Shown: positions 1 through 64,000 of the stretch, piece after piece
Layout: every line of letters begins with the position of its first letter
Position numbering within the stretch: position 1 is the first letter of the stretch
NCBI GenBank assembly: GCA_022823725.1
Contig: JAJEHL010000026.1
Location: 434,001 to 498,000 of the forward strand
Length of the DNA: 64,000 bases
Origin: Candidatus Latescibacterota bacterium
GTDB taxonomy: Bacteria > Latescibacterota > UBA2968
Reading direction: 5' to 3'
Translations under genes and position numbers: made by a program
Notes under the pieces: generated by a model
Seen by the model: the letters and a program-made list of their open reading frames with translations, nothing else
Databases searched by the model: none
Told to the model about the DNA's origin: nothing

Positions 1-707
1 AGAGCGAACTCGAAGAGCAGGAGATGGAGGCGTGGCAAAAGCTGATTCGCGTGTTGACCCATGAGATCATGAATTCGATCACGCCGATTTCTTCTCTGGC
101 TTCCACCGTGCGCGATCTTTTGCCCGATTCTGCACACGCTTCATCGCTCGATCCCGATACGTTGCCCGATGTACACACTGCTCTGGAAACAATTCAGTCG
201 CGTAGCGAAGGGTTGCTCCATTTTGTCGAGGCGTATCGCCAACTCACGCATATATCGCGTCCGGATTTTCAGATTTTTCAGATTTCTGAGCTTTTTGCCC
301 GCGTTGTTTTTCTGATGCAGACCGAATGCGACAAGAATAATATCGCCCTGCATACGGCGATTGATCCGAGGACGCTCGAACTGACGGCTGATCCCGATCT
401 CATCGAACAGGTGTTGATCAATTTGATGCGAAATGCCGTGGAAGCTCTTGCGGGCCGTTCCAATGCCCGCATGGATCTCTCGGCGCAACTCGATGGGCGA
501 GGCCGCGTTGTTATCCGTGTGCAAGACAATGGGCCGGGGATTTTAGAGGATGTGCAAGAGCGGATCTTTATTCCTTTTTTCACGACCAAACGCGATGGCT
601 CGGGTATTGGTCTCGCACTTTCTCGGCAGATCATGCGCGTCCATCGCGGTACGATAAGTGTTCAGTCTAAACCGGAAGAAGAGACTGTGTTTACGTTGAG
701 GTTTTGA
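1..707 (+). CDS. Sensor histidine kinase, NtrY/NtrB-like, 5'-truncated by window edge
   Basis: This is the C-terminal kinase core of a two-component sensor that autophosphorylates on His and passes phosphate to a response regulator. The frame is open to the window start (residues SELEEQE precede the first Met at base 24), so the true start lies outside. Visible motifs are the H-box HEIMNSITPISSLAS, N-box NLMRNAVEAL, G1 box VQDNGPGI, F-box FIPFFTTK and G2 box GSGIGLALSRQI. The H-box with the N-S-I-T-P-I signature resembles NtrY/NtrB-type kinases (family knowledge). All motifs needed for ATP binding and phosphotransfer are present. The sensor part is not visible, so the signal is unknown. No partner regulator lies downstream within the window; the next gene starts a few bases after the stop. 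Confidence 0.9.
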   Translation, partial: SELEEQEMEAWQKLIRVLTHEIMNSITPISSLASTVRDLLPDSAHASSLDPDTLPDVHTALETIQSRSEGLLHFVEAYRQLTHISRPDFQIFQISELFARVVFLMQTECDKNNIALHTAIDPRTLELTADPDLIEQVLINLMRNAVEALAGRSNARMDLSAQLDGRGRVVIRVQDNGPGILEDVQERIFIPFFTTKRDGSGIGLALSRQIMRVHRGTISVQSKPEEETVFTLRF

Positions 708-712
708 GTTTT

Positions 713-3094
713 ATGATCATTCACGCCCAACCGCGCATTGCGCCTTCTCCGATTGATAACAAGCGCGTTGACCGCAATCCCCCGCCACTGCTCTGGCCCG
801 CTGAGAAGGGCGAGGATGTGCGATATGCGGTTCGTTTGTCTCAAGATTCTGGTTTTCCAGAGTGCGGTACTGTCGCGGAAGAGGATTTTCCCTGGGCGAT
901 GTTCAATCCGCATCAAATACTCGCGTCCGGGATATGGTATTGGCAATACGGTACGTCAATTGAGGGTGGTGCCTATCGCTGGTCTGATAGATATGATTTT
1001 GAAATCAGTGGTTCGGTGCGGTGCATGGAGACGCCGCCAGCAATGGATGTGATCGCGGCTTGTCCGAAGACGCATCCGCGCCTCTGGGTGTTGCCAGGTG
1101 GCGGTGCGGATCTCAAACGCCATAGCAAGCGGTTCACGTCGCATGCGGATCAGTTTCTCGATGCGCCGCTGAAAGACGACGCGATGCCGCCGGATAAAGG
1201 GGAGGACGAGTATCAGGTTTTCAAATTTCACAGGTGGGGTAGCAAAGCGCTTGCGGGTAGTATGGCTTCGGCAGTGCAGTGGCTTATTCCGGCTTATTTG
1301 CTTTCGGGTGATGAATGCTATGCCCGGGAAGCGATACGCCGGGGGCTTCACGTTGCGAATTGGGATGCGGATGGGTACACCAATCCCGTTATTAGCGATT
1401 TTGCCGATGGGTCTTGTATGCGCGTTATGGCGGGTGTTTACGATTCTTGTTTTGACTTGCTTACGGATTCTCAGCGCGAATGTCTTCGCGCGGCAATGGT
1501 TGTGCGGGCAGAGCGATTTTTTGGGGAGGAGACCAATAAGATCGAGACGCTGGTTTTTCGCAGCCATTTCTGGCAACACCTGCTCATACAATTTTCCGAA
1601 GTCGCTTTTGCTCTTTTGCACGCGTATCCCGATGCGGCACAGTGGGTGCGCTTCGTGTACGAATTGTGGATTGCCCGCTTTCCCCTTATGGGAGGTGCTG
1701 ATGGGGGCTGGGCAAATGGCAATTCTTATTTTGGTACGAATGTCGAAACTCTGCTCGTTCTTCCTTCGCGTATTGGAGAACTCAGTGGTGTTGATCTTTT
1801 TCAGGATGCGTGGTATAAAAATAGTGCCAGTTTTTTGCTCTATACATGGCCGCCCCATTCGCGTTCGGACGGGTTTGGCGATGGTACGGAACTGAAGGCG
1901 CGTCCGACGGGTAATCATCTCGATTTTGTCGAGGATATGGCTGTCCGGTTCGACGATCCTTATGCTGCGTGGTATGTGCAGCAGTGGCGGGAAGAGGCAG
2001 AAGAGGGTGGCGATCCATTGCTCATCTGGCACAAGCTCAAAGATCAAAAGACAAGACCGCGCCCGCGTTCGCCCAGGGCATTGCCGCAGGCGAGGTGTTT
2101 TGCCGATGTGGGTATTGTGTCGCTGCATACGGATCTCGCAAATACCCGACGAGATCTCATGGTGGGTATGCGGTCCAGTCCCTATGGCTCGCTTCTCCAT
2201 TCTCACGAGTGCCAAAATGGGTTCAATATTTTTTATGGGGGGGAGCCTCTTTTCAGGAATTCGGGGTATTACACGTCTGCGGGTGACGATCATTCAAAGC
2301 AATGGTATAGAGCTACGCGCGGACACAATTCGGTTCTCATAGATGGCAAGGGGCAGCCCCGGGGTGCTGAGAGCTATGGTATAATTTCCCGTTTTCTCGA
2401 TGGAAAACATATGGCTTACGCGCTCGGGGATGCGTCCAGTGCGTATGGGAATGCGGGTCTCAGGCGTTTTCGCCGGCATCTCGTGCTTTTGCGTCCCAAT
2501 ATTCTGGTGATTTACGATGATCTGGAAGCCGATCACGATGCCTGCTGGCAATGGCTCGTCCACGGGGATCGAGAGATTACTGCTGCTGTTCGCCATCAGC
2601 GGCTGTACACGCAGACTCGTACTGCGCGCGGTCAGGTGAATATTTTTGGGTCGCAAAGATCGCATATTGAGATCGATACGGTCTTTGATCCGCCCGCGGT
2701 CAACTGGGGAGGTAATAAGACTTTTCTGGGGAAAAATATGGCGATTTTTCCCGATCAGTGGCATGTTACAGTCTCGCCTGAGAGGGCGTGTCGTATTATG
2801 CGTTTTCTCACTGTTTTTCAGGTGCGTGATCGGGAAGATGAAACGCGGTTTCAAGACCCTGTTCAGAGAGATGGGTGTGTTTATATTGATGACTGGATTA
2901 TTAGGGGAGAGTTAAATCCCGGTCGAGATCCCGCGCTCGAAATTCGGGATGAGGACAAGGGTATCGCTCTCGGTGTGGATGTTCCATTGCTTGCGGTAGG
3001 CGGAGGACGGCACTGCGCGTCCGATGCCACGGTGCTTGTTGAACCATCAGGTGTTCAGTGGGTGAGGGATACGTTGCCCGAGGCGGCGAGGTGA
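713..3094 (+). CDS. Heparinase II/III family protein (DUF4962-like N-terminus), putative polysaccharide lyase
   Basis: A protein of about 793 aa with the layout of large heparinase II/III-type lyases: an N-terminal beta-sandwich resembling DUF4962 (about residues 10-110), a central alpha/alpha toroid (about 120-430), then the heparinase II/III-like C-terminal beta-sandwich with the characteristic RATRGHNSVLIDGKGQ segment (about 540). These enzymes cleave acidic polysaccharides such as alginate or glycosaminoglycans by beta-elimination. No clear signal peptide is visible, so export is uncertain. A TTG at 704 would overlap the kinase stop and add three residues; the ATG at 713 is preferred. A sulfatase follows within 10 bp, which fits use of a sulfated polysaccharide (inference). 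The exact substrate cannot be read from the sequence. Confidence 0.8.
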   Translation: MIIHAQPRIAPSPIDNKRVDRNPPPLLWPAEKGEDVRYAVRLSQDSGFPECGTVAEEDFPWAMFNPHQILASGIWYWQYGTSIEGGAYRWSDRYDFEISGSVRCMETPPAMDVIAACPKTHPRLWVLPGGGADLKRHSKRFTSHADQFLDAPLKDDAMPPDKGEDEYQVFKFHRWGSKALAGSMASAVQWLIPAYLLSGDECYAREAIRRGLHVANWDADGYTNPVISDFADGSCMRVMAGVYDSCFDLLTDSQRECLRAAMVVRAERFFGEETNKIETLVFRSHFWQHLLIQFSEVAFALLHAYPDAAQWVRFVYELWIARFPLMGGADGGWANGNSYFGTNVETLLVLPSRIGELSGVDLFQDAWYKNSASFLLYTWPPHSRSDGFGDGTELKARPTGNHLDFVEDMAVRFDDPYAAWYVQQWREEAEEGGDPLLIWHKLKDQKTRPRPRSPRALPQARCFADVGIVSLHTDLANTRRDLMVGMRSSPYGSLLHSHECQNGFNIFYGGEPLFRNSGYYTSAGDDHSKQWYRATRGHNSVLIDGKGQPRGAESYGIISRFLDGKHMAYALGDASSAYGNAGLRRFRRHLVLLRPNILVIYDDLEADHDACWQWLVHGDREITAAVRHQRLYTQTRTARGQVNIFGSQRSHIEIDTVFDPPAVNWGGNKTFLGKNMAIFPDQWHVTVSPERACRIMRFLTVFQVRDREDETRFQDPVQRDGCVYIDDWIIRGELNPGRDPALEIRDEDKGIALGVDVPLLAVGGGRHCASDATVLVEPSGVQWVRDTLPEAAR

Positions 3095-3103
3095 ATTAAA
3101 CCA

Positions 3104-4405
3104 ATGCTTATGAAACCCAATATTCTCTTTATACACGTCGATCAAATGCACGCCGATGCGATCTCTGCGCTCGGCTGTGAATACGTACACACACCTGCTA
3201 TTGACGAACTCGTGCGCGAAGGCTATACGTTCACCAATGCCTACTGCGCCATGCCCCAGTGCTGTCCGTCGCGCGCGTGTTGGTACACGGGGCGCATGTC
3301 CAAAGAACACGGCGTTGTCGTCAATTCCTATCCCATTGACCCCAATATCCCGGACCTCGGTCAGTGGCTGCGCCGCGAAAATTACGATTGTGTGTACACG
3401 GGCAAATGGCACGTCACGGGCCGCGATTTGCACGCGAGTTTTGATGTGTTGCAACCCCAGCACGGCATGGGGGAACTCAACGACGGCAATGTCGCCCGAT
3501 CAGCCGTCGCTTATCTGAAAAATCGCACGTCTGATAAACCCTTCTTTTTAAGCGTTGGATTCCTCAATCCGCACGATTGCTGCTTTCCCGCGATGTCCCA
3601 CGGCGGCCCGGGCAAATACGCTTTTGCATCGAAAATTGAGGGCGATCTCCCGCCTCTTCCGGGCAATTTCGACGACGAATACGCCCGGCGCGGTCGGCCC
3701 AGTACTCGCCACTGGTCGCGTCGCGATTGGCAATATTATATCTATCAGTATTACCGCATGGTCGAGATGGTCGATGCCGAAGTCGGCCGCGTTATGCACG
3801 CCCTTCGCGCATCGCCTTACGCTGGCAACACGCTCGTCATCTTTGCCTCTGACCACGGCGATGGCCTCGGCTTTCACAGCAATACCAGCAAGGGCTTTCT
3901 CGAAGAAGAAGCTTTTCGCGTTCCCACCATTGCGTGGTGGCCCGGGCGTATTCCCGAAGGCGTGCGGGATGCCGAGCATCTCATCTCTGGCGTCGATATT
4001 CCCGCTACGATATGCGACTATGCTGGCGCACCGCCCTTGCCCAAAACCACTATTGCGCGTTCATTGCGTCCCATTTTTGAACGGCGCGATGTCCCGTGGC
4101 GCACCTACGTCATCGGCGAAACGTCTATCGGACGGCTATCGGTTGCCGTGCGCGATGCGCGTTACAAAAGCATTATTGAACGGGATAATACGCGCCTCTA
4201 CGATCTTGAAAACGATCCGCTCGAGACGCAAGACCTCGCCGATGAAGCGCACTGTGCAGATATTGTCGCGCGCCACCGGGCGCATTTTCGCGAGTACATA
4301 TCCCAAATTGAAATGTATCCCGAACCAGAAATCGATCTCGACAGCCTGAGCAATGTCTATCGCGATTATATCGACTGGTATCTTTCCGTTCTCAACGAGG
4401 CCTGA
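3104..4405 (+). CDS. Sulfatase (arylsulfatase/alkaline-phosphatase superfamily)
   Basis: A 433-aa sulfatase. The N-terminus KPNILFIHVDQMHADAISAL carries the first metal-binding Asp. The sulfatase signature QCCPSRACWYTGR holds C53-C-P-S-R, where Cys53 would be converted to formylglycine. FASDHGDGLG supplies the second Asp/His metal site. Hydrolysis of sulfate esters needs a formylglycine-generating or anaerobic maturase, which is not in this window. There is no obvious signal peptide. It follows the heparinase-like gene directly and probably shares its transcript, suggesting joint attack on a sulfated polysaccharide. An internal ATG two codons downstream (3110) is an alternative start. Codon use here is richer in C-ending codons than in the gene before it. 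Confidence 0.9.
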   Translation: MLMKPNILFIHVDQMHADAISALGCEYVHTPAIDELVREGYTFTNAYCAMPQCCPSRACWYTGRMSKEHGVVVNSYPIDPNIPDLGQWLRRENYDCVYTGKWHVTGRDLHASFDVLQPQHGMGELNDGNVARSAVAYLKNRTSDKPFFLSVGFLNPHDCCFPAMSHGGPGKYAFASKIEGDLPPLPGNFDDEYARRGRPSTRHWSRRDWQYYIYQYYRMVEMVDAEVGRVMHALRASPYAGNTLVIFASDHGDGLGFHSNTSKGFLEEEAFRVPTIAWWPGRIPEGVRDAEHLISGVDIPATICDYAGAPPLPKTTIARSLRPIFERRDVPWRTYVIGETSIGRLSVAVRDARYKSIIERDNTRLYDLENDPLETQDLADEAHCADIVARHRAHFREYISQIEMYPEPEIDLDSLSNVYRDYIDWYLSVLNEA

Positions 4406-4409
4406 CCCC

Positions 4410-5114
4410 ATGGCAATTGACACCATCGGCCCCTATGCCGTTCAACCTATCCGCGATTTTCTCGCGGGTTTCACGCCGGTCCATAAGGCGATCCCGGATG
4501 CCGATTGCGCTACGCTTACTTACGATATTCTCAACTGGTCCTTCGCGCCCGGGCAACCGCCGCCTTGCCCCAACAGCGTGTATGGCTCGGTGACTATTGG
4601 ACGCGAACAGGGTGGGGCGTATCGCATCCGCCAGCAGACCCACATCGGCGGCGAGCCGACTATTTTTGAGGCGGATGTGATCTGCAATTCCGACGATACC
4701 CTCAAATCCTGGACGCTGTACACTTATCGCGCCGATGCCGAGGGGGAGCCGATTCCGATTTCTGAACTGCGCGAGAACTGGGAAAATAACAATGGACATA
4801 TCCAGTCGGGAGATGGTGCATACAAATACCGCGCAACGCGTTCGGTCTTCAGCCATTGGACACTCCCCCACATTTTGCTATGTGGCAAGCACCCCCTGCC
4901 AATGGCATTTGATCTGATTCAAGATCTGTCCCTCTTGCGCTCCAACCACAAGCTCGTTTCCGATGGATCAGTTGAATTCTCTTTCGGTTCTTGCAATACT
5001 TATGTTCAATCTGGCGAAGGTATCTTGCCCGTCCACTATTTGCTGGATAAAGACCGTCGCCCGCAACTCATTACTTTCGGCCTTATTGCCTGGGCACTCA
5101 CCGATATTTCATGA
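4410..5114 (+). CDS. Conserved-looking protein of unknown function
   Basis: A 234-aa protein that I do not recognise. The frame is open upstream into the sulfatase gene, but the ATG at 4410, four bases after the sulfatase stop, gives the natural start [17 protein letters not shown]. There is no signal peptide, no membrane segment and no known catalytic motif. The sequence is rich in aromatic and charged residues (for example [20 protein letters not shown]) and reads as a compact beta-rich soluble domain. Its stop overlaps the first possible start of coaD (ATGA at 5111), so it sits inside the heparinase-sulfatase-coaD transcription unit. Nothing beyond that position suggests a function. Confidence 0.65.
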
Positions 5115-5122
5115 GGAAGACG

Positions 5123-5614
5123 ATGAAAAAAGCCGTTTATGCTGCCAGTTTTGATCCCGTTACCCACGGCCATCTGTGGGTTATTCAGGAGGCTGCGGAG
5201 CTTTTCGATCAGCTTGTTGTCGCCATTGGGATCAATCCGGACAAAGACTATACGTTTTCACTGGGGGAACGGCTCGACCTGCTTTGTGAGACCACGGCGC
5301 AGTTCGACAATGTCATGGTCGCCAGTTACGAAAATCAGTTCTTGGTCAATTACGCACGCGGCATTGGCGCAGGTTATATTGTGCGGGGTATTCGCACGCA
5401 GAGCGACTATGAGTTTGAACGCAGGATGCGCTATATTAACAGCGATCTGGACGATACGATTACGACTATCTTTTTGATGCCCCCGCGGGAGATTGCCGAG
5501 ATCAGTTCCAGTTTTATCAAGGGGTTGGTGGGTCCCGATGGCTGGCAAGATGTTGTGAGACGCTATGTTCCGGAACCTGTTTTTGAGAAGTTTGTGGAGT
5601 ATTTTGAAGGGTGA
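5123..5614 (+). CDS. coaD: Phosphopantetheine adenylyltransferase
   Basis: CoaD transfers AMP from ATP to 4'-phosphopantetheine, the penultimate step of coenzyme A synthesis. The 163-aa protein starts [18 protein letters not shown], with the nucleotidyltransferase T/HxGH motif (T14-H-G-H17). It also has the family segments [16 protein letters not shown] and [10 protein letters not shown] (normally ISSxxVKE). The ATG at 5111 overlaps the previous stop, but the GAGGAAG ribosome-binding site sits correctly for the ATG at 5123, and that start matches family length. The stop (5612-5614) abuts the lon stop on the other strand. Confidence 0.93.
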
Positions 5615-8017
5615 TCAATTCATACTCACCACATCGACCATTGGCTTGCGGGGGCGTTTCATGAGGGCGGTTTCCAGTACCTGATCCATGTGCGATGCAA
5701 ATACCAGTCTTATGTCTTTGCGCGCTGTGTCGGGTATTTCGTGTGCGTCTTTGCGGTTCTCTTCGGGTAGGATTACTGTTTTTACACCTGCGCGGTGTGC
5801 TGATAGGACTTTATCGCGCACGCCGCCGATGGGCAGTACTTTGCCGCGCAGTGTAATTTCGCCTGTCATTGCCACGTCTTTTCGGATAGGCCGATTGGTA
5901 AATACCGATGCGAGCACGGTCGCCATGGTAATGCCCGCCGAGGGGCCGTCTTTGGGCACGGCACCTGCGGGTACGTGGACGTGTACATCTTTTTTTTTGT
6001 TAAACTGCGCGTTTAGTCCCAGTTCGTGCCAGCGCGATCGCACATAGGTCATGGCTGCATGCGCAGATTCCTTCATTACATCGCCGACCTGTCCGGTTAG
6101 ATTTAACTCGCCTTTACCGGGTACGACTGTTGCCTCGACAAAGAGGACATCACCACCGGTAGATGTTACGGCCAGGCCAGCGGCGACTCCTACCTCGTGA
6201 TCTTCTTCGGCTACTTCGTGGCGGAATTTTTGTGGTCCCAGATATTCGGCGATGTTTTTTTGATGGATGTGTACGCGCCGTTTGCGACCCTGGGCAAATT
6301 TGCGGGCTACTTTGCGCGCCACGGTTGCGATTTCGCGCTCCAGATTTCGCACGCCAGCCTCGCGGGTGTAGTGCTGGATCACTTCTTGCAGAGCCGCTTT
6401 GTCGAAGGATGCCTTTTGGGGAGCTAAGCCGTGTTCTGATATCTGGCGTTTGACCAGGTACCGGCGCGCGATTTCCATTTTTTCGGCTTCGGTATATCCC
6501 GAGACTTCCAGTACTTCCATCCGGTCCATCAGTGCCGGTGGGATTGTGTGGAGCGAGTTGGCAGTGGCGAGGAATAAGACCTCTGACAGGTCAAAGGCGA
6601 CGTCGAGGTAGTGATCTACAAAGGTGTTGTTTTGCGCCGGGTCCAGGACTTCCAGCAGTGCTGCGGAGGGATCGCCGCGAAAATCCGCGCCGAGTTTGTC
6701 GATTTCATCCAGCATGAATACGGGGTTTTTGGTGCCAGCGCGTCGCAGGCCCTGTATGATGCGTCCGGGCAGTGCGCCGATGTAGGTGCGGCGGTGTCCT
6801 CGAATTTCCGATTCGTCGCGGATGCCGCCCAATGACATTCTGACAAATTCGCGACCGAGTGCGCACGCTACGGATTTTCCCAGTGATGTTTTGCCTGTGC
6901 CCGGGGGGCCGACCAGCAGCAAAATAGGCCCGCGCATGTCGTCTTTCAAATGGCGCACGGACAGGTACTCCAGGATGCGCTCTTTGGGCTTTTCCAATCC
7001 ATAGTGGTCTGCATTCAAAATGCGCTCGGCTTTTGTAATGTCCAGTTGATCGCTTGTTTTTTTGTTCCACGGGAGTTCGACGAGCCAGTCCAGATAGGTG
7101 CGCGATACGGTGTATTCGGCAGAGGCTTCGGGCATGCGTGCCATGCGTTTTAGTTCGCGTTCGGCTTCTGTTTTTGCTTCTTCGGACATGCCAGCGGCTT
7201 CGATCTTTTCGCGCAGTTCTTCGATCTCGGCGCCGATGTCCTCTCCTTCGCCCAGTTCATCTTGAATTGCCCGCAGTTGCTGGCGCAAAAAATATTCTTT
7301 TTGTGCATCTTCCATGGATCCCGCGGCTTCCGAACTGATCTTTTCCCGCAGTTCCAGAATTTCAACTTCGCGATTTAAGCATTGATTGATGGCTTCCAGT
7401 CGCCGATACAGATTGCGCTCGGTTAGTATTTTTTGTTGCTCTTCAAAATCCACATTGAGTTGTGAGGCTATGAAGTCTGCCTTGTGGGATATTTCTGAGA
7501 GGGCGTCTAAGGCTTCCCCGACCTCTCTGGGTACATTGGGGGCGAGTGCCACTGCTTTTTTGAACTGGCCGAATATATTGCGCGCGAGAGCTTCCAGTTC
7601 TGTGTTGTGTTCTATGTCTGACGCTACCTTCTCGACTTTCGCCATGGGATAAGGTTGCGATTGCAACACATCTACAAGTGATAGTCGCGCCATGCCCTGT
7701 ACGAGTACTTGCATGCGGCCATCGGGCATTTCCGCCGATCGCGCAATGTAGATTGCAGTGCCTACGGGATATAGAGACTCCCGGCGGATGTCTTCTTCGG
7801 GATCGCTTTCTTCCAGTTCTCCAAAGATGGCGAGTACCTTGTGCCCGGCGTCTATTGCCGCCTGGGCGGCTTTTACTGCGCGTTCGTCTTCCAATAACAA
7901 GGGGGCAGCCATCAGGGGGTAGATTACCACTTCTGATGTCACCAGCATGGGTAATTCAGATGGGATGCTATACGCTTCGATTGCGTTTACACTTGTGAGG
8001 GGTTTGTCGTCTGACAT
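5615..8017 (-). CDS. lon: ATP-dependent protease La (Lon)
   Basis: An 800-aa Lon protease, which degrades misfolded and regulatory cytosolic proteins. It has the N-terminal LON substrate domain (about 20-215), a coiled linker, the AAA+ module with Walker A GPPGTGKT (about residue 370) and Walker B FMLDEIDKLG, and a C-terminal Ser/Lys protease domain. The catalytic Ser lies in KDGPSAG (about 690) and the Lys in RGKVLPIGGVRDK (about 730). The frame is open for 27 codons upstream, but the ATG at 8017 has a good AGGAG ribosome-binding site ten bases before it. It is transcribed divergently from the flavoenzyme at 8290. No sigma32 or CIRCE-like heat-shock site was recognised in the gap. Confidence 0.96.
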   Translation of the reverse strand: MSDDKPLTSVNAIEAYSIPSELPMLVTSEVVIYPLMAAPLLLEDERAVKAAQAAIDAGHKVLAIFGELEESDPEEDIRRESLYPVGTAIYIARSAEMPDGRMQVLVQGMARLSLVDVLQSQPYPMAKVEKVASDIEHNTELEALARNIFGQFKKAVALAPNVPREVGEALDALSEISHKADFIASQLNVDFEEQQKILTERNLYRRLEAINQCLNREVEILELREKISSEAAGSMEDAQKEYFLRQQLRAIQDELGEGEDIGAEIEELREKIEAAGMSEEAKTEAERELKRMARMPEASAEYTVSRTYLDWLVELPWNKKTSDQLDITKAERILNADHYGLEKPKERILEYLSVRHLKDDMRGPILLLVGPPGTGKTSLGKSVACALGREFVRMSLGGIRDESEIRGHRRTYIGALPGRIIQGLRRAGTKNPVFMLDEIDKLGADFRGDPSAALLEVLDPAQNNTFVDHYLDVAFDLSEVLFLATANSLHTIPPALMDRMEVLEVSGYTEAEKMEIARRYLVKRQISEHGLAPQKASFDKAALQEVIQHYTREAGVRNLEREIATVARKVARKFAQGRKRRVHIHQKNIAEYLGPQKFRHEVAEEDHEVGVAAGLAVTSTGGDVLFVEATVVPGKGELNLTGQVGDVMKESAHAAMTYVRSRWHELGLNAQFNKKKDVHVHVPAGAVPKDGPSAGITMATVLASVFTNRPIRKDVAMTGEITLRGKVLPIGGVRDKVLSAHRAGVKTVILPEENRKDAHEIPDTARKDIRLVFASHMDQVLETALMKRPRKPMVDVVSMN

Positions 8018-8289
8018 GATTATATGCTCCTGAGAATGTTGGTGTATTAACTTCCCATTTTTTAGAAGCAATATCCGTGCCTGAAATCTTAAATTCAACT
8101 AATTGCTTTATTTACAACTAAATATCAATTTTGGTTCCATTATTTAATTCGATGGGTGCCGATTTTGCTACCCGATTTCAGTCATAATGGCAGTTGTGTC
8201 ACGCTCAGACTGATGTTATTTCACGCTGGAAACGTATTGCGGGTTTCGGTATATTTGTGCGACAAGAGTGAAAAAAGGGGCTAATCACT
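8018..8289. other. Divergent intergenic region lon / flavoenzyme
   Basis: An AT-rich gap of 272 bp that must hold the promoters of lon (leftward) and of the flavoenzyme gene (rightward). I could not assign confident -35/-10 boxes. A heptamer TCACGCT occurs twice near 8199 and 8221, about one to two helical turns apart, and could be a binding site; this is weak. No ORF or RNA gene is visible. Confidence 0.4.
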
Positions 8290-9450
8290 ATGTCTTCTAC
8301 ATATCATACACTCGTCATAGGCGCGGGGATTAATGGCCTGTGTACATGCTATCATCTCTTGCGGCAGGGCATACGCGATGTTGGCCTGATTGAACAATTT
8401 GCGCTCGCTCACGGACGGGGCAGTTCGCACGGGGATTCGCGCATTACCCGCAGTGCTTATGTGAATGCAGATTATGTGCGTCTTATGCAAATTGCACACG
8501 GCGAGTCGTGGCCCCAGCTCGAGCGCGATGCTGGCGTTCAACTCATTTATCCCACGCCGGGCTGTTTTTTTGGTCCGCCTGAGGGGAAGTACTCGAGCTA
8601 TGCCGAGGCTGTGACAGAGGTGGGTGTGGATGTTGAAACCCTCACGCCCGAAGAGGGCCGAAAGCGCTTTCCGGTTTTTCGCTTTGAAGATGCTGCGGGT
8701 GTTCTCCACGACCGCACGGCCGGGCTTGTGGCTGCCGCGCAGGCTGTTCAGTCTCTTATCGATCTGATTCGCAGGCAGGATGGGGAGATCCGTGAGAATA
8801 CGACTGTGCAGCGCGTTGATATTACCCGGGATCCCATTCGCGTGGAGACTTCTGGGGGGGATTTTGAAACGGAACGCCTGATTGTGACGGCTGGTCCCTG
8901 GGTGTCTCACTTGCTTCCGGTTCTCAAGTCGCGCGTTGCCGTGGCGCGCCAGACGGTTGGGTTTTTCCAGCTTGAGGGGTCGCGGGAGGAATTTCAACCT
9001 GGGGCTTTTCCGGTTTGGGGCTATCTTTTGCGTCAGGGCGATATAAGTTATTACGGTCTTCCGCAATTTGGACGCGATGGGATCAAGCTGGCCAAACATA
9101 TTGTCAGCGGCGTTGACGACGATCCCGATGATGTGCCCACACAGATGCCAGAGGATGCGATTGAGGATCTTCGCATATTTATTAAGGAGCAATTTGTTCC
9201 GCCGGTTGCGCGGTTTCTCGATTGGGAGACATGTCTTTATACCAATACGGGTACTGAGGATTTTATTCTGGATGTCCATCCGGATAATCCCAATGTGGTT
9301 ATTGGCGCGGGATTTTCAGGACACGGTTTTAAGTTCGGGCCGCTCACGGGGCGCATCTTGTCTGAGCTTAGCCTTAATGGCAAGACGTCAATACCCGAAT
9401 TTGAGGCGGCGAAGGATATGTTTAAGGTTCCACAGTTATTAAAAACTTGA
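8290..9450 (+). CDS. FAD-dependent oxidase, monomeric sarcosine oxidase / N-methyl-amino-acid oxidase family
   Basis: A 386-aa flavoenzyme that probably oxidises N-methylated or secondary amino acids, releasing formaldehyde and hydrogen peroxide. The N-terminal Rossmann motif VIGAGINGL binds FAD. The family-specific segment HGRGSSHGDSRITRSAY follows. Near the C-terminus ETCLYTNTGTEDFILDVHP carries the Cys that binds FAD covalently in monomeric sarcosine oxidase, followed by VIGAGFSGHGFKFGP. Length matches the SoxA/SolA family. The start has an AAGGGG ribosome-binding site. The toxin-antitoxin genes follow immediately and probably share its terminator at 9953-9984. The substrate cannot be fixed from sequence. 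Confidence 0.88.
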   Translation: MSSTYHTLVIGAGINGLCTCYHLLRQGIRDVGLIEQFALAHGRGSSHGDSRITRSAYVNADYVRLMQIAHGESWPQLERDAGVQLIYPTPGCFFGPPEGKYSSYAEAVTEVGVDVETLTPEEGRKRFPVFRFEDAAGVLHDRTAGLVAAAQAVQSLIDLIRRQDGEIRENTTVQRVDITRDPIRVETSGGDFETERLIVTAGPWVSHLLPVLKSRVAVARQTVGFFQLEGSREEFQPGAFPVWGYLLRQGDISYYGLPQFGRDGIKLAKHIVSGVDDDPDDVPTQMPEDAIEDLRIFIKEQFVPPVARFLDWETCLYTNTGTEDFILDVHPDNPNVVIGAGFSGHGFKFGPLTGRILSELSLNGKTSIPEFEAAKDMFKVPQLLKT

Positions 9451-9464
9451 GAAAGGAAATTCCG

Positions 9465-9665
9465 GTGATTGAAATTCACGAAAAACTGGTCGTTGATAAA
9501 CAGGGAAATCCGCGTGAGGTCATTATTCCCTGGGACGAATTTCGAGAAATTGTAGAAATTTTAGGTCTTGATCTGGACGACAAAGCTATTGAAGATTTAC
9601 ATCAGGCAAAAAAGGACCGGGAGCAAGGTAATAAAGACGCTTATATTGATCTGGATCAGTTGTAA
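9465..9665 (+). CDS. Putative antitoxin of a type II toxin-antitoxin pair
   Basis: A small acidic protein (66 aa from the GTG at 9465, which has an AAAGGAAA ribosome-binding site seven bases upstream; a TTG at 9447 would add six residues). The N-terminal part VVDKQGNPREVIIPWDEF resembles the substrate-like strand-helix of prevent-host-death/RelB-type antitoxins, and the C-terminal half is acidic and probably disordered until it wraps the toxin. Its stop TAA overlaps the ATG of the RelE-like toxin (TAATG), the usual translational coupling. The family call comes mainly from size and this coupling. Confidence 0.65.
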   Translation: MIEIHEKLVVDKQGNPREVIIPWDEFREIVEILGLDLDDKAIEDLHQAKKDREQGNKDAYIDLDQL

Positions 9666-9925
9666 TGTTTAAGTTTGTTATTCATCGACGTGCATCTCGA
9701 TATCTTAAACGCCTACCTCAAAATCTGCAAAATAGGATCAATGATGTTTTACGACAACTGCGAGCATCTCCCTTGCAGATACCCGGTATAAAAAAGATGG
9801 CTGGAGATTGGGCTGGTTATCACAGGTTGCGTGTCGGTCATATTCGTATTATAGTTTGGATTGATGAATCCGCAAAAATCATCTATGTTGATCATATTGG
9901 GCCTCGTGGTGATGTTTACAGATAA
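9665..9925 (+). CDS. RelE/ParE-family toxin
   Basis: An 86-aa basic protein with the RelE fold pattern: FVIHRRASRYLKRLP at the N-terminus, a helix NRINDVLRQLRASP, the strand block GYHRLRVGHIRIIVWID and the C-terminal strand KIIYVDHIGPRGDVYR. RelE-type toxins cleave mRNA in the ribosome; ParE relatives poison gyrase. The Arg residues in the YHRLRVGHIRI strand and the C-terminal basic/aromatic residues are present. It starts inside the antitoxin stop codon. The upstream gene is metabolic, so the pair looks like an inserted addiction or stress module. Confidence 0.85.
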   Translation: MFKFVIHRRASRYLKRLPQNLQNRINDVLRQLRASPLQIPGIKKMAGDWAGYHRLRVGHIRIIVWIDESAKIIYVDHIGPRGDVYR

Positions 9926-9952
9926 TTTATACAATACCGTTGTATTTCCCCT

Positions 9953-9984
9953 AAAACCTCGTCCAAGAATGAGCGAGGTTTTTT
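9953..9984 (+). terminator. Intrinsic terminator overlapping a start codon
   Basis: A perfect 9-bp stem AAAACCTCG (9953-9961) / CGAGGTTTT (9974-9982) with a 12-nt loop, followed by more T residues. It lies 27 bases after the toxin stop and should end the flavoenzyme-toxin-antitoxin transcript. The ATG used by the next gene (9969) is inside its loop. Confidence 0.8.
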
Positions 9985-11408
9985 CATTCTGCAAACGGTC
10001 TTTTTTTACAGCACTCCTAACCGTCTTAATTTGTGCTCCTTCCTTTGCCTATGACCGTGATCGCTGGGAAAATTTTACCAGCATGAATTATGTCACGTCT
10101 ATAGCGGAAAGTCCGACGGTTATTTTTGTGGCGACGACCGGGGGCATTCGCCGCTATGACCGGTTTGCCAAGTCCTGGCTGGTTCCGCTAACAACCCGCG
10201 ATGGCCTGCCCGATAATAGGGTACAGCGAATTGCTTATGATAGCGATACGGGCGATCTGTGGTTTGAAACGCCTTCGGGTGTGGGCAGGTGGCTCACTGG
10301 TGTACAGAGCGTTATGCCGGGGGGCAGGCCTCCTGTACATCTCCACAATCCCCGGTCAGTTCCCCAAATTCCACCGGTTTTTCCGCCTTTTGGTTATTAT
10401 CTCGACGATCGCCAGGTCATAGGTCCCCGGCGCAATTATGCGATTACAGATGTGTTGATTGACTCTTGGCGCCACCTCTGGATCGCCACATGGGGGCTGG
10501 GTGTGGGGCAGGCCGAACTCATAGATGGTCAGCTTTCATTCCTCACTTATGGTCCGCTGGAAGAAAATGTCACTGCTATTGCACGCGATGGCGATGTTTT
10601 GTGGATTGGGGGCGCAGATACCTATCGCGCTCCTGCGCGCGGTATTACCCGATATCGTCTTGATACAAATGTGTGGGAATATTTTGAAGCCAACCGCATC
10701 ATCGGTCTCGACGATCCCCAGATTGTTACGATATTACCCGGTGGTGACAATGTATGGTTTGGCACCCACAATGGTTTGATGCGGTATTACAGACGCACGG
10801 GGCAATGGTTTACTTATCGCGAAACCCGCCGCTGGGGACAGGTGCAGGCACTGGCACGCGACGACAATATTCTCTGGATCGGATCGGACCGCGGTTTGGC
10901 AATGCTGGATATCAAAGCCGACTCGCTCGACTATGTGCAGGGTAGCGAATACGCGATTATCAATGCTATGGTTGCGGGTCCCGATTATATATGGGCAGGT
11001 ACTGCGAGCGGTCTTTTTCAATGTGCTCGTGGGGATCGCACCTGGCGACCTGTGGCAAATAATATTGCCAAACGAAGGATACGCGCGCTGGCTATGCACA
11101 ACAATGATCTGTGGCTTGCTACCGCCGCCCCATCAGCAGTCGTGCGATATCGCCCGGGAGATGATACCTGGCACGAGTATCCCCTCACTGAGATAGGCGG
11201 GAGAGACCGCGTCTCAATTGAGGCCGATAACAATGAAGTGTGGGTTGCCACGGGCGCGGGAGCCTTTCTTTTAGATGTGCCGCGCCACCTGTGGACGCAT
11301 TACACGATGTACGATGGTCTCGCACACACGCGGGTACAGGTTGTTTTTCGAGATGGCGGATATGTCTGGTTTGGCACTGCTGAGGGGCTGAGTCGTTTTC
11401 GGAGGTGA
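9969..11408 (+). CDS. Exported beta-propeller protein (two-component-regulator propeller repeats)
   Basis: A 479-aa protein with a signal peptide (KRSFFTALLTVLICAPSFA, cleavage before YDRDRW). Many short blades follow of the type found in the sensor part of hybrid two-component proteins: LWFETPSGVGRW, LWIATWGLGVGQ, LWIGGADTY, VWFGTHNGLMRYY, LWIGSDRGLAML, IWAGTASGLFQC, VWVATGAGAFLL, VWFGTAEGLSRF. The protein ends after the last blade, so it is a free-standing periplasmic or surface propeller rather than a kinase sensor. The frame extends upstream into the toxin gene, but the signal peptide requires the ATG at 9969, which has a poor ribosome-binding site and sits in a terminator loop. The ligand or partner is unknown. 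Confidence 0.8.
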   Translation: MSEVFSFCKRSFFTALLTVLICAPSFAYDRDRWENFTSMNYVTSIAESPTVIFVATTGGIRRYDRFAKSWLVPLTTRDGLPDNRVQRIAYDSDTGDLWFETPSGVGRWLTGVQSVMPGGRPPVHLHNPRSVPQIPPVFPPFGYYLDDRQVIGPRRNYAITDVLIDSWRHLWIATWGLGVGQAELIDGQLSFLTYGPLEENVTAIARDGDVLWIGGADTYRAPARGITRYRLDTNVWEYFEANRIIGLDDPQIVTILPGGDNVWFGTHNGLMRYYRRTGQWFTYRETRRWGQVQALARDDNILWIGSDRGLAMLDIKADSLDYVQGSEYAIINAMVAGPDYIWAGTASGLFQCARGDRTWRPVANNIAKRRIRALAMHNNDLWLATAAPSAVVRYRPGDDTWHEYPLTEIGGRDRVSIEADNNEVWVATGAGAFLLDVPRHLWTHYTMYDGLAHTRVQVVFRDGGYVWFGTAEGLSRFRR

Positions 11409-11706
11409 CTCACGGACAGATTATAAGTTGTGTAACTATATTACAATAAATAACATTAGAATAACTTTCAGATGTAAAAAAATGCGTGACATCTGGCTTT
11501 AAATTTGTTACTTTTGACTTTCGCGGTATCCATATAAATCAACACATCAGTAGATTGGCAAGTCTAATGAACCTTCCGTTGGATCATACAACTATTTTCA
11601 TTTTCTCTGCCAAAAATACACACCGTTGAATAGATTTGTTCGGCGGCTGTTCATACGCACCTGGCGTCTTGAGTAGCCGCTTTTCTTTGTTTGGAAATAA
11701 GCATTT
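11409..11706. other. AT-rich intergenic region before the shell-protein gene
   Basis: This 298-bp gap holds no credible ORF. It contains an imperfect hairpin with 7-bp arms CAGATGT (11469-11475) / ACATCTG (11489-11495) without a strong T-tract, and a second structured element at 11643-11692 listed separately. The promoter for the microcompartment-protein/coiled-coil/rpoD group probably lies here. Confidence 0.5.
11643..11692 (+). promoter_or_regulatory. Nested hairpin with T-rich tail in the leader of the shell-protein gene
   Basis: Outer arms GCGGCT (11643-11648) / AGCCGC (11675-11680) enclose an inner stem ACGC (11655-11658) / GCGT (11664-11667), and TTTTCTTTGTTT follows. It lies 14 bp before the ATG at 11707. 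It could be an attenuator, a terminator of upstream transcription, or a small ligand-sensing leader. It matches no riboswitch class I know. Confidence 0.4.
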
Positions 11707-12153
11707 ATGAAACCTGCTCTTGGACTCATTGAAACGCTGGGTTTTGTCGGCGTTACCGAAGCGGCCGATGCAGCAACTAAAGCAGCGGCCGTTGAGTTGT
11801 CTGCTGTTGAACAAATAGAAGGTGGTATTATTTCGATTCGCGTTTTAGGCGATGTTGGCGCGGTGCAGGCTGCGGTTGAAGCCGGTGTGCAGGCGGCGCA
11901 ACAGGTGGGCACTCTGGTGGCACATCACGTGATTCCCAATCCACACGAGGACCTCGTCGATGTTTTTGGGTTGATGGAAAAAACGGACGAAATAGACGAA
12001 ACGGATCTCGAAAGTCTGCCAGTACATCGCCTGCGCCAGATCGCTCGTGAAACGCCGGGCGTTACGATTCAAGGGCGGGAAATTTCCCGCGCAAATCGAG
12101 CGCAATTGCTATCCGAACTTCGCAAGGCAAACAGAAATCAAACTGACGCTTAA
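11707..12153 (+). CDS. Bacterial microcompartment shell protein (BMC-H type) with C-terminal SAP/Rho-N-like extension
   Basis: Residues 1-85 are a clear single BMC domain (ALGLIETLGFVG, AADAATKAA, IEGGIISIRVLGDVGAVQAA, HHVIPNPHED) of the PduA/EutM/CcmK class, whose hexamers tile microcompartment shells. After an acidic linker (86-103), residues 104-141 (LPVHRLRQIARETPGVTIQG and on to LLSELRKA) resemble the small helix-extended-helix SAP or Rho-N fold, which usually binds nucleic acid. No encapsulated enzyme, vertex protein or other shell gene is in the window. The gene is followed after 16 bp by a coiled-coil protein, then rpoD. An orphan shell protein with a possible nucleic-acid-binding tail is unusual; the BMC call is firm, the tail call is inference. 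Confidence 0.88.
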   Translation: MKPALGLIETLGFVGVTEAADAATKAAAVELSAVEQIEGGIISIRVLGDVGAVQAAVEAGVQAAQQVGTLVAHHVIPNPHEDLVDVFGLMEKTDEIDETDLESLPVHRLRQIARETPGVTIQGREISRANRAQLLSELRKANRNQTDA

Positions 12154-12169
12154 TGCTGGAGCAAACACA

Positions 12170-12487
12170 ATGAACACCGAAACTCTTTGGGAAAGAATCA
12201 AGCAAGGTCTTCGCGATGGCGCGGCTACAGCAGCGGAAAAAGCCGAGTATTTGGGCAAACTCGGTCGCGCACGTCTCGATATTGCGCGCACCCGCCACGC
12301 CATTCACGATGCATTTACTGAACTTGGCGGACAAATATACGATGAGCTCAAAGATCATGAAGCCGCCATTGAGGCACAAACTGAGGCGGTTCAAGATCAC
12401 ATCGCGACCATTAACAAACTCGAAGAGCAATTGCAAAATCAGGAAGCGCAATTCAAAGTATTACAAGAGGCAGACAGAGAAGCGTAG
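12170..12487 (+). CDS. Coiled-coil protein of unknown function
   Basis: A 105-aa protein starting MNTETLWERIKQGLRDGAAT with a GGAG ribosome-binding site. The frame is open further upstream inside the shell gene, but that part is out of character. A first helical segment (about 5-55) contains KAEYLGKLGRARLDIARTRH and a Leu/Gly-rich turn. The second part (60-103) is a clear heptad-rich coiled coil (EAAIEAQTEAVQDHIATINK and on). It has no signal peptide or membrane segment. It lies between the microcompartment gene and rpoD and may associate with one of them, but no function is recognisable. Confidence 0.75.
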   Translation: MNTETLWERIKQGLRDGAATAAEKAEYLGKLGRARLDIARTRHAIHDAFTELGGQIYDELKDHEAAIEAQTEAVQDHIATINKLEEQLQNQEAQFKVLQEADREA

Positions 12488-12488
12488 A

Positions 12489-12514
12489 AACTTCTTCTGG
12501 CCCCACCAGAAGTT
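12489..12514 (+). other. Bulged hairpin after the coiled-coil gene
   Basis: AACTTCTTCTGG pairs with CCAGAAGTT across a 5-nt loop, with a 3-nt bulge. There is no T-tract, so termination is unlikely; it may stabilise the 3' end or partially insulate rpoD. Confidence 0.35.
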
Positions 12515-12688
12515 AGAAGCCCGTTGCCGTGTCGAGAAAGGGATGGGATTTGACACTGGCAATCGGGTAAAAATAGGAGGTGTTCATGTAAAATTCTCCC
12601 TTTGCTGTTCTAAGACCTTTGTCCTTTATCCTTGCAGGAGTTATCTACCTGCGCAAATCCCCTGTGCAAAGAAGGAGAGGTTGACGAA

Positions 12689-13546
12689 GTGCCAAGACTA
12701 TCTAAAAGACCTTATGCTCGTGAAGACGAATCACTGGATCAGTATTTGCAGGAAATTGGCGAAGTCGCGTTGCTTACAGCAGATCAGGAAGTCGTGCTGG
12801 CCAAACGAATAAAAAAGGGCGATCAAGGCGCCCTGGAAGAATTGACTACAGCCAACCTGAGATTTGTGGTAAGCGTCGCTAAACAATACCAGAATCAGGG
12901 CCTTTCGATGGGCGACCTGATCAACGAAGGGAATCTTGGACTCATCAAAGCCGCCCAGCGTTTTGATGAAACTAAGGGTTTCAAATTTATTTCTTATGCC
13001 GTGTGGTGGATCCGACAGGCGATTTTACAGGCTCTTGCCGAGCAGTCTCGCATTGTTCGCTTGCCGCTGAATCGGGTTGGCGCGCTCCACAAAATCGGCA
13101 AGGCATCGAGCGGTCTCGAACAGGAGTATGGACGCGAACCCAGCCCGGGTGAAATTGCCGATGAACTCGGCATGAATGATTTTGAAGTGCGCGATACGCT
13201 CAAAATTTCGAGCCGTCATCTTTCTCTGGATGCGCCATTTAAAGATGGCGAAGACAATAATCTGCTCGATGTGCTTGAAGACGGTATGCAACCCCCACCC
13301 GACGATCCTCTTCTCGATGACGCACTCAGACGAGAAATAGAAAAAGCCCTCGCTACCCTTACCCCCCGTGAAGCCGAAGTCATTACACTTTATTTTGGCA
13401 TCAATCGCGAACAGCCACTTACCCTCGAGGAGATTGGCGAACGTTTCGGATTGACTCGAGAGCGCGTGCGTCAGATTAAAGAGAAAGCACTTCGGCGATT
13501 GCGCCATACCTCGCGCAGCCGTCCGCTGAAATCTTATTTGCATTAA
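12689..13546 (+). CDS. rpoD: RNA polymerase primary sigma factor, short Bacteroidetes-like form
   Basis: A 285-aa sigma-70 protein that directs RNA polymerase to housekeeping promoters. The GTG at 12689 is preferred because GGAGAGG lies eight bases upstream; a TTG at 12632 would add 19 unlikely residues. Region 1.2 is [16 protein letters not shown]. Region 2 includes [37 protein letters not shown] and [20 protein letters not shown]. Region 3 is [20 protein letters not shown]. Region 4 carries [20 protein letters not shown]. It lacks the long region 1.1 and the non-conserved insert of E. coli RpoD, as in Bacteroidetes sigma A. Whether it is the primary or an alternative group 2 factor cannot be proven from one window. 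A strong terminator follows. Confidence 0.93.
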
Positions 13547-13562
13547 TACGGACCGCTATTCC

Positions 13563-13606
13563 AATAGGCCACAAACGGGTTCGCCCGATGTGGCCTATTC
13601 TTTTTT
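13563..13606 (+). terminator. Strong intrinsic terminator after rpoD
   Basis: An 11-bp perfect stem AATAGGCCACA (13563-13573) / TGTGGCCTATT (13589-13599) encloses an inner CGGG-TTCG-CCCG stem-loop and is followed by CTTTTTT. It is positioned 16 bp after the sigma factor stop. Confidence 0.93.
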
Positions 13607-13642
13607 GGGGGAGAACTTTTGGTTTGCTGGGGTGTATAGTTA

Positions 13643-13748
13643 AAAGGTGAAACTAAAGAAGTAAGACGACTACCCAATTTCCTCTCTGGATTGCAGCTAA
13701 AACTATGCCGCAATGACGATTGCCTTTAACGTCTTACGTTTCACTTCT
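13643..13748 (-). repeat. Dispersed inverted-repeat element, copy 1, inside a larger inverted repeat
   Basis: The core (13685-13717) read on the minus strand is nearly identical to copies at 35083-35115 and 51459-51520: GTCATTGCGGC, a spacer, then GCNGCAATCCAGA. Here the arms ATTGCAGC / GCCGCAAT have one mismatch. Outside the core are further arms GTGAAAC (13647-13653) and GTAAGACG (13661-13668), matched inverted by CGTCTTAC (13730-13737) and GTTTCAC (13738-13744). The layout resembles a non-coding mobile palindrome. Confidence 0.7.
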
Positions 13749-13834
13749 CCCGTCTAACCGCTTCTTGACTCATTCTTCTATAACCTATACATTTGTCCGT
13801 CTAAATTTTTTTTATTTCAACCGGAGAATCACAA

Positions 13835-14503
13835 ATGTCTAATCGACTTTTTATTTTTGCACTGTTTTTACTTTCCGCTGCTTGCACAAGCTTACCTCTG
13901 TCTAAGCCCGCGTCTGTTTTTGCTCAGGATGAAGCAGTGTCAGAACCCGCGATGATAGGCGGGAGTGGGATGACATCCTGGATTTTGAAGGGGAATAAAA
14001 TTTACTATCTAAAGTGGGATAGAGAATTTGAACAAGCGCAGGTTTATGGTCCCCAGGAAATCGGTGGTGAGGATATCAAAGAAATTCTGCTGATGCAGAG
14101 TACGGGGGATTTTGCGTGGATACTGCGGGGTGACGATGTCTATTTTGTCGCTGCAAAACGCGAAGGTACGTTTGTGAGACTGGAAGTCGAGCGTCCCGAA
14201 GAACTCCCGGATTCAGAAGGGTCCGAACCGGTTATGATGGCTGGTGGCGGGAGCAGAGCCTGGGTTTTGAAGGGCTATAGTCTCTTTTATCTCAAATGGG
14301 ATCCCTCGTATGGAAATGTGCAGATTTATGGACCCGAAGACTTGCCTCCCAATGACTATGGTCCCTCCGAACCCGTTCTTATGCACGGTACAGGTAGCTC
14401 GGTATGGGTCTTGCGAGGCAATGATGTTTTTTATGTTACGGCCAGAGTTGATGGCACATTTGTCGATATTGAAATTGAGCGTCCCGAAGAACTTCCAGAG
14501 TAA
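13835..14503 (+). CDS. Lipoprotein with two internal ~90-residue repeats, unknown function
   Basis: A 222-aa protein with a lipoprotein signal peptide: the lipobox LSAAC places the lipidated Cys at residue 17. The mature part is two copies of one module (about 36-126 and 131-222). Each module is made of two half-repeats: a SEPxMxxGxGxxxWxLKG strand pair followed by YLKWD...YGP, then a WxLRGxDVxFV strand pair followed by EGTFV/DGTFV and ending xxxERPEELP. The regular Trp-Leu-(Lys/Arg)-Gly spacing suggests a small beta-propeller or beta-trefoil-like fold displayed in the envelope. I do not recognise the family. The ribosome-binding site is GGAG, eight bases upstream. Confidence 0.8.
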   Translation: MSNRLFIFALFLLSAACTSLPLSKPASVFAQDEAVSEPAMIGGSGMTSWILKGNKIYYLKWDREFEQAQVYGPQEIGGEDIKEILLMQSTGDFAWILRGDDVYFVAAKREGTFVRLEVERPEELPDSEGSEPVMMAGGGSRAWVLKGYSLFYLKWDPSYGNVQIYGPEDLPPNDYGPSEPVLMHGTGSSVWVLRGNDVFYVTARVDGTFVDIEIERPEELPE

Positions 14504-14530
14504 TAACCTATACTTGCGAGTAGAAACCTT

Positions 14531-17020
14531 ATGAACGAATTTGGACAGCGCAACAAGATAGTCGCTGGTCTGGTATTTTTTTTCACGACTATTATCTACC
14601 TCTCGACACTGGCACCTACTGTTGCATTTTGGGACTGTGGCGAGTTTATCACTACTGCTTATACTCTGGGCATTCCCCATCCCCCCGGCGCGCCGTTCTA
14701 TACTTTGCTGGGGCGTATCTTTGCCCTGTTGCCATTTGGGGAAATCGCTTTTCGCGTGAATCTCCTGTCGGCCGCTGCTGGTATTGCCACAGTAGTTTTC
14801 ATCTATTTGTGTACTGTTCGTTTGCTCTGCACATGGCTCGACCGCGAGAATACCGTCCACCAAATCGCTATTTTGGTCGGCGGTGTGGTTGCTTCCCTCA
14901 GCACGGCCTTTTCTTTTTCTTTTTGGAATAATGCCATTGAAGCAGAAGTTTATGGCTTGTCGATGTGTATTACCATGCTGGCGGTGTGGGTGGCGCTGCG
15001 CTGGGATGATGCGCACAAAGACCACAATAGCGATCGTCTCTTGCTCTTTATTGCCTATCTTTTTGGACTTGGCGCGGGTGTACATCTTCAATGTTTGCTC
15101 ACCATTCCCGGTATTCTCATTCTGCTTTTTACCGATTTGATGGAAGATCGACCACTCAAGCATCAGGTGCTCGTGGTCGTAGGGCTTACTCTCTATCCCT
15201 TTTTGTCTATTGTTTTTCCCATTGGGGTCGCCGCACTCCTGACGGGTGCTGTTGTCATCGGGTTGCTCATTTTGAGACCTGAATGGCGCAATCCCCGATT
15301 CTGGATTTTGGGCGTTATTATCGGTGCGCTGGGTTTTTCCACGTACTTTGCCCTTTTTATTCGGTCGGGTCTCAATCCCATGATTGATATGAACGATCCC
15401 GAGACCTGGGAAAATTTTAAAGCATTTATGGGGCGTCAGCAATACGGAATCCACCTTGTTTTTCCACGCCGCGCCGAACCCTGGGCTTTTCAGTTTAATA
15501 TTTTTGTCAAATATTTTCTTCAGCAGTTTCCGTTTTTCGATGGGATTTCCGCATCTTTTCGCCGTGCCGTAGATGTTTATAGGGGTGAGTATGAAAGTAT
15601 TCACTTTTCTTTGATTACACTCGCGCTCGGCATTGGCGGTGCTGTGTATCACCTGCGTAAGGATTGGAAACGCTTTGCTTCCCTTTTTGCCATGTTTGCC
15701 TTGATGGGCGTGGGTCTCGTGCTCTATCTCAATATGCCCGATCCAGAACCCCGCGAGCGCGAATATATCTTTGTGGGGGCTTATACATTTTTCGGTATCT
15801 GGATGGGTATTGGTGCCGCAGGTCTTATCGCTGAGGTAAAAAACAGATCGCTGGCGGTTCTTGTGGCGGCTCTCATGCTTCTGGTGCCATCGGGTATTCT
15901 GGTGAAAAATTATCACGTACACGATCGCACGGGCGATTTTGTGGCTTATGATTATGCCTATAATATTATGGCGACCTGTGAAGAAAATGCCATTTTGTTT
16001 ACGAATGGGGATAACGATACGTATCCCCTGTGGTTCTTGCAGGGTGTTGAGGGTGTGCGAAACGATATTCAAATTGTCAATTTGAGTCTGATCAAGACGT
16101 CGTGGTACATTAAACAACTGAAAAGGCTCGGTATTGAAGTCGGTGTTGAAGATGATGAGATTGAAGGATTGCTCGGGGCTTATCCCTGGGACTACGACAG
16201 AGGCATAGAAGTGGCAGGTCTTAAACTCGAGGCGGGGGATCTTCCCATAATGGAGTATCCCACGGGTAGAGGCACGGTGTCCGTCCTGGAACCCCATACT
16301 TTGATGATATGGCGCATTGTGAAACACAACTGGGAAAAGCGTCCCATTTATTTTGCCGTGACCGTGCCCGATATTAATATGGCGGGTTTGAAGCCCTATT
16401 TGTCTATGGAGGGTATGGCGTATAAACTGGTTGAGTCCCGTGGATACGAGCAGTTTGAGGAGGAAAAGATCAGACGCAATTTGCTCGAGGTCTATCGGTA
16501 CACGGGCGTTGCGGATAGTACGGTTCACAAAGATCCGGTTGCTCGCCGCCTGCTCAGCAATTATTTGATTCTCTTTGACGGTCTTGTCCGCGCGTACATT
16601 CGGCTGGGTATGCACCAGGAGGCGTATGATGTTCTCGCCGAACTCGAAAAGCGCGTGCCACCATACGCGCTCGACAGCCCGGAAACATATTTGATTCTCT
16701 TCGATGGTCTTGTCCGTGCTTATAGACAACTGGATATGCACGAAAAGGCGTATGACGTTCTCGCCGAACTCGAAAAGCACCTGCCTTCATACGTGCTCGA
16801 CAGTCCGGCAACACGGCAATTCGCGGGCGAACACTACCGCGTGCTGGCCATCCATTTTTACGAGTCGGGTGACATAACTCGTGCTGTCTCTTCGCTTGAG
16901 AATCTGCTCCGCCTGGGTCCGCCGCTTGAAAATCCCGAAGATATACGCAGGCTCATAGATCAATGGAAATTGGGGGCGACGCCGAGGGATGTAGATAGTG
17001 TGGGATCTGTTGAGCGGTGA
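14531..17020 (+). CDS. DUF2723-family multipass membrane protein with C-terminal duplicated helical repeats
   Basis: An 829-aa inner-membrane protein of the DUF2723 type common in Bacteroidetes and relatives; family members resemble protein O-mannosyltransferases (GT-C fold). The hallmark segment WDCGEFITTAYTLGIPHPPG follows the first transmembrane helix and includes the Asp/Glu pair expected at a GT-C active site. About ten or more further hydrophobic helices run to about residue 470, then a soluble domain. Residues 678-761 are a 42-residue TPR-like helical unit repeated in tandem (YLILFDGLVRAY...MHxxAYDVLAELEK) and nearly identical at DNA level. Its stop lies 7 bp from the convergent rhomboid stop. 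Substrate unknown; glycosyl transfer to exported proteins is family-based inference. Confidence 0.85.
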   Translation: MNEFGQRNKIVAGLVFFFTTIIYLSTLAPTVAFWDCGEFITTAYTLGIPHPPGAPFYTLLGRIFALLPFGEIAFRVNLLSAAAGIATVVFIYLCTVRLLCTWLDRENTVHQIAILVGGVVASLSTAFSFSFWNNAIEAEVYGLSMCITMLAVWVALRWDDAHKDHNSDRLLLFIAYLFGLGAGVHLQCLLTIPGILILLFTDLMEDRPLKHQVLVVVGLTLYPFLSIVFPIGVAALLTGAVVIGLLILRPEWRNPRFWILGVIIGALGFSTYFALFIRSGLNPMIDMNDPETWENFKAFMGRQQYGIHLVFPRRAEPWAFQFNIFVKYFLQQFPFFDGISASFRRAVDVYRGEYESIHFSLITLALGIGGAVYHLRKDWKRFASLFAMFALMGVGLVLYLNMPDPEPREREYIFVGAYTFFGIWMGIGAAGLIAEVKNRSLAVLVAALMLLVPSGILVKNYHVHDRTGDFVAYDYAYNIMATCEENAILFTNGDNDTYPLWFLQGVEGVRNDIQIVNLSLIKTSWYIKQLKRLGIEVGVEDDEIEGLLGAYPWDYDRGIEVAGLKLEAGDLPIMEYPTGRGTVSVLEPHTLMIWRIVKHNWEKRPIYFAVTVPDINMAGLKPYLSMEGMAYKLVESRGYEQFEEEKIRRNLLEVYRYTGVADSTVHKDPVARRLLSNYLILFDGLVRAYIRLGMHQEAYDVLAELEKRVPPYALDSPETYLILFDGLVRAYRQLDMHEKAYDVLAELEKHLPSYVLDSPATRQFAGEHYRVLAIHFYESGDITRAVSSLENLLRLGPPLENPEDIRRLIDQWKLGATPRDVDSVGSVER
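16562..16813 (+). repeat. Tandem 126-bp in-frame duplication inside the DUF2723 gene
   Basis: Two adjacent 126-bp units begin at 16562 and 16688, both starting TATTTGATTCTCTT and sharing long blocks such as GTTCTCGCCGAACTCGAAAA. Each encodes 42 residues, so the copy number could change without breaking the frame. Confidence 0.85.
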
Positions 17021-17027
17021 TCTGCTT

Positions 17028-17714
17028 TCAATACTCCCACTGCTCATATACCCTTTTGGCAGGGATCTTGTTCTTCCATTGCCGCATCAGCATATAGCCC
17101 ACGACAAATCCGGCGATGTGGGCGAACCAGGCGACGTCGTTTGTGTTGCTGGCACTTGAGGCATTGAGCAACTGAATGACAAACCATCCACCGAGTACGA
17201 TTAGTGCTGGCACGCGAAGGACAAAATAAAATACGAGTACGAGAATTCGCGTGCCGGGAAATGCCGCCAGATATCCTCCCAAAATGCCCGCTATCGCGCC
17301 GCTGGCTCCCACCATTGGTATGGTGGATTCCGGTTCGGAAATCACATGTGATAGGGTTGCAATCACGCCGCAAAATAAATAGAAGAACAAGAATCGTGCA
17401 CGTCCCAGTGCGGCTTCTATATTGTTCCCAAAGATCCACAGATACAGCATGTTGCCGCCCAGATGTAATATGCCGCCGTGCATAAACATCGACGATAATA
17501 GCGTGAGATATATCGGGAAGGGTGTGGGAGAAATCGCGTCAATGCCGTGCATTATTTCAAAGGGGATTGCCCCATATCGCGCGGTAAATACATGAAATCC
17601 TATGTCGCCCAATAACCACGCGTACACAAAGATGCCCACATTGGCCAGCAATATGCCGATCATCAATACGGGCACACTTCCCGAAGGGTGTTCGTCTTTG
17701 AGAGGGATCATCAT
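17028..17714 (-). CDS. Rhomboid-family intramembrane serine protease
   Basis: A 228-aa, six- to seven-helix membrane protein. It shows the rhomboid signatures: HGGILHLGGNMLYLWIFG in TM2, the catalytic Ser in GASGAIAG (TM4), the catalytic His in AHIAGFVVGY (TM6), and the loop-1 region with FLFFYLFCG. Rhomboids cleave membrane-anchored substrates within the bilayer. Two adjacent ATGs are possible (17714 and 17711). It starts two bases after the stop of the M23 peptidase gene, so the pair is almost certainly one transcript. The last residues RVYEQWEY form a short cytosolic tail. Confidence 0.93.
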   Translation of the reverse strand: MMIPLKDEHPSGSVPVLMIGILLANVGIFVYAWLLGDIGFHVFTARYGAIPFEIMHGIDAISPTPFPIYLTLLSSMFMHGGILHLGGNMLYLWIFGNNIEAALGRARFLFFYLFCGVIATLSHVISEPESTIPMVGASGAIAGILGGYLAAFPGTRILVLVFYFVLRVPALIVLGGWFVIQLLNASSASNTNDVAWFAHIAGFVVGYMLMRQWKNKIPAKRVYEQWEY

Positions 17715-17716
17715 AG

Positions 17717-19726
17717 CTATTTGATTCTGAATGTGGTGGTGCGCCGCGATTCATTGCCACAGATGTCGCGTACGATGACTTCCAGTTTGTGCAATCCGGG
17801 GGTCAGGGGTTTTCGCGGTTTGGCAAAGATGCGATTTTCTTCCGGGTCATATTCTACAATCAGGGCTTTGCCATCGATGCGCATCACCATATCCTCCTCT
17901 CGCCAAATACCCGAAGATGTATCCCACACAGAAGCTGCAACCCTGGGTTGGCGCTGTGTGCGTACGGTGCCGTTGGCGGGGGTTATGCTGGCAATTCTGG
18001 GGGGTACAGTGTCGGCGAGCAATGCAAATACACCAAAGTTTCGTACGCTTCCCGTTATAGCACCTGTCTTTGAATCGCGTCCCTTATCGACAAAAGTCCA
18101 GCTATTTCTTCCATTCCATTTGTAGATGCCGAGTTTGTCTATATCGGGATGATCAGGGGGGTAGGTAAACGCGATCTCCGCCCCTTTGAATGCCACATCT
18201 CCGGGCATGATCCGAAACGCGGTTCCCACCATGCGTTTGTCCTTTATCTGGCTTTCGGGCACAATGCGTCCAAACAGGGTTTCGTAAACGCCCTCTTTCT
18301 CAAATCGCACCCGCACCAATCCGTTATCCGAGCGCATTTCTCCGCCATTTTGTGTGACGGTTTGCTGGGTGATCCGCAGTTTCTGTGTTTGTCCGTTTGT
18401 TTCAATTTGTACGTCTATGTCGTCGGCGTGTTTTTCGTCAAATGGAATGACAGTTTGATATGTTTTTAAACCTGTTTGCTGAACCGCGAGGGACCGCGTC
18501 CATTGTTTGGAGAGTTGTGCTCGCACGGTTGGCGTTTCTGGCAGGGTCTGATTGGCTGTGATGTCGATAACTGCAAAGGTGGGGAAATACGATGTTTTGC
18601 AGGTTATTTTCGGGTTGTGCTGTGGTGAGTTTTTAGAGGGAAATAATCTATCCGCGTTCTGCACCTGCAGAAATACGACTGCTGTTGCGCGATTTCCCTT
18701 TACGTCTTCAGCAATAATCTGCAGGCGATGTACGCCCGGCAAGAGTTCATGCCCTGCACCGTCGGCATTTATCCCCGCGAATAATACGCCTGATCCCACT
18801 TTGTAATCGCCGTAAAAAGGCAGGCGGTTGCCGGGTTTGCGATACAGGCTGTGAAATCGCCCCAGGCCGCGACGGCTCATATAAAAGTCATAGGCGAGTT
18901 CTCCGTGGCGCGTTACGTCGTATCCAAACAGACCACAGGTTTTTTGAAATATCTCTTCGCCATTTATCAGGAGTCGTATGCGATAAGGGGCCAATCGATT
19001 TGTTAGTTGTGAGTCATTTGCGCGGTCAAATACTTTTAAGCCCACACCAATGCGACCCCAGACGGATATGGTATCGGGATGTGTGAAGACTTTTTTTGTT
19101 GTACGATAAGCAAGGCGATGTGACACGGGTTTATGTCCGCCTTTGACCCGGGCATTTGCGTTTAAGGGCGCGAGGCCGATTGCCTGTATGGTTGGGGGCA
19201 GTGTGTCTTTGATATCAAATCCATGGAGCAGGGGATTTATGGGGCGATGCTTCGCGTCGCGCAATTCGAAATGCAGATGCGGTACACCAATGCCCGTGCT
19301 GCCCGAATATCCCACTATTTCTCCGCGCTTGACGGGGATTTGATCGGGACGAAAATACAGATTTACGCTGTATGTCCCGCGGCGGTCTTGCTCTTGCTGG
19401 ACGTATTTTTCAATGCGTTTGGAGAATCCCGATAAGTGCGCCCAGAGCGCGAACAGACCGTTGTCGAGTTGAACATATACCACCCGACCATATCCCCAGG
19501 GCGATGTGCGGACCCGCCAGACGTACCCATCGGCAATCGCTGTTACGGGATATCCTTCTTTGCCATAGGTTTTCAAGTCGATTGCCGCGTGCAATCGCCC
19601 GCCCCGATATTCGCCAAAGGTCGATGTCAATGCCGGGGGGGCATCCATGGGCCAGTGATAATTTTCTGCGTGTGCCGTGGTGATGAGGGATAGGATAATA
19701 CAACTTATGGCAGATAGACGGAGCAT
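17717..19726 (-). CDS. Exported M23-family metallopeptidase (LytM-like) with long C-terminal region
   Basis: A 669-aa protein with a signal peptide (MLRLSAISCIILSLITTAHA). The LytM/M23 domain (about 25-180) has the zinc ligands in HAAIDLKTYG (HxxxD) and HLHFEL (HxH), so it should be an active endopeptidase on peptidoglycan cross-bridges. The remaining ~480 residues are beta-rich. They contain Ig-like segments (TVPPRIASITPANGTVRTQR; ALIVEYDPEENRIFAKPRKP) and a C-terminal strand set LTPGLHKLEVIVRDICGNES typical of cell-surface beta-sandwich domains. This probably works in cell-wall remodelling or envelope maintenance. There is no clear ribosome-binding site before the ATG. The rhomboid gene follows directly. 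Confidence 0.88.
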   Translation of the reverse strand: MLRLSAISCIILSLITTAHAENYHWPMDAPPALTSTFGEYRGGRLHAAIDLKTYGKEGYPVTAIADGYVWRVRTSPWGYGRVVYVQLDNGLFALWAHLSGFSKRIEKYVQQEQDRRGTYSVNLYFRPDQIPVKRGEIVGYSGSTGIGVPHLHFELRDAKHRPINPLLHGFDIKDTLPPTIQAIGLAPLNANARVKGGHKPVSHRLAYRTTKKVFTHPDTISVWGRIGVGLKVFDRANDSQLTNRLAPYRIRLLINGEEIFQKTCGLFGYDVTRHGELAYDFYMSRRGLGRFHSLYRKPGNRLPFYGDYKVGSGVLFAGINADGAGHELLPGVHRLQIIAEDVKGNRATAVVFLQVQNADRLFPSKNSPQHNPKITCKTSYFPTFAVIDITANQTLPETPTVRAQLSKQWTRSLAVQQTGLKTYQTVIPFDEKHADDIDVQIETNGQTQKLRITQQTVTQNGGEMRSDNGLVRVRFEKEGVYETLFGRIVPESQIKDKRMVGTAFRIMPGDVAFKGAEIAFTYPPDHPDIDKLGIYKWNGRNSWTFVDKGRDSKTGAITGSVRNFGVFALLADTVPPRIASITPANGTVRTQRQPRVAASVWDTSSGIWREEDMVMRIDGKALIVEYDPEENRIFAKPRKPLTPGLHKLEVIVRDICGNESRRTTTFRIK

Positions 19727-19922
19727 GTGGGAATTCAGGAAAAAGCGGTTAGAGGTTATTGGTTAGCTCAGTATAGGGCTTTTGCTCACCCTCGTCAAGA
19801 AGCTGAATAGGCTTGCATTTATAGAAAAAAATCTTGCCAGTACAAAGTCTAACAAGTAGATTACAAAACTGGTGTTTTTGCACAATCCTTTAATCCTGAT
19901 CTTATCTGGAGGAGAAGTCCCA

Positions 19923-21746
19923 ATGCTCGCTCAAATGCGTAGTGCTACTTTTATCAAGGCTATGATGATTATTGTTGCGGTTGCTTTTGTCGGCCTTATG
20001 GTGTTTGAATGGGGTGCTGATTTTAGCAGTCGGGGTTTTGCCGCTGTTGGTGATAATGTCGGTTCTGTGAATGGTCAGGACATTTCTGTGAAGCAGTTTG
20101 AAGCCGAAGTCCAAAATGACCTTCAGCAGGCCAGGACGCGTGGCAATCAAGACCCCGATGTGAGCCAGATTATTTCTCAGACCTGGGAGCGCGTGGTTAC
20201 GCAAACCCTGTTTGGGCAACAAATTGAGAAGTACGGCATTGCCGTTACCGATGCTGAGGTCGATCATGTCAATCGCACACAGCCTGCCGAGTGGATACAA
20301 CAACAAGAATTTTTCCAGACCGATGGTACTTTTGATCCCGCTAAATATAACCAATTTCTCGACGATCCCGGCACTTACAGCGACCCTCGAATGAAGCAAT
20401 TTGTTCTGTTTGCCGAAGAGAATGCGCGAAGTCAGTTGCTTTCCCAAAAGCTCGAAACGCTCATTGTAGGTTCGGTGAAAGTCTCCGATGCAGAGATTGA
20501 GAAATCGTATATTGAACAGAACGAAAAAGTGCGCGTGTCTTATATCGGGTTTGATGCCAACGCCATTCCCGATTCGCTCGCGCTGGTCGCCGATACTGAG
20601 ATTCAAACTTATTACGAAGGCCATCGGGATGAATATCAGGAAGATGCCGCTGTGCGCGTCGCTTTTGTTTCTTTGCCGAAAGCCGCGACCGCACGCGACG
20701 AAGCCGAAGCCAAAGCCGAGATTGATCGGGTTTTTGCCGAAGCCAAGAGCGGTGATGATTTTGCCGAACTCGCCAGGGCGTATTCCGATGGGCCAAGTGG
20801 CCCGCGCGGTGGCGATCTCGGCTTCTTTGGGAGGGGGCGCATGGTCAAGCCTTTTGAAGATGCGGCTTTCGCGCTCAATGCTGGAGAAATATCTGATCCG
20901 GTCAAAACTCAGTTTGGCTGGCATGTGATTAAGGTGGAGGAAACGAGAGGCGCGGCGGATAGTCTCGAGGTTCACGCACGGCACATTCTCATTGAGGTGC
21001 GTCCCGGGCGCGATACGCTCGACAGTTTGCGCGTGCTTGCCGAAGAGTTTGCAGAAATAGCCGAGGATGCCGGGTTTGACTCGGCTGTCAACCAGAGAGA
21101 TTTGCAGAGTCAGGACTCGGAGTTTATTACCGCTGGTGGCTTTTTCCCTCTGCTGGGCAATAGTACGTCGGGGCTGGTGAACAAATTTTTGCGCGGTTCT
21201 CCCGGCGATGTTTCCAGTGTTTATGAAAATGACCAGGGCATCCACGTTTTTGCTTTGCGAGAGATTCGCGAGGCGGGTCCCCGGCCTTTGGATGAGGTTA
21301 AACCGCAGATTGAGGCGAGTCTGAAAACGAAAAAGAAGGTCGAGGTTGCAGCTGGTCGGTTGACCGAGGTGATGGGGCAGATCAAGACGGGCAAATCACT
21401 CGAGGAGGCGGCCGAGTTTTTCAATCTCACGGTTCAGACACCGCAGACTTTTGCGCGCACGGGCTTTGTTCCCAGTGTGGGCAGTCGCAATGCTTTTGTG
21501 GGCGCGGCATTTCGTTTGTCAACGGGGCAGACGAGTGAGATCGTCAAAACTGATCGCGGGGCTTATATTTTGCGCGTGGAGGAAAGACAATCTGTTGATA
21601 AGACGGGTTTAGAGTCGGCAAAAGGGACGTTATTGCAGCAGGTGATTTCGCAAAAACGCCAGGAGGTTTTCACTGCCTGGTTTGCCGATTTGCGAGAGAA
21701 TGCCGATATTGTCGATTACCGTCACTTCTTCTACTCCGATTATTAG
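19923..21746 (+). CDS. Membrane-anchored peptidyl-prolyl isomerase, PpiD/SurA-like
   Basis: A 607-aa periplasmic folding factor. The ATG at 19923 follows a strong GGAGGAG ribosome-binding site. It starts with a single transmembrane anchor ([21 protein letters not shown]), then a SurA-N/PpiD-type chaperone region ([15 protein letters not shown]) and a parvulin domain with [20 protein letters not shown] and [21 protein letters not shown] second, degenerate parvulin-like region follows near the C-terminus ([20 protein letters not shown]). This matches PpiD, which helps outer-membrane and secreted proteins leave the Sec translocon. nadE follows 12 bp downstream, probably on the same transcript. 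Confidence 0.9.
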
Positions 21747-21758
21747 AGGACCGAACAC

Positions 21759-23486
21759 GTGATTCGCCTTGCCCTATCGCAAATTAATGTCACCGTTGGT
21801 GATCTTGCGGGCAACCGTGATAAAATTCTCGACCATATTCACAGGGCACGCGGTTTGGGGGCGCATATTGTCGTTTTTCCCGAACTCGCGATCCCGGGCT
21901 ATCCGCCCGAGGATTTGCTTTTTAAGCCCCGGTTTATCCAATCCAACCTCGATGTGTTGAATGAACTCGTTCGGGCGACGCAGGGTGTTGCTGCGGTTTT
22001 CGGGTTTGTGGATCGTCACGACGATATCTACAATGCCGCAGCGATTGCTTGCGATGGGTGCTTGATCGATGTCTATCACAAGACCTATTTGCCCAATTAC
22101 GGCGTCTTTGACGAAGACCGCTACTTCCAATCTGGCAAGACCGCGGGGGTGTACCGCCTCAATGGCATCACGTTTGGGGTTACGATTTGCGAAGATATCT
22201 GGTATCCCGGCGGTCCCGCTCGGGAGCAAGCACTTGCTGGCGATGCCGAGGTGCTCATCAATATTTCCTCCTCACCTTTTCACGATGGCAAAGAGTTGTT
22301 GCGCGAGCAGATGATTGCCACGCGCGCGACTGATAATAGTGCTGTTCTGGCTTTTTGCAATCTCGTCGGCGGGCAGGATGAGTTGATTTTTGATGGGGGT
22401 AGCCTGATTGTCGATCAGGAGGGGCGCATTATTGCGCGGTCTCCCCGGTTTGAGGAAGACCTGCTGGTGGCGGATGTTGATGTTGAGGCTGTTTTTCGCA
22501 ACCGCCTGCACGATTCACGTCGGCGCAAGGAAAAACGCGATGTTTCTTCTCCGGTCGCTATTGATCTGCCCGATCTGAATCCCAAATCTGTATGTCTTTC
22601 TCAGTCTGAGAGGCCAGAATTTCCGCGTCCAGATGAGCATCTCAAGAATATTTACGATGCGCTTGTTCTGGGTACGCGAGATTATGTTGTGAAGAATGGG
22701 TTCGAGAAGGTTTTTATCGGGTTATCCGGCGGGATTGATTCGGCGCTTGTCACGGCTGTTGCACACGATGCGCTGGGGAGAGAGAATGTGGTGTGTGTGA
22801 CGATGCCCACTCAGTTTTCTTCAGAGGGCACGTTTAACGATGCCCTGCAGATGGCGGGCAATCTCGATATTCGCATTCTGACGCTGCCGATTCAAAAGTT
22901 GTTTGACCAGTATCTCGGTCTTCTTGCCGATGAGTTTGGCGATTTGCCTTCTGATACGGCAGAGGAAAATATCCAGCCGCGCATTCGGGGTACTTTGCTG
23001 ATGGCGCTTGCCAATAAGTTCCGCGCGCTCGTGTTGGCGCCGGGGAATAAGAGCGAGTTGAGTATGGGCTATGCCACGCTTTACGGCGATATGGCGGGTG
23101 GGTTTGCGGTGATTAAGGATATTTACAAGACGCTTGTTTACGATCTGGCACATTATCGCAATGGTCTGTCGGATCATCCCGTTATTCCCGTTTCGATTAT
23201 CGAGCGACCGCCTACGGCGGAATTGCGCGATAACCAGAAAGATACGGATAGTTTGCCTCCTTATTCGGTGCTTGATCCCATTCTCAAAGCGTATGTGGAG
23301 GACGATGCCAGTTTGCAAGATATTATCGCGCTGGGCTATGACGAGGAACTCGTCACGCGGGTTATCCGCACGGTGGATATCAACGAGTACAAACGCCGCC
23401 AGGCACCTCCGGGTATCAAAATTACGCCCCGTGCTTTCGGACGCGATAGGCGATTGCCCATTACGAATCGGTGTAGGGAATATTAG
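21759..23486 (+). CDS. nadE: Glutamine-dependent NAD+ synthetase
   Basis: A 575-aa, two-domain enzyme that makes NAD+ from nicotinate adenine dinucleotide, ATP and glutamine. The N-terminal nitrilase-like glutaminase domain has the Glu-Lys-Cys triad: VVFPELAIPGY, YHKTYLPNYGVF and VTICEDIWYPGG. The C-terminal synthetase domain has the ATP pyrophosphatase loop GLSGGIDSALVTAVAHDALG and the conserved NKSELSMGYATLYGDMAGGF. Both halves are intact. It uses a GTG start with AGAGGA upstream, 12 bp after the PpiD-like gene. The small exported protein gene starts 13 bp after its stop. Confidence 0.96.
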   Translation: MIRLALSQINVTVGDLAGNRDKILDHIHRARGLGAHIVVFPELAIPGYPPEDLLFKPRFIQSNLDVLNELVRATQGVAAVFGFVDRHDDIYNAAAIACDGCLIDVYHKTYLPNYGVFDEDRYFQSGKTAGVYRLNGITFGVTICEDIWYPGGPAREQALAGDAEVLINISSSPFHDGKELLREQMIATRATDNSAVLAFCNLVGGQDELIFDGGSLIVDQEGRIIARSPRFEEDLLVADVDVEAVFRNRLHDSRRRKEKRDVSSPVAIDLPDLNPKSVCLSQSERPEFPRPDEHLKNIYDALVLGTRDYVVKNGFEKVFIGLSGGIDSALVTAVAHDALGRENVVCVTMPTQFSSEGTFNDALQMAGNLDIRILTLPIQKLFDQYLGLLADEFGDLPSDTAEENIQPRIRGTLLMALANKFRALVLAPGNKSELSMGYATLYGDMAGGFAVIKDIYKTLVYDLAHYRNGLSDHPVIPVSIIERPPTAELRDNQKDTDSLPPYSVLDPILKAYVEDDASLQDIIALGYDEELVTRVIRTVDINEYKRRQAPPGIKITPRAFGRDRRLPITNRCREY

Positions 23487-23499
23487 ATGCGAGGGTGCT

Positions 23500-24000
23500 A
23501 TGAAAACCAGTGTGATTTTAGCAACACTATGTTTCTTTTGGATAACGTCGCATACGTCATCCATCCGAGCAGAAGAAACCTGGAAAAAAGTAGAAGTGGG
23601 GCCAGATAAGGGGAGCTATAAGGGGAAGTTGTGGGGTTTGGACGCTTTTGCAAGGTTTGAAGATGATCAAAAGTTTGTCAAATTTACTGTTAATCAGCAA
23701 TATTCCTCTGTAAAAGCCGCTGTCGAGACCTGTAGGCGAGTGGGTGGCCTGGCTGAGGGCGTCATAAGCGAGTATGGTTCCTTTGACCGTGTTCGCGAGA
23801 TTAATCAACGCGCAGTGATTAATATTTTTCCCGGTCTCGTTGAGATCAACCAACAAGCCCACCGACAGGTGATATTTTCATCCCCTTGCAATATATCAAT
23901 GAAAAATAAAGATAATCCCAAAATCCGCACTGATCTTAGCGTGGAAGACAAAAGCACCACATTCAGGATGCAACTTATATTGCCCATAAAGACTCAGTAG
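23500..24000 (+). CDS. Small exported protein of unknown function
   Basis: A 166-aa protein beginning MKTSVILATLCFFWITSHTS, a signal peptide probably cleaved after SIRA. The mature part begins EETWKKVEVGPDKGSYKGKL and contains a Lys-rich strand FARFEDDQKFVKFTVNQQYS. It has two Cys residues that could pair and no recognised domain. The frame is open upstream inside nadE, but the ATG at 23500 with GAGGG is the sensible start. Codon use is more AT-rich than in nadE, which may hint at a recent arrival. It ends just before a hairpin shared with the convergent dockerin-like gene. Confidence 0.65.
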   Translation: MKTSVILATLCFFWITSHTSSIRAEETWKKVEVGPDKGSYKGKLWGLDAFARFEDDQKFVKFTVNQQYSSVKAAVETCRRVGGLAEGVISEYGSFDRVREINQRAVINIFPGLVEINQQAHRQVIFSSPCNISMKNKDNPKIRTDLSVEDKSTTFRMQLILPIKTQ

Positions 24001-24020
24001 TTGCAAAAAGATATTCATTT

Positions 24021-24049
24021 AGGGGTAGGTTCAGCACATTTCTACCCCT
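24021..24049. terminator. Hairpin between convergent genes
   Basis: An 8-bp stem AGGGGTAG (24021-24028) / CTACCCCT (24042-24049). It lies between the small exported protein and the dockerin-like gene, whose stop codon is in the right arm. The T-tract is weak on both strands; it could act bidirectionally. Confidence 0.5.
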
Positions 24050-25364
24050 CAAAGTCACTGACAAAGATTAAAAAGTCTGGGAACGCAACCTGACCATCGC
24101 CATCTAAGTCAGCCTCAGCGACGTAGCCGGAAAATATGTCTCTTGTGCCGAAGGCATCAGCGAAAAATAAGAAATCGGTAAAATCGACATTGCCATCGCC
24201 ATTGAAATCAGAGCGTTTCCTGTGGCGTATCACCAGTATCGCTTGCATTTCAGTCTCGGAAATAGGTGTGCCAAAAATGGAGATGATATCGCCTGTCATC
24301 AAGTCGGAAAAAGGGATCACAAAATTGAGAAAGTCATCGAAGTTACCAGACAGAAATACCGGGACAATATCCTGAATAGACTTCTGGATGTTGACAATGA
24401 GAGCCTGTGACGCATCCACAGTCATATTTGGGCGACGATAAGGAAACTGGACAGAAAACGAATGGCTTTCAGCATCGACGCTATCAATGCGGACTTCTGA
24501 GAAATCAATGACTTCTGGCTCTGGTTCTCCCTCCAACATGATTTGCAAACCCGTTACGCTTTGACCATCGACAACCTGAACGAGTGCTGTGGAATCAATA
24601 CCGCCTGTCAGGGCGTTTAGCCCTCTCAAAATGCCCACATCTTTCCTGTTTCCCTCTGCATCAACCACTTCTTGAAACGCAAGCATCGCATAAGCCCCAT
24701 CAGGCACATGCTTCAACCTGAATTCAAATTGTTCATTGAACCACGCAACGCGAACAATGGCAAGCTGAAACAGGTCAAAATCCTGTTCACTTTCCAGAGC
24801 TTTCAAATATCGTTCAGAGTCAAGCAAGGTAATCCCACCCTCTCCCATTGGAAGCGGCACGACACCCTCTGGCAAAATAGCCCTACCAGAAATTTCGGCA
24901 TCTGGCAATTCTGCTGTGCCCCAAAAATACTGCTGTGTCTCATCAACGGGGTTGATATCGTTGGGACTGATAAGCATCTGATAGGTCGCACCTGCGGGCA
25001 GATCAACCATCCCTGTCAATGTCAGTCGGTCTTCGCTGACCGCCACACCTGTCCCTTGCGTGGCATTGTAGAGCGATATGGCAAACTCAAAAGGATATGA
25101 GTGAATCTGCAAACCTGCAATCCCGTACCTGAATTTCTCCTCCTCCTGCTCGCGCGTTATGGGCGTGTTATATGTAATCTCAAACTTTTGCATCCCACTT
25201 GGCACGGGGGGATTCTTCACATCTTCCTGGAGTGTCACGCCGCCTATCACAAATGAGGTTACAGCTGGCTCTATCTCCTGCCCCCATCCAGTGCTCCCCA
25301 TCACACCAGTAGCTATTGCTACCACGATGATCCTGCGAATATATGTTGACATGACAGAGTTCAT
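24042..25364 (-). CDS. Exported protein with C-terminal EF-hand/dockerin-like repeats
   Basis: A 440-aa secreted protein. The ATG at 25364 follows a textbook AGGAGGT ribosome-binding site. The N-terminus STYIRRIIVVAIATGVMGST is a signal peptide. The body is beta-rich with several Ig-like stretches (EVRIDSVDAESHSFSVQFPY). Near the C-terminus are two calcium-loop repeats, DFNGDGNVDFTDFLFFADAFG and ADLDGDGQVAFPDFLIF, spaced as in type I dockerins. In the FCB group such C-terminal dockerin-like pairs are common on surface proteins and do not imply a cellulosome. It is the last gene of a unit with two outer-membrane barrels upstream. Confidence 0.78.
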   Translation of the reverse strand: MNSVMSTYIRRIIVVAIATGVMGSTGWGQEIEPAVTSFVIGGVTLQEDVKNPPVPSGMQKFEITYNTPITREQEEEKFRYGIAGLQIHSYPFEFAISLYNATQGTGVAVSEDRLTLTGMVDLPAGATYQMLISPNDINPVDETQQYFWGTAELPDAEISGRAILPEGVVPLPMGEGGITLLDSERYLKALESEQDFDLFQLAIVRVAWFNEQFEFRLKHVPDGAYAMLAFQEVVDAEGNRKDVGILRGLNALTGGIDSTALVQVVDGQSVTGLQIMLEGEPEPEVIDFSEVRIDSVDAESHSFSVQFPYRRPNMTVDASQALIVNIQKSIQDIVPVFLSGNFDDFLNFVIPFSDLMTGDIISIFGTPISETEMQAILVIRHRKRSDFNGDGNVDFTDFLFFADAFGTRDIFSGYVAEADLDGDGQVAFPDFLIFVSDFEG

Positions 25365-25366
25365 TT

Positions 25367-25913
25367 TAACCTCCTGTTTTGCCATAAGGAAAACCGAGGC
25401 CGATGGTGAAAGAAATCACCCGGTTCGTCATATCGGTTGACTCGCTTATTTTTTGGATGGGCCGGATGCCCAAGTGTATAGCAATTCTGCTTTGACTGTC
25501 ATCGCTCCGAAAATTGCCATCTGCGTGCCGATCCCACCAACAATGCCATAGTCCTGATGGCTGAACTCAGGGAGATCGCCCTGATAGCTCACTAATCCCG
25601 TTAATACGCTCTTAACTTTGAATGCCAACACAGGTCCGATGAGTATAGACAAAGAAGGTGCGCGGCGAGGGGAAATGACCGCGATAATTGCCAGCCCCGA
25701 AAATTCGATGTAGTCAATGTTTACCTCGTAATCTCTCAATGATTCGCCAGCCCCCTTCTGCACATAGTCGCCACCAAATTGAAGGCTGAGGCGGTTCCAT
25801 GCTGGAATGACTACAGCAGCACCTATCCTTATGCTTGCGCGTCGTCTCTGGCCCTGGTCCAGAGGAGAAAACTTAAAAACATTACCGCTATAAGCCTTTT
25901 GTTGCAAAGGCAA
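25367..25913 (-). pseudogene. Outer-membrane beta-barrel gene, N-terminally truncated and frameshifted
   Basis: The frame 25446-25913 encodes 155 aa of a PorT-like outer-membrane barrel (LSLQFGGDYVQKG, IDYIEFSGLAII, LIGPVLAFKV, YGIVGGIGTQMA, VKAELLYTW). It has no signal peptide and only a TTG start, so the N-terminus looks lost. It stops after SGPSKK in a run of six A (minus strand; T-run at 25449-25454). One extra base there would continue ISESTDMTNRVISFTIGLGF and PYGKTGG, a normal barrel C-terminus, and stop at 25367, two bases before the next gene's ATG and overlapping its ribosome-binding site. The restored end strongly suggests a real frameshift, by mutation, sequencing error or slippage. 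Translation from upstream reinitiation remains possible. Confidence 0.65.
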
Positions 25914-25922
25914 CCTGTTTTT

Positions 25923-26495
25923 TTAAAACAAATATCCCAATACGAAGGTGAGTTCATTGACGTTTATCGTCTGCTTTTCCTGCCTAAAGCCTACCCCTCT
26001 GGATTCCAAACCGAGAGACCAATGTTGACCTATAAAACGCTTTAATCCTACTGCAAAACAAAGAGCAAATTTTAAATCCTTATCAGAAGGTCGGATGGCT
26101 CCACTTACGCCTAATCCAGTCTCAAAATAGATGCGTAAAGGTTGTCTCTTTCGCCAGCTATAACGATAGGTGGCGAACAAATCTTTCACCCAGTCCGAAT
26201 CGCGAATACCTTCAAAATCATAATTTTCGCCGACAAGACGGGGCAGACCATCATAATCTCCACCGCCATAGCGCACACCAGCGGACTGCGTTTCGGTAAA
26301 ATTGTAGCGCAAATGGACGCACATATACCCATCTGAGTCCCCGACTTGTAATCGTGGATCGATATAGTCATTGAGGACAAAGTGTCTGCCTATCGCGAAA
26401 GAGGCTTCTACGCGCTTGTCATAGTCTTGGGCGTCGCACTTTTGAAGCGGAAGAAGTAGAATGGCGAATACGAACAACACGGTTTTTGCGATCAT
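25923..26495 (-). CDS. Outer-membrane beta-barrel protein
   Basis: A 190-aa protein with a signal peptide (MIAKTVLFVFAILLLPLQKC, cleavage near DAQ), then alternating hydrophobic strands (FAIGRHFVLNDY, YMCVHLRYNF, LFATYRYSW, LRIYFETGLGVSG, HWSLGLESRGVGF). It ends ELTFVLGYLF, the C-terminal Phe being the signal used by the BAM complex. Size and pattern match small eight-stranded outer-membrane proteins. The ribosome-binding site is AAGGAGG. The next gene downstream is a second, broken barrel of related type. Function is unknown. Confidence 0.85.
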   Translation of the reverse strand: MIAKTVLFVFAILLLPLQKCDAQDYDKRVEASFAIGRHFVLNDYIDPRLQVGDSDGYMCVHLRYNFTETQSAGVRYGGGDYDGLPRLVGENYDFEGIRDSDWVKDLFATYRYSWRKRQPLRIYFETGLGVSGAIRPSDKDLKFALCFAVGLKRFIGQHWSLGLESRGVGFRQEKQTINVNELTFVLGYLF

Positions 26496-26814
26496 CGGTT
26501 GCCTCCTTAGATTTCCTTTTTTCCAATCCTTCTGCGAAATCGTTCTAATGCTTGATCAGTGCCATCCGCCTGTTTTGCCCTCGCTTATCCCAGGCGTCGT
26601 CAACAAGGCAATCTAATTCCACAACATAGACTTATAGGCTGAAGATTTGTTCCTTATATTCGTCACGCGCGCTCATCATACCACCTCGGGATTTTGGTTT
26701 AATGGACAGGTACATTTTTGTTTTGAATTATGGAATATTACGTTTATACTACAAACGTGTGTTTAATTGTGCAATCTAAATTTGGTCGAAAAGAATTCTG
26801 AATCACAAAGGGAA
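26496..26814. other. Intergenic region upstream of the barrel genes
   Basis: About 320 bp with no credible ORF, AT-rich near 26690-26780. It should hold the promoter for the leftward barrel-dockerin unit. I see no repeat or RNA gene in it. Confidence 0.5.
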
Positions 26815-26852
26815 GCAAAAAAGCACGCTCTGTTCAGGGCGTGCTTTTTTGC
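26815..26852 (-). terminator. Bidirectional terminator after the epimerase gene
   Basis: A perfect 14-bp stem GCAAAAAAGCACGC (26815-26828) / GCGTGCTTTTTTGC (26839-26852) with a 10-nt loop. It reads as a terminator on both strands. On the minus strand it ends the epimerase transcript, 10 bp after its stop. Confidence 0.92.
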
Positions 26853-26861
26853 TTATCCGAT

Positions 26862-27887
26862 TCACTTCACATTGTGATAGTCCTTATACCACGCGACAAA
26901 ATTTGCGAGTCCTGTTTCTATGGGCGTTGTGGGATTGTAGCCGACATCTCGCATCAGGTCCGATACATCTGCTGCATTATCCGTGAAATCTCCAGGCGGT
27001 ATGGGCATATCTTTTCGGATAGCCTTTTTTTCCAGCAAATCTTCCAATAGCGAGAGGTAATACTCTAATTCTATGACATTGGGATTGCCGATATTGTAGA
27101 TCCGATAAGGGCTTGAACTCGATCCCGGATCGGGACATTGTCCCGTCCATTCGGGGTCTGGCTTTGCGGGATTTGACAATACGCGAGTTACGCCTTCGAC
27201 AATGTCGCTGACGTACGTAAAGCTGCGACGCATCTTGCCGTGATTATAGACTTTGACCGGTCGATTTTTCAGGATGGCGCTGGTCCACAAGTAGGCGACG
27301 CCATCCGGACGTCCCCAGGGTCCATAGACGGAGAAAAAGCGCAATCCGGTTGTCGGAATATCGTATAGATCGCTATACGCATGTGCCATCAATTCATCTG
27401 ATTTTTTTGTCGCTGCGTACAGGCTGATCGGATGATCGACGTTTTGATGGATGTTAGCGGGTGTGGTGGTATTCAAGCCATAAACAGAACTGGAGGATGC
27501 ATAGACCAGGTGTTCGATGCCGCAGTGGCGACATCCTTCCAGGATGTTGAGAAATCCCATGACATTGCTTTTGACGAAGGCTTGGGGATTTTTCAGGCTA
27601 TAGGGCATACCCGCCTGGGCCGCGAGGTTGATGACGTGAGAAAAATGCTCTGCGCGGAAGAGGTTTGCTATTCCCTCTTCGTCCTCGAGGTGCATGCGAA
27701 CAAATTTGAACCCGTCTTTCTGCTTGAGAATGGATAGGCGGTCTTCTTTGAGCTGGGTGTTGTAATAGTCGTTCACATTGTCCAGTCCGACTACCGAATG
27801 ACCCATTTCGAGCAGTCGTTTGGCAAGATGAAATCCAATAAATCCCGCAGCACCTGTTACGAGTACGTGTCGCGCAGCATTAGTCAT
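26862..27887 (-). CDS. NAD-dependent nucleotide-sugar epimerase, UDP-glucuronate 4-epimerase type
   Basis: A 341-aa extended short-chain dehydrogenase. The N-terminal NAD motif VTGAAGFIGFHLAKRL is followed by VVGLDNVNDYYN, which is characteristic of UDP-glucuronate 4-epimerases. The catalytic Ser/Tyr/Lys are in YASSSSVYG and SLYAATKKSDE. The typical family end GYNPTTPIETGLANFVAWY is present. It probably interconverts UDP-glucuronate and UDP-galacturonate for surface polysaccharide. A TTG at 27893 would add two residues; the ATG at 27887 is chosen. No other sugar genes surround it: it stands alone between two near-identical terminators. Confidence 0.9.
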   Translation of the reverse strand: MTNAARHVLVTGAAGFIGFHLAKRLLEMGHSVVGLDNVNDYYNTQLKEDRLSILKQKDGFKFVRMHLEDEEGIANLFRAEHFSHVINLAAQAGMPYSLKNPQAFVKSNVMGFLNILEGCRHCGIEHLVYASSSSVYGLNTTTPANIHQNVDHPISLYAATKKSDELMAHAYSDLYDIPTTGLRFFSVYGPWGRPDGVAYLWTSAILKNRPVKVYNHGKMRRSFTYVSDIVEGVTRVLSNPAKPDPEWTGQCPDPGSSSSPYRIYNIGNPNVIELEYYLSLLEDLLEKKAIRKDMPIPPGDFTDNAADVSDLMRDVGYNPTTPIETGLANFVAWYKDYHNVK

Positions 27888-27961
27888 GTTCAAATCTTAC
27901 CCTTTCAATCGCGGTGAATGCACAGGTTTGGGATTTATATACAAAAAAATAATCATCCTGT

Positions 27962-27995
27962 GAAAAAAAAGCACGCTCTAAACAGAGCGTGCTTT
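27962..27995 (-). terminator. Terminator of the ATP synthase operon
   Basis: A 12-bp stem AAAGCACGCTCT (27968-27979) / AGAGCGTGCTTT (27984-27995) with a GTTT loop on the minus strand, followed there by eight T. It lies 22 bp after atpC and shares the AAGCACGCTCT arm with the terminator at 26815. Confidence 0.93.
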
Positions 27996-28017
27996 CTCAT
28001 TTTTATTTATAGAAATA

Positions 28018-28422
28018 CTATTCAACGCCTGACACGCGCAGGCGCATAAACGCCCGTCCCAGTGCGGCTTGTGCGCGTTCTACATCTACGTCTGGCGTGC
28101 GCTTGTCCAATCGCTCTTGTGCGCGGTCTCGCGCGGCGCGGGCGCGTTCTATGTCAATCTCGTCGCCAAATTCGGCTGCTTCTGCGAGGATTGTTGCACC
28201 ATCACCCGATACATTGGCGAATCCGCCGCTGATGGCGAGGGTGCGCTCGGTGCCGTCTGCTTCCCGGAAGCCGACTCGTCCAATGCCCAGTGCGGCCAGC
28301 AGAGGTTGGTGACGCGCCAGTACGCCAAAACTGCCGTCAACGCCCGGTGCTTGAAAATGCTCAATTTCACCGGAATATACGGTTTTTTCGGGTGTTACGA
28401 TGTCTAATTGAAAAGTGGCCAT
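28018..28422 (-). CDS. atpC: F1Fo ATP synthase epsilon subunit
   Basis: The 134-aa regulatory subunit of the F1 central stalk. The N-terminal beta-sandwich MATFQLDIVTPEKTVYSGEI and PGVDGSFGVLARHQPLLAAL is characteristic. The C-terminal helical hairpin (about 90-134) with DIERARAARDRAQERL can inhibit rotation in the family. It is the last gene of the operon, three bases after atpD and followed by a terminator. Confidence 0.95.
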   Translation of the reverse strand: MATFQLDIVTPEKTVYSGEIEHFQAPGVDGSFGVLARHQPLLAALGIGRVGFREADGTERTLAISGGFANVSGDGATILAEAAEFGDEIDIERARAARDRAQERLDKRTPDVDVERAQAALGRAFMRLRVSGVE

Positions 28423-28425
28423 TTT

Positions 28426-30662
<2,237 letters not shown>

Positions 30663-30680
30663 ATCCGGTCCTTTGTTCTC

Positions 30681-32198
30681 TTATACTGATACGCGGAAGC
30701 CGCGCTTAAAGTTCTCAATTATTTCTGTGAGTTTTTCGGCGTTTTCGTCGCTTAAGTCTTCGCTTTCGCGGATTTCTTCCATCAACTCGCTGTGGCCGAT
30801 ATGCGCCAGCAATTCTCGTTCAAAACGACGCACGTCTTCGGTGGGCAAATCATCGACCAGATTGGCGGCAAAGAGTGCCACGGTGAGTTCTTCCAGCGAC
30901 ATCGGAGAATACTGATCTTGCTTGAGAATTTCGATTAATTTTTCGCCGTGGTTCAACAAGTTCTGCGTTGAGGTATCCAGGCCTTCTGTGCCGAACATCG
31001 CAAAGGCTTTGACTTCGTTGTAGCGCGAGATATCGGCTTTGATGGTTCTGGCAACGGCTTTCATTGCGCTCGTTTGTGCCGAACTGCCCACGCGCGATAC
31101 GGACGCGCCCACGTCCATGGCGGGGCGGATACCCGCGTAGAACAATTCGGGTTTGAGCAGGATCTGCCCATCGGTGATCGATATTACATTGGTGGGCACA
31201 AAGGTCGATACATCGCCTTCCAGGATTTCAATGACGGGCAATGCGGTGAGCGAACCCGCGCCCTGTTCGTCACTCATTTTGGCGGCGCGCTCGAGCAGGC
31301 GCGAGTGCAAATAAAATACGTCGCCGGGATAGGCTTCGCGGCCCGGCGGGCGGCGCAATACCAGTGACATTTCGCGATAAGCCCACGCCTGTTTGGACAG
31401 ATCGTCGTAAATAATCAGCGCGTGTTCGCCCTTGTCGCGGAAATACTCGCCCATTGAGCAACCGGAATAAGGTGCCAGGAATTGAAGCGGGGCGGGTTCA
31501 CTGGCTGTGGCCGATACGACAATGGTGTATTCCATTGCGCCATTGGCTTCCAGTTCGGCCACGACTTTGGCAACTGTCGAAGCTTTTTGCCCAATGGCGA
31601 CATAGATACACTTTACATCGCTATTTTTCTGGTTGATGATGGTATCGACGCCAATCGCTGTCTTGCCCGTTTGCCGGTCGCCGATGATCAATTCGCGCTG
31701 GCCCCGCCCGATTGGGACGGTTGAGTCGATTACTTTTAATCCAGTCATCAGGGCTTCGGTTACGGGCTGTCGATCAATGACACCCGGTGCCTTGCGTTCA
31801 ATGGGTAGTGTCGCTTCGGGGTTGATTGGGCCTTTGCCGTCTATTGGCATGCCGAGTGGATTTACCACGCGACCCAGGAGGGCTTCGCCTACGGGCACTT
31901 CGGCAATGCGTCCGGTGCGTTTGGCCTCGTCGCCTTCGCGGATCAATGTGTCATCGCCAAATAACACACAGCCTACGTTGTCTTCTTCGAGGTTGAGTGC
32001 CATTCCTATAATATTATTGGGAAACTCGACCAGTTCACTGGTCTGCACATTGCCCAGCCCCTGCACGCGAGCTACGCCATCGCCCACCTGCTGTACGGTG
32101 CCGCTTTCATAGACGTCTATGTCAATCCTGGAATCCAGGATTTGCTGTTTGAGCAGTGCCGAAATTTCGTCGGGGCGAATCTGCAAATTCGTCGCCAT
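30681..32198 (-). CDS. atpA: F1Fo ATP synthase alpha subunit
   Basis: A 505-aa subunit holding the non-catalytic nucleotide sites. The Walker A motif [11 protein letters not shown], the signature [20 protein letters not shown] and [17 protein letters not shown] are all present. Length is typical. It is encoded 17 bp after atpH in an unbroken operon. Confidence 0.97.
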
Positions 32199-32215
32199 GT
32201 TTTGCCTGCCTTCTT

Positions 32216-32755
32216 TTAATCGGACACAAGGCGTTGTCGCAACCGGTTGAGTTGCGTCGCCAGTGTGCCATCAAATACACGGTCGCCGAGCCGCACCACA
32301 AACCCGGCTTTTAATTGTTCGTCTATTGTGGTTTCCAGTCGCACCTGCTTACCAGAATAGGTCGAGAGTTTTGCGATTAATTGCGTTTCCTGTTCAGAGG
32401 ACAGGGGGGCGGCAACCGTCACCTGAGCCGTGGCCTGACCGCGCCGGTCTTCCAATACGGATAGGAAATCCGATAGCAACTCGGGCAGCACGCGCTCGCG
32501 GCGATTGTCGCAAAGCAGCAGCAAAAATCTGAGGGTTATGTCCTCGATTTTTCCGGCGAGCAAATTGTTCAAAACCGCGCGCTTTTGTGCGGATTGCACC
32601 ATCGGATCTGCGACAAATCCCCGCAGGTCTTCTGAGGCGCGCAATAAGTCCGATAATGCCTGCACATCGGCTTCAACCCGATCCAATACCCCACTTTCTT
32701 GCGCGGCATCGATCAGTGCGCTGGTATATCGGATGGAAACGGCTGACTGGCTCAC
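32216..32755 (-). CDS. atpH: F1Fo ATP synthase delta subunit
   Basis: A 179-aa peripheral-stalk subunit. The N-terminal helical domain ([20 protein letters not shown]) binds the alpha subunit. The C-terminal part ends in the family signature [20 protein letters not shown] with LNRLRQRL. It is located between atpF and atpA as usual. Confidence 0.94.
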
Positions 32756-32769
32756 ACAAAACTCCGAAC

Positions 32770-33264
32770 TCAGGAATGTTCTGGCATGCGGTTGATGAAA
32801 TCATCTACGATTTTTTTGTTGTGCTCATCGTCCAAATTTTCCTCCAGCAATTGTCCCGCAGCGAGAATGGCCAGTTCGGCTGTTTGCTGACGCAATGTCT
32901 GGAGAGCCTGATTGCGCTCTTGTTGTATGGTGCGACGCGCCTGTTCGAGAAGCTGTTGGGCGTCGGCTTCGGCGCGTTCTTGCACGTCCCGAGCGACCAG
33001 TTCGGCGTCTTCGCGCGCTTTGTTAATCGCAGCTTGAGCTTCTGCCTGCGCCTGTGCGAGTGCCTGTTTGTTCTCTTCGGCGGACCTTTCGGCTTCGGCA
33101 CGGGCTTTATCGGCTTGCTCGAGTGCTTCGCGGATGCGCGTTTCTCGCTGGTCGAGTGCCGACAATAGCGGTCCCCAAACAAATTTTTTCAAGACGAGCA
33201 AGACGAGCACAAATGTGATGAGCGTCCAGATAATCAAGCCGGGGTTTGGACTCAACAAATCCAT
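32770..33264 (-). CDS. atpF: F1Fo ATP synthase b subunit
   Basis: The 164-aa peripheral stalk. It has one N-terminal membrane helix ([20 protein letters not shown]), then a long charged coiled coil (about 35-150) rich in Ala, Glu and Arg. This is a single b subunit with no b' paralogue in the operon. It lies 14 bp before atpH. Confidence 0.95.
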
Positions 33265-33302
33265 TGTTATGTCTCTCTTTCACCCGCTCTGCGGGCGGTC
33301 GT

Positions 33303-33566
<264 letters not shown>

Positions 33567-34364
33567 TCAATGCTCCTGATGAATACACAGGCCCACAAAC
33601 AGGGCGGTCAGGAGCGTGAATACATAAGCTTGAAGAAAACCTATGAAAATTTCCAACATGTACATTACCAGTGCAAAAGCAATGGAAATGGGTGAGACAA
33701 AAAGACCGAGAATAAAAATAATGCCGATCAAAGACAATATTACGACGTGACCGGCCAGCATATTGGCAAAGAGACGGATGCACAGTGCAAATGGTTTGGT
33801 CAAGAGGCCCAGAAATTCCAGCGGGATCATGAGCGGTAGCAATGCAATGGGTAAATTGGGGGGAATCAAGCCTTTAAAAAAACCGAACAGGCCATTGTGT
33901 TTGATTCCGGCGCCGAGCATCATTGCAAACGAGATGCCTGCCAGCGTAGCTGTTACGTTGATATTGCCGGTTGCGGTTTGTCCAAAGGGTATTAATCCCA
34001 ATAGATTGCAGAAGAGGACAAAGAAGAAGAGCGTCATTAAGAACGGCATGTATTTCGGCCCGTCCCGCTCTCCCAAGTTGGGTATGGCGACATCGTCGCG
34101 GATAAATATGGCGATGGCTTCAATCGCGTTGGCAAAGCCCGAGGGTATGAGTCCGCGTCGTTTTGTGGAAATAATCAGGGTGAGAATGAGTAATAGAGAG
34201 GCGACCCACATCATGACCAGATGGCCCGTAATAGACATATCAATGCCAAAAAGTTCAATATGGGGTAGGGGGATATGGAGTGGACCGAGGTGTAGCTCGT
34301 GATGGTCTGTGATATGCTCGAGGATGAAACTGCCGCTACTTTGCTCCTCTGCCTGTGCTGCCAT
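33567..34364 (-). CDS. atpB: F1Fo ATP synthase a subunit
   Basis: A 265-aa stator membrane subunit with several helices. The conserved Arg is in LCIRLFANMLAGHVVILSL, with EFLGLLTKPFAL before it. It forms the proton half-channels with the c ring. It starts three bases after the stop of the small membrane protein gene and ends 28 bases before atpE starts. Confidence 0.95.
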   Translation of the reverse strand: MAAQAEEQSSGSFILEHITDHHELHLGPLHIPLPHIELFGIDMSITGHLVMMWVASLLLILTLIISTKRRGLIPSGFANAIEAIAIFIRDDVAIPNLGERDGPKYMPFLMTLFFFVLFCNLLGLIPFGQTATGNINVTATLAGISFAMMLGAGIKHNGLFGFFKGLIPPNLPIALLPLMIPLEFLGLLTKPFALCIRLFANMLAGHVVILSLIGIIFILGLFVSPISIAFALVMYMLEIFIGFLQAYVFTLLTALFVGLCIHQEH

Positions 34365-34367
34365 CCG

Positions 34368-34757
34368 TCAGACTCCTGAATTATTGGCTTTGTTGGGCGG
34401 GCGCCCGACGAAGAACCGAATTTCTAAAATCTGAAACACTACGTAAAATAAAAATAGTGAAAGAGTCAAGCTAAAAACGTGAAGTTTAACTAATTTTAGT
34501 GCGACAAAAAAGAAAATCAGTACAATAATTAGGCGAATCCCCATTCCGCCGAATACGACGGTCATAAATGTGCGGTTATCCCGGCGCAGACCCCACATTG
34601 CGAGATAGGCACCTGCGAGTGCATTCAGGGTGCATATCGCACACCCAACGCCTGCGGCAATGAGGACATTTGTTCCTTTCCAGAGGTAGAGTGGGTAGCC
34701 TCCGAGGACCCACGCGACCAACAAGACGATGGCTATTTGTTTGACGAAAGATCTCAC
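34368..34757 (-). CDS. Small membrane protein, ATP synthase accessory (AtpI-like)
   Basis: A 129-aa protein with four predicted membrane helices (IAIVLLVAWVLGGYPLYLW; VLIAAGVGCAICTLNALAG; IRLIIVLIFFFVALKLV; LTLSLFLFYVVFQILEI). Its position directly before atpB and its topology match ATP synthase subunit I-type proteins, which help assemble the c ring or carry Mg2+. Sequence similarity by eye is weak, so this is a context-based call. Its start overlaps the previous stop (ATGA). Confidence 0.7.
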   Translation of the reverse strand: MRSFVKQIAIVLLVAWVLGGYPLYLWKGTNVLIAAGVGCAICTLNALAGAYLAMWGLRRDNRTFMTVVFGGMGIRLIIVLIFFFVALKLVKLHVFSLTLSLFLFYVVFQILEIRFFVGRPPNKANNSGV

Positions 34758-35008
34758 GTATCTTCCTCCGATTTGCGGTTCATTTTTAAGACGACTTTAA
34801 AGAAGTGGTAAAATCCCGCGGCAATGCCTATCAGACCACCGATTAAGGTCCACAGGGGCGAGGTGTCAAATTTGCCGTCTGCCCAATGTCCCGCAACTAC
34901 ACATAGCAATATTGTCGCGATGAGTTGAATGCCCAGGGTTAAATAGGGGCCGACGCTGCGATAGGCCTGGGCGAGGGATGAGGGTTTGTCTGAATGATGT
35001 TTATTCAT
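34754..35008 (-). CDS. AtpZ/AtpI family protein
   Basis: An 84-aa protein with two membrane helices (LTLGIQLIATILLCVVAG and LWTLIGGLIGIAAGFYHFFK) and the family motif GHWADGKFDTSPLWTLIGGL. It is the first gene of the ATP synthase operon. The ATG at 35008 is preferred over the one at 35029 because the family begins just before the first helix and AAAGG lies upstream of it. AtpZ with AtpI can form an ion channel supporting ATP synthase assembly. Confidence 0.85.
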   Translation of the reverse strand: MNKHHSDKPSSLAQAYRSVGPYLTLGIQLIATILLCVVAGHWADGKFDTSPLWTLIGGLIGIAAGFYHFFKVVLKMNRKSEEDT

Positions 35009-35032
35009 TTTGGATGGCCTTTCATCCATAGG

Positions 35033-35064
35033 CGAATCAACGAATCAGCGAATCAGCGAATCAG
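35033..35064 (+). repeat. Tandem octamer repeat (CGAATCAG)4
   Basis: Four head-to-tail 8-bp units: CGAATCAA followed by three CGAATCAG, in the gap between the ATP synthase operon and the DUF6785-type gene. A second tandem of CGTCTATT-like units lies at about 35139-35158 on the other side of the palindromic element. Confidence 0.85.
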
Positions 35065-35082
35065 GTAATGTACATGAAAGCC

Positions 35083-35115
35083 GTCATTGCGGCATGGTTT
35101 TAGCCGCAATCCAGA
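35083..35115 (+). repeat. Dispersed inverted-repeat element, copy 2
   Basis: Perfect 8-bp arms ATTGCGGC (35086-35093) / GCCGCAAT (35103-35110) around a 9-nt loop, preceded by GTC and followed by CCAGA. It is the cleanest of three copies (others at 13685-13717 and 51459-51520). It can fold as a hairpin in RNA. Confidence 0.85.
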
Positions 35116-35160
35116 GGTTTTGGGCGGTTGGGCGGGGTTCGTCTATTCGTCTATTCGTCC

Positions 35161-37146
35161 TTACCAATGGTGAACCGAATGCCCGCTGCCTGGAAACCAG
35201 ATGGTATCTACTGTTGCCGAGATTGCCACGCCGAGGATGAATCCGACGAGGATGCCGAGAAATAAGGGTTGGCCTTTGCGGTACAGGGCGATGCCGCCGA
35301 TTTGCAGGATGAGCAGTTTGCACAGCCATACGAGGAATATTGTAAAGATCGTTCCCCGCACAGCCTGGGTTTCCATGATGGCGAATCCAACGGGATGCAA
35401 AGGCCACCAGGATACGCGATACCGCAAGAATGTCAAGAGTGCCATTCCGGCTGCGCCAAAGCCGAAGAAGCCAATTCGCTTCCAGTCGGGGGGGTTAAAG
35501 GTTTGCATCTGTCGGATCCAGTAATCGAAGATCCGCGGGTGTGTGCGAAATTCAAATGCTCTGAAGTTATACGCGCCTGTTTCATAGCCCAGATATAGTG
35601 TGAAGGCGACTGATGAGATGGCCGCTGCTATACCGGCGAGTACCAGGGCAATGGCTATCATGCGTTTGCGTCCTTTTATGGCTGCTGTGATCCACGAGCA
35701 ATGCGCCATGCTGGCCATGGCGAGGCTTTTGGCGTCTGTAAAGTACGCGAAAGAGAATGCAAAATTTGCCATGCTCGTCGCCGGGATATTCGCCGAGCCG
35801 AGGGTGTAGAGGGCGAAGGTTGGGGGCATCATGGAGCCGCGGAGATAGACCAATCCGCTTTCGGCAATGACGCGGGCGATGCCGACATACAATATGCCCA
35901 TGCCGATTAAGAAGGGTATGATTACGTACCAGGCCATGCCCGCGGTGTGTAGCCATCCGATGATGAATAATAATCCGGCCAGGCCCCCTATGCCGGCAGT
36001 GCGGTAGGACATGAGTTCTTCGGCGTCGTCTAATGTCTTTCGCCCTCTGATGGCGTGCCAGACGCCTTTGAGGTGTTCGCGTCCCATCCACAATCCCAGG
36101 CACAGCATACATGCGAGTGCGCCAAATGCCTGCCACGCATTGGCTGCGTGTGTTGAGGACCACAAGCCGGGTGTTCCAATGGTGTACCCGATGCGGTTAA
36201 AGGTATAGACTTCGGCTACGACGAGTAAATAAAAAAACCAGATGGAAAAGAGTACATCCAGGCTGGTCCAGTAGGCAAATCCCGCGATAAAGAATTGTAT
36301 TCCGATATAGAAGTACCGATCTGGAATATATCGGCTGATGTGCAAGAATGTGACGCCGTCGCCTGCTCGCGTGATTGGTATTTTGGGGAAGTCGGGCATG
36401 AAATACGACAGGATATTCCAGCATATTACGGTGAGTGGAATTGCCATGCCGATCCAGAATGCCGGGCGTCCTACGAGGGGGGGCCATATTTTTTTGTTTT
36501 CTTCTCGTACGAGTTCCAACGCGACCTGTGCCGCGGGAAAGGGCAGTTTTTCGTGTTCGGACCATTGCCGCCGCAAAATTACGGCGATGCACAAGCAGGT
36601 CCAGATGATTGCGCCTGCAAATGCAAACCACCAGAATAGGGGGACGATCCAGACTTCCCACGGTATTGCATGGCCGGGCGGCAAACCTTCGAAGAAGAGG
36701 CGCATGGCCCCGTTGTCATCTGTGGGGAATAACCAGTGCGGCAAGTGGGGATGGAGAAATTCGGACCACCGATTTTGCGCGGAGGCAAAATAATAGGGGG
36801 TTGCGAGGTGCCCCATGATCAGGCCGGTGAAATTCATGAGGGGGAATAATGCGCCTACCAATCCCATAGAGAAGACGATGGCCATTTCGAGGGGGGAAAA
36901 TGCGGCGCGGGGCCAGAATTTTCGCAAGAGTACGTTCAGCCCCAGGGATAGCAGTACAAATGGGATCATGAGTGCCATCGCCATGTAGCTGAAGACCATC
37001 TGGTTGATGTGGATTACATAGAGTCCGTAGATGGGCCAGGTGTTCACGGTTATGACGAGTCCCAGTCCCAGCAAGACACAACGCGCGGTTACGCGGTCGC
37101 GATTGGGCAAGGCTTCGGTGTTGTTTACGGGTTGTGCGAGTGCCAT
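35161..37146 (-). CDS. Multipass membrane protein, DUF6785/DUF6784-type
   Basis: A 661-aa integral membrane protein with about 14 hydrophobic segments and a short cytoplasmic N-terminus MALAQPVNNTEALPNRDRVT. It is a paralogue of the protein at 53630-55606: both start MALAQ, share FYYAS..NRW / PYYFASAQNRW, the motif Y/FFEGLPPGHAIPWEVW, E..LPFP/LTFP after a QW segment, a WWPLHPVGFA segment near the end, and a C-terminus GHSVHHW. I know such proteins only as uncharacterised families from Planctomycetes and Latescibacteria-like genomes; their size and topology recall oligopeptide (OPT) transporters. The ribosome-binding site is AGGAG. Its substrate is unknown; the neighbouring sugar dehydrogenase is 24 bp upstream on the same strand, so they may be cotranscribed. 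Confidence 0.75.
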   Translation of the reverse strand: MALAQPVNNTEALPNRDRVTARCVLLGLGLVITVNTWPIYGLYVIHINQMVFSYMAMALMIPFVLLSLGLNVLLRKFWPRAAFSPLEMAIVFSMGLVGALFPLMNFTGLIMGHLATPYYFASAQNRWSEFLHPHLPHWLFPTDDNGAMRLFFEGLPPGHAIPWEVWIVPLFWWFAFAGAIIWTCLCIAVILRRQWSEHEKLPFPAAQVALELVREENKKIWPPLVGRPAFWIGMAIPLTVICWNILSYFMPDFPKIPITRAGDGVTFLHISRYIPDRYFYIGIQFFIAGFAYWTSLDVLFSIWFFYLLVVAEVYTFNRIGYTIGTPGLWSSTHAANAWQAFGALACMLCLGLWMGREHLKGVWHAIRGRKTLDDAEELMSYRTAGIGGLAGLLFIIGWLHTAGMAWYVIIPFLIGMGILYVGIARVIAESGLVYLRGSMMPPTFALYTLGSANIPATSMANFAFSFAYFTDAKSLAMASMAHCSWITAAIKGRKRMIAIALVLAGIAAAISSVAFTLYLGYETGAYNFRAFEFRTHPRIFDYWIRQMQTFNPPDWKRIGFFGFGAAGMALLTFLRYRVSWWPLHPVGFAIMETQAVRGTIFTIFLVWLCKLLILQIGGIALYRKGQPLFLGILVGFILGVAISATVDTIWFPGSGHSVHHW

Positions 37147-37170
37147 GAGGTGTAGTGCTCCTGAATGAAT

Positions 37171-38568
37171 CTATCGCTCTTCACTCAGCGTCAAGCGCAA
37201 GATCGCATCGGGCTGGTTGAGTACTACGTACACTGCGCCGTCTGGTCCGGATATGGCTTCGCGCACCCGTCCCGCGTTTTTCAGGATTACTTCTTCGTGC
37301 AGGACGCGATCTCCGTTAATGGAGAGGACGCGCACGTCTTCGTATTTTAAGGATGCTACGAGCAATTTGTTTTGCCATTTGGGGAACATGTTGCCCTGAT
37401 AAAAGTTGATGCCGCAGATGGCGATTGATGGTCGCCAATACAGGGTTGGTTGTTCCATCCCGAGTTGGTGCGTGCGGTCGGATACGATTGTGCCGTTGTA
37501 GTTGAGGCCGTAGGTGATTTCAGGCCAGCCGTAATTTTTTCCTATGGCAACGACATTTAGTTCGTCACCGCCCATTGGTCCGTGTTCGCCGTCCCATATT
37601 TTTCCCGTGATCGGGTTGACTGCCAGGCCCTGGGGGTTGCGATGGCCATAGGAATAGATGGTTTTGAGTGCGCCCTCCTGGCTCACAAAGGGATTGTCTT
37701 TGGGGATGCGTCCGTCTGTGTGGATGCGGTGGACTTTGCCGTTTGGTCGAGTTAGATCTTGTGCCTGGTTTTGTACGCCCCGGTCTCCGATTGCAAAGTA
37801 GAGGTATCCATCTGCGTCGAATACGATGCGGGTGCCGTAGTGATGCCGGGTGGTGAGATAGGTGTCATGTGGGGCTTCGTAGATTACTTGCTGGTTGACA
37901 TAGGCGTTGTTCTCGATGTGACCGCGCACGAGGCGCGTCATTGCAGGGGATCGGCGCTGCCCTTCAATGCGGGTGATTTCATGGCTGTAGGCGAGGTAAA
38001 TCCATCCGTTTTCAGCGTAATTAGGATCTATTGCCACGTCCATTAATCCGCCCTGTCCCTCATGGACGACTTGAGGTGTTCCTGCAACGGGGTCGAGGAG
38101 TTTGCCGTTTTTTACCATTCGCAGCGTGCCCGGACGCTCGGTGATCAATGCGGTTTGTGGGTCGATGAAGTCGATTCCCCAGGGGATTTTCAGGTCCTGG
38201 ACCCAGATATCGATATTTATGTCGTAGTCGAGTGTTTGTATGAAGTCGGGGGGCGGGGGTTTGGGTTGGCCCACTTCTTTTTCTTGTTGTTCGATAAAAT
38301 CCACGATCATCGCGATTTGTCTGTTCGTGAGTTGTTTTTCATAGCCCGGCATGCCTAAATCTGTGAGTCCGTTTTTGATGTTGCGGATGCGATAGCCGCG
38401 TCCGTCCCCGTATTTCCAGATGCCATCGACCATGCTCGGTGCATTGCCCCCTCTCAGGTCGGGTCCGTGACACTGCGCGCAATATGTCGCGTACAGAGCT
38501 TTTCCGTCTTGTGCGAATGGGGAGTGATGCAATAGGCTCAAGATACAGATCAGGATAAGGTGTTTCAT
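37171..38568 (-). CDS. Cytochrome c - PQQ-dependent sugar dehydrogenase fusion
   Basis: A 465-aa periplasmic protein. The ATG at 38568 follows AAAGGAA and starts a signal peptide (MKHLILICILSLLHHSPFAQ). Residues 20-100 are a class I cytochrome c with the heme site YCAQCHG and an axial Met in GMPGYEKQ. After a Pro-rich linker comes a six-bladed beta-propeller of the soluble aldose/glucose-sorbosone dehydrogenase family (IPWGIDFIDPQTALITERPG; HEGQGGLMDVAIDPNY; IGDRGVQNQAQD; YSYGHRNPQGLA; GEHGPMGGDELN). It should oxidise a sugar or alcohol with PQQ and pass electrons to its own heme. The DUF6785-type gene lies 24 bp downstream. Confidence 0.9.
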   Translation of the reverse strand: MKHLILICILSLLHHSPFAQDGKALYATYCAQCHGPDLRGGNAPSMVDGIWKYGDGRGYRIRNIKNGLTDLGMPGYEKQLTNRQIAMIVDFIEQQEKEVGQPKPPPPDFIQTLDYDINIDIWVQDLKIPWGIDFIDPQTALITERPGTLRMVKNGKLLDPVAGTPQVVHEGQGGLMDVAIDPNYAENGWIYLAYSHEITRIEGQRRSPAMTRLVRGHIENNAYVNQQVIYEAPHDTYLTTRHHYGTRIVFDADGYLYFAIGDRGVQNQAQDLTRPNGKVHRIHTDGRIPKDNPFVSQEGALKTIYSYGHRNPQGLAVNPITGKIWDGEHGPMGGDELNVVAIGKNYGWPEITYGLNYNGTIVSDRTHQLGMEQPTLYWRPSIAICGINFYQGNMFPKWQNKLLVASLKYEDVRVLSINGDRVLHEEVILKNAGRVREAISGPDGAVYVVLNQPDAILRLTLSEER

Positions 38569-38597
38569 GTGGGTTCCTTTGTTGGTTGGGAGATGGG

Positions 38598-38692
38598 TTT
38601 GGTTCATAGGGTGGTTGGTGCAAAACTACCCATCCCCATTTACAATTGTTGCCCCATCAAACGTTTGGTTCATAGAGTGATTAGTGCAAAAC
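38598..38692 (+). repeat. Two 29-bp direct repeats in the dehydrogenase/cyclase divergent promoter region
   Basis: TTTGGTTCATAG..TGGTTGGTGC-type units at 38598-38626 and 38664-38692 match at 26 of 29 positions, with a 66-bp period. They lie between the leftward dehydrogenase gene and the rightward cyclase gene, where operators would be expected. Confidence 0.8.
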
Positions 38693-38736
38693 GCGCTTGA
38701 CGCTCATGAGATTTCGTCTATCTTGATTGCTGAGTT

Positions 38737-41700
38737 ATGATCTATATAGAAGTAAGAATGCGATGGATTGGCAAGCCAAAATTGCGGCTCAAAGCCGGCA
38801 CTACTGATCCGGGTGCATACCGAATGTGCCGCATCGGAAGGGGTGAAGATATAGACTTTTACGAGATGGTTGACCAGATACTGGAACTGCTTCGCGGTCG
38901 TGGCCGGGTTTCGTATCGCGCGCTCAAACGCCAGTTCGATCTCGATGACGAGGTGCTTGAGGACCTCAAAGAGGCCATTCTCTTTGACCATCCCCAGGCG
39001 AAGGATGAGGATGGCCGGGGGCTCGTATGGGCCGAATGCTCCGCCTCGGACCAGGAGGATGCCACACCACCTGCGGCGTCTCCGGTACCGGTTCCGTCGG
39101 AGGCCTGGGCGCGCGATCCGAACATGTACACCCCGCCCCATCTGATCGAGAAAATACTCACCTCCCGTGCCGCCTTGCAAGGAGAACGCAAGCAGGTCAC
39201 GGTACTGTTCTGCGATATGGCGAACTCGACGAGTATTGCCGAGCAACTCGGCGCAGAGGCCATGCACGACCTCCTGAACCAGTTCTTCAAGCTCGCCCTT
39301 GATGCCGTCCATCGCTACGAAGGCAATGTTAATCAATTTCTGGGCGATGGTTTCATGGCGTTGTTTGGTGCCCCTATCGCCCATGAGAATCATGCCCAAC
39401 GCGCAGTGCTCACCGCGTTGGAGCTTCGCCATCAGATTGAGGCATGGAACAACGCGAGGACGCGACAAAACGATGCCCAGATTACCCTCCGGATAGGAAT
39501 AAATACGGGTACCGTAGTGGTGGGAGCCATCGGTGACAACCTGCGGATGGATTACACCGCCGTGGGGGACACCACGAACGTGGCGGCTCGCCTGGAAGGG
39601 CAGGCTGCCGCCGATCAGATCGTGATCTCAGAGTCCACCTATCGTCTGGTTGAGGGATATTGCCAAACGCGCTCGCTCGGCACCTTTGACCTGAAAGGAA
39701 AGGCCGGTCCGACGCTGGCCTGGGAGGTGCTTGCCGCGTTCGAATCCGTGAATAGACTCGACGTGGAAATCAAACGCGGTCTGACGCATTTCATGGGGCG
39801 CGAACGCGAGTTGCAGACACTGCAGAACTGCTTTGCACAGGCACAGGCGGGTCGCGGGCAGATGGTCTTTCTGGTCGGAGATCCAGGCATTGGCAAATCG
39901 CGTCTCCTGCTGGAGTTTCGTCAGCGTATCGCTGCCACCGATGCTACCTGGCTTGAAGGCCGCGCCCTTTCATTCGGAAGTTCCTCAGTATTTCATCCTT
40001 TAATCGATATGATCAAGAGAAGCGCAGGTATCGAGGAGGCAGAGGCGGACACGACGGTCGTCACAAAGATTGAGCAGACGTTGTTAAGTCACAGCGAGGC
40101 CTTGCGTTCCGATCTGCCCTATCTGCGTTATCTTCTCGCCTTAGACCCCGGAGATGAGAACGTGCGAAGGATGGACCCGCAACTGCGCCGGAACGAGCTT
40201 TTCCGCGCGCTTCAGCGTGTCCTGTTCCACGCCTCGGAGTCGTCCCCCAGAGTGATCGTCCTGGAGGATATCCACTGGATGGATCAGGCGACTCAAGACT
40301 TCCTCGAAGCCATCGCCGACAGCATCTCGACAAGCCATGTCCTGTTTCTGTTGACCTATCGGCCCGGTTATGCCCCTCCATTTGGCGAGCGAACCTATCA
40401 TACGCACTTGACTCTGCAACCACTCTCGACAAAGCATAGCACACAGATAGCCAGGACCATACTGGGCGTCGATTTTTTGCCGGACGAACTCGCAAGCCTG
40501 ATTGACCGCAAAACGGAAGGGAATCCGTTCTTTGTCGAACAAGTGGTCAGATCACTCCAGGAAGTTGGGGCCATACGACGCGTTGAGCATCGTTGTGTGT
40601 TGACCAGGCCCATTGAGGATATTTCTATTCCCGAGACCGTGCAGGACGTTCTCTCGGCGCGATTTGATCGCCTTGATGAGGCGCACAGGACAACGCTTCA
40701 GTTCGCCGCCGTAGTTGGTCGAGAGTTTACACGCGGGCTACTCATCCGGCTGGAGGTGGCCCAGTCGGACCTGCTCGATACCTATTTGCGGGATCTGACG
40801 GATATTGAAATGATCCGCGAAATGAATTCGGAGCCAGATCTAAGCTATATATTTAAACACGCGCTCACGCGCGAGGTGGCGTATCAATCGCTATTGGTCA
40901 GGAGCCAGCAATATCTGCATCGGCTGATTGGCGAAACCATCGAGAAATTCGAAGTTGATCACCTGGTCGAACACGCTGAAGTGTTGGCCCATCATTTCGA
41001 GCAGGGGGAAATGTGGAAAAAGGCGCTGACCTATCTCATGCAAGCCGGACAGAAGGCACAGCAGGCCTCGGCTCTAAAGGAAGCACTTGATTTCCACGCG
41101 CGTGCCCTGGTCGTCTGTGAACAACTCGGCTCGGCGGTCGATCCGGAGATGATGTCGATCTACGCCCGCAAAGGCGAGGCGCATTTCCTCCGCAGCGAGT
41201 TTTTGCTTTCTGTCGAAGCCTATCGGCAAGTGCTCGAGATCGCCCGTCGGAACGGGGACCGGGCGCAAGAGGCGTTCGCCCTCTATAAGATGGGTTTGGG
41301 CTATCACTGGGCCCACGAATTTGAGGAGGCTTTGCAATGCAGCGAGAGCGCGAAGGCGTTAGCACAGCAGATCGGTGCCGAGTCCACGGTCGCGGCGAGT
41401 ACTTTCGTCATTGGCTGGATACGCGCTGTGCTCGGTGATCTCGACGAGGCCAGGCGTCATTGCAATGATGCGTTGCGGATAAGTCGAGAAGCCGAGGATG
41501 AGGAGCAGGAAGGGTTCTGCCTGTGGGTGTTGGGACAGATCAGGAACTGGAAGGGGGAATACGCACAGGCACTCCAGCTTCTGGATCAGGCACTGCACAT
41601 CGGCCGGACGCAGAACCTGCCATTTCTCATCTCCGGGGTGCTATGGATGAGAGGGATTATCCTGTGTGGGAGGGGTGACTACGAGAAGGCTCTTGCTTCC

Positions 41701-42459
41701 CTCGAAGAAGCCCTGGATCTGAGCGAGCGTCTCGGTGATTACGCCCACAGAGGGCGGATTCTCAATACTCTCGGTTGGGTGTGTGGCGAGCTCTATGACC
41801 TGGAGGCGGCTCTTCATTACAACCAGACGTGTCTCGACGCCTCGGAGGAAATCGGCGATCCCGAAGTCACCAGAAACGCACAGTTGAACCAGGGCGATAC
41901 CCTCCTTCTGCTCGGCAGGTTGGAAGAGGCCGAAGAGCATCTCGAGGAGGTCCACGAAAGCCTGCAGCGGCACGGGACATGGGGCGAAGACTGGATGAAA
42001 TGGCGATACGCCCAGCATATGTGGCACAGCCTGGGCGAGTTGTGGCTCGCGAAGGGAGATGGCGAAATGGCGCTCATATATACCGGGTTGTGCTGCGAGG
42101 GGGCGAAGCAGACGGCGAGCCGCAAGAACCTCGCCAAGGGATGGCGCCTGCAAGGGCAGGCCCTCCTCGCTCAAGGGCGCGATGAGGAAGCCGAGGAAGC
42201 CCTCCGTCGGGCACTGGCGATTAGCCGGGACCTCGGCAATCCGCCGCAGATCTGGCGGACGCATCAGGCACTGGGGATGCTGTATGAAGATCGGGATGAG
42301 ACGGATCGATCTCACGCTGCCTATCACGAGGCGCTGGACATTATTCACGAGGTGGCGACGCAACTGCAAGATTCCGAACGGCGGCGCACCTTTCTGGACG
42401 CGCAGCCAGTGCGACAGATACGAGAAGGGGCTGTACGCACCGGGCACGCAGAAACTTGA
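38737..42459 (+). CDS. Class III adenylate/guanylate cyclase with AAA ATPase and TPR domains (soluble-AC-like)
   Basis: A 1240-aa cytosolic signalling protein. An N-terminal winged-helix-like domain (about 40-100: FYEMVDQILELLRGRGRVSY) is followed by the cyclase domain (150-335). Metal ligands are D160 (VLFCDMANS) and D204 (FLGDG), transition-state residues N281 and R285 (NVAARLE), and base-selecting positions Q200 and T274 (DYTAVGD). An AAA/NTPase module follows, with Walker A GDPGIGKSRL (381-390) and Walker B VIVLEDIHW (about 505), then TPR-like helical repeats (about 760-1220). This is the architecture of mammalian soluble adenylyl cyclase and class IIIb bacterial relatives, several of which respond to bicarbonate. 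The start is uncertain: homologues usually begin at MDFY, where this gene has ATA-GAC-TTT at 38851; the ATG at 38737 has a poor ribosome-binding site. The SulP gene follows 14 bp downstream. Confidence 0.88.
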   Translation: MIYIEVRMRWIGKPKLRLKAGTTDPGAYRMCRIGRGEDIDFYEMVDQILELLRGRGRVSYRALKRQFDLDDEVLEDLKEAILFDHPQAKDEDGRGLVWAECSASDQEDATPPAASPVPVPSEAWARDPNMYTPPHLIEKILTSRAALQGERKQVTVLFCDMANSTSIAEQLGAEAMHDLLNQFFKLALDAVHRYEGNVNQFLGDGFMALFGAPIAHENHAQRAVLTALELRHQIEAWNNARTRQNDAQITLRIGINTGTVVVGAIGDNLRMDYTAVGDTTNVAARLEGQAAADQIVISESTYRLVEGYCQTRSLGTFDLKGKAGPTLAWEVLAAFESVNRLDVEIKRGLTHFMGRERELQTLQNCFAQAQAGRGQMVFLVGDPGIGKSRLLLEFRQRIAATDATWLEGRALSFGSSSVFHPLIDMIKRSAGIEEAEADTTVVTKIEQTLLSHSEALRSDLPYLRYLLALDPGDENVRRMDPQLRRNELFRALQRVLFHASESSPRVIVLEDIHWMDQATQDFLEAIADSISTSHVLFLLTYRPGYAPPFGERTYHTHLTLQPLSTKHSTQIARTILGVDFLPDELASLIDRKTEGNPFFVEQVVRSLQEVGAIRRVEHRCVLTRPIEDISIPETVQDVLSARFDRLDEAHRTTLQFAAVVGREFTRGLLIRLEVAQSDLLDTYLRDLTDIEMIREMNSEPDLSYIFKHALTREVAYQSLLVRSQQYLHRLIGETIEKFEVDHLVEHAEVLAHHFEQGEMWKKALTYLMQAGQKAQQASALKEALDFHARALVVCEQLGSAVDPEMMSIYARKGEAHFLRSEFLLSVEAYRQVLEIARRNGDRAQEAFALYKMGLGYHWAHEFEEALQCSESAKALAQQIGAESTVAASTFVIGWIRAVLGDLDEARRHCNDALRISREAEDEEQEGFCLWVLGQIRNWKGEYAQALQLLDQALHIGRTQNLPFLISGVLWMRGIILCGRGDYEKALASLEEALDLSERLGDYAHRGRILNTLGWVCGELYDLEAALHYNQTCLDASEEIGDPEVTRNAQLNQGDTLLLLGRLEEAEEHLEEVHESLQRHGTWGEDWMKWRYAQHMWHSLGELWLAKGDGEMALIYTGLCCEGAKQTASRKNLAKGWRLQGQALLAQGRDEEAEEALRRALAISRDLGNPPQIWRTHQALGMLYEDRDETDRSHAAYHEALDIIHEVATQLQDSERRRTFLDAQPVRQIREGAVRTGHAET

Positions 42460-42473
42460 GAAGTCAAATTTCC

Positions 42474-44660
42474 ATGAAGTTTCAAAAGAACATCGAAAAT
42501 ATTTTGGCCGGAATTATCAGGGGGATCCTGGCAATATTTGCAACGATTGCTTTGGCAGCGTTGATTTTCTCCGGCCCTCTGGTAGAGTATCTCTCGACGG
42601 GAATAGTCCTGCTTCTGATCAGCACCGTTGTAATCGCACTTGGTGGGACGCTGGGAAGTGGTTATCCCGGCATCATAGTCGCGCTTCGATCAGCCACGAT
42701 CCCTATCTTTTCCGCGATGGCGGCAAAAATTGCAGTAACGATGGCGGCTCAGGGCCAAGAGGCCGATGTGTTAGCGACGGTGATCGCGGCATTCGGGATC
42801 ACGAGTATTGTGACTGGTCTGGTCCTGGTGCTGGTCGGACAATTTGGTCTGGGCAGACTCGTGCGCTACTTTCCTTACCCGGTCGCCGGAGGAATCTTTG
42901 CCGGAGGAGGATTCTCGCTTTTCGCAGGCGGAGTGTCGGTCGCTCAGCCCATTCCCTGGAATGACCTCGCTATATGGCTTTCTCCGGAGATTATACAGCA
43001 GTGGGCTCCGCCGTTGATTTTTGGCGTGTTTTTGTACGTTGTTAAACGCCAGTGGAATCAGTGGTTCGTTATTCTGATCCTTTTGCTGCTGGGATTTGCG
43101 GTGTTCTACACGTTCTTGTGGTTGAGCGGTCAGACCCTGGAAGTAGCCAGGGCCTCGGGCTGGTTGCTGGAGCTTTCCGATTTCCCGACCTTATTTCCGG
43201 TCTTCGATTTCGATGACTTATCCCGCGTGCATTGGCTGACTGTTGCGGGACAGGCTGGCAACATCGGGGCGATCGTGATGGTGTGCGTCATCCTGCTCTT
43301 GATCGACGTTACGGCCATCGAAATCCTCGTCAATAGGGAACTCAATCCAAATCGCGAACTGAAGGTGGCTGGGGTCGCGAATCTGGCCTGTGGTCTGTGC
43401 GGCGGTTGTGCTGGCGTTCAGAGTCTGCCGGATACGGCCTCATTCTATATGTCGGGCGGCGATCGCCGCCTGGCGGGGTTTGCCTTTGTCGCCTGCATCC
43501 TGACCGTGGCCTTCGTCGCGATCAATTTCATCTCTATGTTTCCGGTTTTTATCGTAGGCGGTCTGCTCGTCTATATAGGAATCGATTTTCTGCTGCAATG
43601 GGTGTGGATGGCCCGAAAAGAACTGCCGGCGTCGGACTATATCGTGGTACTGCTGATTCTGACGGTCTGCATCTGGCAGGGTCTTCTTGAGGGGATAATC
43701 TTTGGGTTGTTACTATCGGTGATCCTGTTCGTAATCAACTATAGTCGGCTCACCAGCATCAGAAGCGAATACACCGGACGGGACCGCATCAGCCACATCG
43801 AGCGCGATCCGGAGATTCGGGAGATTCTCGACCACGAGAGCGACTGTATTCTCATCATGGAGGTGCAAGGCGCTCTTTTCTTTGGAACGGCTGGCGACTT
43901 GATGGGCGTCATACGCGAAAAGTTGACATCGCCGGCGGGACTGAGGTTAAAGTATCTGATTCTGGATCTCAAACATGTCGTCTTCATGGACACGTCGAGT
44001 GTCACGCTCTTTTCGAGACTGGCCCAGGTGACGGAAAATCACGGGGTTTCGGTGGTCATCACGGGACATGACGAAAGGATGGGAAAACAATTGGAAGGCA
44101 TCGGGTTTTTCACGAAACCGACATCGCGTGTCCACCGCTGTCAATTTTCTCAACTCAATGAAGGCATCGCCTATTGCGAGGACCGGATTCTGGATGATCA
44201 CAAGGCGTCAAGGCTCGCCGGCACCGACACACTCGAAGGCCGGCTGGGCAAGATGCTGGGAGACGAGGATGCCGCCCGCCAGATGGTGCCTTTCTTCCAG
44301 CGACAGGAACATGCCGCGGAGGACTGGCTGTTTCGGCATGGGGATCTGGGAGACAGTCTTTATATCGTTGATTCGGGTACAGTGTCGGTGGTGATCGACG
44401 CAGCATACGGCGGTGAACACGTTGTGTGTGTTTATACGAGCGGTGCGATCCTCGGCGAGATGGCCGTCTATATGGAAGGGCCGCGTACGGCGAGCGTTCG
44501 AGTCGAAACCCCGAGTGTTCTGTACCGTCTTGACACCGAGGCCCTACAGCACTTCCAATTGCGGTATCCCGAATCTGCTGGCCGTTTTCATGCCGCCATC
44601 GTCAAGATGATTGCAGCCCGCCTGGATCGTTCCACGCGGGAGCTTCAGCATCATCTATAA
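42474..44660 (+). CDS. SulP anion transporter with STAS and cyclic-nucleotide-binding domains
   Basis: A 728-aa inner-membrane transporter. Residues 1-430 form the SulP membrane domain with many helices (GSGYPGIIVALRSATIPIFS; YFPYPVAGGIFAGGGFSLF; GCAGVQSLPDTASFYMSGGD). A STAS domain follows (about 450-555) with LILDLKHVVFMDTSSVTLFS. A C-terminal cyclic-nucleotide-binding domain (about 590-715) has the phosphate-binding cassette ILGEMAVYMEGPRTASVRVE, whose Glu and Arg are the residues that hold the cyclic phosphate and ribose in CAP-type domains. SulP proteins move sulfate, bicarbonate or other anions. The ATG at 42474 is chosen over a TTG at 42456 that overlaps the cyclase stop. Placed directly behind a cyclase gene, it is a likely target of the cyclase product (inference). 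Confidence 0.9.
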   Translation: MKFQKNIENILAGIIRGILAIFATIALAALIFSGPLVEYLSTGIVLLLISTVVIALGGTLGSGYPGIIVALRSATIPIFSAMAAKIAVTMAAQGQEADVLATVIAAFGITSIVTGLVLVLVGQFGLGRLVRYFPYPVAGGIFAGGGFSLFAGGVSVAQPIPWNDLAIWLSPEIIQQWAPPLIFGVFLYVVKRQWNQWFVILILLLLGFAVFYTFLWLSGQTLEVARASGWLLELSDFPTLFPVFDFDDLSRVHWLTVAGQAGNIGAIVMVCVILLLIDVTAIEILVNRELNPNRELKVAGVANLACGLCGGCAGVQSLPDTASFYMSGGDRRLAGFAFVACILTVAFVAINFISMFPVFIVGGLLVYIGIDFLLQWVWMARKELPASDYIVVLLILTVCIWQGLLEGIIFGLLLSVILFVINYSRLTSIRSEYTGRDRISHIERDPEIREILDHESDCILIMEVQGALFFGTAGDLMGVIREKLTSPAGLRLKYLILDLKHVVFMDTSSVTLFSRLAQVTENHGVSVVITGHDERMGKQLEGIGFFTKPTSRVHRCQFSQLNEGIAYCEDRILDDHKASRLAGTDTLEGRLGKMLGDEDAARQMVPFFQRQEHAAEDWLFRHGDLGDSLYIVDSGTVSVVIDAAYGGEHVVCVYTSGAILGEMAVYMEGPRTASVRVETPSVLYRLDTEALQHFQLRYPESAGRFHAAIVKMIAARLDRSTRELQHHL

Positions 44661-44735
44661 GAGGCGTCGGATCCTGGTCGCCCGATGAAGAACTTTTCAC
44701 GTTGTACATTTCCGAATATTTCGGCAACTTTTTAG

Positions 44736-45569
44736 ATGAGTGCTTTGAATCACATGTACGTTCGGTTCTGGGGAGTACGGGGGAGCATCCCTGTCTCGGA
44801 TGCTCATTATATCCGCTACGGCGGGAATACGTCTTGTGTCGAGGTCCGTTGCGGGGAGGCGGTGTTTGTTTTTGATGCCGGTTCAGGTATTCGCGGGCTG
44901 GGAGCTGCCCTGGTTGAGGAAGGATGTACTGAGGTCGATCTGTTTCTTTCTCATAGTCATATCGACCATATCCTCGGTCTGCCGTTCTTTCCGCTCGCCT
45001 ACCAGCGCGGCAATACGCTCCGGGTATGGTCCGGCCATCAACCGGAGGACGGTAGCACCGAAGGGGCGGTTCGCCACCTGATGAGCGCGCCGCTCTTTCC
45101 CGTGTCGCCCGAAATTTTTTCCGCCCACGTTGCGTTCTTCGACTTTCAGGCTGGCGAGACACTGAATCCCAAGCCTGGAATCGTCATTCGCACTGCGCCG
45201 CTTCGTCATCCCGATGGGGCGACGGGTTACCGGGTCGAATACGCTGGAAAAAGCATCTGCTACATCACGGACACCGAGCACGAGCCGGGGATGCAGGATG
45301 AGAACGTCATTGGCCTTATTGAAGGGGCTGATATCGTGATCTACGACGCGATGTTTACCGATGCTGAGTTCTCCCGCTATCGCGGCTGGGGGCATTCGAC
45401 CTTTGAGGAAGGGGCGCGGCTATGCCGTGTGTCTGGTGTCAAGACGTACGTCATCTTCCACCATGCACCGAAGCGCGACGATGAGGCACTCAGTAGAATT
45501 GAAGTGGCGGCGCGTCGGTTGTTCGCCGGGGCGGTAGTGGCCCGCGAAGGACTGACTTTAAGCCCCTGA
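44736..45569 (+). CDS. MBL-fold metallohydrolase (PhnP/cAMP-phosphodiesterase-like)
   Basis: A 277-aa metallo-beta-lactamase-fold protein of the subgroup beginning VRFWGVRGSIP...RYGGNTSCVEV. The metal motif is SHSHIDHILG (H73, H75, D77, H78). Later ligands are the His in APLRHPDG, the Asp in CYITDTEHEPG and the His in VIFHHAPKRDD. This subgroup includes phosphoribosyl cyclic phosphodiesterases and proteins found near cyclase and cNMP-binding genes. A role in hydrolysing the cyclic nucleotide of this cassette is plausible but unproven. It starts 75 bp after the SulP gene; an ATG at 44754 is an alternative start. It converges on the methyltransferase gene. Confidence 0.85.
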   Translation: MSALNHMYVRFWGVRGSIPVSDAHYIRYGGNTSCVEVRCGEAVFVFDAGSGIRGLGAALVEEGCTEVDLFLSHSHIDHILGLPFFPLAYQRGNTLRVWSGHQPEDGSTEGAVRHLMSAPLFPVSPEIFSAHVAFFDFQAGETLNPKPGIVIRTAPLRHPDGATGYRVEYAGKSICYITDTEHEPGMQDENVIGLIEGADIVIYDAMFTDAEFSRYRGWGHSTFEEGARLCRVSGVKTYVIFHHAPKRDDEALSRIEVAARRLFAGAVVAREGLTLSP

Positions 45570-45588
45570 GCAGGGTTCGATGGTAGTA

Positions 45589-46770
45589 TCAGTCCGACAA
45601 TTGGGAGGGCAGTTCGCGGGCGAGCAGTTGTTCAAGACTGGGGGTGATGTGCCAGAAGTCGCGCAGGATGCGATATTCCCGAACGAGGGTTGGATCACTT
45701 GTTCGGGCGGTTTTTTTTGCGCGGATGAGGATGTTTTTGGGCGTGTGTTTGGAGTCGATGAATTCTATGAGTTCGGTGCGATAGCCCAGTATGCGCAGGA
45801 TTTGTGCGCGGCAGGCGTCGGTGAGGATGTCGGCAGTGCGTCCTTTGAGGATGCCGTGCGCCATTACGGGTGCGAAGACGGATGCGTCGAGTTGTGGGCG
45901 CAGTTCGTGCTGGCAGCAGGGTGCTGCGAGGATGACGGGGCTGTGCCACTGTACGGCGCGGGCAATGGCGTCGTCGGTTGCTGTGTCGCAGGCGTGCAGG
46001 CTAAAGACGATGTCGGGCGGTGTTTGGGGTGTGAAGTCGGCGATGCTGGAATTGTGAAAGGCGAGGTCTGTCCAGCCGAGGTCACGGGCGAGGGTGCGAC
46101 ATTTGGCGATGAGGGACGGGTTGTGGTCAATGCCGATGAGTTGTGTGGGGATGTTCTGGATGTTGTTCAGGTAGTGATACGCTGCAAATGTGAGATATGC
46201 GCTACCGCAGCCGCAGTCTATGAGGGTGAGGGAACGTTTCGATGCTGGTATGACGGGTTGTAAGTGGTGGAGAAAGGCGTTGATTTGTTTGAATTTGTCG
46301 CGCATGGAGGCGCGTACGCGCCCGTTTTGATCCATGATGCCGAGGCCTTGGAGGAAGGCGTCTGGACGGTTGTCGGATAGGGGGTGGTGTTTGACGCGGT
46401 TGTGCGATAGTGCGGGGTGGGCATCTGGACGCGAGGGTTTTGCGCGTTTGAATAATGCGCGCCCTTTTTTGGTGATGCGAATGTGCAGGTCTTCGCCGCT
46501 GGTTTGTACGTGGATTTGTGCGAAGGGCAGGGCGAGTAGTTCATCAAGCGCGGCGTTCGCGTCGGTCAGCGGAATGTTTTCCGTGATGTCTTGCGTGTGG
46601 CTATATCGCGCGATCTGGAGGTGGGGCGCGTTTTTGATCTGGACCAGGCGGACGGCGATTTTGTTACATGTTGTGCCGCGACGTGGATGGCTTATGGTAA
46701 GCCTGAGAAAGGTCTCGGGGTTTGATACCGCATTGAGTATGGCGGTTTTGTAATTTGTTTCACACCGCAT
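45589..46770 (-). CDS. SAM-dependent methyltransferase (Methyltransf_32 / RRNAD1-like)
   Basis: A 393-aa class I methyltransferase. The SAM-binding motif I is LIDCGCGSAYLTFAAYHYL (about 183), motif II follows in LIGIDHNPSLI, and the family-specific SLHACDTATDDAI and APCCQHELRP segments come near 255 and 280. This group includes GSTCD/RRNAD1-type proteins that modify RNA or small molecules; the substrate is not known. The N-terminal ~170 residues form an extra domain. Its start overlaps the end of the dehydratase gene by 11 bp, so the two are probably cotranscribed. The opposite strand carries a long open frame that is a compositional shadow. Confidence 0.85.
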   Translation of the reverse strand: MRCETNYKTAILNAVSNPETFLRLTISHPRRGTTCNKIAVRLVQIKNAPHLQIARYSHTQDITENIPLTDANAALDELLALPFAQIHVQTSGEDLHIRITKKGRALFKRAKPSRPDAHPALSHNRVKHHPLSDNRPDAFLQGLGIMDQNGRVRASMRDKFKQINAFLHHLQPVIPASKRSLTLIDCGCGSAYLTFAAYHYLNNIQNIPTQLIGIDHNPSLIAKCRTLARDLGWTDLAFHNSSIADFTPQTPPDIVFSLHACDTATDDAIARAVQWHSPVILAAPCCQHELRPQLDASVFAPVMAHGILKGRTADILTDACRAQILRILGYRTELIEFIDSKHTPKNILIRAKKTARTSDPTLVREYRILRDFWHITPSLEQLLARELPSQLSD

Positions 46771-47887
46771 ACGCGATTGATCCGTCCTCTCGTCTCGGTG
46801 TACTGACTTTGGTCAAGGGGGCAAAGGGCGTGTCGGGGATTCTGGCGTCGTCGAGTTCAACGCCCAGGCCAGGTGCTTCGGGAAGGGGGATATAACCGCC
46901 TTCGCGTTTGTGCGCGCATTTGTACACGGCGTTGTGTTCGGCTTCGTCGTTTTTGGAGTATTCCTGCGTGATGAAGTTGGGGATGCTGGCGTCGAGGTGA
47001 AGGGATGCGGCTGTGCCCAGTGGGCTGAGAAAGTTGTGGGTGACGACCGCGCAGTGATAGGATTCGGCGATGGCGGCGATTTTTTTGCAGTGGGTCAGGC
47101 CACCTGCCAGGGCAATGTCTGGACGCACGTATTGGGGGCCGCCGTGTTCGAGGAGTTCGCGAAATTCCCATATTGAGGTGAAGCGCTCGCCATTGCCCAG
47201 GGGTACGGGGATGCGTTTGGCGATTTCTGCCTGGGTGGTGATGGTGTCTATCTGGATGGGGTCTTCCATGAAGTAGAGGTGATAGGGGATGAGGGCTTCG
47301 CCCAGGGCTACGGCGACCATTGGGGTGAGTTTGCGGTGGACTTCGACGATGAGATCTACGTCGGGTCCGGCACCTTCGCGGGCTGCGGCGACGATTTCGA
47401 CGGCGTTTTGTATGATGCGCGATTGCGCCTGGTTCTGGTATCCGCCTGTGATGGGATCAAATTTGATGGCGGTGAAGCCTTCGGCAACGGCGGCTTTTGC
47501 GTTTTTATACATTTGTTCGGGTGTGGGTCCGCCCGCGAGCAGGTGCAGGCGAATTTTGTCGCGGCAGTTGCCACCGAGGAGTTCCCAGACCGGGACCTGG
47601 AAGTGTTTGCCTTTGATGTCGTGCAGGGCGATGTCCATTGCACTGACTGCGCCGCAAAGTGCGGTGCCGCGAAAGGGTGCCATGCGGTAGAGGTGCTGCC
47701 AGTGGTGTTCTATGCGCATGGGGTTTTGTCCGATGAGGTATTCTTTGAAGACTTTGGCGATGGATTGGATGGCTTCGGGATAGCCCCAACAGGCAGAGGT
47801 TCCGATGCCGGAGATGCCGGTGTCGGTGGTGAGGCGGACGACATAGCTGTTGCCGAGCAGGAAGTGTTCGACCTGATCAATTTTCAT
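46760..47887 (-). CDS. Enolase-superfamily enzyme, mandelate racemase/muconate lactonizing (sugar-acid dehydratase type)
   Basis: A 375-aa enzyme with an N-terminal capping domain (about 1-115) and the TIM barrel. Predicted Mg ligands are the Glu in IVEVHRKL, the Glu of FMEDPI and the Glu of GNGERF; the catalytic His is in VVTHNFLSPLG. The WELLGGNCRDKIRLHLLAGG and AIKFDP stretches match galactonate/mannonate dehydratase-type members. It would abstract a proton alpha to a carboxylate and probably dehydrates a sugar acid. The ribosome-binding site is AAGGAG. It is divergent from the SDR gene and upstream of the methyltransferase gene. Confidence 0.9.
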   Translation of the reverse strand: MKIDQVEHFLLGNSYVVRLTTDTGISGIGTSACWGYPEAIQSIAKVFKEYLIGQNPMRIEHHWQHLYRMAPFRGTALCGAVSAMDIALHDIKGKHFQVPVWELLGGNCRDKIRLHLLAGGPTPEQMYKNAKAAVAEGFTAIKFDPITGGYQNQAQSRIIQNAVEIVAAAREGAGPDVDLIVEVHRKLTPMVAVALGEALIPYHLYFMEDPIQIDTITTQAEIAKRIPVPLGNGERFTSIWEFRELLEHGGPQYVRPDIALAGGLTHCKKIAAIAESYHCAVVTHNFLSPLGTAASLHLDASIPNFITQEYSKNDEAEHNAVYKCAHKREGGYIPLPEAPGLGVELDDARIPDTPFAPLTKVSTPRREDGSIAYAV

Positions 47888-47982
47888 GCTTTACTCCTTG
47901 TATTCAGGTATGGAATTGAGCGCAACTTGGGTTATATTACACGATGAGACGACAATGAGCAATAGAATACGAGGAGGGTAAG

Positions 47983-48741
47983 ATGTCGAATTTGCGTTTT
48001 GCAGCAGAGAAGGAACGGCGGGTTGCGCTTGTTACGGGGGGTGCGCGAGGTATTGGTGGGGCAACGGCGGTTCGGATTGCAGAGGAGGGGCGGGATGTTG
48101 TTGTTGCCGATGTTCTGGCAAAAGAGGGGGCGGAGACGGTTGAAAGGATTGAGGCACTGGGACAGGAGGCGATGTTTGTGGAGACTGATGTGACGGATGA
48201 GGCCGCTGTTCAGGCGTGTGTGGCACAGGCGGTTGCGCGTTTTGGGAGATTGGATATTCTGGTGTGTTGTGCGGGTATTTTGGGATGGGAGAAGCCGTTT
48301 TTTGAGCAGCCTGTGGCGCAGTTTGATAAGGTGATGCGGATCAATGTGTACGGGGTTTATCATTTTCACCAGGCTGCAATTCCCCATATGCTCGCAGGGG
48401 GTTGGGGGCGCTGTGTGACGATTACTTCGGGTGCGCGAAATGGCAGTCCCAATCAGGTGCCGTATTCGGTGTCAAAGGGTGCTGTGTATTCATTTATAGG
48501 CGCGCTGGGCAATGCGTATTGCAAACAGGGTGTGTTTGTCAATGGGGTGGAGCCGGGGCGGGCGTTGACGGATATGGTGGTGCCGAGGTTTTCGCCCGAG
48601 TATGTTGCCAGTCCTCCAGGTCAGCCGATGGGGCGGTATTCGGACCCGGAGGAGGTGGCTGAGGTGATTGAGTTTTTGTGTTCTGAGCGCAATACCTATA
48701 CGTCGGGTTCGGTGTGGAGTGTGAAAGGGGGAAGAGGTTAG
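47983..48741 (+). CDS. Short-chain dehydrogenase/reductase (SDR)
   Basis: A 252-aa classical SDR that moves hydride between NAD(P)H and an alcohol or ketone. The cofactor motif is VTGGARGIGGATAVRIAEEG, and CCAGILG stands at the usual NAG position. The catalytic Ser is in ITSGARNGS and the Tyr-Lys in PYSVSKGAVYSF. The usual C-terminal GG is present. The ribosome-binding site is GAGGAGG. It overlaps the convergent sulfatase gene by four bases, the two stops sharing TTAG. It could act with the neighbouring dehydratase in sugar-acid breakdown (context only). Confidence 0.9.
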   Translation: MSNLRFAAEKERRVALVTGGARGIGGATAVRIAEEGRDVVVADVLAKEGAETVERIEALGQEAMFVETDVTDEAAVQACVAQAVARFGRLDILVCCAGILGWEKPFFEQPVAQFDKVMRINVYGVYHFHQAAIPHMLAGGWGRCVTITSGARNGSPNQVPYSVSKGAVYSFIGALGNAYCKQGVFVNGVEPGRALTDMVVPRFSPEYVASPPGQPMGRYSDPEEVAEVIEFLCSERNTYTSGSVWSVKGGRG

Positions 48742-50009
48742 GTTACAGAGGCATGCCATTCGTTGAGGCGGGTGAGGAGGTCGTTGGTCAGGTCGGGTTC
48801 GTCGCCTGCGATGTTGGTGGTTTCGTTGGGGTCGGTGTCGAGGTTGGAGAGGTGTATTTCGTTGCTGTCGAGCAGGAGTTTGTAGCGGTCGCGTTGTATT
48901 ACACGGGTGTTGCCTCTGGGTCCTTGTGTCCAGAAGAGGTCGCCGTGTGGTGAAGGGGCATTGTCGGCGATCATTGGGAGAATGTCCGTGCCGTCGAGCT
49001 CGTATTGTTCGGGGTCGCCACCTGCGGCGGTGAGGATGGTGGGGAAGATGTCCATGCCAATGCCGATTTCGTCGATGGTTTTTCCGCCCTGTACGCGCGC
49101 GGGCCAACTCATGAGGGTGGGGACGCGGATGCCGCCTTCCCATAGGGTGCCTTTGTGTCCGCGCAGGCCACCTGTGTCGCCGCCGGGATAGGGGAGGTCT
49201 GTGCCGTCGGTCCAGTTGCGCGGTTCGCGCGAGGGTCCGTGGTCGGGTTGAAAAAAGATGCAGGTGTTGTCAAAGAGGTCTAAGCGCTCGAGTTCGTCGA
49301 GGATTTTGCCGATGGCGTCGTCCATGACGGTGAGCATGGCGGTCATGAGTTGTCGCGAGCGGGGCAAGTGGGCATAGCGTTCCATGTATTCTTCTGGCGC
49401 GTGCAGGGGATAGTGCGGGGTGTTGAAGGGGACATACATGAAGAAGGGGCGACCATCGTTTTTGGCTTTTTGGATGTATTCAATGGCTTTGTCGCGCATG
49501 AGATCGACGAAGTAGGTGCCGTTGTGATACACTTCTCTGCCGTCTTCCCAGAGGTCGTGCTGCGCCTGGTTTTTTGAGGATAGTGCCCAGTAGAAGATGT
49601 GCGAGTAGTAGTCGATACAGCCATTGGTGAAGCCAAACCAGTGGTCAAAGCCGTGGTTGTGGGGCAAGAAGGGTTCGCGGTTGCCCAGGTGCCATTTGCC
49701 CGACATGAAGGTTTGATAGCCCAGTTTTTTGAGTGCTTTGGGTATGGTGGGCAAGTCTGGCGACATGCCGTCGGCAGTTACGCTTACGTTGCCGGGAATG
49801 CCCGCGGCAATGGGATAGCGTCCGGTGAGGATGCCGCAGCGCCCGGCCGAGCAGATGGGGGCATTGGAATACCAGCGGGTGAGTTTGGCACCCCGAGATG
49901 CGATGCGGTCAAAGTTGGGGGTTTGGAAGTCGGTCGCGCCCATGCAAGAGAGGTCGCGGTGCCCGTGATCGTCACTCATGAATACAATGAAGTTGGGTTT
50001 GTCAGACAT
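48738..50009 (-). CDS. Sulfatase with Cys-type motif C-S-A-G-R
   Basis: A 423-aa sulfatase. The ATG at 50009 has AAAGGAACC upstream; the frame is open further but that extension is not protein-like. The first metal site is in NFIVFMSDDHGHRDL. The sulfatase motif is ICSAGRCGILTGRYP, with Cys53 as the residue to be converted to formylglycine; the C-x-A-x-R variant replaces the usual C-x-P-S-R. The second metal site is in FFQPDHGPSREPR. It has no signal peptide. It lies downstream of the PfkB kinase gene on the same strand, 11 bp apart, so it is probably in the msrB-kinase unit. Confidence 0.9.
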   Translation of the reverse strand: MSDKPNFIVFMSDDHGHRDLSCMGATDFQTPNFDRIASRGAKLTRWYSNAPICSAGRCGILTGRYPIAAGIPGNVSVTADGMSPDLPTIPKALKKLGYQTFMSGKWHLGNREPFLPHNHGFDHWFGFTNGCIDYYSHIFYWALSSKNQAQHDLWEDGREVYHNGTYFVDLMRDKAIEYIQKAKNDGRPFFMYVPFNTPHYPLHAPEEYMERYAHLPRSRQLMTAMLTVMDDAIGKILDELERLDLFDNTCIFFQPDHGPSREPRNWTDGTDLPYPGGDTGGLRGHKGTLWEGGIRVPTLMSWPARVQGGKTIDEIGIGMDIFPTILTAAGGDPEQYELDGTDILPMIADNAPSPHGDLFWTQGPRGNTRVIQRDRYKLLLDSNEIHLSNLDTDPNETTNIAGDEPDLTNDLLTRLNEWHASVT

Positions 50010-50020
50010 GGAGGTTCCTT

Positions 50021-51019
50021 TTAAGACGTTTGGGTTTCTCGAAATCGCTTTACGATTTGTTCGGGTGAAGCTGTGCCGGTTGTGCCGATTTGTTGTATGG
50101 TGATGGATGAGGCCAAGACGCCGAGTTGGGCGGCGTCGGATAGTGATGCGCTGGCACAAAGAGCGGAGACCACGGATGCGGAGACGCTGTCGCCTGCGCC
50201 AACTATATCAATGGGGGGCGGAACTTTTATACCGGGAATATGCGTAAGGTTTTCGTTGTTGGCAACGAGAATGCCGTCGGGGCCAAGGGTGATGAAGACG
50301 GGTTTGCCGGTGCGCCGGGAAAAGATGCGGGCACACTGGTTGAGGTTGCGCTCTCCAGTGGCCTGAATGGCTTCGTCGCGGTTGGCTTTGAGTATGACAT
50401 TTTTGAAGTCGGTGATTCGGGTGCGGGAGTCGGCAAAGCATGTGGTGTTGGGATGCGTTCTGGCGAGTTTTGCGAGTTCGGCGACGACGCGATCTGTGAG
50501 TACACCGCAGTTGGGTTCCTGTACCTGGTCGAGGGCTATGACGCCATCTACTTTGGGGAGGAGGTTGTGCAGGGTTTTGATGAGTTGGTTTTCGAGGTCG
50601 AGGGGTAGTGGCGTTCGATTTTTTATGTCCAGGCGTTCCATTTCAGCGCCTGTTTTTTTGTTCATGGGTTTGGTATAAGTCGGGGTAAAGCGGTCGGGTG
50701 TCTCGATGAGATGGGCGATATCCACACCTGTGGCGCGCAATCCCTGTTTGAGGTCATAGCCCTGGCCATCGCGACCAATTACGCCTAGGGCATAGATATG
50801 TCCAATGCCGAGGGCGCAGAGGTTGGAGGTGATGGTGCCGGCTGCGCCGGGCTGGTTGCGAATGGCGATGATTTGGTGCGCTTCAAGGCCGGTTTCGATG
50901 GATGTTTCGACGAGGTCGGGATCAGTGATGAGATAGCGATCGAGGAAGTAGTCACCGATGACGAGGATGGCGAGGTTTTGAAATTTGGAGAGGATGTGGT
51001 TCAGGGTTTTGAGGGTCAC
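50021..51019 (-). CDS. PfkB-family carbohydrate kinase (RfaE1-like)
   Basis: A 332-aa ribokinase-type kinase that phosphorylates a sugar with ATP. Signatures are [10 protein letters not shown], the substrate region [15 protein letters not shown] with GVIGRDGQG, and the C-terminal catalytic motif [12 protein letters not shown] (the Asp is the base; the family usually has GAGDT). The N-terminus [15 protein letters not shown] and the overall size recall the kinase half of heptose-7-phosphate kinase RfaE. Its start overlaps the msrB stop by four bases (ATGA), showing translational coupling. The sugar is not known. Confidence 0.85.
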
Positions 51020-51414
51020 TTCTTATCCAGATCAATGGCTACGGAGTTGATGCAATAGCGCAGGCCCGTGGGGGCGGGTCCGTCGTCGAAGATGTGGCCC
51101 AGGTGGGCATCGCAGCGGGCGCAGGTGACTTCTATGCGGCGCATGCCAAAGCTCAGGTCTTCGTGCTGGTTGATGCGGTCGGGGTCAATGGCGTCAAAAA
51201 AGCTGGGCCATCCGCAGTGCGAGTCGAATTTCTGGTCTGAGCGGAAGAGTTCGGCATTGCAGCATACGCAGCGATATACGCCTTCTTCTCGGCAGTCCCA
51301 GTACATGCCGGTGAAGGCGCGTTCCGTGCCTTTTTGACGGCAGACGTAGTATTGTTCGGGCGTGAGTTCCTCTCGCCATTCTCGGTCTGTTTTGGTGATT
51401 TTTTCGTCGTTCAT
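51016..51414 (-). CDS. msrB: Peptide-methionine (R)-S-oxide reductase
   Basis: A 132-aa MsrB that repairs R-methionine sulfoxide in proteins. Zinc is held by CVCCNAELF and CARCDAHLG (two CxxC), and the catalytic Cys is in [11 protein letters not shown]. The [11 protein letters not shown] segment and GHIFDDGP are intact. It is a Cys form, not a selenoprotein. It is the first gene of the msrB-kinase-sulfatase unit, with the palindromic repeat copy 3 just upstream. Confidence 0.95.
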
Positions 51415-51458
51415 TGAGGGATATTTCCTCTATCAGTTATATACTGTAAACGAAAGCT

Positions 51459-51520
51459 GTCATTGCGGCGTGGTTCCCTGCTTAAATCATGCAGGGACAT
51501 GCTTGAGCCGCAATCCAGAA
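51459..51520 (+). repeat. Dispersed inverted-repeat element, copy 3, with inserted hairpin
   Basis: The element begins GTCATTGCGGC (51459-51469) and ends GCCGCAATCCAGAA (51507-51520). Between the arms the loop is expanded and carries its own 7-bp stem TCCCTGC (51475-51481) / GCAGGGA (51491-51497). It lies between the selenoprotein gene and msrB. Confidence 0.8.
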
Positions 51521-51531
51521 TGTTTTGATTT

Positions 51532-52044
51532 TTATTCTGCGCGAATCCTTTTCATGATGCGTTCAATAGCGTCATCGGCGAGTGCCTGCATTTCTTCGTC
51601 GGTGCGATCCTGGATGGGATGGGCGACAAAGACGCGAGCGGGGTTAAATCCCAGGGCGGTCGATTGGGCATCGGCTGCTTCGCGGAACGGCTCAGATGCG
51701 ACAAAGACTGTGGGTATGCCGCGCGTTTCCAGGTTGGTCGTGTCGTGCACACTGCACGTTGTACAGGACCCTCAATCCGCCAGGCCTTCGACGACGACAT
51801 CGCATTCAGTGGCGATTTGTTGCTGGAGTTCAATGGGTGCCGGGCGCGTGAATGTGGGTTTGATGTAGCGGTTGACTTTGAGGTTGCGCTGTGTGAGATG
51901 CGTTTCGATGCGGTCGAGGAATACGTCGCCCCGGTTTTTGGATATGTCGAGAAGTCCGATGGTCAGTCCGGCGAGTGATTGCGGGCGTTTTACCCGTTCT
52001 CTCTGTGCTGGTTTTTGTTCGGATGTGGGGTCGAGCATTTTCAT
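51532..52044 (-). CDS. UGSC-family selenoprotein, selenocysteine encoded by in-frame TGA
   Basis: Read conventionally, this is two fragments; read through the TGA at 51772-51774 it is one 170-aa protein. Around the stop the translation is EGLADUGSCTTCSVHDTTNL, the exact U-G-S-C signature of the UGSC (seleno)protein family. The frame continues GIPTVFVASEPFREAADAQS to a normal TAA at 51532. Sec is residue 91; C94 and C97 could form a selenenylsulfide or disulfide with it, so a redox role is likely. The ATG at 52044 has AAGGAGA upstream and overlaps the stop of the thioredoxin-fusion gene (ATGA). A hairpin lies just after the TGA. selA-D and tRNA-Sec are not in this window and must be present elsewhere if this is functional. 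Confidence 0.88.
51741..51765 (-). promoter_or_regulatory. Candidate bacterial SECIS hairpin after the Sec codon
   Basis: On the minus strand, starting about 13 nt after the TGA, CGTGC (51758-51754) pairs with GCACG (51748-51744) around a loop AGTGT. A further TGT/ACA pair lies outside a 4-nt bulge. The apical loop is about 18 nt after the TGA and contains GU, matching the usual spacing and loop feature of bacterial SECIS elements recognised by SelB. Confidence 0.6.
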
Positions 52045-53456
52045 GGCGTGATCTCCTTTGTGATGGATTGGCTGCCCCCCCAACTGCTGATGAGGGCAGA
52101 GAATAAGCCCGCGTCTCCGCCTGCGCGGACGATGTGCAATGTGTTGTTCCGAAATTTGGGTAGTGTTTCTTTGTCTATTGCCCGTATGCCTTCTGGGATG
52201 CCGCCCGCGCCTGAGAGCAGTTCCGCGACGGGGAGTTGGAGATACTGATTTAGTGTGTCGCGGAATCGGGTTTTTGACCAGCCTGCGTCTGCATAGCGGC
52301 GGGTGTGTTCTGGCGATATGACGAGTACGGGAGGCGGGCTGTTTGCGTGTTTGGGATGGCCGTCGGCTTTGAGGCAGGCGGCGAAGGATCGGCACAGGGC
52401 GTCGGGATCTCGGGATGCCTGATCCATGATGGGGGTGACGCCGCTGGCTGCAAAGAGCGAGACTGTGGAGGCGTCGGGTGAATATCCCCTTTCGACGGCG
52501 AGGGATTCCCAGGGGGAATCGTCTTCGCGTTCGGCAAAGCAGAAGGTGTATTTGCCCGGGTTGCCGAGCATGGCGCGGTCAATGCCGCCGGGGATGCCGC
52601 CGCCGATGTTGCGGATGACGAGTTGAAGGGCGCGTCCGATGGTCGCGTTGGCGCGGTTGCCCTGCCCGAGCGCGTTGACCCGCGCGTTCATGCCGATTTT
52701 GCGTGTGATTGGTCCGTTGACGACGATCATGGGTCCGGCAAAGAATGTGGTGGCGAGCAGGCCGTGCATGCCAAAGGCCTCTGTGAGTGCGGTTTCAACC
52801 GCTGTGAGGACGACGGGCAGGTATTCGGGTTTGCATCCGGCGAGGACAGCGTTGATGGCGACTTTTTCAACGGTGCATTTGTTGTAGTTGGGAGGGACGA
52901 TGCCCACCAATTCGCCGGGGGAGCGGGTTGTTCCCGATAGCATGTGCATGATGCGTTCTTCGGTGGGTGGCACGACGGGCAGGCCGTCACTCCAGCCGCG
53001 TTCAAAACAGGTTTCTATTTCGTCTTCGAGAGAGCCGACTTCAATGCGCCGGGCGGCGAGTACGGTTTCGCCAAATTGTACGGCGAGTTTTTCAACTATG
53101 CCCGGTTCGATGCTTTTTGATCCACATCCCGGGCGAGTTTCGGGCAGGTCTGCGCCGAGGGGACTGAATCCCGATACGGTTTCCCAGTCACCGCGATGCC
53201 ATCCAACAGTTCGCGCCACTTCTCGCCCTTTTTCAAAACGGAGCAGGGTTGGAACGGTTTCGATGTTGAGACGATATGATTGTTCCAGACCGGTGTCGTC
53301 GATAAGGTTTGCAATTCCCGTGGGAAAATCGGGATTGTCCTGGGTGTAAACCGCGAGTGAATCGTCCCGCTTTCCAATTTCTCTGAGCACGGGTGCAATG
53401 AGAGCACAGGTCGGGCAGTCCTGTTTTACCACGGCTATTAAGCTGTGTGTGCTCAT
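52041..53456 (-). CDS. Thioredoxin-fold protein fused to a conserved domain of unknown function (UGSC partner)
   Basis: A 471-aa protein. Residues 1-110 are a thioredoxin-like domain with C14-P-T-C17 (VVKQDCPTCALIAPVLREIG) and the cis-Pro region IETVPTLLRF. From about 145 to the end is a long domain with GWSDGLPVVPPTEERIMHML, CKPEYLPVVLTAVE and AMLGNPGKYTFCFAERED, which I recognise only as a conserved family of unknown function found beside UGSC proteins. Its stop overlaps the UGSC selenoprotein start, so the two proteins are made in fixed ratio and probably act together, with the CPTC site a likely reductant for the selenoprotein (inference). The ribosome-binding site is AAAGGAGATG. Confidence 0.75.
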   Translation of the reverse strand: MSTHSLIAVVKQDCPTCALIAPVLREIGKRDDSLAVYTQDNPDFPTGIANLIDDTGLEQSYRLNIETVPTLLRFEKGREVARTVGWHRGDWETVSGFSPLGADLPETRPGCGSKSIEPGIVEKLAVQFGETVLAARRIEVGSLEDEIETCFERGWSDGLPVVPPTEERIMHMLSGTTRSPGELVGIVPPNYNKCTVEKVAINAVLAGCKPEYLPVVLTAVETALTEAFGMHGLLATTFFAGPMIVVNGPITRKIGMNARVNALGQGNRANATIGRALQLVIRNIGGGIPGGIDRAMLGNPGKYTFCFAEREDDSPWESLAVERGYSPDASTVSLFAASGVTPIMDQASRDPDALCRSFAACLKADGHPKHANSPPPVLVISPEHTRRYADAGWSKTRFRDTLNQYLQLPVAELLSGAGGIPEGIRAIDKETLPKFRNNTLHIVRAGGDAGLFSALISSWGGSQSITKEITP

Positions 53457-53629
53457 CTATTCATCTCCTTTGAACATACGGTTCTGCGTTTTCATGAATG
53501 TAAACTGTACCTCGTTTTCATGAAAGACAAAAATACAAGGCGCGCCACAACAACCTTGACAAATGGGCGATATATCATTACCCACAATATTACACTACGA
53601 ATACTTGAACGCCAACTTATCACAATCTT

Positions 53630-55606
53630 ATGGCACTTGCACAATCAAAACCCGAACCTGCACGCCCGCGGCGTATTACTGTTCGATCTATTGTCCTGGG
53701 TACGGCTACTGCGGCGGTGCTCAATATTTACAGCGATTACACAGGCATGATTTTGGGGTCTGCTTCGCTGGTCAAGTCACAGTTGTCTATGGCTATGCTT
53801 TTGCCCTTTGTCGCGTGGCTCGTGATCAATCTCATTCTAAAGCTCGCATGGCCGCGCATGGCTTTGCGCAGTACAGAGCTTCTGGTTATTTACAGTATGT
53901 CGTGGATTGTGGGTACGGTTTCGGCAAGTGGATGGACGACTTACTGGGGCGGTGTTGTGAGTACGCCGTTTTATTATGCTTCGCCCGAAAATCGATGGGA
54001 AGAAGTCCTTTTTGACTTTTTGCCGTGGTGGTGTTTGCCCCAGGCAACGCCCGAGATTATTCGCACGTATTACGAGGGCCTTCCCGATGGCGCGAGCATT
54101 CCCTGGCGCGGATGGCTGGCTTCTCTGCACTGGTGGTTCGCCGTATCTATTGCCCTTGTCGTTGCCGGATTATGCCTTGCGGTCATTTTTCAAAAGCAAT
54201 GGGAGGAGAACGAGCGTCTCACTTTTCCACTTGCGGCTTTTCCGATTGCACTGACCGAGGGCTTTGATGAACCGGGCCGCGTTATACCCGGTATTTTTCG
54301 GAATAAGCTCTTCTGGGTGGGGTTTTTTATTGTTTTCGGTGTTTTTGCCTGGAATATTCTCGGTTATTTTGCCATTAGCTTACCTCGAATTGGCATTTAC
54401 GATGGTTATCTGACCAAAGAGGTGCCCATTGCGCGCAATTTTCCATCGTTCTATTTGCGTATTCTGCCTCCTGTTTTGGGCCTTACTTATATGTGTAATC
54501 TGGATATCCTCTTCAGTTTTTGGGCTTTTCGTCTTATCGCCATTGTCAAAGAAGGGGTGATGGCTCGCACGGGATTTAATGTGGGCCTTTCCGGGCAACA
54601 GGCAGAGGCGAGTGAGATTTTGATTTTAGAATCTCATGGTGCTTTCATCTTTCTGGCGGTGTGGGCGATATGGGTCGCGCGCGGCCATTTGCGAGATGTT
54701 CTTCGCGCAGCCGTGACGGGAGAGGCAGATGACGGTCTCGTATCTTATCGCTTGGCATTGCTCGGGTTTATTGCGGCGACTATTTTTGTTTTTGGCTGGT
54801 TCGTTGCGGTGGGTCTGTCGCCTTTTCTCGCACTGTTTCACCTTTTACTGCTTTATGCAGCGTATTTTACCGTGGCAAAATACACCGCGGCGAGTGGCTT
54901 TTCTTATCTTTTTCCGGTTGGGGGTAAAGGGGGGCAAATTGTCGAGATTTTTACGGGGACGGCAACGCTTACGCAACAAAATACCGTCGCATTAGGGGTG
55001 ATTAATTCGAGTGCATTTTTTGGCAATTCGCGCATTCCCGCATGGCCCGCGCTGCCCCATCATCTCAAACTTTTGGGGAATGATGTCCGCCGCCGATGGG
55101 TTTTCTGGATCGTTCTGCTGGCTTTTGCCTCGGGTTTCTTCGGATCTTGTCTTTTTATTGTGCATTTGGGATATAACTACGCGGGCCAGAATCTGGGGCT
55201 GTCGGGTTTTAGCGGGTCCAATATTCGCACGTACGATCGCATGGTTGCCGCTATTGTTGGCGCGGATAAAACGGTTTTTGATCCGGGTAAAATAGCGGTC
55301 TGGATTTTTGGGTTTGGGCAAGCTGGTCTGCTTATGCTCCTTCGCAATCGCATCCCGTGGTGGCCCTTGCATCCCCTGGGTCTGGCTTTTCAAAAGATGT
55401 CGGGTTCTCGGGTCTATGCTTTCAGTATTTTTCTGACATGGGCGTCTAAGCTCATTATTCTGCGCATTGGTGGCATTTCGCTCTATCGGCGCTGTATCCC
55501 TTTGTTCTTTGGCCTTGTGATCGGTTATGTAGTCGGCGTGGGTGTATCTTCGGTTGTCGATTTTACCTTTTTTCCAGAAGAAGGGCATTCTGTTCACGGG
55601 TGGTGA
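53630..55606 (+). CDS. Multipass membrane protein, DUF6785/DUF6784-type, paralogue of 35161-37146
   Basis: A 658-aa protein with about 14 hydrophobic segments. It shares with the 35-kb protein the start MALAQ, FYYASPENRWEEVLFDFLP, YYEGLPDGASIPWRGW, the KQWEENERLTFPL block, NRIPWWPLHPLGLAF and the ending EEGHSVHGW. Overall identity looks moderate, so they are old duplicates rather than a recent copy. Conserved charged or aromatic residues in helix ends suggest transport or an enzymatic membrane role, but no function is known. There is no clear ribosome-binding site before its ATG. It converges on the rnd gene with a 2-bp gap. Confidence 0.75.
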   Translation: MALAQSKPEPARPRRITVRSIVLGTATAAVLNIYSDYTGMILGSASLVKSQLSMAMLLPFVAWLVINLILKLAWPRMALRSTELLVIYSMSWIVGTVSASGWTTYWGGVVSTPFYYASPENRWEEVLFDFLPWWCLPQATPEIIRTYYEGLPDGASIPWRGWLASLHWWFAVSIALVVAGLCLAVIFQKQWEENERLTFPLAAFPIALTEGFDEPGRVIPGIFRNKLFWVGFFIVFGVFAWNILGYFAISLPRIGIYDGYLTKEVPIARNFPSFYLRILPPVLGLTYMCNLDILFSFWAFRLIAIVKEGVMARTGFNVGLSGQQAEASEILILESHGAFIFLAVWAIWVARGHLRDVLRAAVTGEADDGLVSYRLALLGFIAATIFVFGWFVAVGLSPFLALFHLLLLYAAYFTVAKYTAASGFSYLFPVGGKGGQIVEIFTGTATLTQQNTVALGVINSSAFFGNSRIPAWPALPHHLKLLGNDVRRRWVFWIVLLAFASGFFGSCLFIVHLGYNYAGQNLGLSGFSGSNIRTYDRMVAAIVGADKTVFDPGKIAVWIFGFGQAGLLMLLRNRIPWWPLHPLGLAFQKMSGSRVYAFSIFLTWASKLIILRIGGISLYRRCIPLFFGLVIGYVVGVGVSSVVDFTFFPEEGHSVHGW

Positions 55607-55608
55607 CA

Positions 55609-56778
55609 CTATGCCTTATCTTGCAGCAATCTGGGCAAGCGGGTTTCGGGGTCAATGCCAATGGCGTGTTTGCCTTTTAAGAGGGCGGTGAGGTCTGCGC
55701 CTAAAAATTCGTGTCGCCAACCTGTGTGTAACGGATTATCCGTTGTATTTTTTTTTGAAGCGATGTATGCTTTGACTTCTGTTCGAGATGCTACCATTGC
55801 GATATCGATGCCTTCTGATAGACATTGTCCGCGCAGAAATGCCATGGCGAGGTCGAGACGGGCATCGTCAAGGGGATCGGGTCGCACAGGTGGGGATATG
55901 GGCGGGCAATTTTTTTCGTCGATTGCCAATCCGCGCTGTACAGCGTTGAGGAGGCTATTGGCGTACTGATTTACAGTTGATCTTGGGATACCCCGCAATC
56001 GTTTTAATGACTGGATTGATCGCGGTTTGCGCCGGGCAATTTGCACGATGGCGTCATCGCTTATGATCCAGGGTCTGGGTCGATCTGTCTGTTGGGCCTC
56101 TTTTTCTCGCCAGGTGGCCAGTTCGCGCACGATAGCCATATCGCGTCTCGAAAGTCGTCCTGTGCCTTTTACGCGCGTATATTGTTCTTCGGGGGCACGG
56201 TCGTCGTACAATTTGGCAATATCGTACTGACGGAGTTCTTCTGCCAACCAATTTTCTCTGTCTCGACGGTGAATGTCGGTCAGGAGATGTTCGCGCAGGG
56301 CGGGTAAATATCGCACGTCATCCAGGGCGTATTCGAGTTGGTTATCCGATAATGGTCGCCTCAACCAGTTTGTGCGCGTTTCTGTTTTGGGCAATTGTAT
56401 ATTGAGACACATGTGCAATAAATTGCCCAGCGATAGGTTTGAACTCAAACCCACGAAGCCCGCTGCACAACGCGTATCAAATATATTGTGGGGAATAGCA
56501 TTTGTTATGCGTCTCAAGATCCAGAGGTCTTGCTGTGCATCGTGCAAAATTTTAACGGTGTGGGGGTCTGATAATAAGGTGCCCAGAGGCGATAGATCCG
56601 ACAATGTGACGGCGTCTATCAGGTGGCTATCATTTTCTGCAAGCCCCATCTGTACAATGCCCAGGCGCGGATAATAGGTGCGCTCCCAGACAAATTCCGT
56701 ATCAATGCCCACACAGGGCGCGTCCAGGGCGCGGTTGACAAGGGTTTCGAGTGCTTTGGGGGTGTTGATTAGTGGCAT
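55609..56778 (-). CDS. rnd: Ribonuclease D
   Basis: A 389-aa 3'-5' exoribonuclease that trims stable RNAs such as tRNA precursors. The DEDD acidic residues are in GIDTEFVWERTYYP, LHDAQQDLWIL and YALDDVRYLPAL, with Tyr at the expected Exo III position. A central HRDC domain (about 205-290: AIVRELATWREKEAQQTDRP) supports RNA binding. Length is normal for RNase D. No ribosome-binding site is evident before the ATG. Confidence 0.92.
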   Translation of the reverse strand: MPLINTPKALETLVNRALDAPCVGIDTEFVWERTYYPRLGIVQMGLAENDSHLIDAVTLSDLSPLGTLLSDPHTVKILHDAQQDLWILRRITNAIPHNIFDTRCAAGFVGLSSNLSLGNLLHMCLNIQLPKTETRTNWLRRPLSDNQLEYALDDVRYLPALREHLLTDIHRRDRENWLAEELRQYDIAKLYDDRAPEEQYTRVKGTGRLSRRDMAIVRELATWREKEAQQTDRPRPWIISDDAIVQIARRKPRSIQSLKRLRGIPRSTVNQYANSLLNAVQRGLAIDEKNCPPISPPVRPDPLDDARLDLAMAFLRGQCLSEGIDIAMVASRTEVKAYIASKKNTTDNPLHTGWRHEFLGADLTALLKGKHAIGIDPETRLPRLLQDKA

Positions 56779-56896
56779 TTAAAAATCCAGGTGTGAAGTA
56801 AGTGGGAAATCTTTTTCCCGACTGTTAGAACATATCACATCACCTGCCGAATATCAAGCATAGAACTTGTGCCTTTATTCTTATAGGGAGTTTGTT

Positions 56897-57808
56897 ATGA
56901 ATCATCGACAATTAGGTAAAGACGGTGCCGACATCCCGGTTCTTGGCCTGGGTGCCTGGCCCATTGGCGGCGGTATGGGCAATATGGATGATAGGGATTG
57001 TATTGACACTGTGCGTACTGCTATTGACAGCGGTATTACTCTGCTCGACACTGCACAGGCATATCGCAGCAGCGAAGCCACGTTGGGCAGGGCACTCAAA
57101 GATGGCTATCGCGAGCGGTGCTTTCTCGCCACAAAAGTCAGTCGTCAATATTCTCGCGGGGATATTGAAAGCGCCATTGAAAACAGTCTGCGAAATCTCG
57201 ATGTCGATTACGTAGATTTGTATCAAATCCACAGTTGGAATCCGCAATATCCCATTGAAGAGAGCATGGAAACTATGGCCCGGCTGCAAGAGCAGGGCAA
57301 AACGCGCTTTATCGGGATTTCCAATTTCAATGCGGCACAGATGCAACAGGCGTACGATATTGCCCCATTTCATTCGAATCAACCGCGCTACAATATGTTT
57401 GATCGGAATATTGAAGTTGAGGATCTGGATTTTTGCAAACAAACGGGTATCGGTATCCTCGCCCACAGTCCCCTGGGAAAAGGTTTGCTCACGGGCAAAT
57501 ACGCGCCCGACCACGTCTTTTCTGAAGACGATGAGCGCGCGAATTCACCCCGCTTTCAGAGCACTCTTTTTGCCCGTTATCTCGCAGTGGCAGATAAGTT
57601 AAAATCCGTTGCTGCCGAGAAAAATATTACGATGGTCCAGCTCGCCATTGCCTGGCTTCTTCGCCGCGAGGAAGTCACATGTGTGCTCGTAGGAGCGAAA
57701 AATCCCGATCAGGTCAAAGAACACATCGGTGCGGCAGATGTCGCGTTTTCGGATGATGAATTGGAACGGATTGAACAGATTTTGCAAGATACGCCGAACG
57801 GCTTTTAG
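56897..57808 (+). CDS. Aldo/keto reductase
   Basis: A 303-aa NADPH-dependent oxidoreductase of the TIM-barrel AKR superfamily. The catalytic tetrad is visible: Asp and Tyr in LLDTAQAYRSSEATLGRAL, Lys in FLATKVSRQ and His in DLYQIHSWNP. The ATG at 56897 follows AGGGAG and gives the usual start RQLGKDGADIPVLGLGAWPI. Its stop lies inside the AGGAGG ribosome-binding site of the amidohydrolase, so the two are cotranscribed. The substrate is unknown. Confidence 0.92.
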   Translation: MNHRQLGKDGADIPVLGLGAWPIGGGMGNMDDRDCIDTVRTAIDSGITLLDTAQAYRSSEATLGRALKDGYRERCFLATKVSRQYSRGDIESAIENSLRNLDVDYVDLYQIHSWNPQYPIEESMETMARLQEQGKTRFIGISNFNAAQMQQAYDIAPFHSNQPRYNMFDRNIEVEDLDFCKQTGIGILAHSPLGKGLLTGKYAPDHVFSEDDERANSPRFQSTLFARYLAVADKLKSVAAEKNITMVQLAIAWLLRREEVTCVLVGAKNPDQVKEHIGAADVAFSDDELERIEQILQDTPNGF

Positions 57809-57818
57809 GAGGTTTATT

Positions 57819-58634
57819 ATGATTATTGATCCCCATCTCCACGTGTGGAGCGATGACGAGGAAACCTATCCCTATGGTCCCAGCCAACCCCATGAGGCGG
57901 GTTCGGTCGAGCTTTTGTTTGAGACGATGGCGGACGCAGGGGTGGATAAAGCGGTTATTGTTCAGCCGATCCACTATCTTTTTGATAATCGCTATGTGGC
58001 GGACTGTCTCAAGCGGTATCCGGATAAACTGGCGGCGCAGGCACTTGTAGATCCCACGTCACCCGATGCCGCAGATGAACTGGAGCGGTTGCATAGAGAA
58101 GAGGGGTTTGGCGGGATGCGCATTCATTTGTCGCGTTATGGAGACCCTGAGGGTCTGGCTGCACCTGACAAGGATCCGCTGTGGGCGCGTGCCCGGGATC
58201 TGGGTCTGTGTTTCAATCTGTTTGGCGGAGCTGAGGATCATCAGCCCATCGAACCTATTATTGCCCGATTTCCCGAGGTCAATGTGGTGGTTGACCACAT
58301 CGCCGGTATTCCCGCGGATGAGCCGGATCCCAAACCGCTGTTGACCAATTTGCTCAATTGGGGACAATATCCCAATGTGTATGTGAAAATTTCCAATGTA
58401 GGTCAGCGATCCAATATGCCCTATCCGCACGGCGATACGCACGATATGATCAAGCGCATTTACGATGTGTACGGTCCCGAGCGTTTGATGTGGGGAACGG
58501 ATTTTCCCCATGTGTTCAGGAGTTGTGGGTACAAAGGGTCTCTGGATTTGATACGCGACCACATGTTCTTTAACGATGACGATCTCGAATGGATTTTGTG
58601 TAAGAGTATTCTCAAATTGTGGTCTTTTGATTGA
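57819..58634 (+). CDS. Amidohydrolase-family metal-dependent hydrolase (amidohydro-rel type)
   Basis: A 271-aa TIM-barrel hydrolase. The N-terminal MIIDPHLHVWSDDEE has the HxH metal site; later metal and catalytic residues are the His in VVVDHIAGIP and the Asp in MWGTDFPHVF. This group includes 2-pyrone-4,6-dicarboxylate and other lactone hydrolases and decarboxylases. The ATG at 57819 follows a strong AGGAGG. It is coupled to the upstream reductase gene, so the pair may act on one carbohydrate- or lactone-type compound. Confidence 0.88.
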   Translation: MIIDPHLHVWSDDEETYPYGPSQPHEAGSVELLFETMADAGVDKAVIVQPIHYLFDNRYVADCLKRYPDKLAAQALVDPTSPDAADELERLHREEGFGGMRIHLSRYGDPEGLAAPDKDPLWARARDLGLCFNLFGGAEDHQPIEPIIARFPEVNVVVDHIAGIPADEPDPKPLLTNLLNWGQYPNVYVKISNVGQRSNMPYPHGDTHDMIKRIYDVYGPERLMWGTDFPHVFRSCGYKGSLDLIRDHMFFNDDDLEWILCKSILKLWSFD

Positions 58635-58668
58635 GAGATTTGATATTGGTGGAAGTTCTCTAAAAATA

Positions 58669-58702
58669 AAAGAGCCATAACGCCTGAATGTTATGGCTCT
58701 TT
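58669..58702. terminator. Bidirectional terminator between convergent operons
   Basis: A perfect 13-bp stem AAAGAGCCATAAC (58669-58681) / GTTATGGCTCTTT (58690-58702) with an 8-nt loop. T-rich flanks on both strands serve the amidohydrolase gene on one side and the dioxygenase gene on the other. Confidence 0.93.
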
Positions 58703-58718
58703 CTGTTATTCGGTAACG

Positions 58719-59549
58719 TTATCCCAGTGCTTCGAGATATTCTTCGCCTTTGTGTTCGCGCAGCCAACTCTTGAGGGGGACGTCGGCTTCTGTGGGTTGC
58801 CACCATCCTTTGACATCTACACCATCGCCAAGTAGCTGACGGCGGATGGGGTCGCATTTGCTGAGTATATCTTCGGGCATGAGGTTGTAATCCAGCCCCC
58901 GCAGCCAGCGATAACTGTAGCCAAAGAATAACACGCGGCGCGTGACATCGGATGTGTTAATCCCTCGCCGGTGCCACATTCTGCGGTCAAAGAGGACGGC
59001 TGTTCCCGCCTTGACACATACGGGCATTATGTCGCATTCTTCGGGTTTTGTGTCCAGTTTGTGACTGTGCGGCACAATTTGCATTGCGCCGTGTTCTGGG
59101 GTGTCAACATCGCTTAACCAGTAACTGATTTTTAGCGATAAGCGCGGGTGAGGGCGTTCCATCTCGGGTACGGGTCGCCCGCCGTCTTGATGCCAGCCGC
59201 CCTGGCGTATCTTGTCTTTCTTTTTTTCGGGGGGATATACGATTAGATGGGAAATATAGAGCTGAATATTCCATCCCAAAATATCCCATAATAAGGGGAA
59301 TGTTTTGGGATTATCGAGTAATTCCAGAAAGGCATCGTCTTCCACAACGGTTCGGAATTTGCTCAACAATGCATCCGATTGCAGTCCCTTTGTCTCGCGC
59401 TCCTTTGCTTCTACCCGATCGACGGCGTCATTCAATCGCGCGAGGAGGTCGGGAGATAGGGCGTCTTCGACGATCAAATATCCCTCGTCATTGAATTGCC
59501 TGAGTTGCGCTTCTGTTGCGCAGTGTTGCAACCATTTTTTCGCGTCCAT
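58719..59549 (-). CDS. Phytanoyl-CoA dioxygenase (PhyH) family oxygenase
   Basis: A 276-aa Fe(II)/2-oxoglutarate-dependent oxygenase. The metal triad is H120-x-D122 (GGWHQDGGRPVP) and the distal His193 (RRMWHRRGINT); an Arg in TRRVLFFGYS suits 2-oxoglutarate binding. The FNDEGYLIVEDALSPDLLAR start is typical. Such enzymes hydroxylate lipids, amino acids or secondary metabolites and are greatly expanded in some FCB candidate phyla. It is the last gene of an operon with the APC permease and a second PhyH protein. Substrate unknown. Confidence 0.88.
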   Translation of the reverse strand: MDAKKWLQHCATEAQLRQFNDEGYLIVEDALSPDLLARLNDAVDRVEAKERETKGLQSDALLSKFRTVVEDDAFLELLDNPKTFPLLWDILGWNIQLYISHLIVYPPEKKKDKIRQGGWHQDGGRPVPEMERPHPRLSLKISYWLSDVDTPEHGAMQIVPHSHKLDTKPEECDIMPVCVKAGTAVLFDRRMWHRRGINTSDVTRRVLFFGYSYRWLRGLDYNLMPEDILSKCDPIRRQLLGDGVDVKGWWQPTEADVPLKSWLREHKGEEYLEALG

Positions 59550-59561
59550 GGTGTTTTCCTT

Positions 59562-61772
59562 TCACCCTCGCCTGCTGATCATGATGGTGGCACAGGTGAT
59601 ATTTTGTGCGAGGGCTGGTGCGAGTTGTCCAAATTGTCGGCGGTTTTTGTCAATGCGCTCCAATCCCAAAACCGTCAGGTCGTAGTTATTTGCCATATCC
59701 GTAATTGCCTCGAGGGGTTTGTTGTGGCGCACCACCAGGGCATCGGCTCTGGTGGGAACTTCTTCATTTGCATATTGCGTCAGTCTGCGCTGTGCGCGGT
59801 CACACTGAAAATCACTGCTGTGTTCGGGCAATACCTGCAAAAAGGTGACTTCGCGTTTGCCCGTGCGGCACAGACTGCCCAGCAAGCGGGCGCGAAATTT
59901 GTCGTGGGCACCGAGACTTCGCGTGGGTACCAGTACGCGATGTATGTTCTCTAAGTGCCAACCCGGTGGCGCGTGCAATACCACCACGTCGCACGCCACA
60001 GAACTGATGAGTTCTTCCAGATGGGCACTGTTGACGTCGCTCAAACCCAATAATAAACTTTCGCAGCGATGTACACGGGAGACTCGCACAATCTCGGGCC
60101 ATGGTTGTGGTGCAATGGTCATCAGTGCCTCGGGTGCAAGTCCAGAGGTAAATGAGGCTGTTACGGCTTCTCGGAGTACTGTCTGTGTGTCGTGTAAGGA
60201 GTGCGGAGATTCTTTCTCGCGCCATCCCTGTTCTGCTACGACAGACAATAACAATACGCGTCCCACGCCTGGCGGTGCGAGCGCGTGGGCAACTGCGACC
60301 ATGGCAGAGGCATTTTGAGGATTGGCTACGGGTACGAGGACCAGGGGGCTGCGACCGCGCATTTGAAGCAGTTGTGGGTCGAGGGCTTCGGCAGAGGCAT
60401 CGACAACGCGCGCGCGACGCGCCAATAATGCCCAATATAATAATCCGCCCAGTCCCAGCCACACCGCCGAGATCAAACCGGCAGTTGGCACGGATATGGC
60501 TTGAAAGAGTGCCAATCCAGCGCAACACAAACCGCCTGTAACGGGAATGAGGGGGAAAAATGGCGTGTGGAATGGTGCGGGTGTTCGCCGTCGCGTTCGG
60601 GCCAGGATGCTGGTCCAGTGCGTCATGGCAAAAGAGATGAGAAAAATCAAACTCGCCGCAGCGCCGGCAGCCGCCACATCGGGTACGACCATCAGCAGCG
60701 TTGCCATTGTCAGGGCACTGACACATATTGCGGTTATGGGCGTGTTATAGCGGATGTGTACTTCGCCAATGGATGCGGGAAGGGTGCGATCTTGCGCCAT
60801 GGTGAGAGCCACGCGGGAAGCCGCGAGCAAATTGGCCTGTAGTGCCGATAGCATGGACAAAATGGCGGCAATCAGCACGAGCCAGAAACCCGTTTCACCT
60901 AAGAAATGTCGCGCTGCCAGAGCCACTACCACTTCGGGATGGTTGGCGCTCAGGGTACCTATCGTATGTCCGGGTGGCACACCTACAGTCGCGATAACAA
61001 AGAGCAGGGGCAGATAGACGCCCAGAGCCGCTGCGAGAGACAAGAGCATGGCCCGCGGCAATGTGCGTTCGGGGGTGCGTACTTCGCCGGCAACGGCGGC
61101 GATGAGGTCAAAACCCTGGAGTGCGATAAAGGTGTATCCCATGGCTTTGAAAAATCCCGTTGTACCATGGGTGAGAAATGGGGTCAGGCTGGTGTGTATG
61201 GTCGTCAGACTTTTGCCCGTGAGTGCCCATAGACCGCCGCCGATGAGCACGGCGAAGACAGCCATTTTTGCAAAGTTGATCCAGTTGTCCCCGCCTCCGC
61301 TCGTGCGAATGAGGCCGAAGGTATAATAGGCTGTTGCGCCGATGGCCAGTGTCGCGACCATTGCATGTCCAAGAAGCCATTCTGGTGCAACGCCAAAGAG
61401 AAGACGCGCGCATTCTTGCAGTGCTATCGCAGCATAGGAGGCAAATCCCATTGCGTAGAGTACGCCGGCGACGATGGATGCAAACCAGCCTACCCATCCA
61501 AAAGCGAAAGCCGCGCGTACGGATAATACATTTTTGGCAAATGTATAGGTGCCGCCAGACTGGGGAAATGCGGTTGACATCTCGGCAAAGCTCAATGCAG
61601 TCAGTACTGCGATTACGCCATTGGCTGCGAAGACAAGTAGTGTCGCCGGTCCGGTGGTCGCGTAAGCTACGCCCGCAAGTGCCAGTATGCCGCCTCCGAC
61701 GATGGCACCAATGCCCACGCCTGTCGCACCTGCCAGGCCTATGGAACGTTCTATAGTTCCCTGTTTGTTCAT
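59562..61772 (-). CDS. APC-superfamily permease fused to universal stress protein domains
   Basis: A 736-aa transporter. Residues 1-470 are a 12-helix amino acid/polyamine permease (GLAGATGVGIGAIVGGGILA; SFAEMSTAFPQSGGTYTFAK). The rest is soluble and made of two universal stress protein-like domains (SPLVLVPVANPQNASAMVAV; IHRVLVPTRSLGAHDKFRAR), a known architecture in which nucleotide binding may regulate transport. It starts four bases after the upstream PhyH stop. The PhyH enzymes on both sides may work on what it imports, such as a modified amino acid (inference). Confidence 0.88.
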   Translation of the reverse strand: MNKQGTIERSIGLAGATGVGIGAIVGGGILALAGVAYATTGPATLLVFAANGVIAVLTALSFAEMSTAFPQSGGTYTFAKNVLSVRAAFAFGWVGWFASIVAGVLYAMGFASYAAIALQECARLLFGVAPEWLLGHAMVATLAIGATAYYTFGLIRTSGGGDNWINFAKMAVFAVLIGGGLWALTGKSLTTIHTSLTPFLTHGTTGFFKAMGYTFIALQGFDLIAAVAGEVRTPERTLPRAMLLSLAAALGVYLPLLFVIATVGVPPGHTIGTLSANHPEVVVALAARHFLGETGFWLVLIAAILSMLSALQANLLAASRVALTMAQDRTLPASIGEVHIRYNTPITAICVSALTMATLLMVVPDVAAAGAAASLIFLISFAMTHWTSILARTRRRTPAPFHTPFFPLIPVTGGLCCAGLALFQAISVPTAGLISAVWLGLGGLLYWALLARRARVVDASAEALDPQLLQMRGRSPLVLVPVANPQNASAMVAVAHALAPPGVGRVLLLSVVAEQGWREKESPHSLHDTQTVLREAVTASFTSGLAPEALMTIAPQPWPEIVRVSRVHRCESLLLGLSDVNSAHLEELISSVACDVVVLHAPPGWHLENIHRVLVPTRSLGAHDKFRARLLGSLCRTGKREVTFLQVLPEHSSDFQCDRAQRRLTQYANEEVPTRADALVVRHNKPLEAITDMANNYDLTVLGLERIDKNRRQFGQLAPALAQNITCATIMISRRG

Positions 61773-61776
61773 TGTT

Positions 61777-62625
61777 TTATTGTGAGGCTTTGGGAAAGGC
61801 TCCAGGCTGATGGTGTTCGCCGTTTTTGCTTTTGACGAACTCTGGGGGAAATGCGGTGCATATTTCGCCGTTTTTCATGCCCCAGCGATGTAGCGGACGC
61901 ATGCGCCCGGCGTTGATTTTGGGGTTTGTCCACACGCCCGCTATGGCTATGCGGCTGTTTGGACTGGGGTTTGGCGGGCTGTAATGCCACAGGCTGCTGT
62001 GCCAGCAGACCACGTCGCCCGGGTTGAGTTCGATGTGTTCTGTGCCGCTTTGTTCTATGCGCGTTTTTACGAGGTCGCGGGGCAGTTCACCGTGAATGCT
62101 GTCTTCGTACATGACATGTTGTACTATCTCTCCTTTGTGACTGCCCGGCACAAATTGCATACACCCATTTTCGCGCGTTGCCGGGTCGAGTGCCATCCAC
62201 GCATTAAACGGTTCGGTTTCTCCGTCGCGCCAGAGGCCGTTGTCCTGATGCCAGGGTGTTGCGCTGCCCGTTTTTGCGGGTTTTACAAATACGCTGTTGA
62301 ATTTGACGATGATGTCGTTGCCCAGAAAATGTCGCGCTATGGCGAGCATCTCTTCCCCTGCGTGAAATGTGTGCCAGATCAAGGGGGATTCGACGCAGAA
62401 ATTGCCGAGTTTTCGAAATCTCAGGGCGCGCGCTTCAGGGGTGTCGCCCATGGGGTCCATGGGATCTGCATTGGGGTTGCCACTTGGCTCGGGTTTGAGC
62501 AATTCATTTTTTATGACGCCGCGCATGTCAAAAGCAGTGTCTTCTGGTACGACGTTGCGCTCGATAAAGAATCCCTTTTCTTCCCATTGGTGTTTTTGTT
62601 CTTCAGTGGGTTTCCAATTATTCAT
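61777..62625 (-). CDS. Phytanoyl-CoA dioxygenase (PhyH) family oxygenase
   Basis: A 282-aa Fe(II)/2-oxoglutarate oxygenase, different in subgroup from the one at 58719. The metal residues are H126-x-D128 (TPWHQDNGLWRD) and a distal His in VVCWHSSLWHYSPPN. The GCMQFVPGSHKGEIVQH segment is typical of the ectoine-hydroxylase-like branch. It is the first gene of the operon. The ribosome-binding site is AAGGAGAT. The window has two such enzymes, which fits a lineage rich in them. Confidence 0.88.
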   Translation of the reverse strand: MNNWKPTEEQKHQWEEKGFFIERNVVPEDTAFDMRGVIKNELLKPEPSGNPNADPMDPMGDTPEARALRFRKLGNFCVESPLIWHTFHAGEEMLAIARHFLGNDIIVKFNSVFVKPAKTGSATPWHQDNGLWRDGETEPFNAWMALDPATRENGCMQFVPGSHKGEIVQHVMYEDSIHGELPRDLVKTRIEQSGTEHIELNPGDVVCWHSSLWHYSPPNPSPNSRIAIAGVWTNPKINAGRMRPLHRWGMKNGEICTAFPPEFVKSKNGEHHQPGAFPKASQ

Positions 62626-62783
62626 GGTATTGATCTCCTTTATGTAGAATGGAAAGACAATACAAATAATCCGACATTTCCGCGTTTGTCAAGTTTTTAG
62701 AATTGTCAGGCTATGGATTTTGGGGTTTACAGGGTTGGGGGGATCGGTTAAATTGCTCTTAAACTTAAACACGGAGGTGCGTT

Positions 62784-63695
62784 ATGCTTATTGCTACATC
62801 GCGAACAGTGCATACGGGTTTTGAGGATCAAGCCGCTCCTGTGCAGATTCTGGAAGGCGATGTTGCCGCGCTTGCAAAAGGCGAGGTTTATCGCGTTGTC
62901 GCCCTCAAGAGTGGCGATTTGTTTATATGTACCGAAACAGAGTCCCAAACGGTTGCCACGGGTATTGATCAGGATATCGAGTGCTTGATTATTTTTGACG
63001 AAGAACCCTTGCGCTTGCTTATCGGTACGGGCGAGTCGCATATTTATTGTTATGACGATGGCAAGACGCATCGCGTCGAGTCTTTTGACCAGCTTTCGGT
63101 GCGCGATAAGTGGTACACGCCCTGGGGTGGTCCGCCCGATGTGCGCAGTTTTGCCAGGACAACAGATGGCTGGGTTTATGCCGATATTCACGTGGGTAGT
63201 ATTATGCGTTCGGCAGATTGGGGTGAGACATGGGAGCCTGTAACGCCGGATTTGCACGATGATGTACACCAGGTGGCGACTTCGCCCCGGGATGATGATC
63301 GCGTGTATGCAAATACGGCGCGTGCGGTGTATGTGAGCGATGATCGGGGCAGGTCTTGGTCCCACCGGTCTGAGGGTTTTCCCTATTATTACGGTCGCGC
63401 TATTGCCGTGCATCCCGATGATCCGGATTGTGTGCTGGCTACGGTGAGCAAGGGGCCACACGGCGAGGCTTCAGGGCAGCTTTACAGATCGGATGATGCG
63501 GGGAGTACATGGGAACACGTTACAGCGGGTTTTCCAGGAACGGTTCCGCACAATATCGATACCTTTCACATTGCGTTTTCAAAAGATGGGTGTGCATGGG
63601 CGGCTGTGGATAAGACGCTTTATACCAGTGAGGATCGCGGTAGGTCATGGGCGCGTGTTTGGGAGGCGCAGGAGAAAATACGGATGATTGCATGA
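62784..63695 (+). CDS. BNR/Asp-box repeat (sialidase/sortilin-like propeller) protein
   Basis: A 303-aa protein with no signal peptide. Several Asp-box turns are evident: SADWGETWEP, SDDRGRSWSH, SDDAGSTWEH and SEDRGRSWAR, each in a beta-propeller blade. These occur in sialidases, sortilin and photosynthesis assembly factors, but the sialidase active-site Arg/Tyr/Glu set cannot be placed, so it is better called a propeller of unknown role. The ATG follows GGAGG. It is divergent from the PhyH gene and 21 bp upstream of the acetamidase-type gene, with which it may be cotranscribed. Confidence 0.82.
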   Translation: MLIATSRTVHTGFEDQAAPVQILEGDVAALAKGEVYRVVALKSGDLFICTETESQTVATGIDQDIECLIIFDEEPLRLLIGTGESHIYCYDDGKTHRVESFDQLSVRDKWYTPWGGPPDVRSFARTTDGWVYADIHVGSIMRSADWGETWEPVTPDLHDDVHQVATSPRDDDRVYANTARAVYVSDDRGRSWSHRSEGFPYYYGRAIAVHPDDPDCVLATVSKGPHGEASGQLYRSDDAGSTWEHVTAGFPGTVPHNIDTFHIAFSKDGCAWAAVDKTLYTSEDRGRSWARVWEAQEKIRMIA

Positions 63696-63716
63696 CATTA
63701 TCTTTTAGGAGTATCT

Positions 63717-64000
63717 ATGGCACATCACAATTTTACCCCCACGCATTATCATACGACCATCGGATCTCACGATCCCGTTCTGACCATTGAAAGTGGCGAT
63801 ACGCTTTCGACGACGACGGTTTGTGCAGGTGGCAGGGATATGACGGGCGAGCAGGTGACCGAGGGCGGCAATCCCCAGACGGGTCCTTTTTATATTGAGG
63901 GTGCAGAGCCGGGGGATTCGATTTCGGTTGTGTTTGATCACCTGATGCCCAATCGCTCGCATGGCTATACGTCTGCGCGCATTGCGCCCAATGTGCTCGA
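63717..64000 (+). CDS. Acetamidase/formamidase family protein, 3'-truncated by window edge
   Basis: An open frame with no stop before the window ends. The ATG at 63717 follows TAGGAG. The translation begins MAHHNFTPTHYHTTIGSHDP and continues GNPQTGPFYIEGAEPGDSIS and DHLMPNRSHGYTSARIAPNV, matching the N-terminal half of the FmdA/AmdA family, which hydrolyses formamide or acetamide to ammonia and the acid. It has no signal peptide. It is probably in one unit with the propeller gene. Confidence 0.85.
   Translation, partial: MAHHNFTPTHYHTTIGSHDPVLTIESGDTLSTTTVCAGGRDMTGEQVTEGGNPQTGPFYIEGAEPGDSISVVFDHLMPNRSHGYTSARIAPNVL

Follow-up and report, generated by a model that had tools for sequence, protein, structure and literature searches.

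Bacterial cyclic nucleotides are mostly seen as global signals that are read by transcription factors. Several described systems come close to parts of the locus reported here. Rv1339, CpdA of C. glutamicum, and YhfI of B. subtilis are atypical class-II phosphodiesterases with the motif [T/S]HXHXDH (PMC9293780), and YhfI strongly prefers cAMP/cGMP (PMC9117128). The Dictyostelium proteins GbpA and GbpB are type IIb MBL phosphodiesterases with two cyclic nucleotide-binding domains (CNBDs), and cNMP activates the phosphodiesterase (PMC11988041). The MBL enzyme Apyc1 breaks down the signals of Pycsar systems (PMC9117128). The canonical cNMP-binding cassette has a Glu and an Arg (PMC2246266), and the Na+/HCO3- site of BicA contains the residues Thr69, Asp258, Thr262, Gly300, Ala301, and Thr302 (PMC13249358).

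We analysed 64,000 nt of DNA from Candidatus Latescibacterota bacterium (“the window”; contig JAJEHL010000026.1, positions 434,001 to 498,000), in which three genes at 38737-45569, all on the plus strand, encode a class III cyclase-AAA-TPR protein, a SulP-STAS-CNBD transporter, and an MBL hydrolase. The MBL protein shares PF12706, the [T/S]HXHXDH motif, and the MBL fold with Rv1339, CpdA, and YhfI, the last of which is its nearest structure, but it is only ~19% identical to YhfI and scores far below the respective NCBIfam cut-off. To our knowledge, no operon is known that combines one of these enzymes with a CNBD transporter. GbpA and GbpB resemble the locus in that an MBL-type cNMP phosphodiesterase is coupled to CNBDs (PMC11988041); in contrast, they are eukaryotic fused proteins, and that unit has neither a transporter nor a cyclase.

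The three genes and their domains

The initial annotation had described three consecutive genes with the above domains and an intact Glu/Arg pair in the CNBD cassette of the SulP protein. Both descriptions were borne out, the first by ORF calls and Pfam matches, the second by E668 and R677 in GEMAVYMEGPRTASV, the canonical cassette of a CNBD that is predicted to bind cNMP. The features are compiled in Table 1. The Pfam matches (E-values) are Guanylate_cyc (2.5e-28), AAA_16 (6.5e-28), and TPR_12 (8e-36) for the cyclase; Sulfate_transp (7e-24; PF00916, 84.7 bits), STAS (6.5e-13; 48.8 bits), and cNMP_binding (1.1e-18) for the transporter, placing it in the SulP family; and Lactamase_B_2 (1.4e-18; PF12706, 67.7 bits) for the MBL protein. 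The spacing is operon-like, with 14 bp between the cyclase and SulP genes and 75 bp between the SulP and MBL genes. The SulP frame, 42456-44660, has 734 aa; its start is more likely the ATG at 42474 than the alternative TTG 42456, which overlaps the stop codon of the cyclase gene.

Table 1. Features of the three-gene locus in the window.
Feature	Position	Strand	Details and basis
Inserted segment, exactly three genes and upstream region	38577..45610		7,034 bp; flank alignment to sister genomes
30-nt direct repeat, copy 1, possible operator	38597..38626	+	Upstream of cyclase
30-nt direct repeat, copy 2	38663..38692	+	66-nt spacing; just before weak promoter-like site 38697-38724
Class III cyclase-AAA_16 ATPase-TPR protein	38737..42459	+	1240 aa; true start may be downstream; Pfam
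Class III catalytic domain	39187..39705	+	Residues 151-323; PF00211, 99.3 bits, cut-off 21.9
SulP-STAS-C-terminal CNBD transporter	42474..44660	+	ATG 42474; Pfam
CNBD	44304..44555	+	Residues 617-700 of the 734-aa frame; PF00027, 67.3 bits
Phosphate-binding cassette GAILGEMAVYMEGPRTAS	44442..44495	+	Glu668, Arg677-Thr678
MBL-fold hydrolase, proposed cNMP phosphodiesterase	44736..45569	+	277 aa; PF12706; AlphaFold2; subfamily linkage
HSHIDH metal-binding motif (H73-H78), preceded by Ser72; [T/S]HXHXDH	44952..44969	+	Sequence

The solved structure closest to the cyclase domain is CyaB (3r5g, E 1.3e-29). The domain contains the metal-binding residues D160 and D204, the base-recognition residues Q200 and T274, and N281 and R285. 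The two metal Asp, the Asn, the Arg, and a Thr at the Asp position (T274) correspond to class IIIb, whereas the adenine-recognising Lys of class III adenylyl cyclases is replaced by Gln200. Among 55 linked cyclases that were surveyed, both metal Asp are present in 55 and the Asn in 54, with Arg or Lys kept, and the position of Gln200 is occupied by Lys in 35 of the 55 and by Gln in three. The structure 2w01, which we take to be that of a guanylyl cyclase, has a Glu aligned there. Since Gln200 stands where most cyclases have Lys, the product is likely, but not certainly, cAMP; as far as residues can tell, Gln200 leaves the base specificity, and even the activity, uncertain.

The cyclase had been called soluble-AC-like. 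This description holds for the class III catalytic domain followed by an AAA ATPase and TPR, as in mammalian sAC, but not for the catalytic part itself, because sAC has tandem C1-C2 domains and the window cyclase has a single PF00211 stretch, with a Gln at the position of the base-recognising Lys. The match to sAC (45 bits) is also weaker than that to CyaB (107 bits).

A 7-kb insert at a variable site

The DNA on both sides of the locus (left to ~38576, right from ~45611) aligns at 89-98% to eight sister genomes. In five of the eight sister loci (L090, L092, L094, L096, and L097) the flanks are separated by ~33 bp, while in the other three (L091, L093, and L095) they enclose 2.7-3.2 kb of DNA unrelated to the insert. 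Identified by eye, this filler resembles a DNA cytosine methyltransferase with a companion gene in L091 and L095, and an IS607-type element in L093. The gap is thus empty in five sisters and holds unrelated inserts in three, indicating an insertion hotspot. The sisters carry the right-flank genes as well, at 82-97%. No counterparts of the cyclase, the SulP-CNBD protein, or the MBL protein were found in ten sister genomes of the genus, several of them near complete. These ten genomes also yielded no PF00211 protein, so that within the sampled genus no class III cyclase is known outside this segment, and the window cyclase is the single PF00211 protein of the whole host genome (51 contigs, 98% complete). 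The SulP matches of the sisters, ~29-31% identical, represent a resident paralogue that is present in the host too, and Pfam found no CNBD in this paralogue.

No transposase, integrase, or terminal repeats were seen in the insert, and its GC3 and codon use are only mildly unlike those of the flanks and not informative. An assembly chimera is unlikely, as the two junctions are located within a contig of 740 kb and the flanks match the sisters at the identities given above. The 30-nt repeat upstream of the cyclase gene has only two copies in the window, with 0 expected by chance; promoter-like matches (e.g. 38697-38724) are not above the shuffled expectation.

Origin and neighbourhoods of the MBL subfamily

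An alignment of rhizobial relatives of the MBL protein was scanned against 85k genomes, and 80 loci were taken from ~580 matches. Almost all of these 80 loci belong to Proteobacteria, and the nearest relative among them, L107, is from a gammaproteobacterial MAG (69% over 272 aa). In a quick ML tree, the window MBL is nested in a proteobacterial clade as sister to L107 (SH-aLRT 99/97/95), and the MBLs of the host's own phylum are on separate branches. This topology supports a transfer of the window gene from a proteobacterium.

All loci were screened with profiles for the cyclase, the CNBD, SulP, the MBL, and an ABC transporter from the neighbourhood. Within 5 kb of the MBL gene, in the 45 loci that have full 5-kb flanks after dereplication at 80%, a class III cyclase is found in 22 cases, a CNBD gene in 10, and an ABC transporter in 11; a cyclase or a CNBD is present in 26 of the 45, and all three in five. 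About half of the MBL loci are without a nearby cyclase, which counts against the self-contained loop that we propose below. Distant MBL loci of the host's phylum have such neighbours in 0 of 11 cases (0 of 20 if partial flanks are included), a control that is confounded because this phylum has fewer cyclases. Distance bins and the background rate are better suited for comparison. Of 71 loci, 18 have a cyclase 0-2 kb downstream of the MBL gene, always on the same strand, compared with one of 55 at 6-8 kb, and the background is 83 cyclases in ~49 Mb of twelve such genomes, i.e. ~1.7 per Mb or ~0.02 per 10-kb neighbourhood. Because of these linkage statistics and the clean insert, we rejected a chance neighbourhood of the three genes. 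The cyclase-MBL linkage in G048/G052 (L098, L099) was not counted, as it involves a distant MBL with unrelated genes in between.

The CNBDs in the MBL loci have the Glu and the Arg of the cassette in all 31 cases, and Arg-Thr, like the PRTA of the window, in 27 of the 31. The order ABC-CNBD-MBL-cyclase occurs in L145, L167, L169, L173, L174, L180, and L186, with the cyclase gene either overlapping the MBL gene or separated from it by at most about 5 kb. In L107, the order is MBL-ABC-CNBD and no cyclase is nearby; four cyclases are encoded elsewhere in its genome. The window likewise combines an MBL of this clade with a class III cyclase, a CNBD, and a transporter within ~10 kb. The same three-gene order was searched for in other genomes and found nowhere but in the window's own. 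The broader arrangement, in which this pair of enzymes is accompanied by a transporter and a CNBD, is common. In open-access papers, we found no description of a CNBD-MBL-cyclase operon or module.

The transporter and its CNBD

The solved CNBD closest to that of the SulP protein is SthK with cGMP/cAMP (E 5e-12). The SulP-STAS-CNBD architecture also exists in cyanobacteria and several proteobacteria (Caballeronia, Ensifer, and Shinella). The window protein is ~30% identical to any of these and differs from them in that a cyclase and an MBL accompany it. Relatives in the host phylum, in alpha- and gammaproteobacteria, and on plasmids (~30% identical) show no conserved three-gene order, and a single-protein scan of genome contigs with the SulP protein retrieved no relatives. 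The pairing of SulP with a cyclase is rare but recurrent. In Ensifer, the SulP-CNBD gene is followed by an AraC gene and then by an MBL gene of the same family that overlaps a CHASE2 cyclase gene, and in Caballeronia a SulP-CNBD gene lies beside a divergent SAM-cyclase-AAA-TPR gene.

It is conceivable that the MBL and the cyclase are partners in cNMP turnover, and that the SulP-CNBD protein merely co-travels with them or senses cell-wide cNMP, so that there would be no dedicated loop. This would fit the survey of 29 further SulP-type loci (some of them without a detectable CNBD), of which 27 have no cyclase nearby, and the cassette Arg, which is kept in 20 but lost in seven of the 27 CNBDs of the SulP set. 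The host genome has six PF00027 matches in about five proteins in all, and one of the other CNBD proteins (L036) has an intact-looking cassette, VPRTAA, so that the transporter may share the signal with other proteins. Nevertheless, we regard this alternative as unlikely, because the three genes form one block with which nothing else came along, the genus is otherwise without a class III cyclase, and the wider module likewise pairs a transporter with a CNBD. In addition, the full E...RTA pattern is present in all three cyclase-adjacent SulP proteins (window, Ensifer, and Caballeronia), a small sample in which it was noticed post hoc.

The MBL protein as a probable phosphodiesterase

Residues H73, H75, D77, and H78 are invariant in an alignment of 30 MBL sequences. 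Together with Ser72 they are part of SHSHIDH (residues 72-78), which agrees with [T/S]HXHXDH in a PF12706 protein, a motif shared by RNase Z. The AlphaFold2 model (pLDDT 93) has its best PDB match in YhfI (6kns; ranks 1-3, E 5e-15, TM 0.73/0.83), followed by an ELAC homologue, RNase Z, the PhnP family, and Apyc1 (7u2r). The fold is therefore closest to YhfI, with RNase Z structures close behind and PqqB also near. The score against NF041851, the NCBIfam model for the cNMP-degrading group, is 47.9 bits and the cut-off is 400, and PF02112, the family of typical class-II phosphodiesterases, gave no match at E<=0.001. The initial annotation had assigned the protein to an MBL subgroup that includes cyclic phosphodiesterases. 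The motif and the best model match are in line with this assignment, but the NF041851 cut-off is missed; we therefore say of the protein that it probably works like the atypical class-II phosphodiesterases, and not that it belongs to them.

The MBL protein could instead act on another substrate, as an RNase Z-like or PhnP-like hydrolase, and be a mere neighbour of the other two. RNase Z models indeed outscore the cyclic-nucleotide phosphodiesterase model (65.9 versus 47.9 bits), and the RNase Z, PhnP, and PqqB structures are near. Two observations make this quite unlikely, i.e. the repeated same-strand linkage of the subfamily to cyclases and CNBD genes, and the preference for cAMP/cGMP that was measured for YhfI, the best structural match (PMC9117128).

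Two improbable alternatives: an anti-phage system or a bicarbonate loop

A class III cyclase and a CNBD protein are also the components of Pycsar. In a Pycsar-like anti-phage system, infection would trigger the cyclase signal, the CNBD membrane protein would be the effector, and the MBL would limit leakage. Matches of the cyclase to the PADLOC PycC models (87 bits) and of the CNBD to those of Pycsar TIR effectors (32 bits) are compatible with this, as are the insertion hotspot, where two sisters have the methyltransferase-like gene with its companion, and the presence of Apyc1 among the matches of the MBL model. However, the PycC models represent class III cyclases, with matches to the rhizobial ones too, the insert has no TIR or dedicated TM effector gene and instead encodes a transporter and an MBL, SulP is a transporter and not a known Pycsar effector, and the rhizobial module loci sit among polysaccharide genes. 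The similarity is only generic to class III cyclases and CNBDs, the locus lacks what would define a Pycsar system, and a role of this kind is improbable.

Class IIIb cyclases include bicarbonate-responsive members. The initial annotation had suggested a CO2/bicarbonate control loop, in which a bicarbonate-activated sAC-type cyclase controls a bicarbonate-carrying SulP transporter. T274, the class IIIb Thr, would be consistent with a bicarbonate sensor but is no evidence for one, and the SulP part, which shares SulP and STAS with BicA (~30% identity), has its best solved match in BicA (6ki1) and keeps the equivalent of Thr69; yet this loop is not supported and is highly improbable, as the protein scores 66 bits against the NCBIfam BicA model NF050096 (cut-off 880), BicA Gly300-Ala301-Thr302 align to Gln-Ser-Leu and Asp258/Thr262 to Leu/Asp without gaps (6ki1 alignment, mapped by eye), so that only Thr69 is clearly kept and the ligand site is mostly not conserved, and no carbonic anhydrase or carbon-fixation gene was found among the annotated neighbours.

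Discussion

We favour the reading that the locus is a three-gene operon, horizontally acquired as one 7-kb unit, that carries its own cNMP loop onto one transporter, and we give this joint reading a probability of roughly 60%. The cyclase would make a cyclic mononucleotide, most likely cAMP, with its activity probably set by the AAA/TPR part. Binding of the cNMP to the C-terminal CNBD of the SulP protein, beside the STAS domain, would change anion transport, and hydrolysis of the messenger by the MBL protein would reset the system. For this scheme, we infer the hydrolysis and binding of cNMP, the gating and its sign, and the identity of messenger and substrate.

Judged from the sequences, the three genes probably form one cyclic-nucleotide unit. 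The earlier proposal that they make, sense, and remove one signal thus stands in part. It is strengthened by the linkage of the MBL subfamily to cyclases and CNBDs, the YhfI-like model, and the proximity of SulP-CNBD genes to cyclases in Ensifer and Caballeronia, and weakened by an exact gene order that occurs nowhere else and by the scarcity of cyclases next to other SulP-type genes. The cassette is probably a SulP variant of a broader module of proteobacteria that consists of an ABC transporter, a separate CNBD protein, an MBL of the same subfamily, and a class III cyclase.

More tentatively, at slightly less than even odds, we propose a widespread, undescribed module in which a dedicated class III cyclase and a dedicated MBL phosphodiesterase set a local cNMP level that gates one transporter via a CNBD. 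The CNBD would be either separate (ABC transporters of proteobacteria) or fused (SulP in the window and in Ensifer), and the module would move as a whole into genera that are otherwise without class III cyclases.

With three genes, one insert, and sister genomes that do not have it, the cassette is easy to test. It also suggests a specific role for a large alphaproteobacterial MBL subfamily that is found, among other places, on many rhizobial plasmids. If the reading is true, a cassette that makes, reads, and removes a signal at one transporter would move between phyla as a unit, and prokaryotes would have a counterpart of the local cNMP signalling that takes place at channels.

The insertion site and its surroundings

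Comparison of the insert carrying the cyclase, transporter and hydrolase genes with the corresponding loci of three sister genomes (L091, L093, and L095) shows that the host's genus has an insertion hotspot in the intergenic stretch that separates the sorbosone dehydrogenase gene from the methyltransferase gene. At this site, two of the sisters carry an apparent DNA cytosine methyltransferase unit, and the other carries an IS607-like element. Within the window, the 30-nt direct repeats upstream of the cyclase are confined to that position, and they are a possible operator. The codon usage of an SDR-family gene is strongly deviant (distance of 21 vs. 5–8 for its neighbours); its region is nevertheless conserved in sister genomes.

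Features in the window and elsewhere in the host genome (G000)
Feature	Location	Properties
Insert	window 38577-45610	three genes
Two 30-nt direct repeats	window 38597-38692	90% identical, 66-nt spacing; inside insert, just upstream of cyclase
SDR-family gene	window 47983-48741	
CNBD-only protein	L036:6623-7156 (G000:C30)	177-195 aa
Protein with two CNBDs, C39 peptidase, ABC exporter	L037:7655-10696 (G000:C45)	~1000 aa

Other cyclic-nucleotide-binding domain (CNBD) proteins and hydrolase neighbourhoods

The phosphate-binding cassette of the CNBD-only protein (VPRTAA) appears intact. That of the two-CNBD protein (QGHRATV) looks non-canonical, and this protein may therefore sense something else. 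The host's genus lacks any class III cyclase, yet CNBD proteins similar in size to each of the two are present there, those of the smaller size across the genus.

SulP-CNBD genes on an Ensifer plasmid (L072) and a Shinella plasmid (L073) adjoin genes for NHLP/C39-type bacteriocin exporters and FecR-domain proteins.

The proteobacterial MBL subfamily (L107-L186, L100-L106) is characterized by the motifs RFWGVRGSI and YGGNTSC, and its members are recurrently adjoined by genes for class III cyclases, CNBDs, and ABC transporters of ~900 aa. At rhizobial loci, genes for polysaccharide deacetylase, glycosyltransferase, and sugar-nucleotide dehydrogenase lie close by; at one of them (L170), a single MBL gene is surrounded by two cyclases and two ABC-CNBD pairs.
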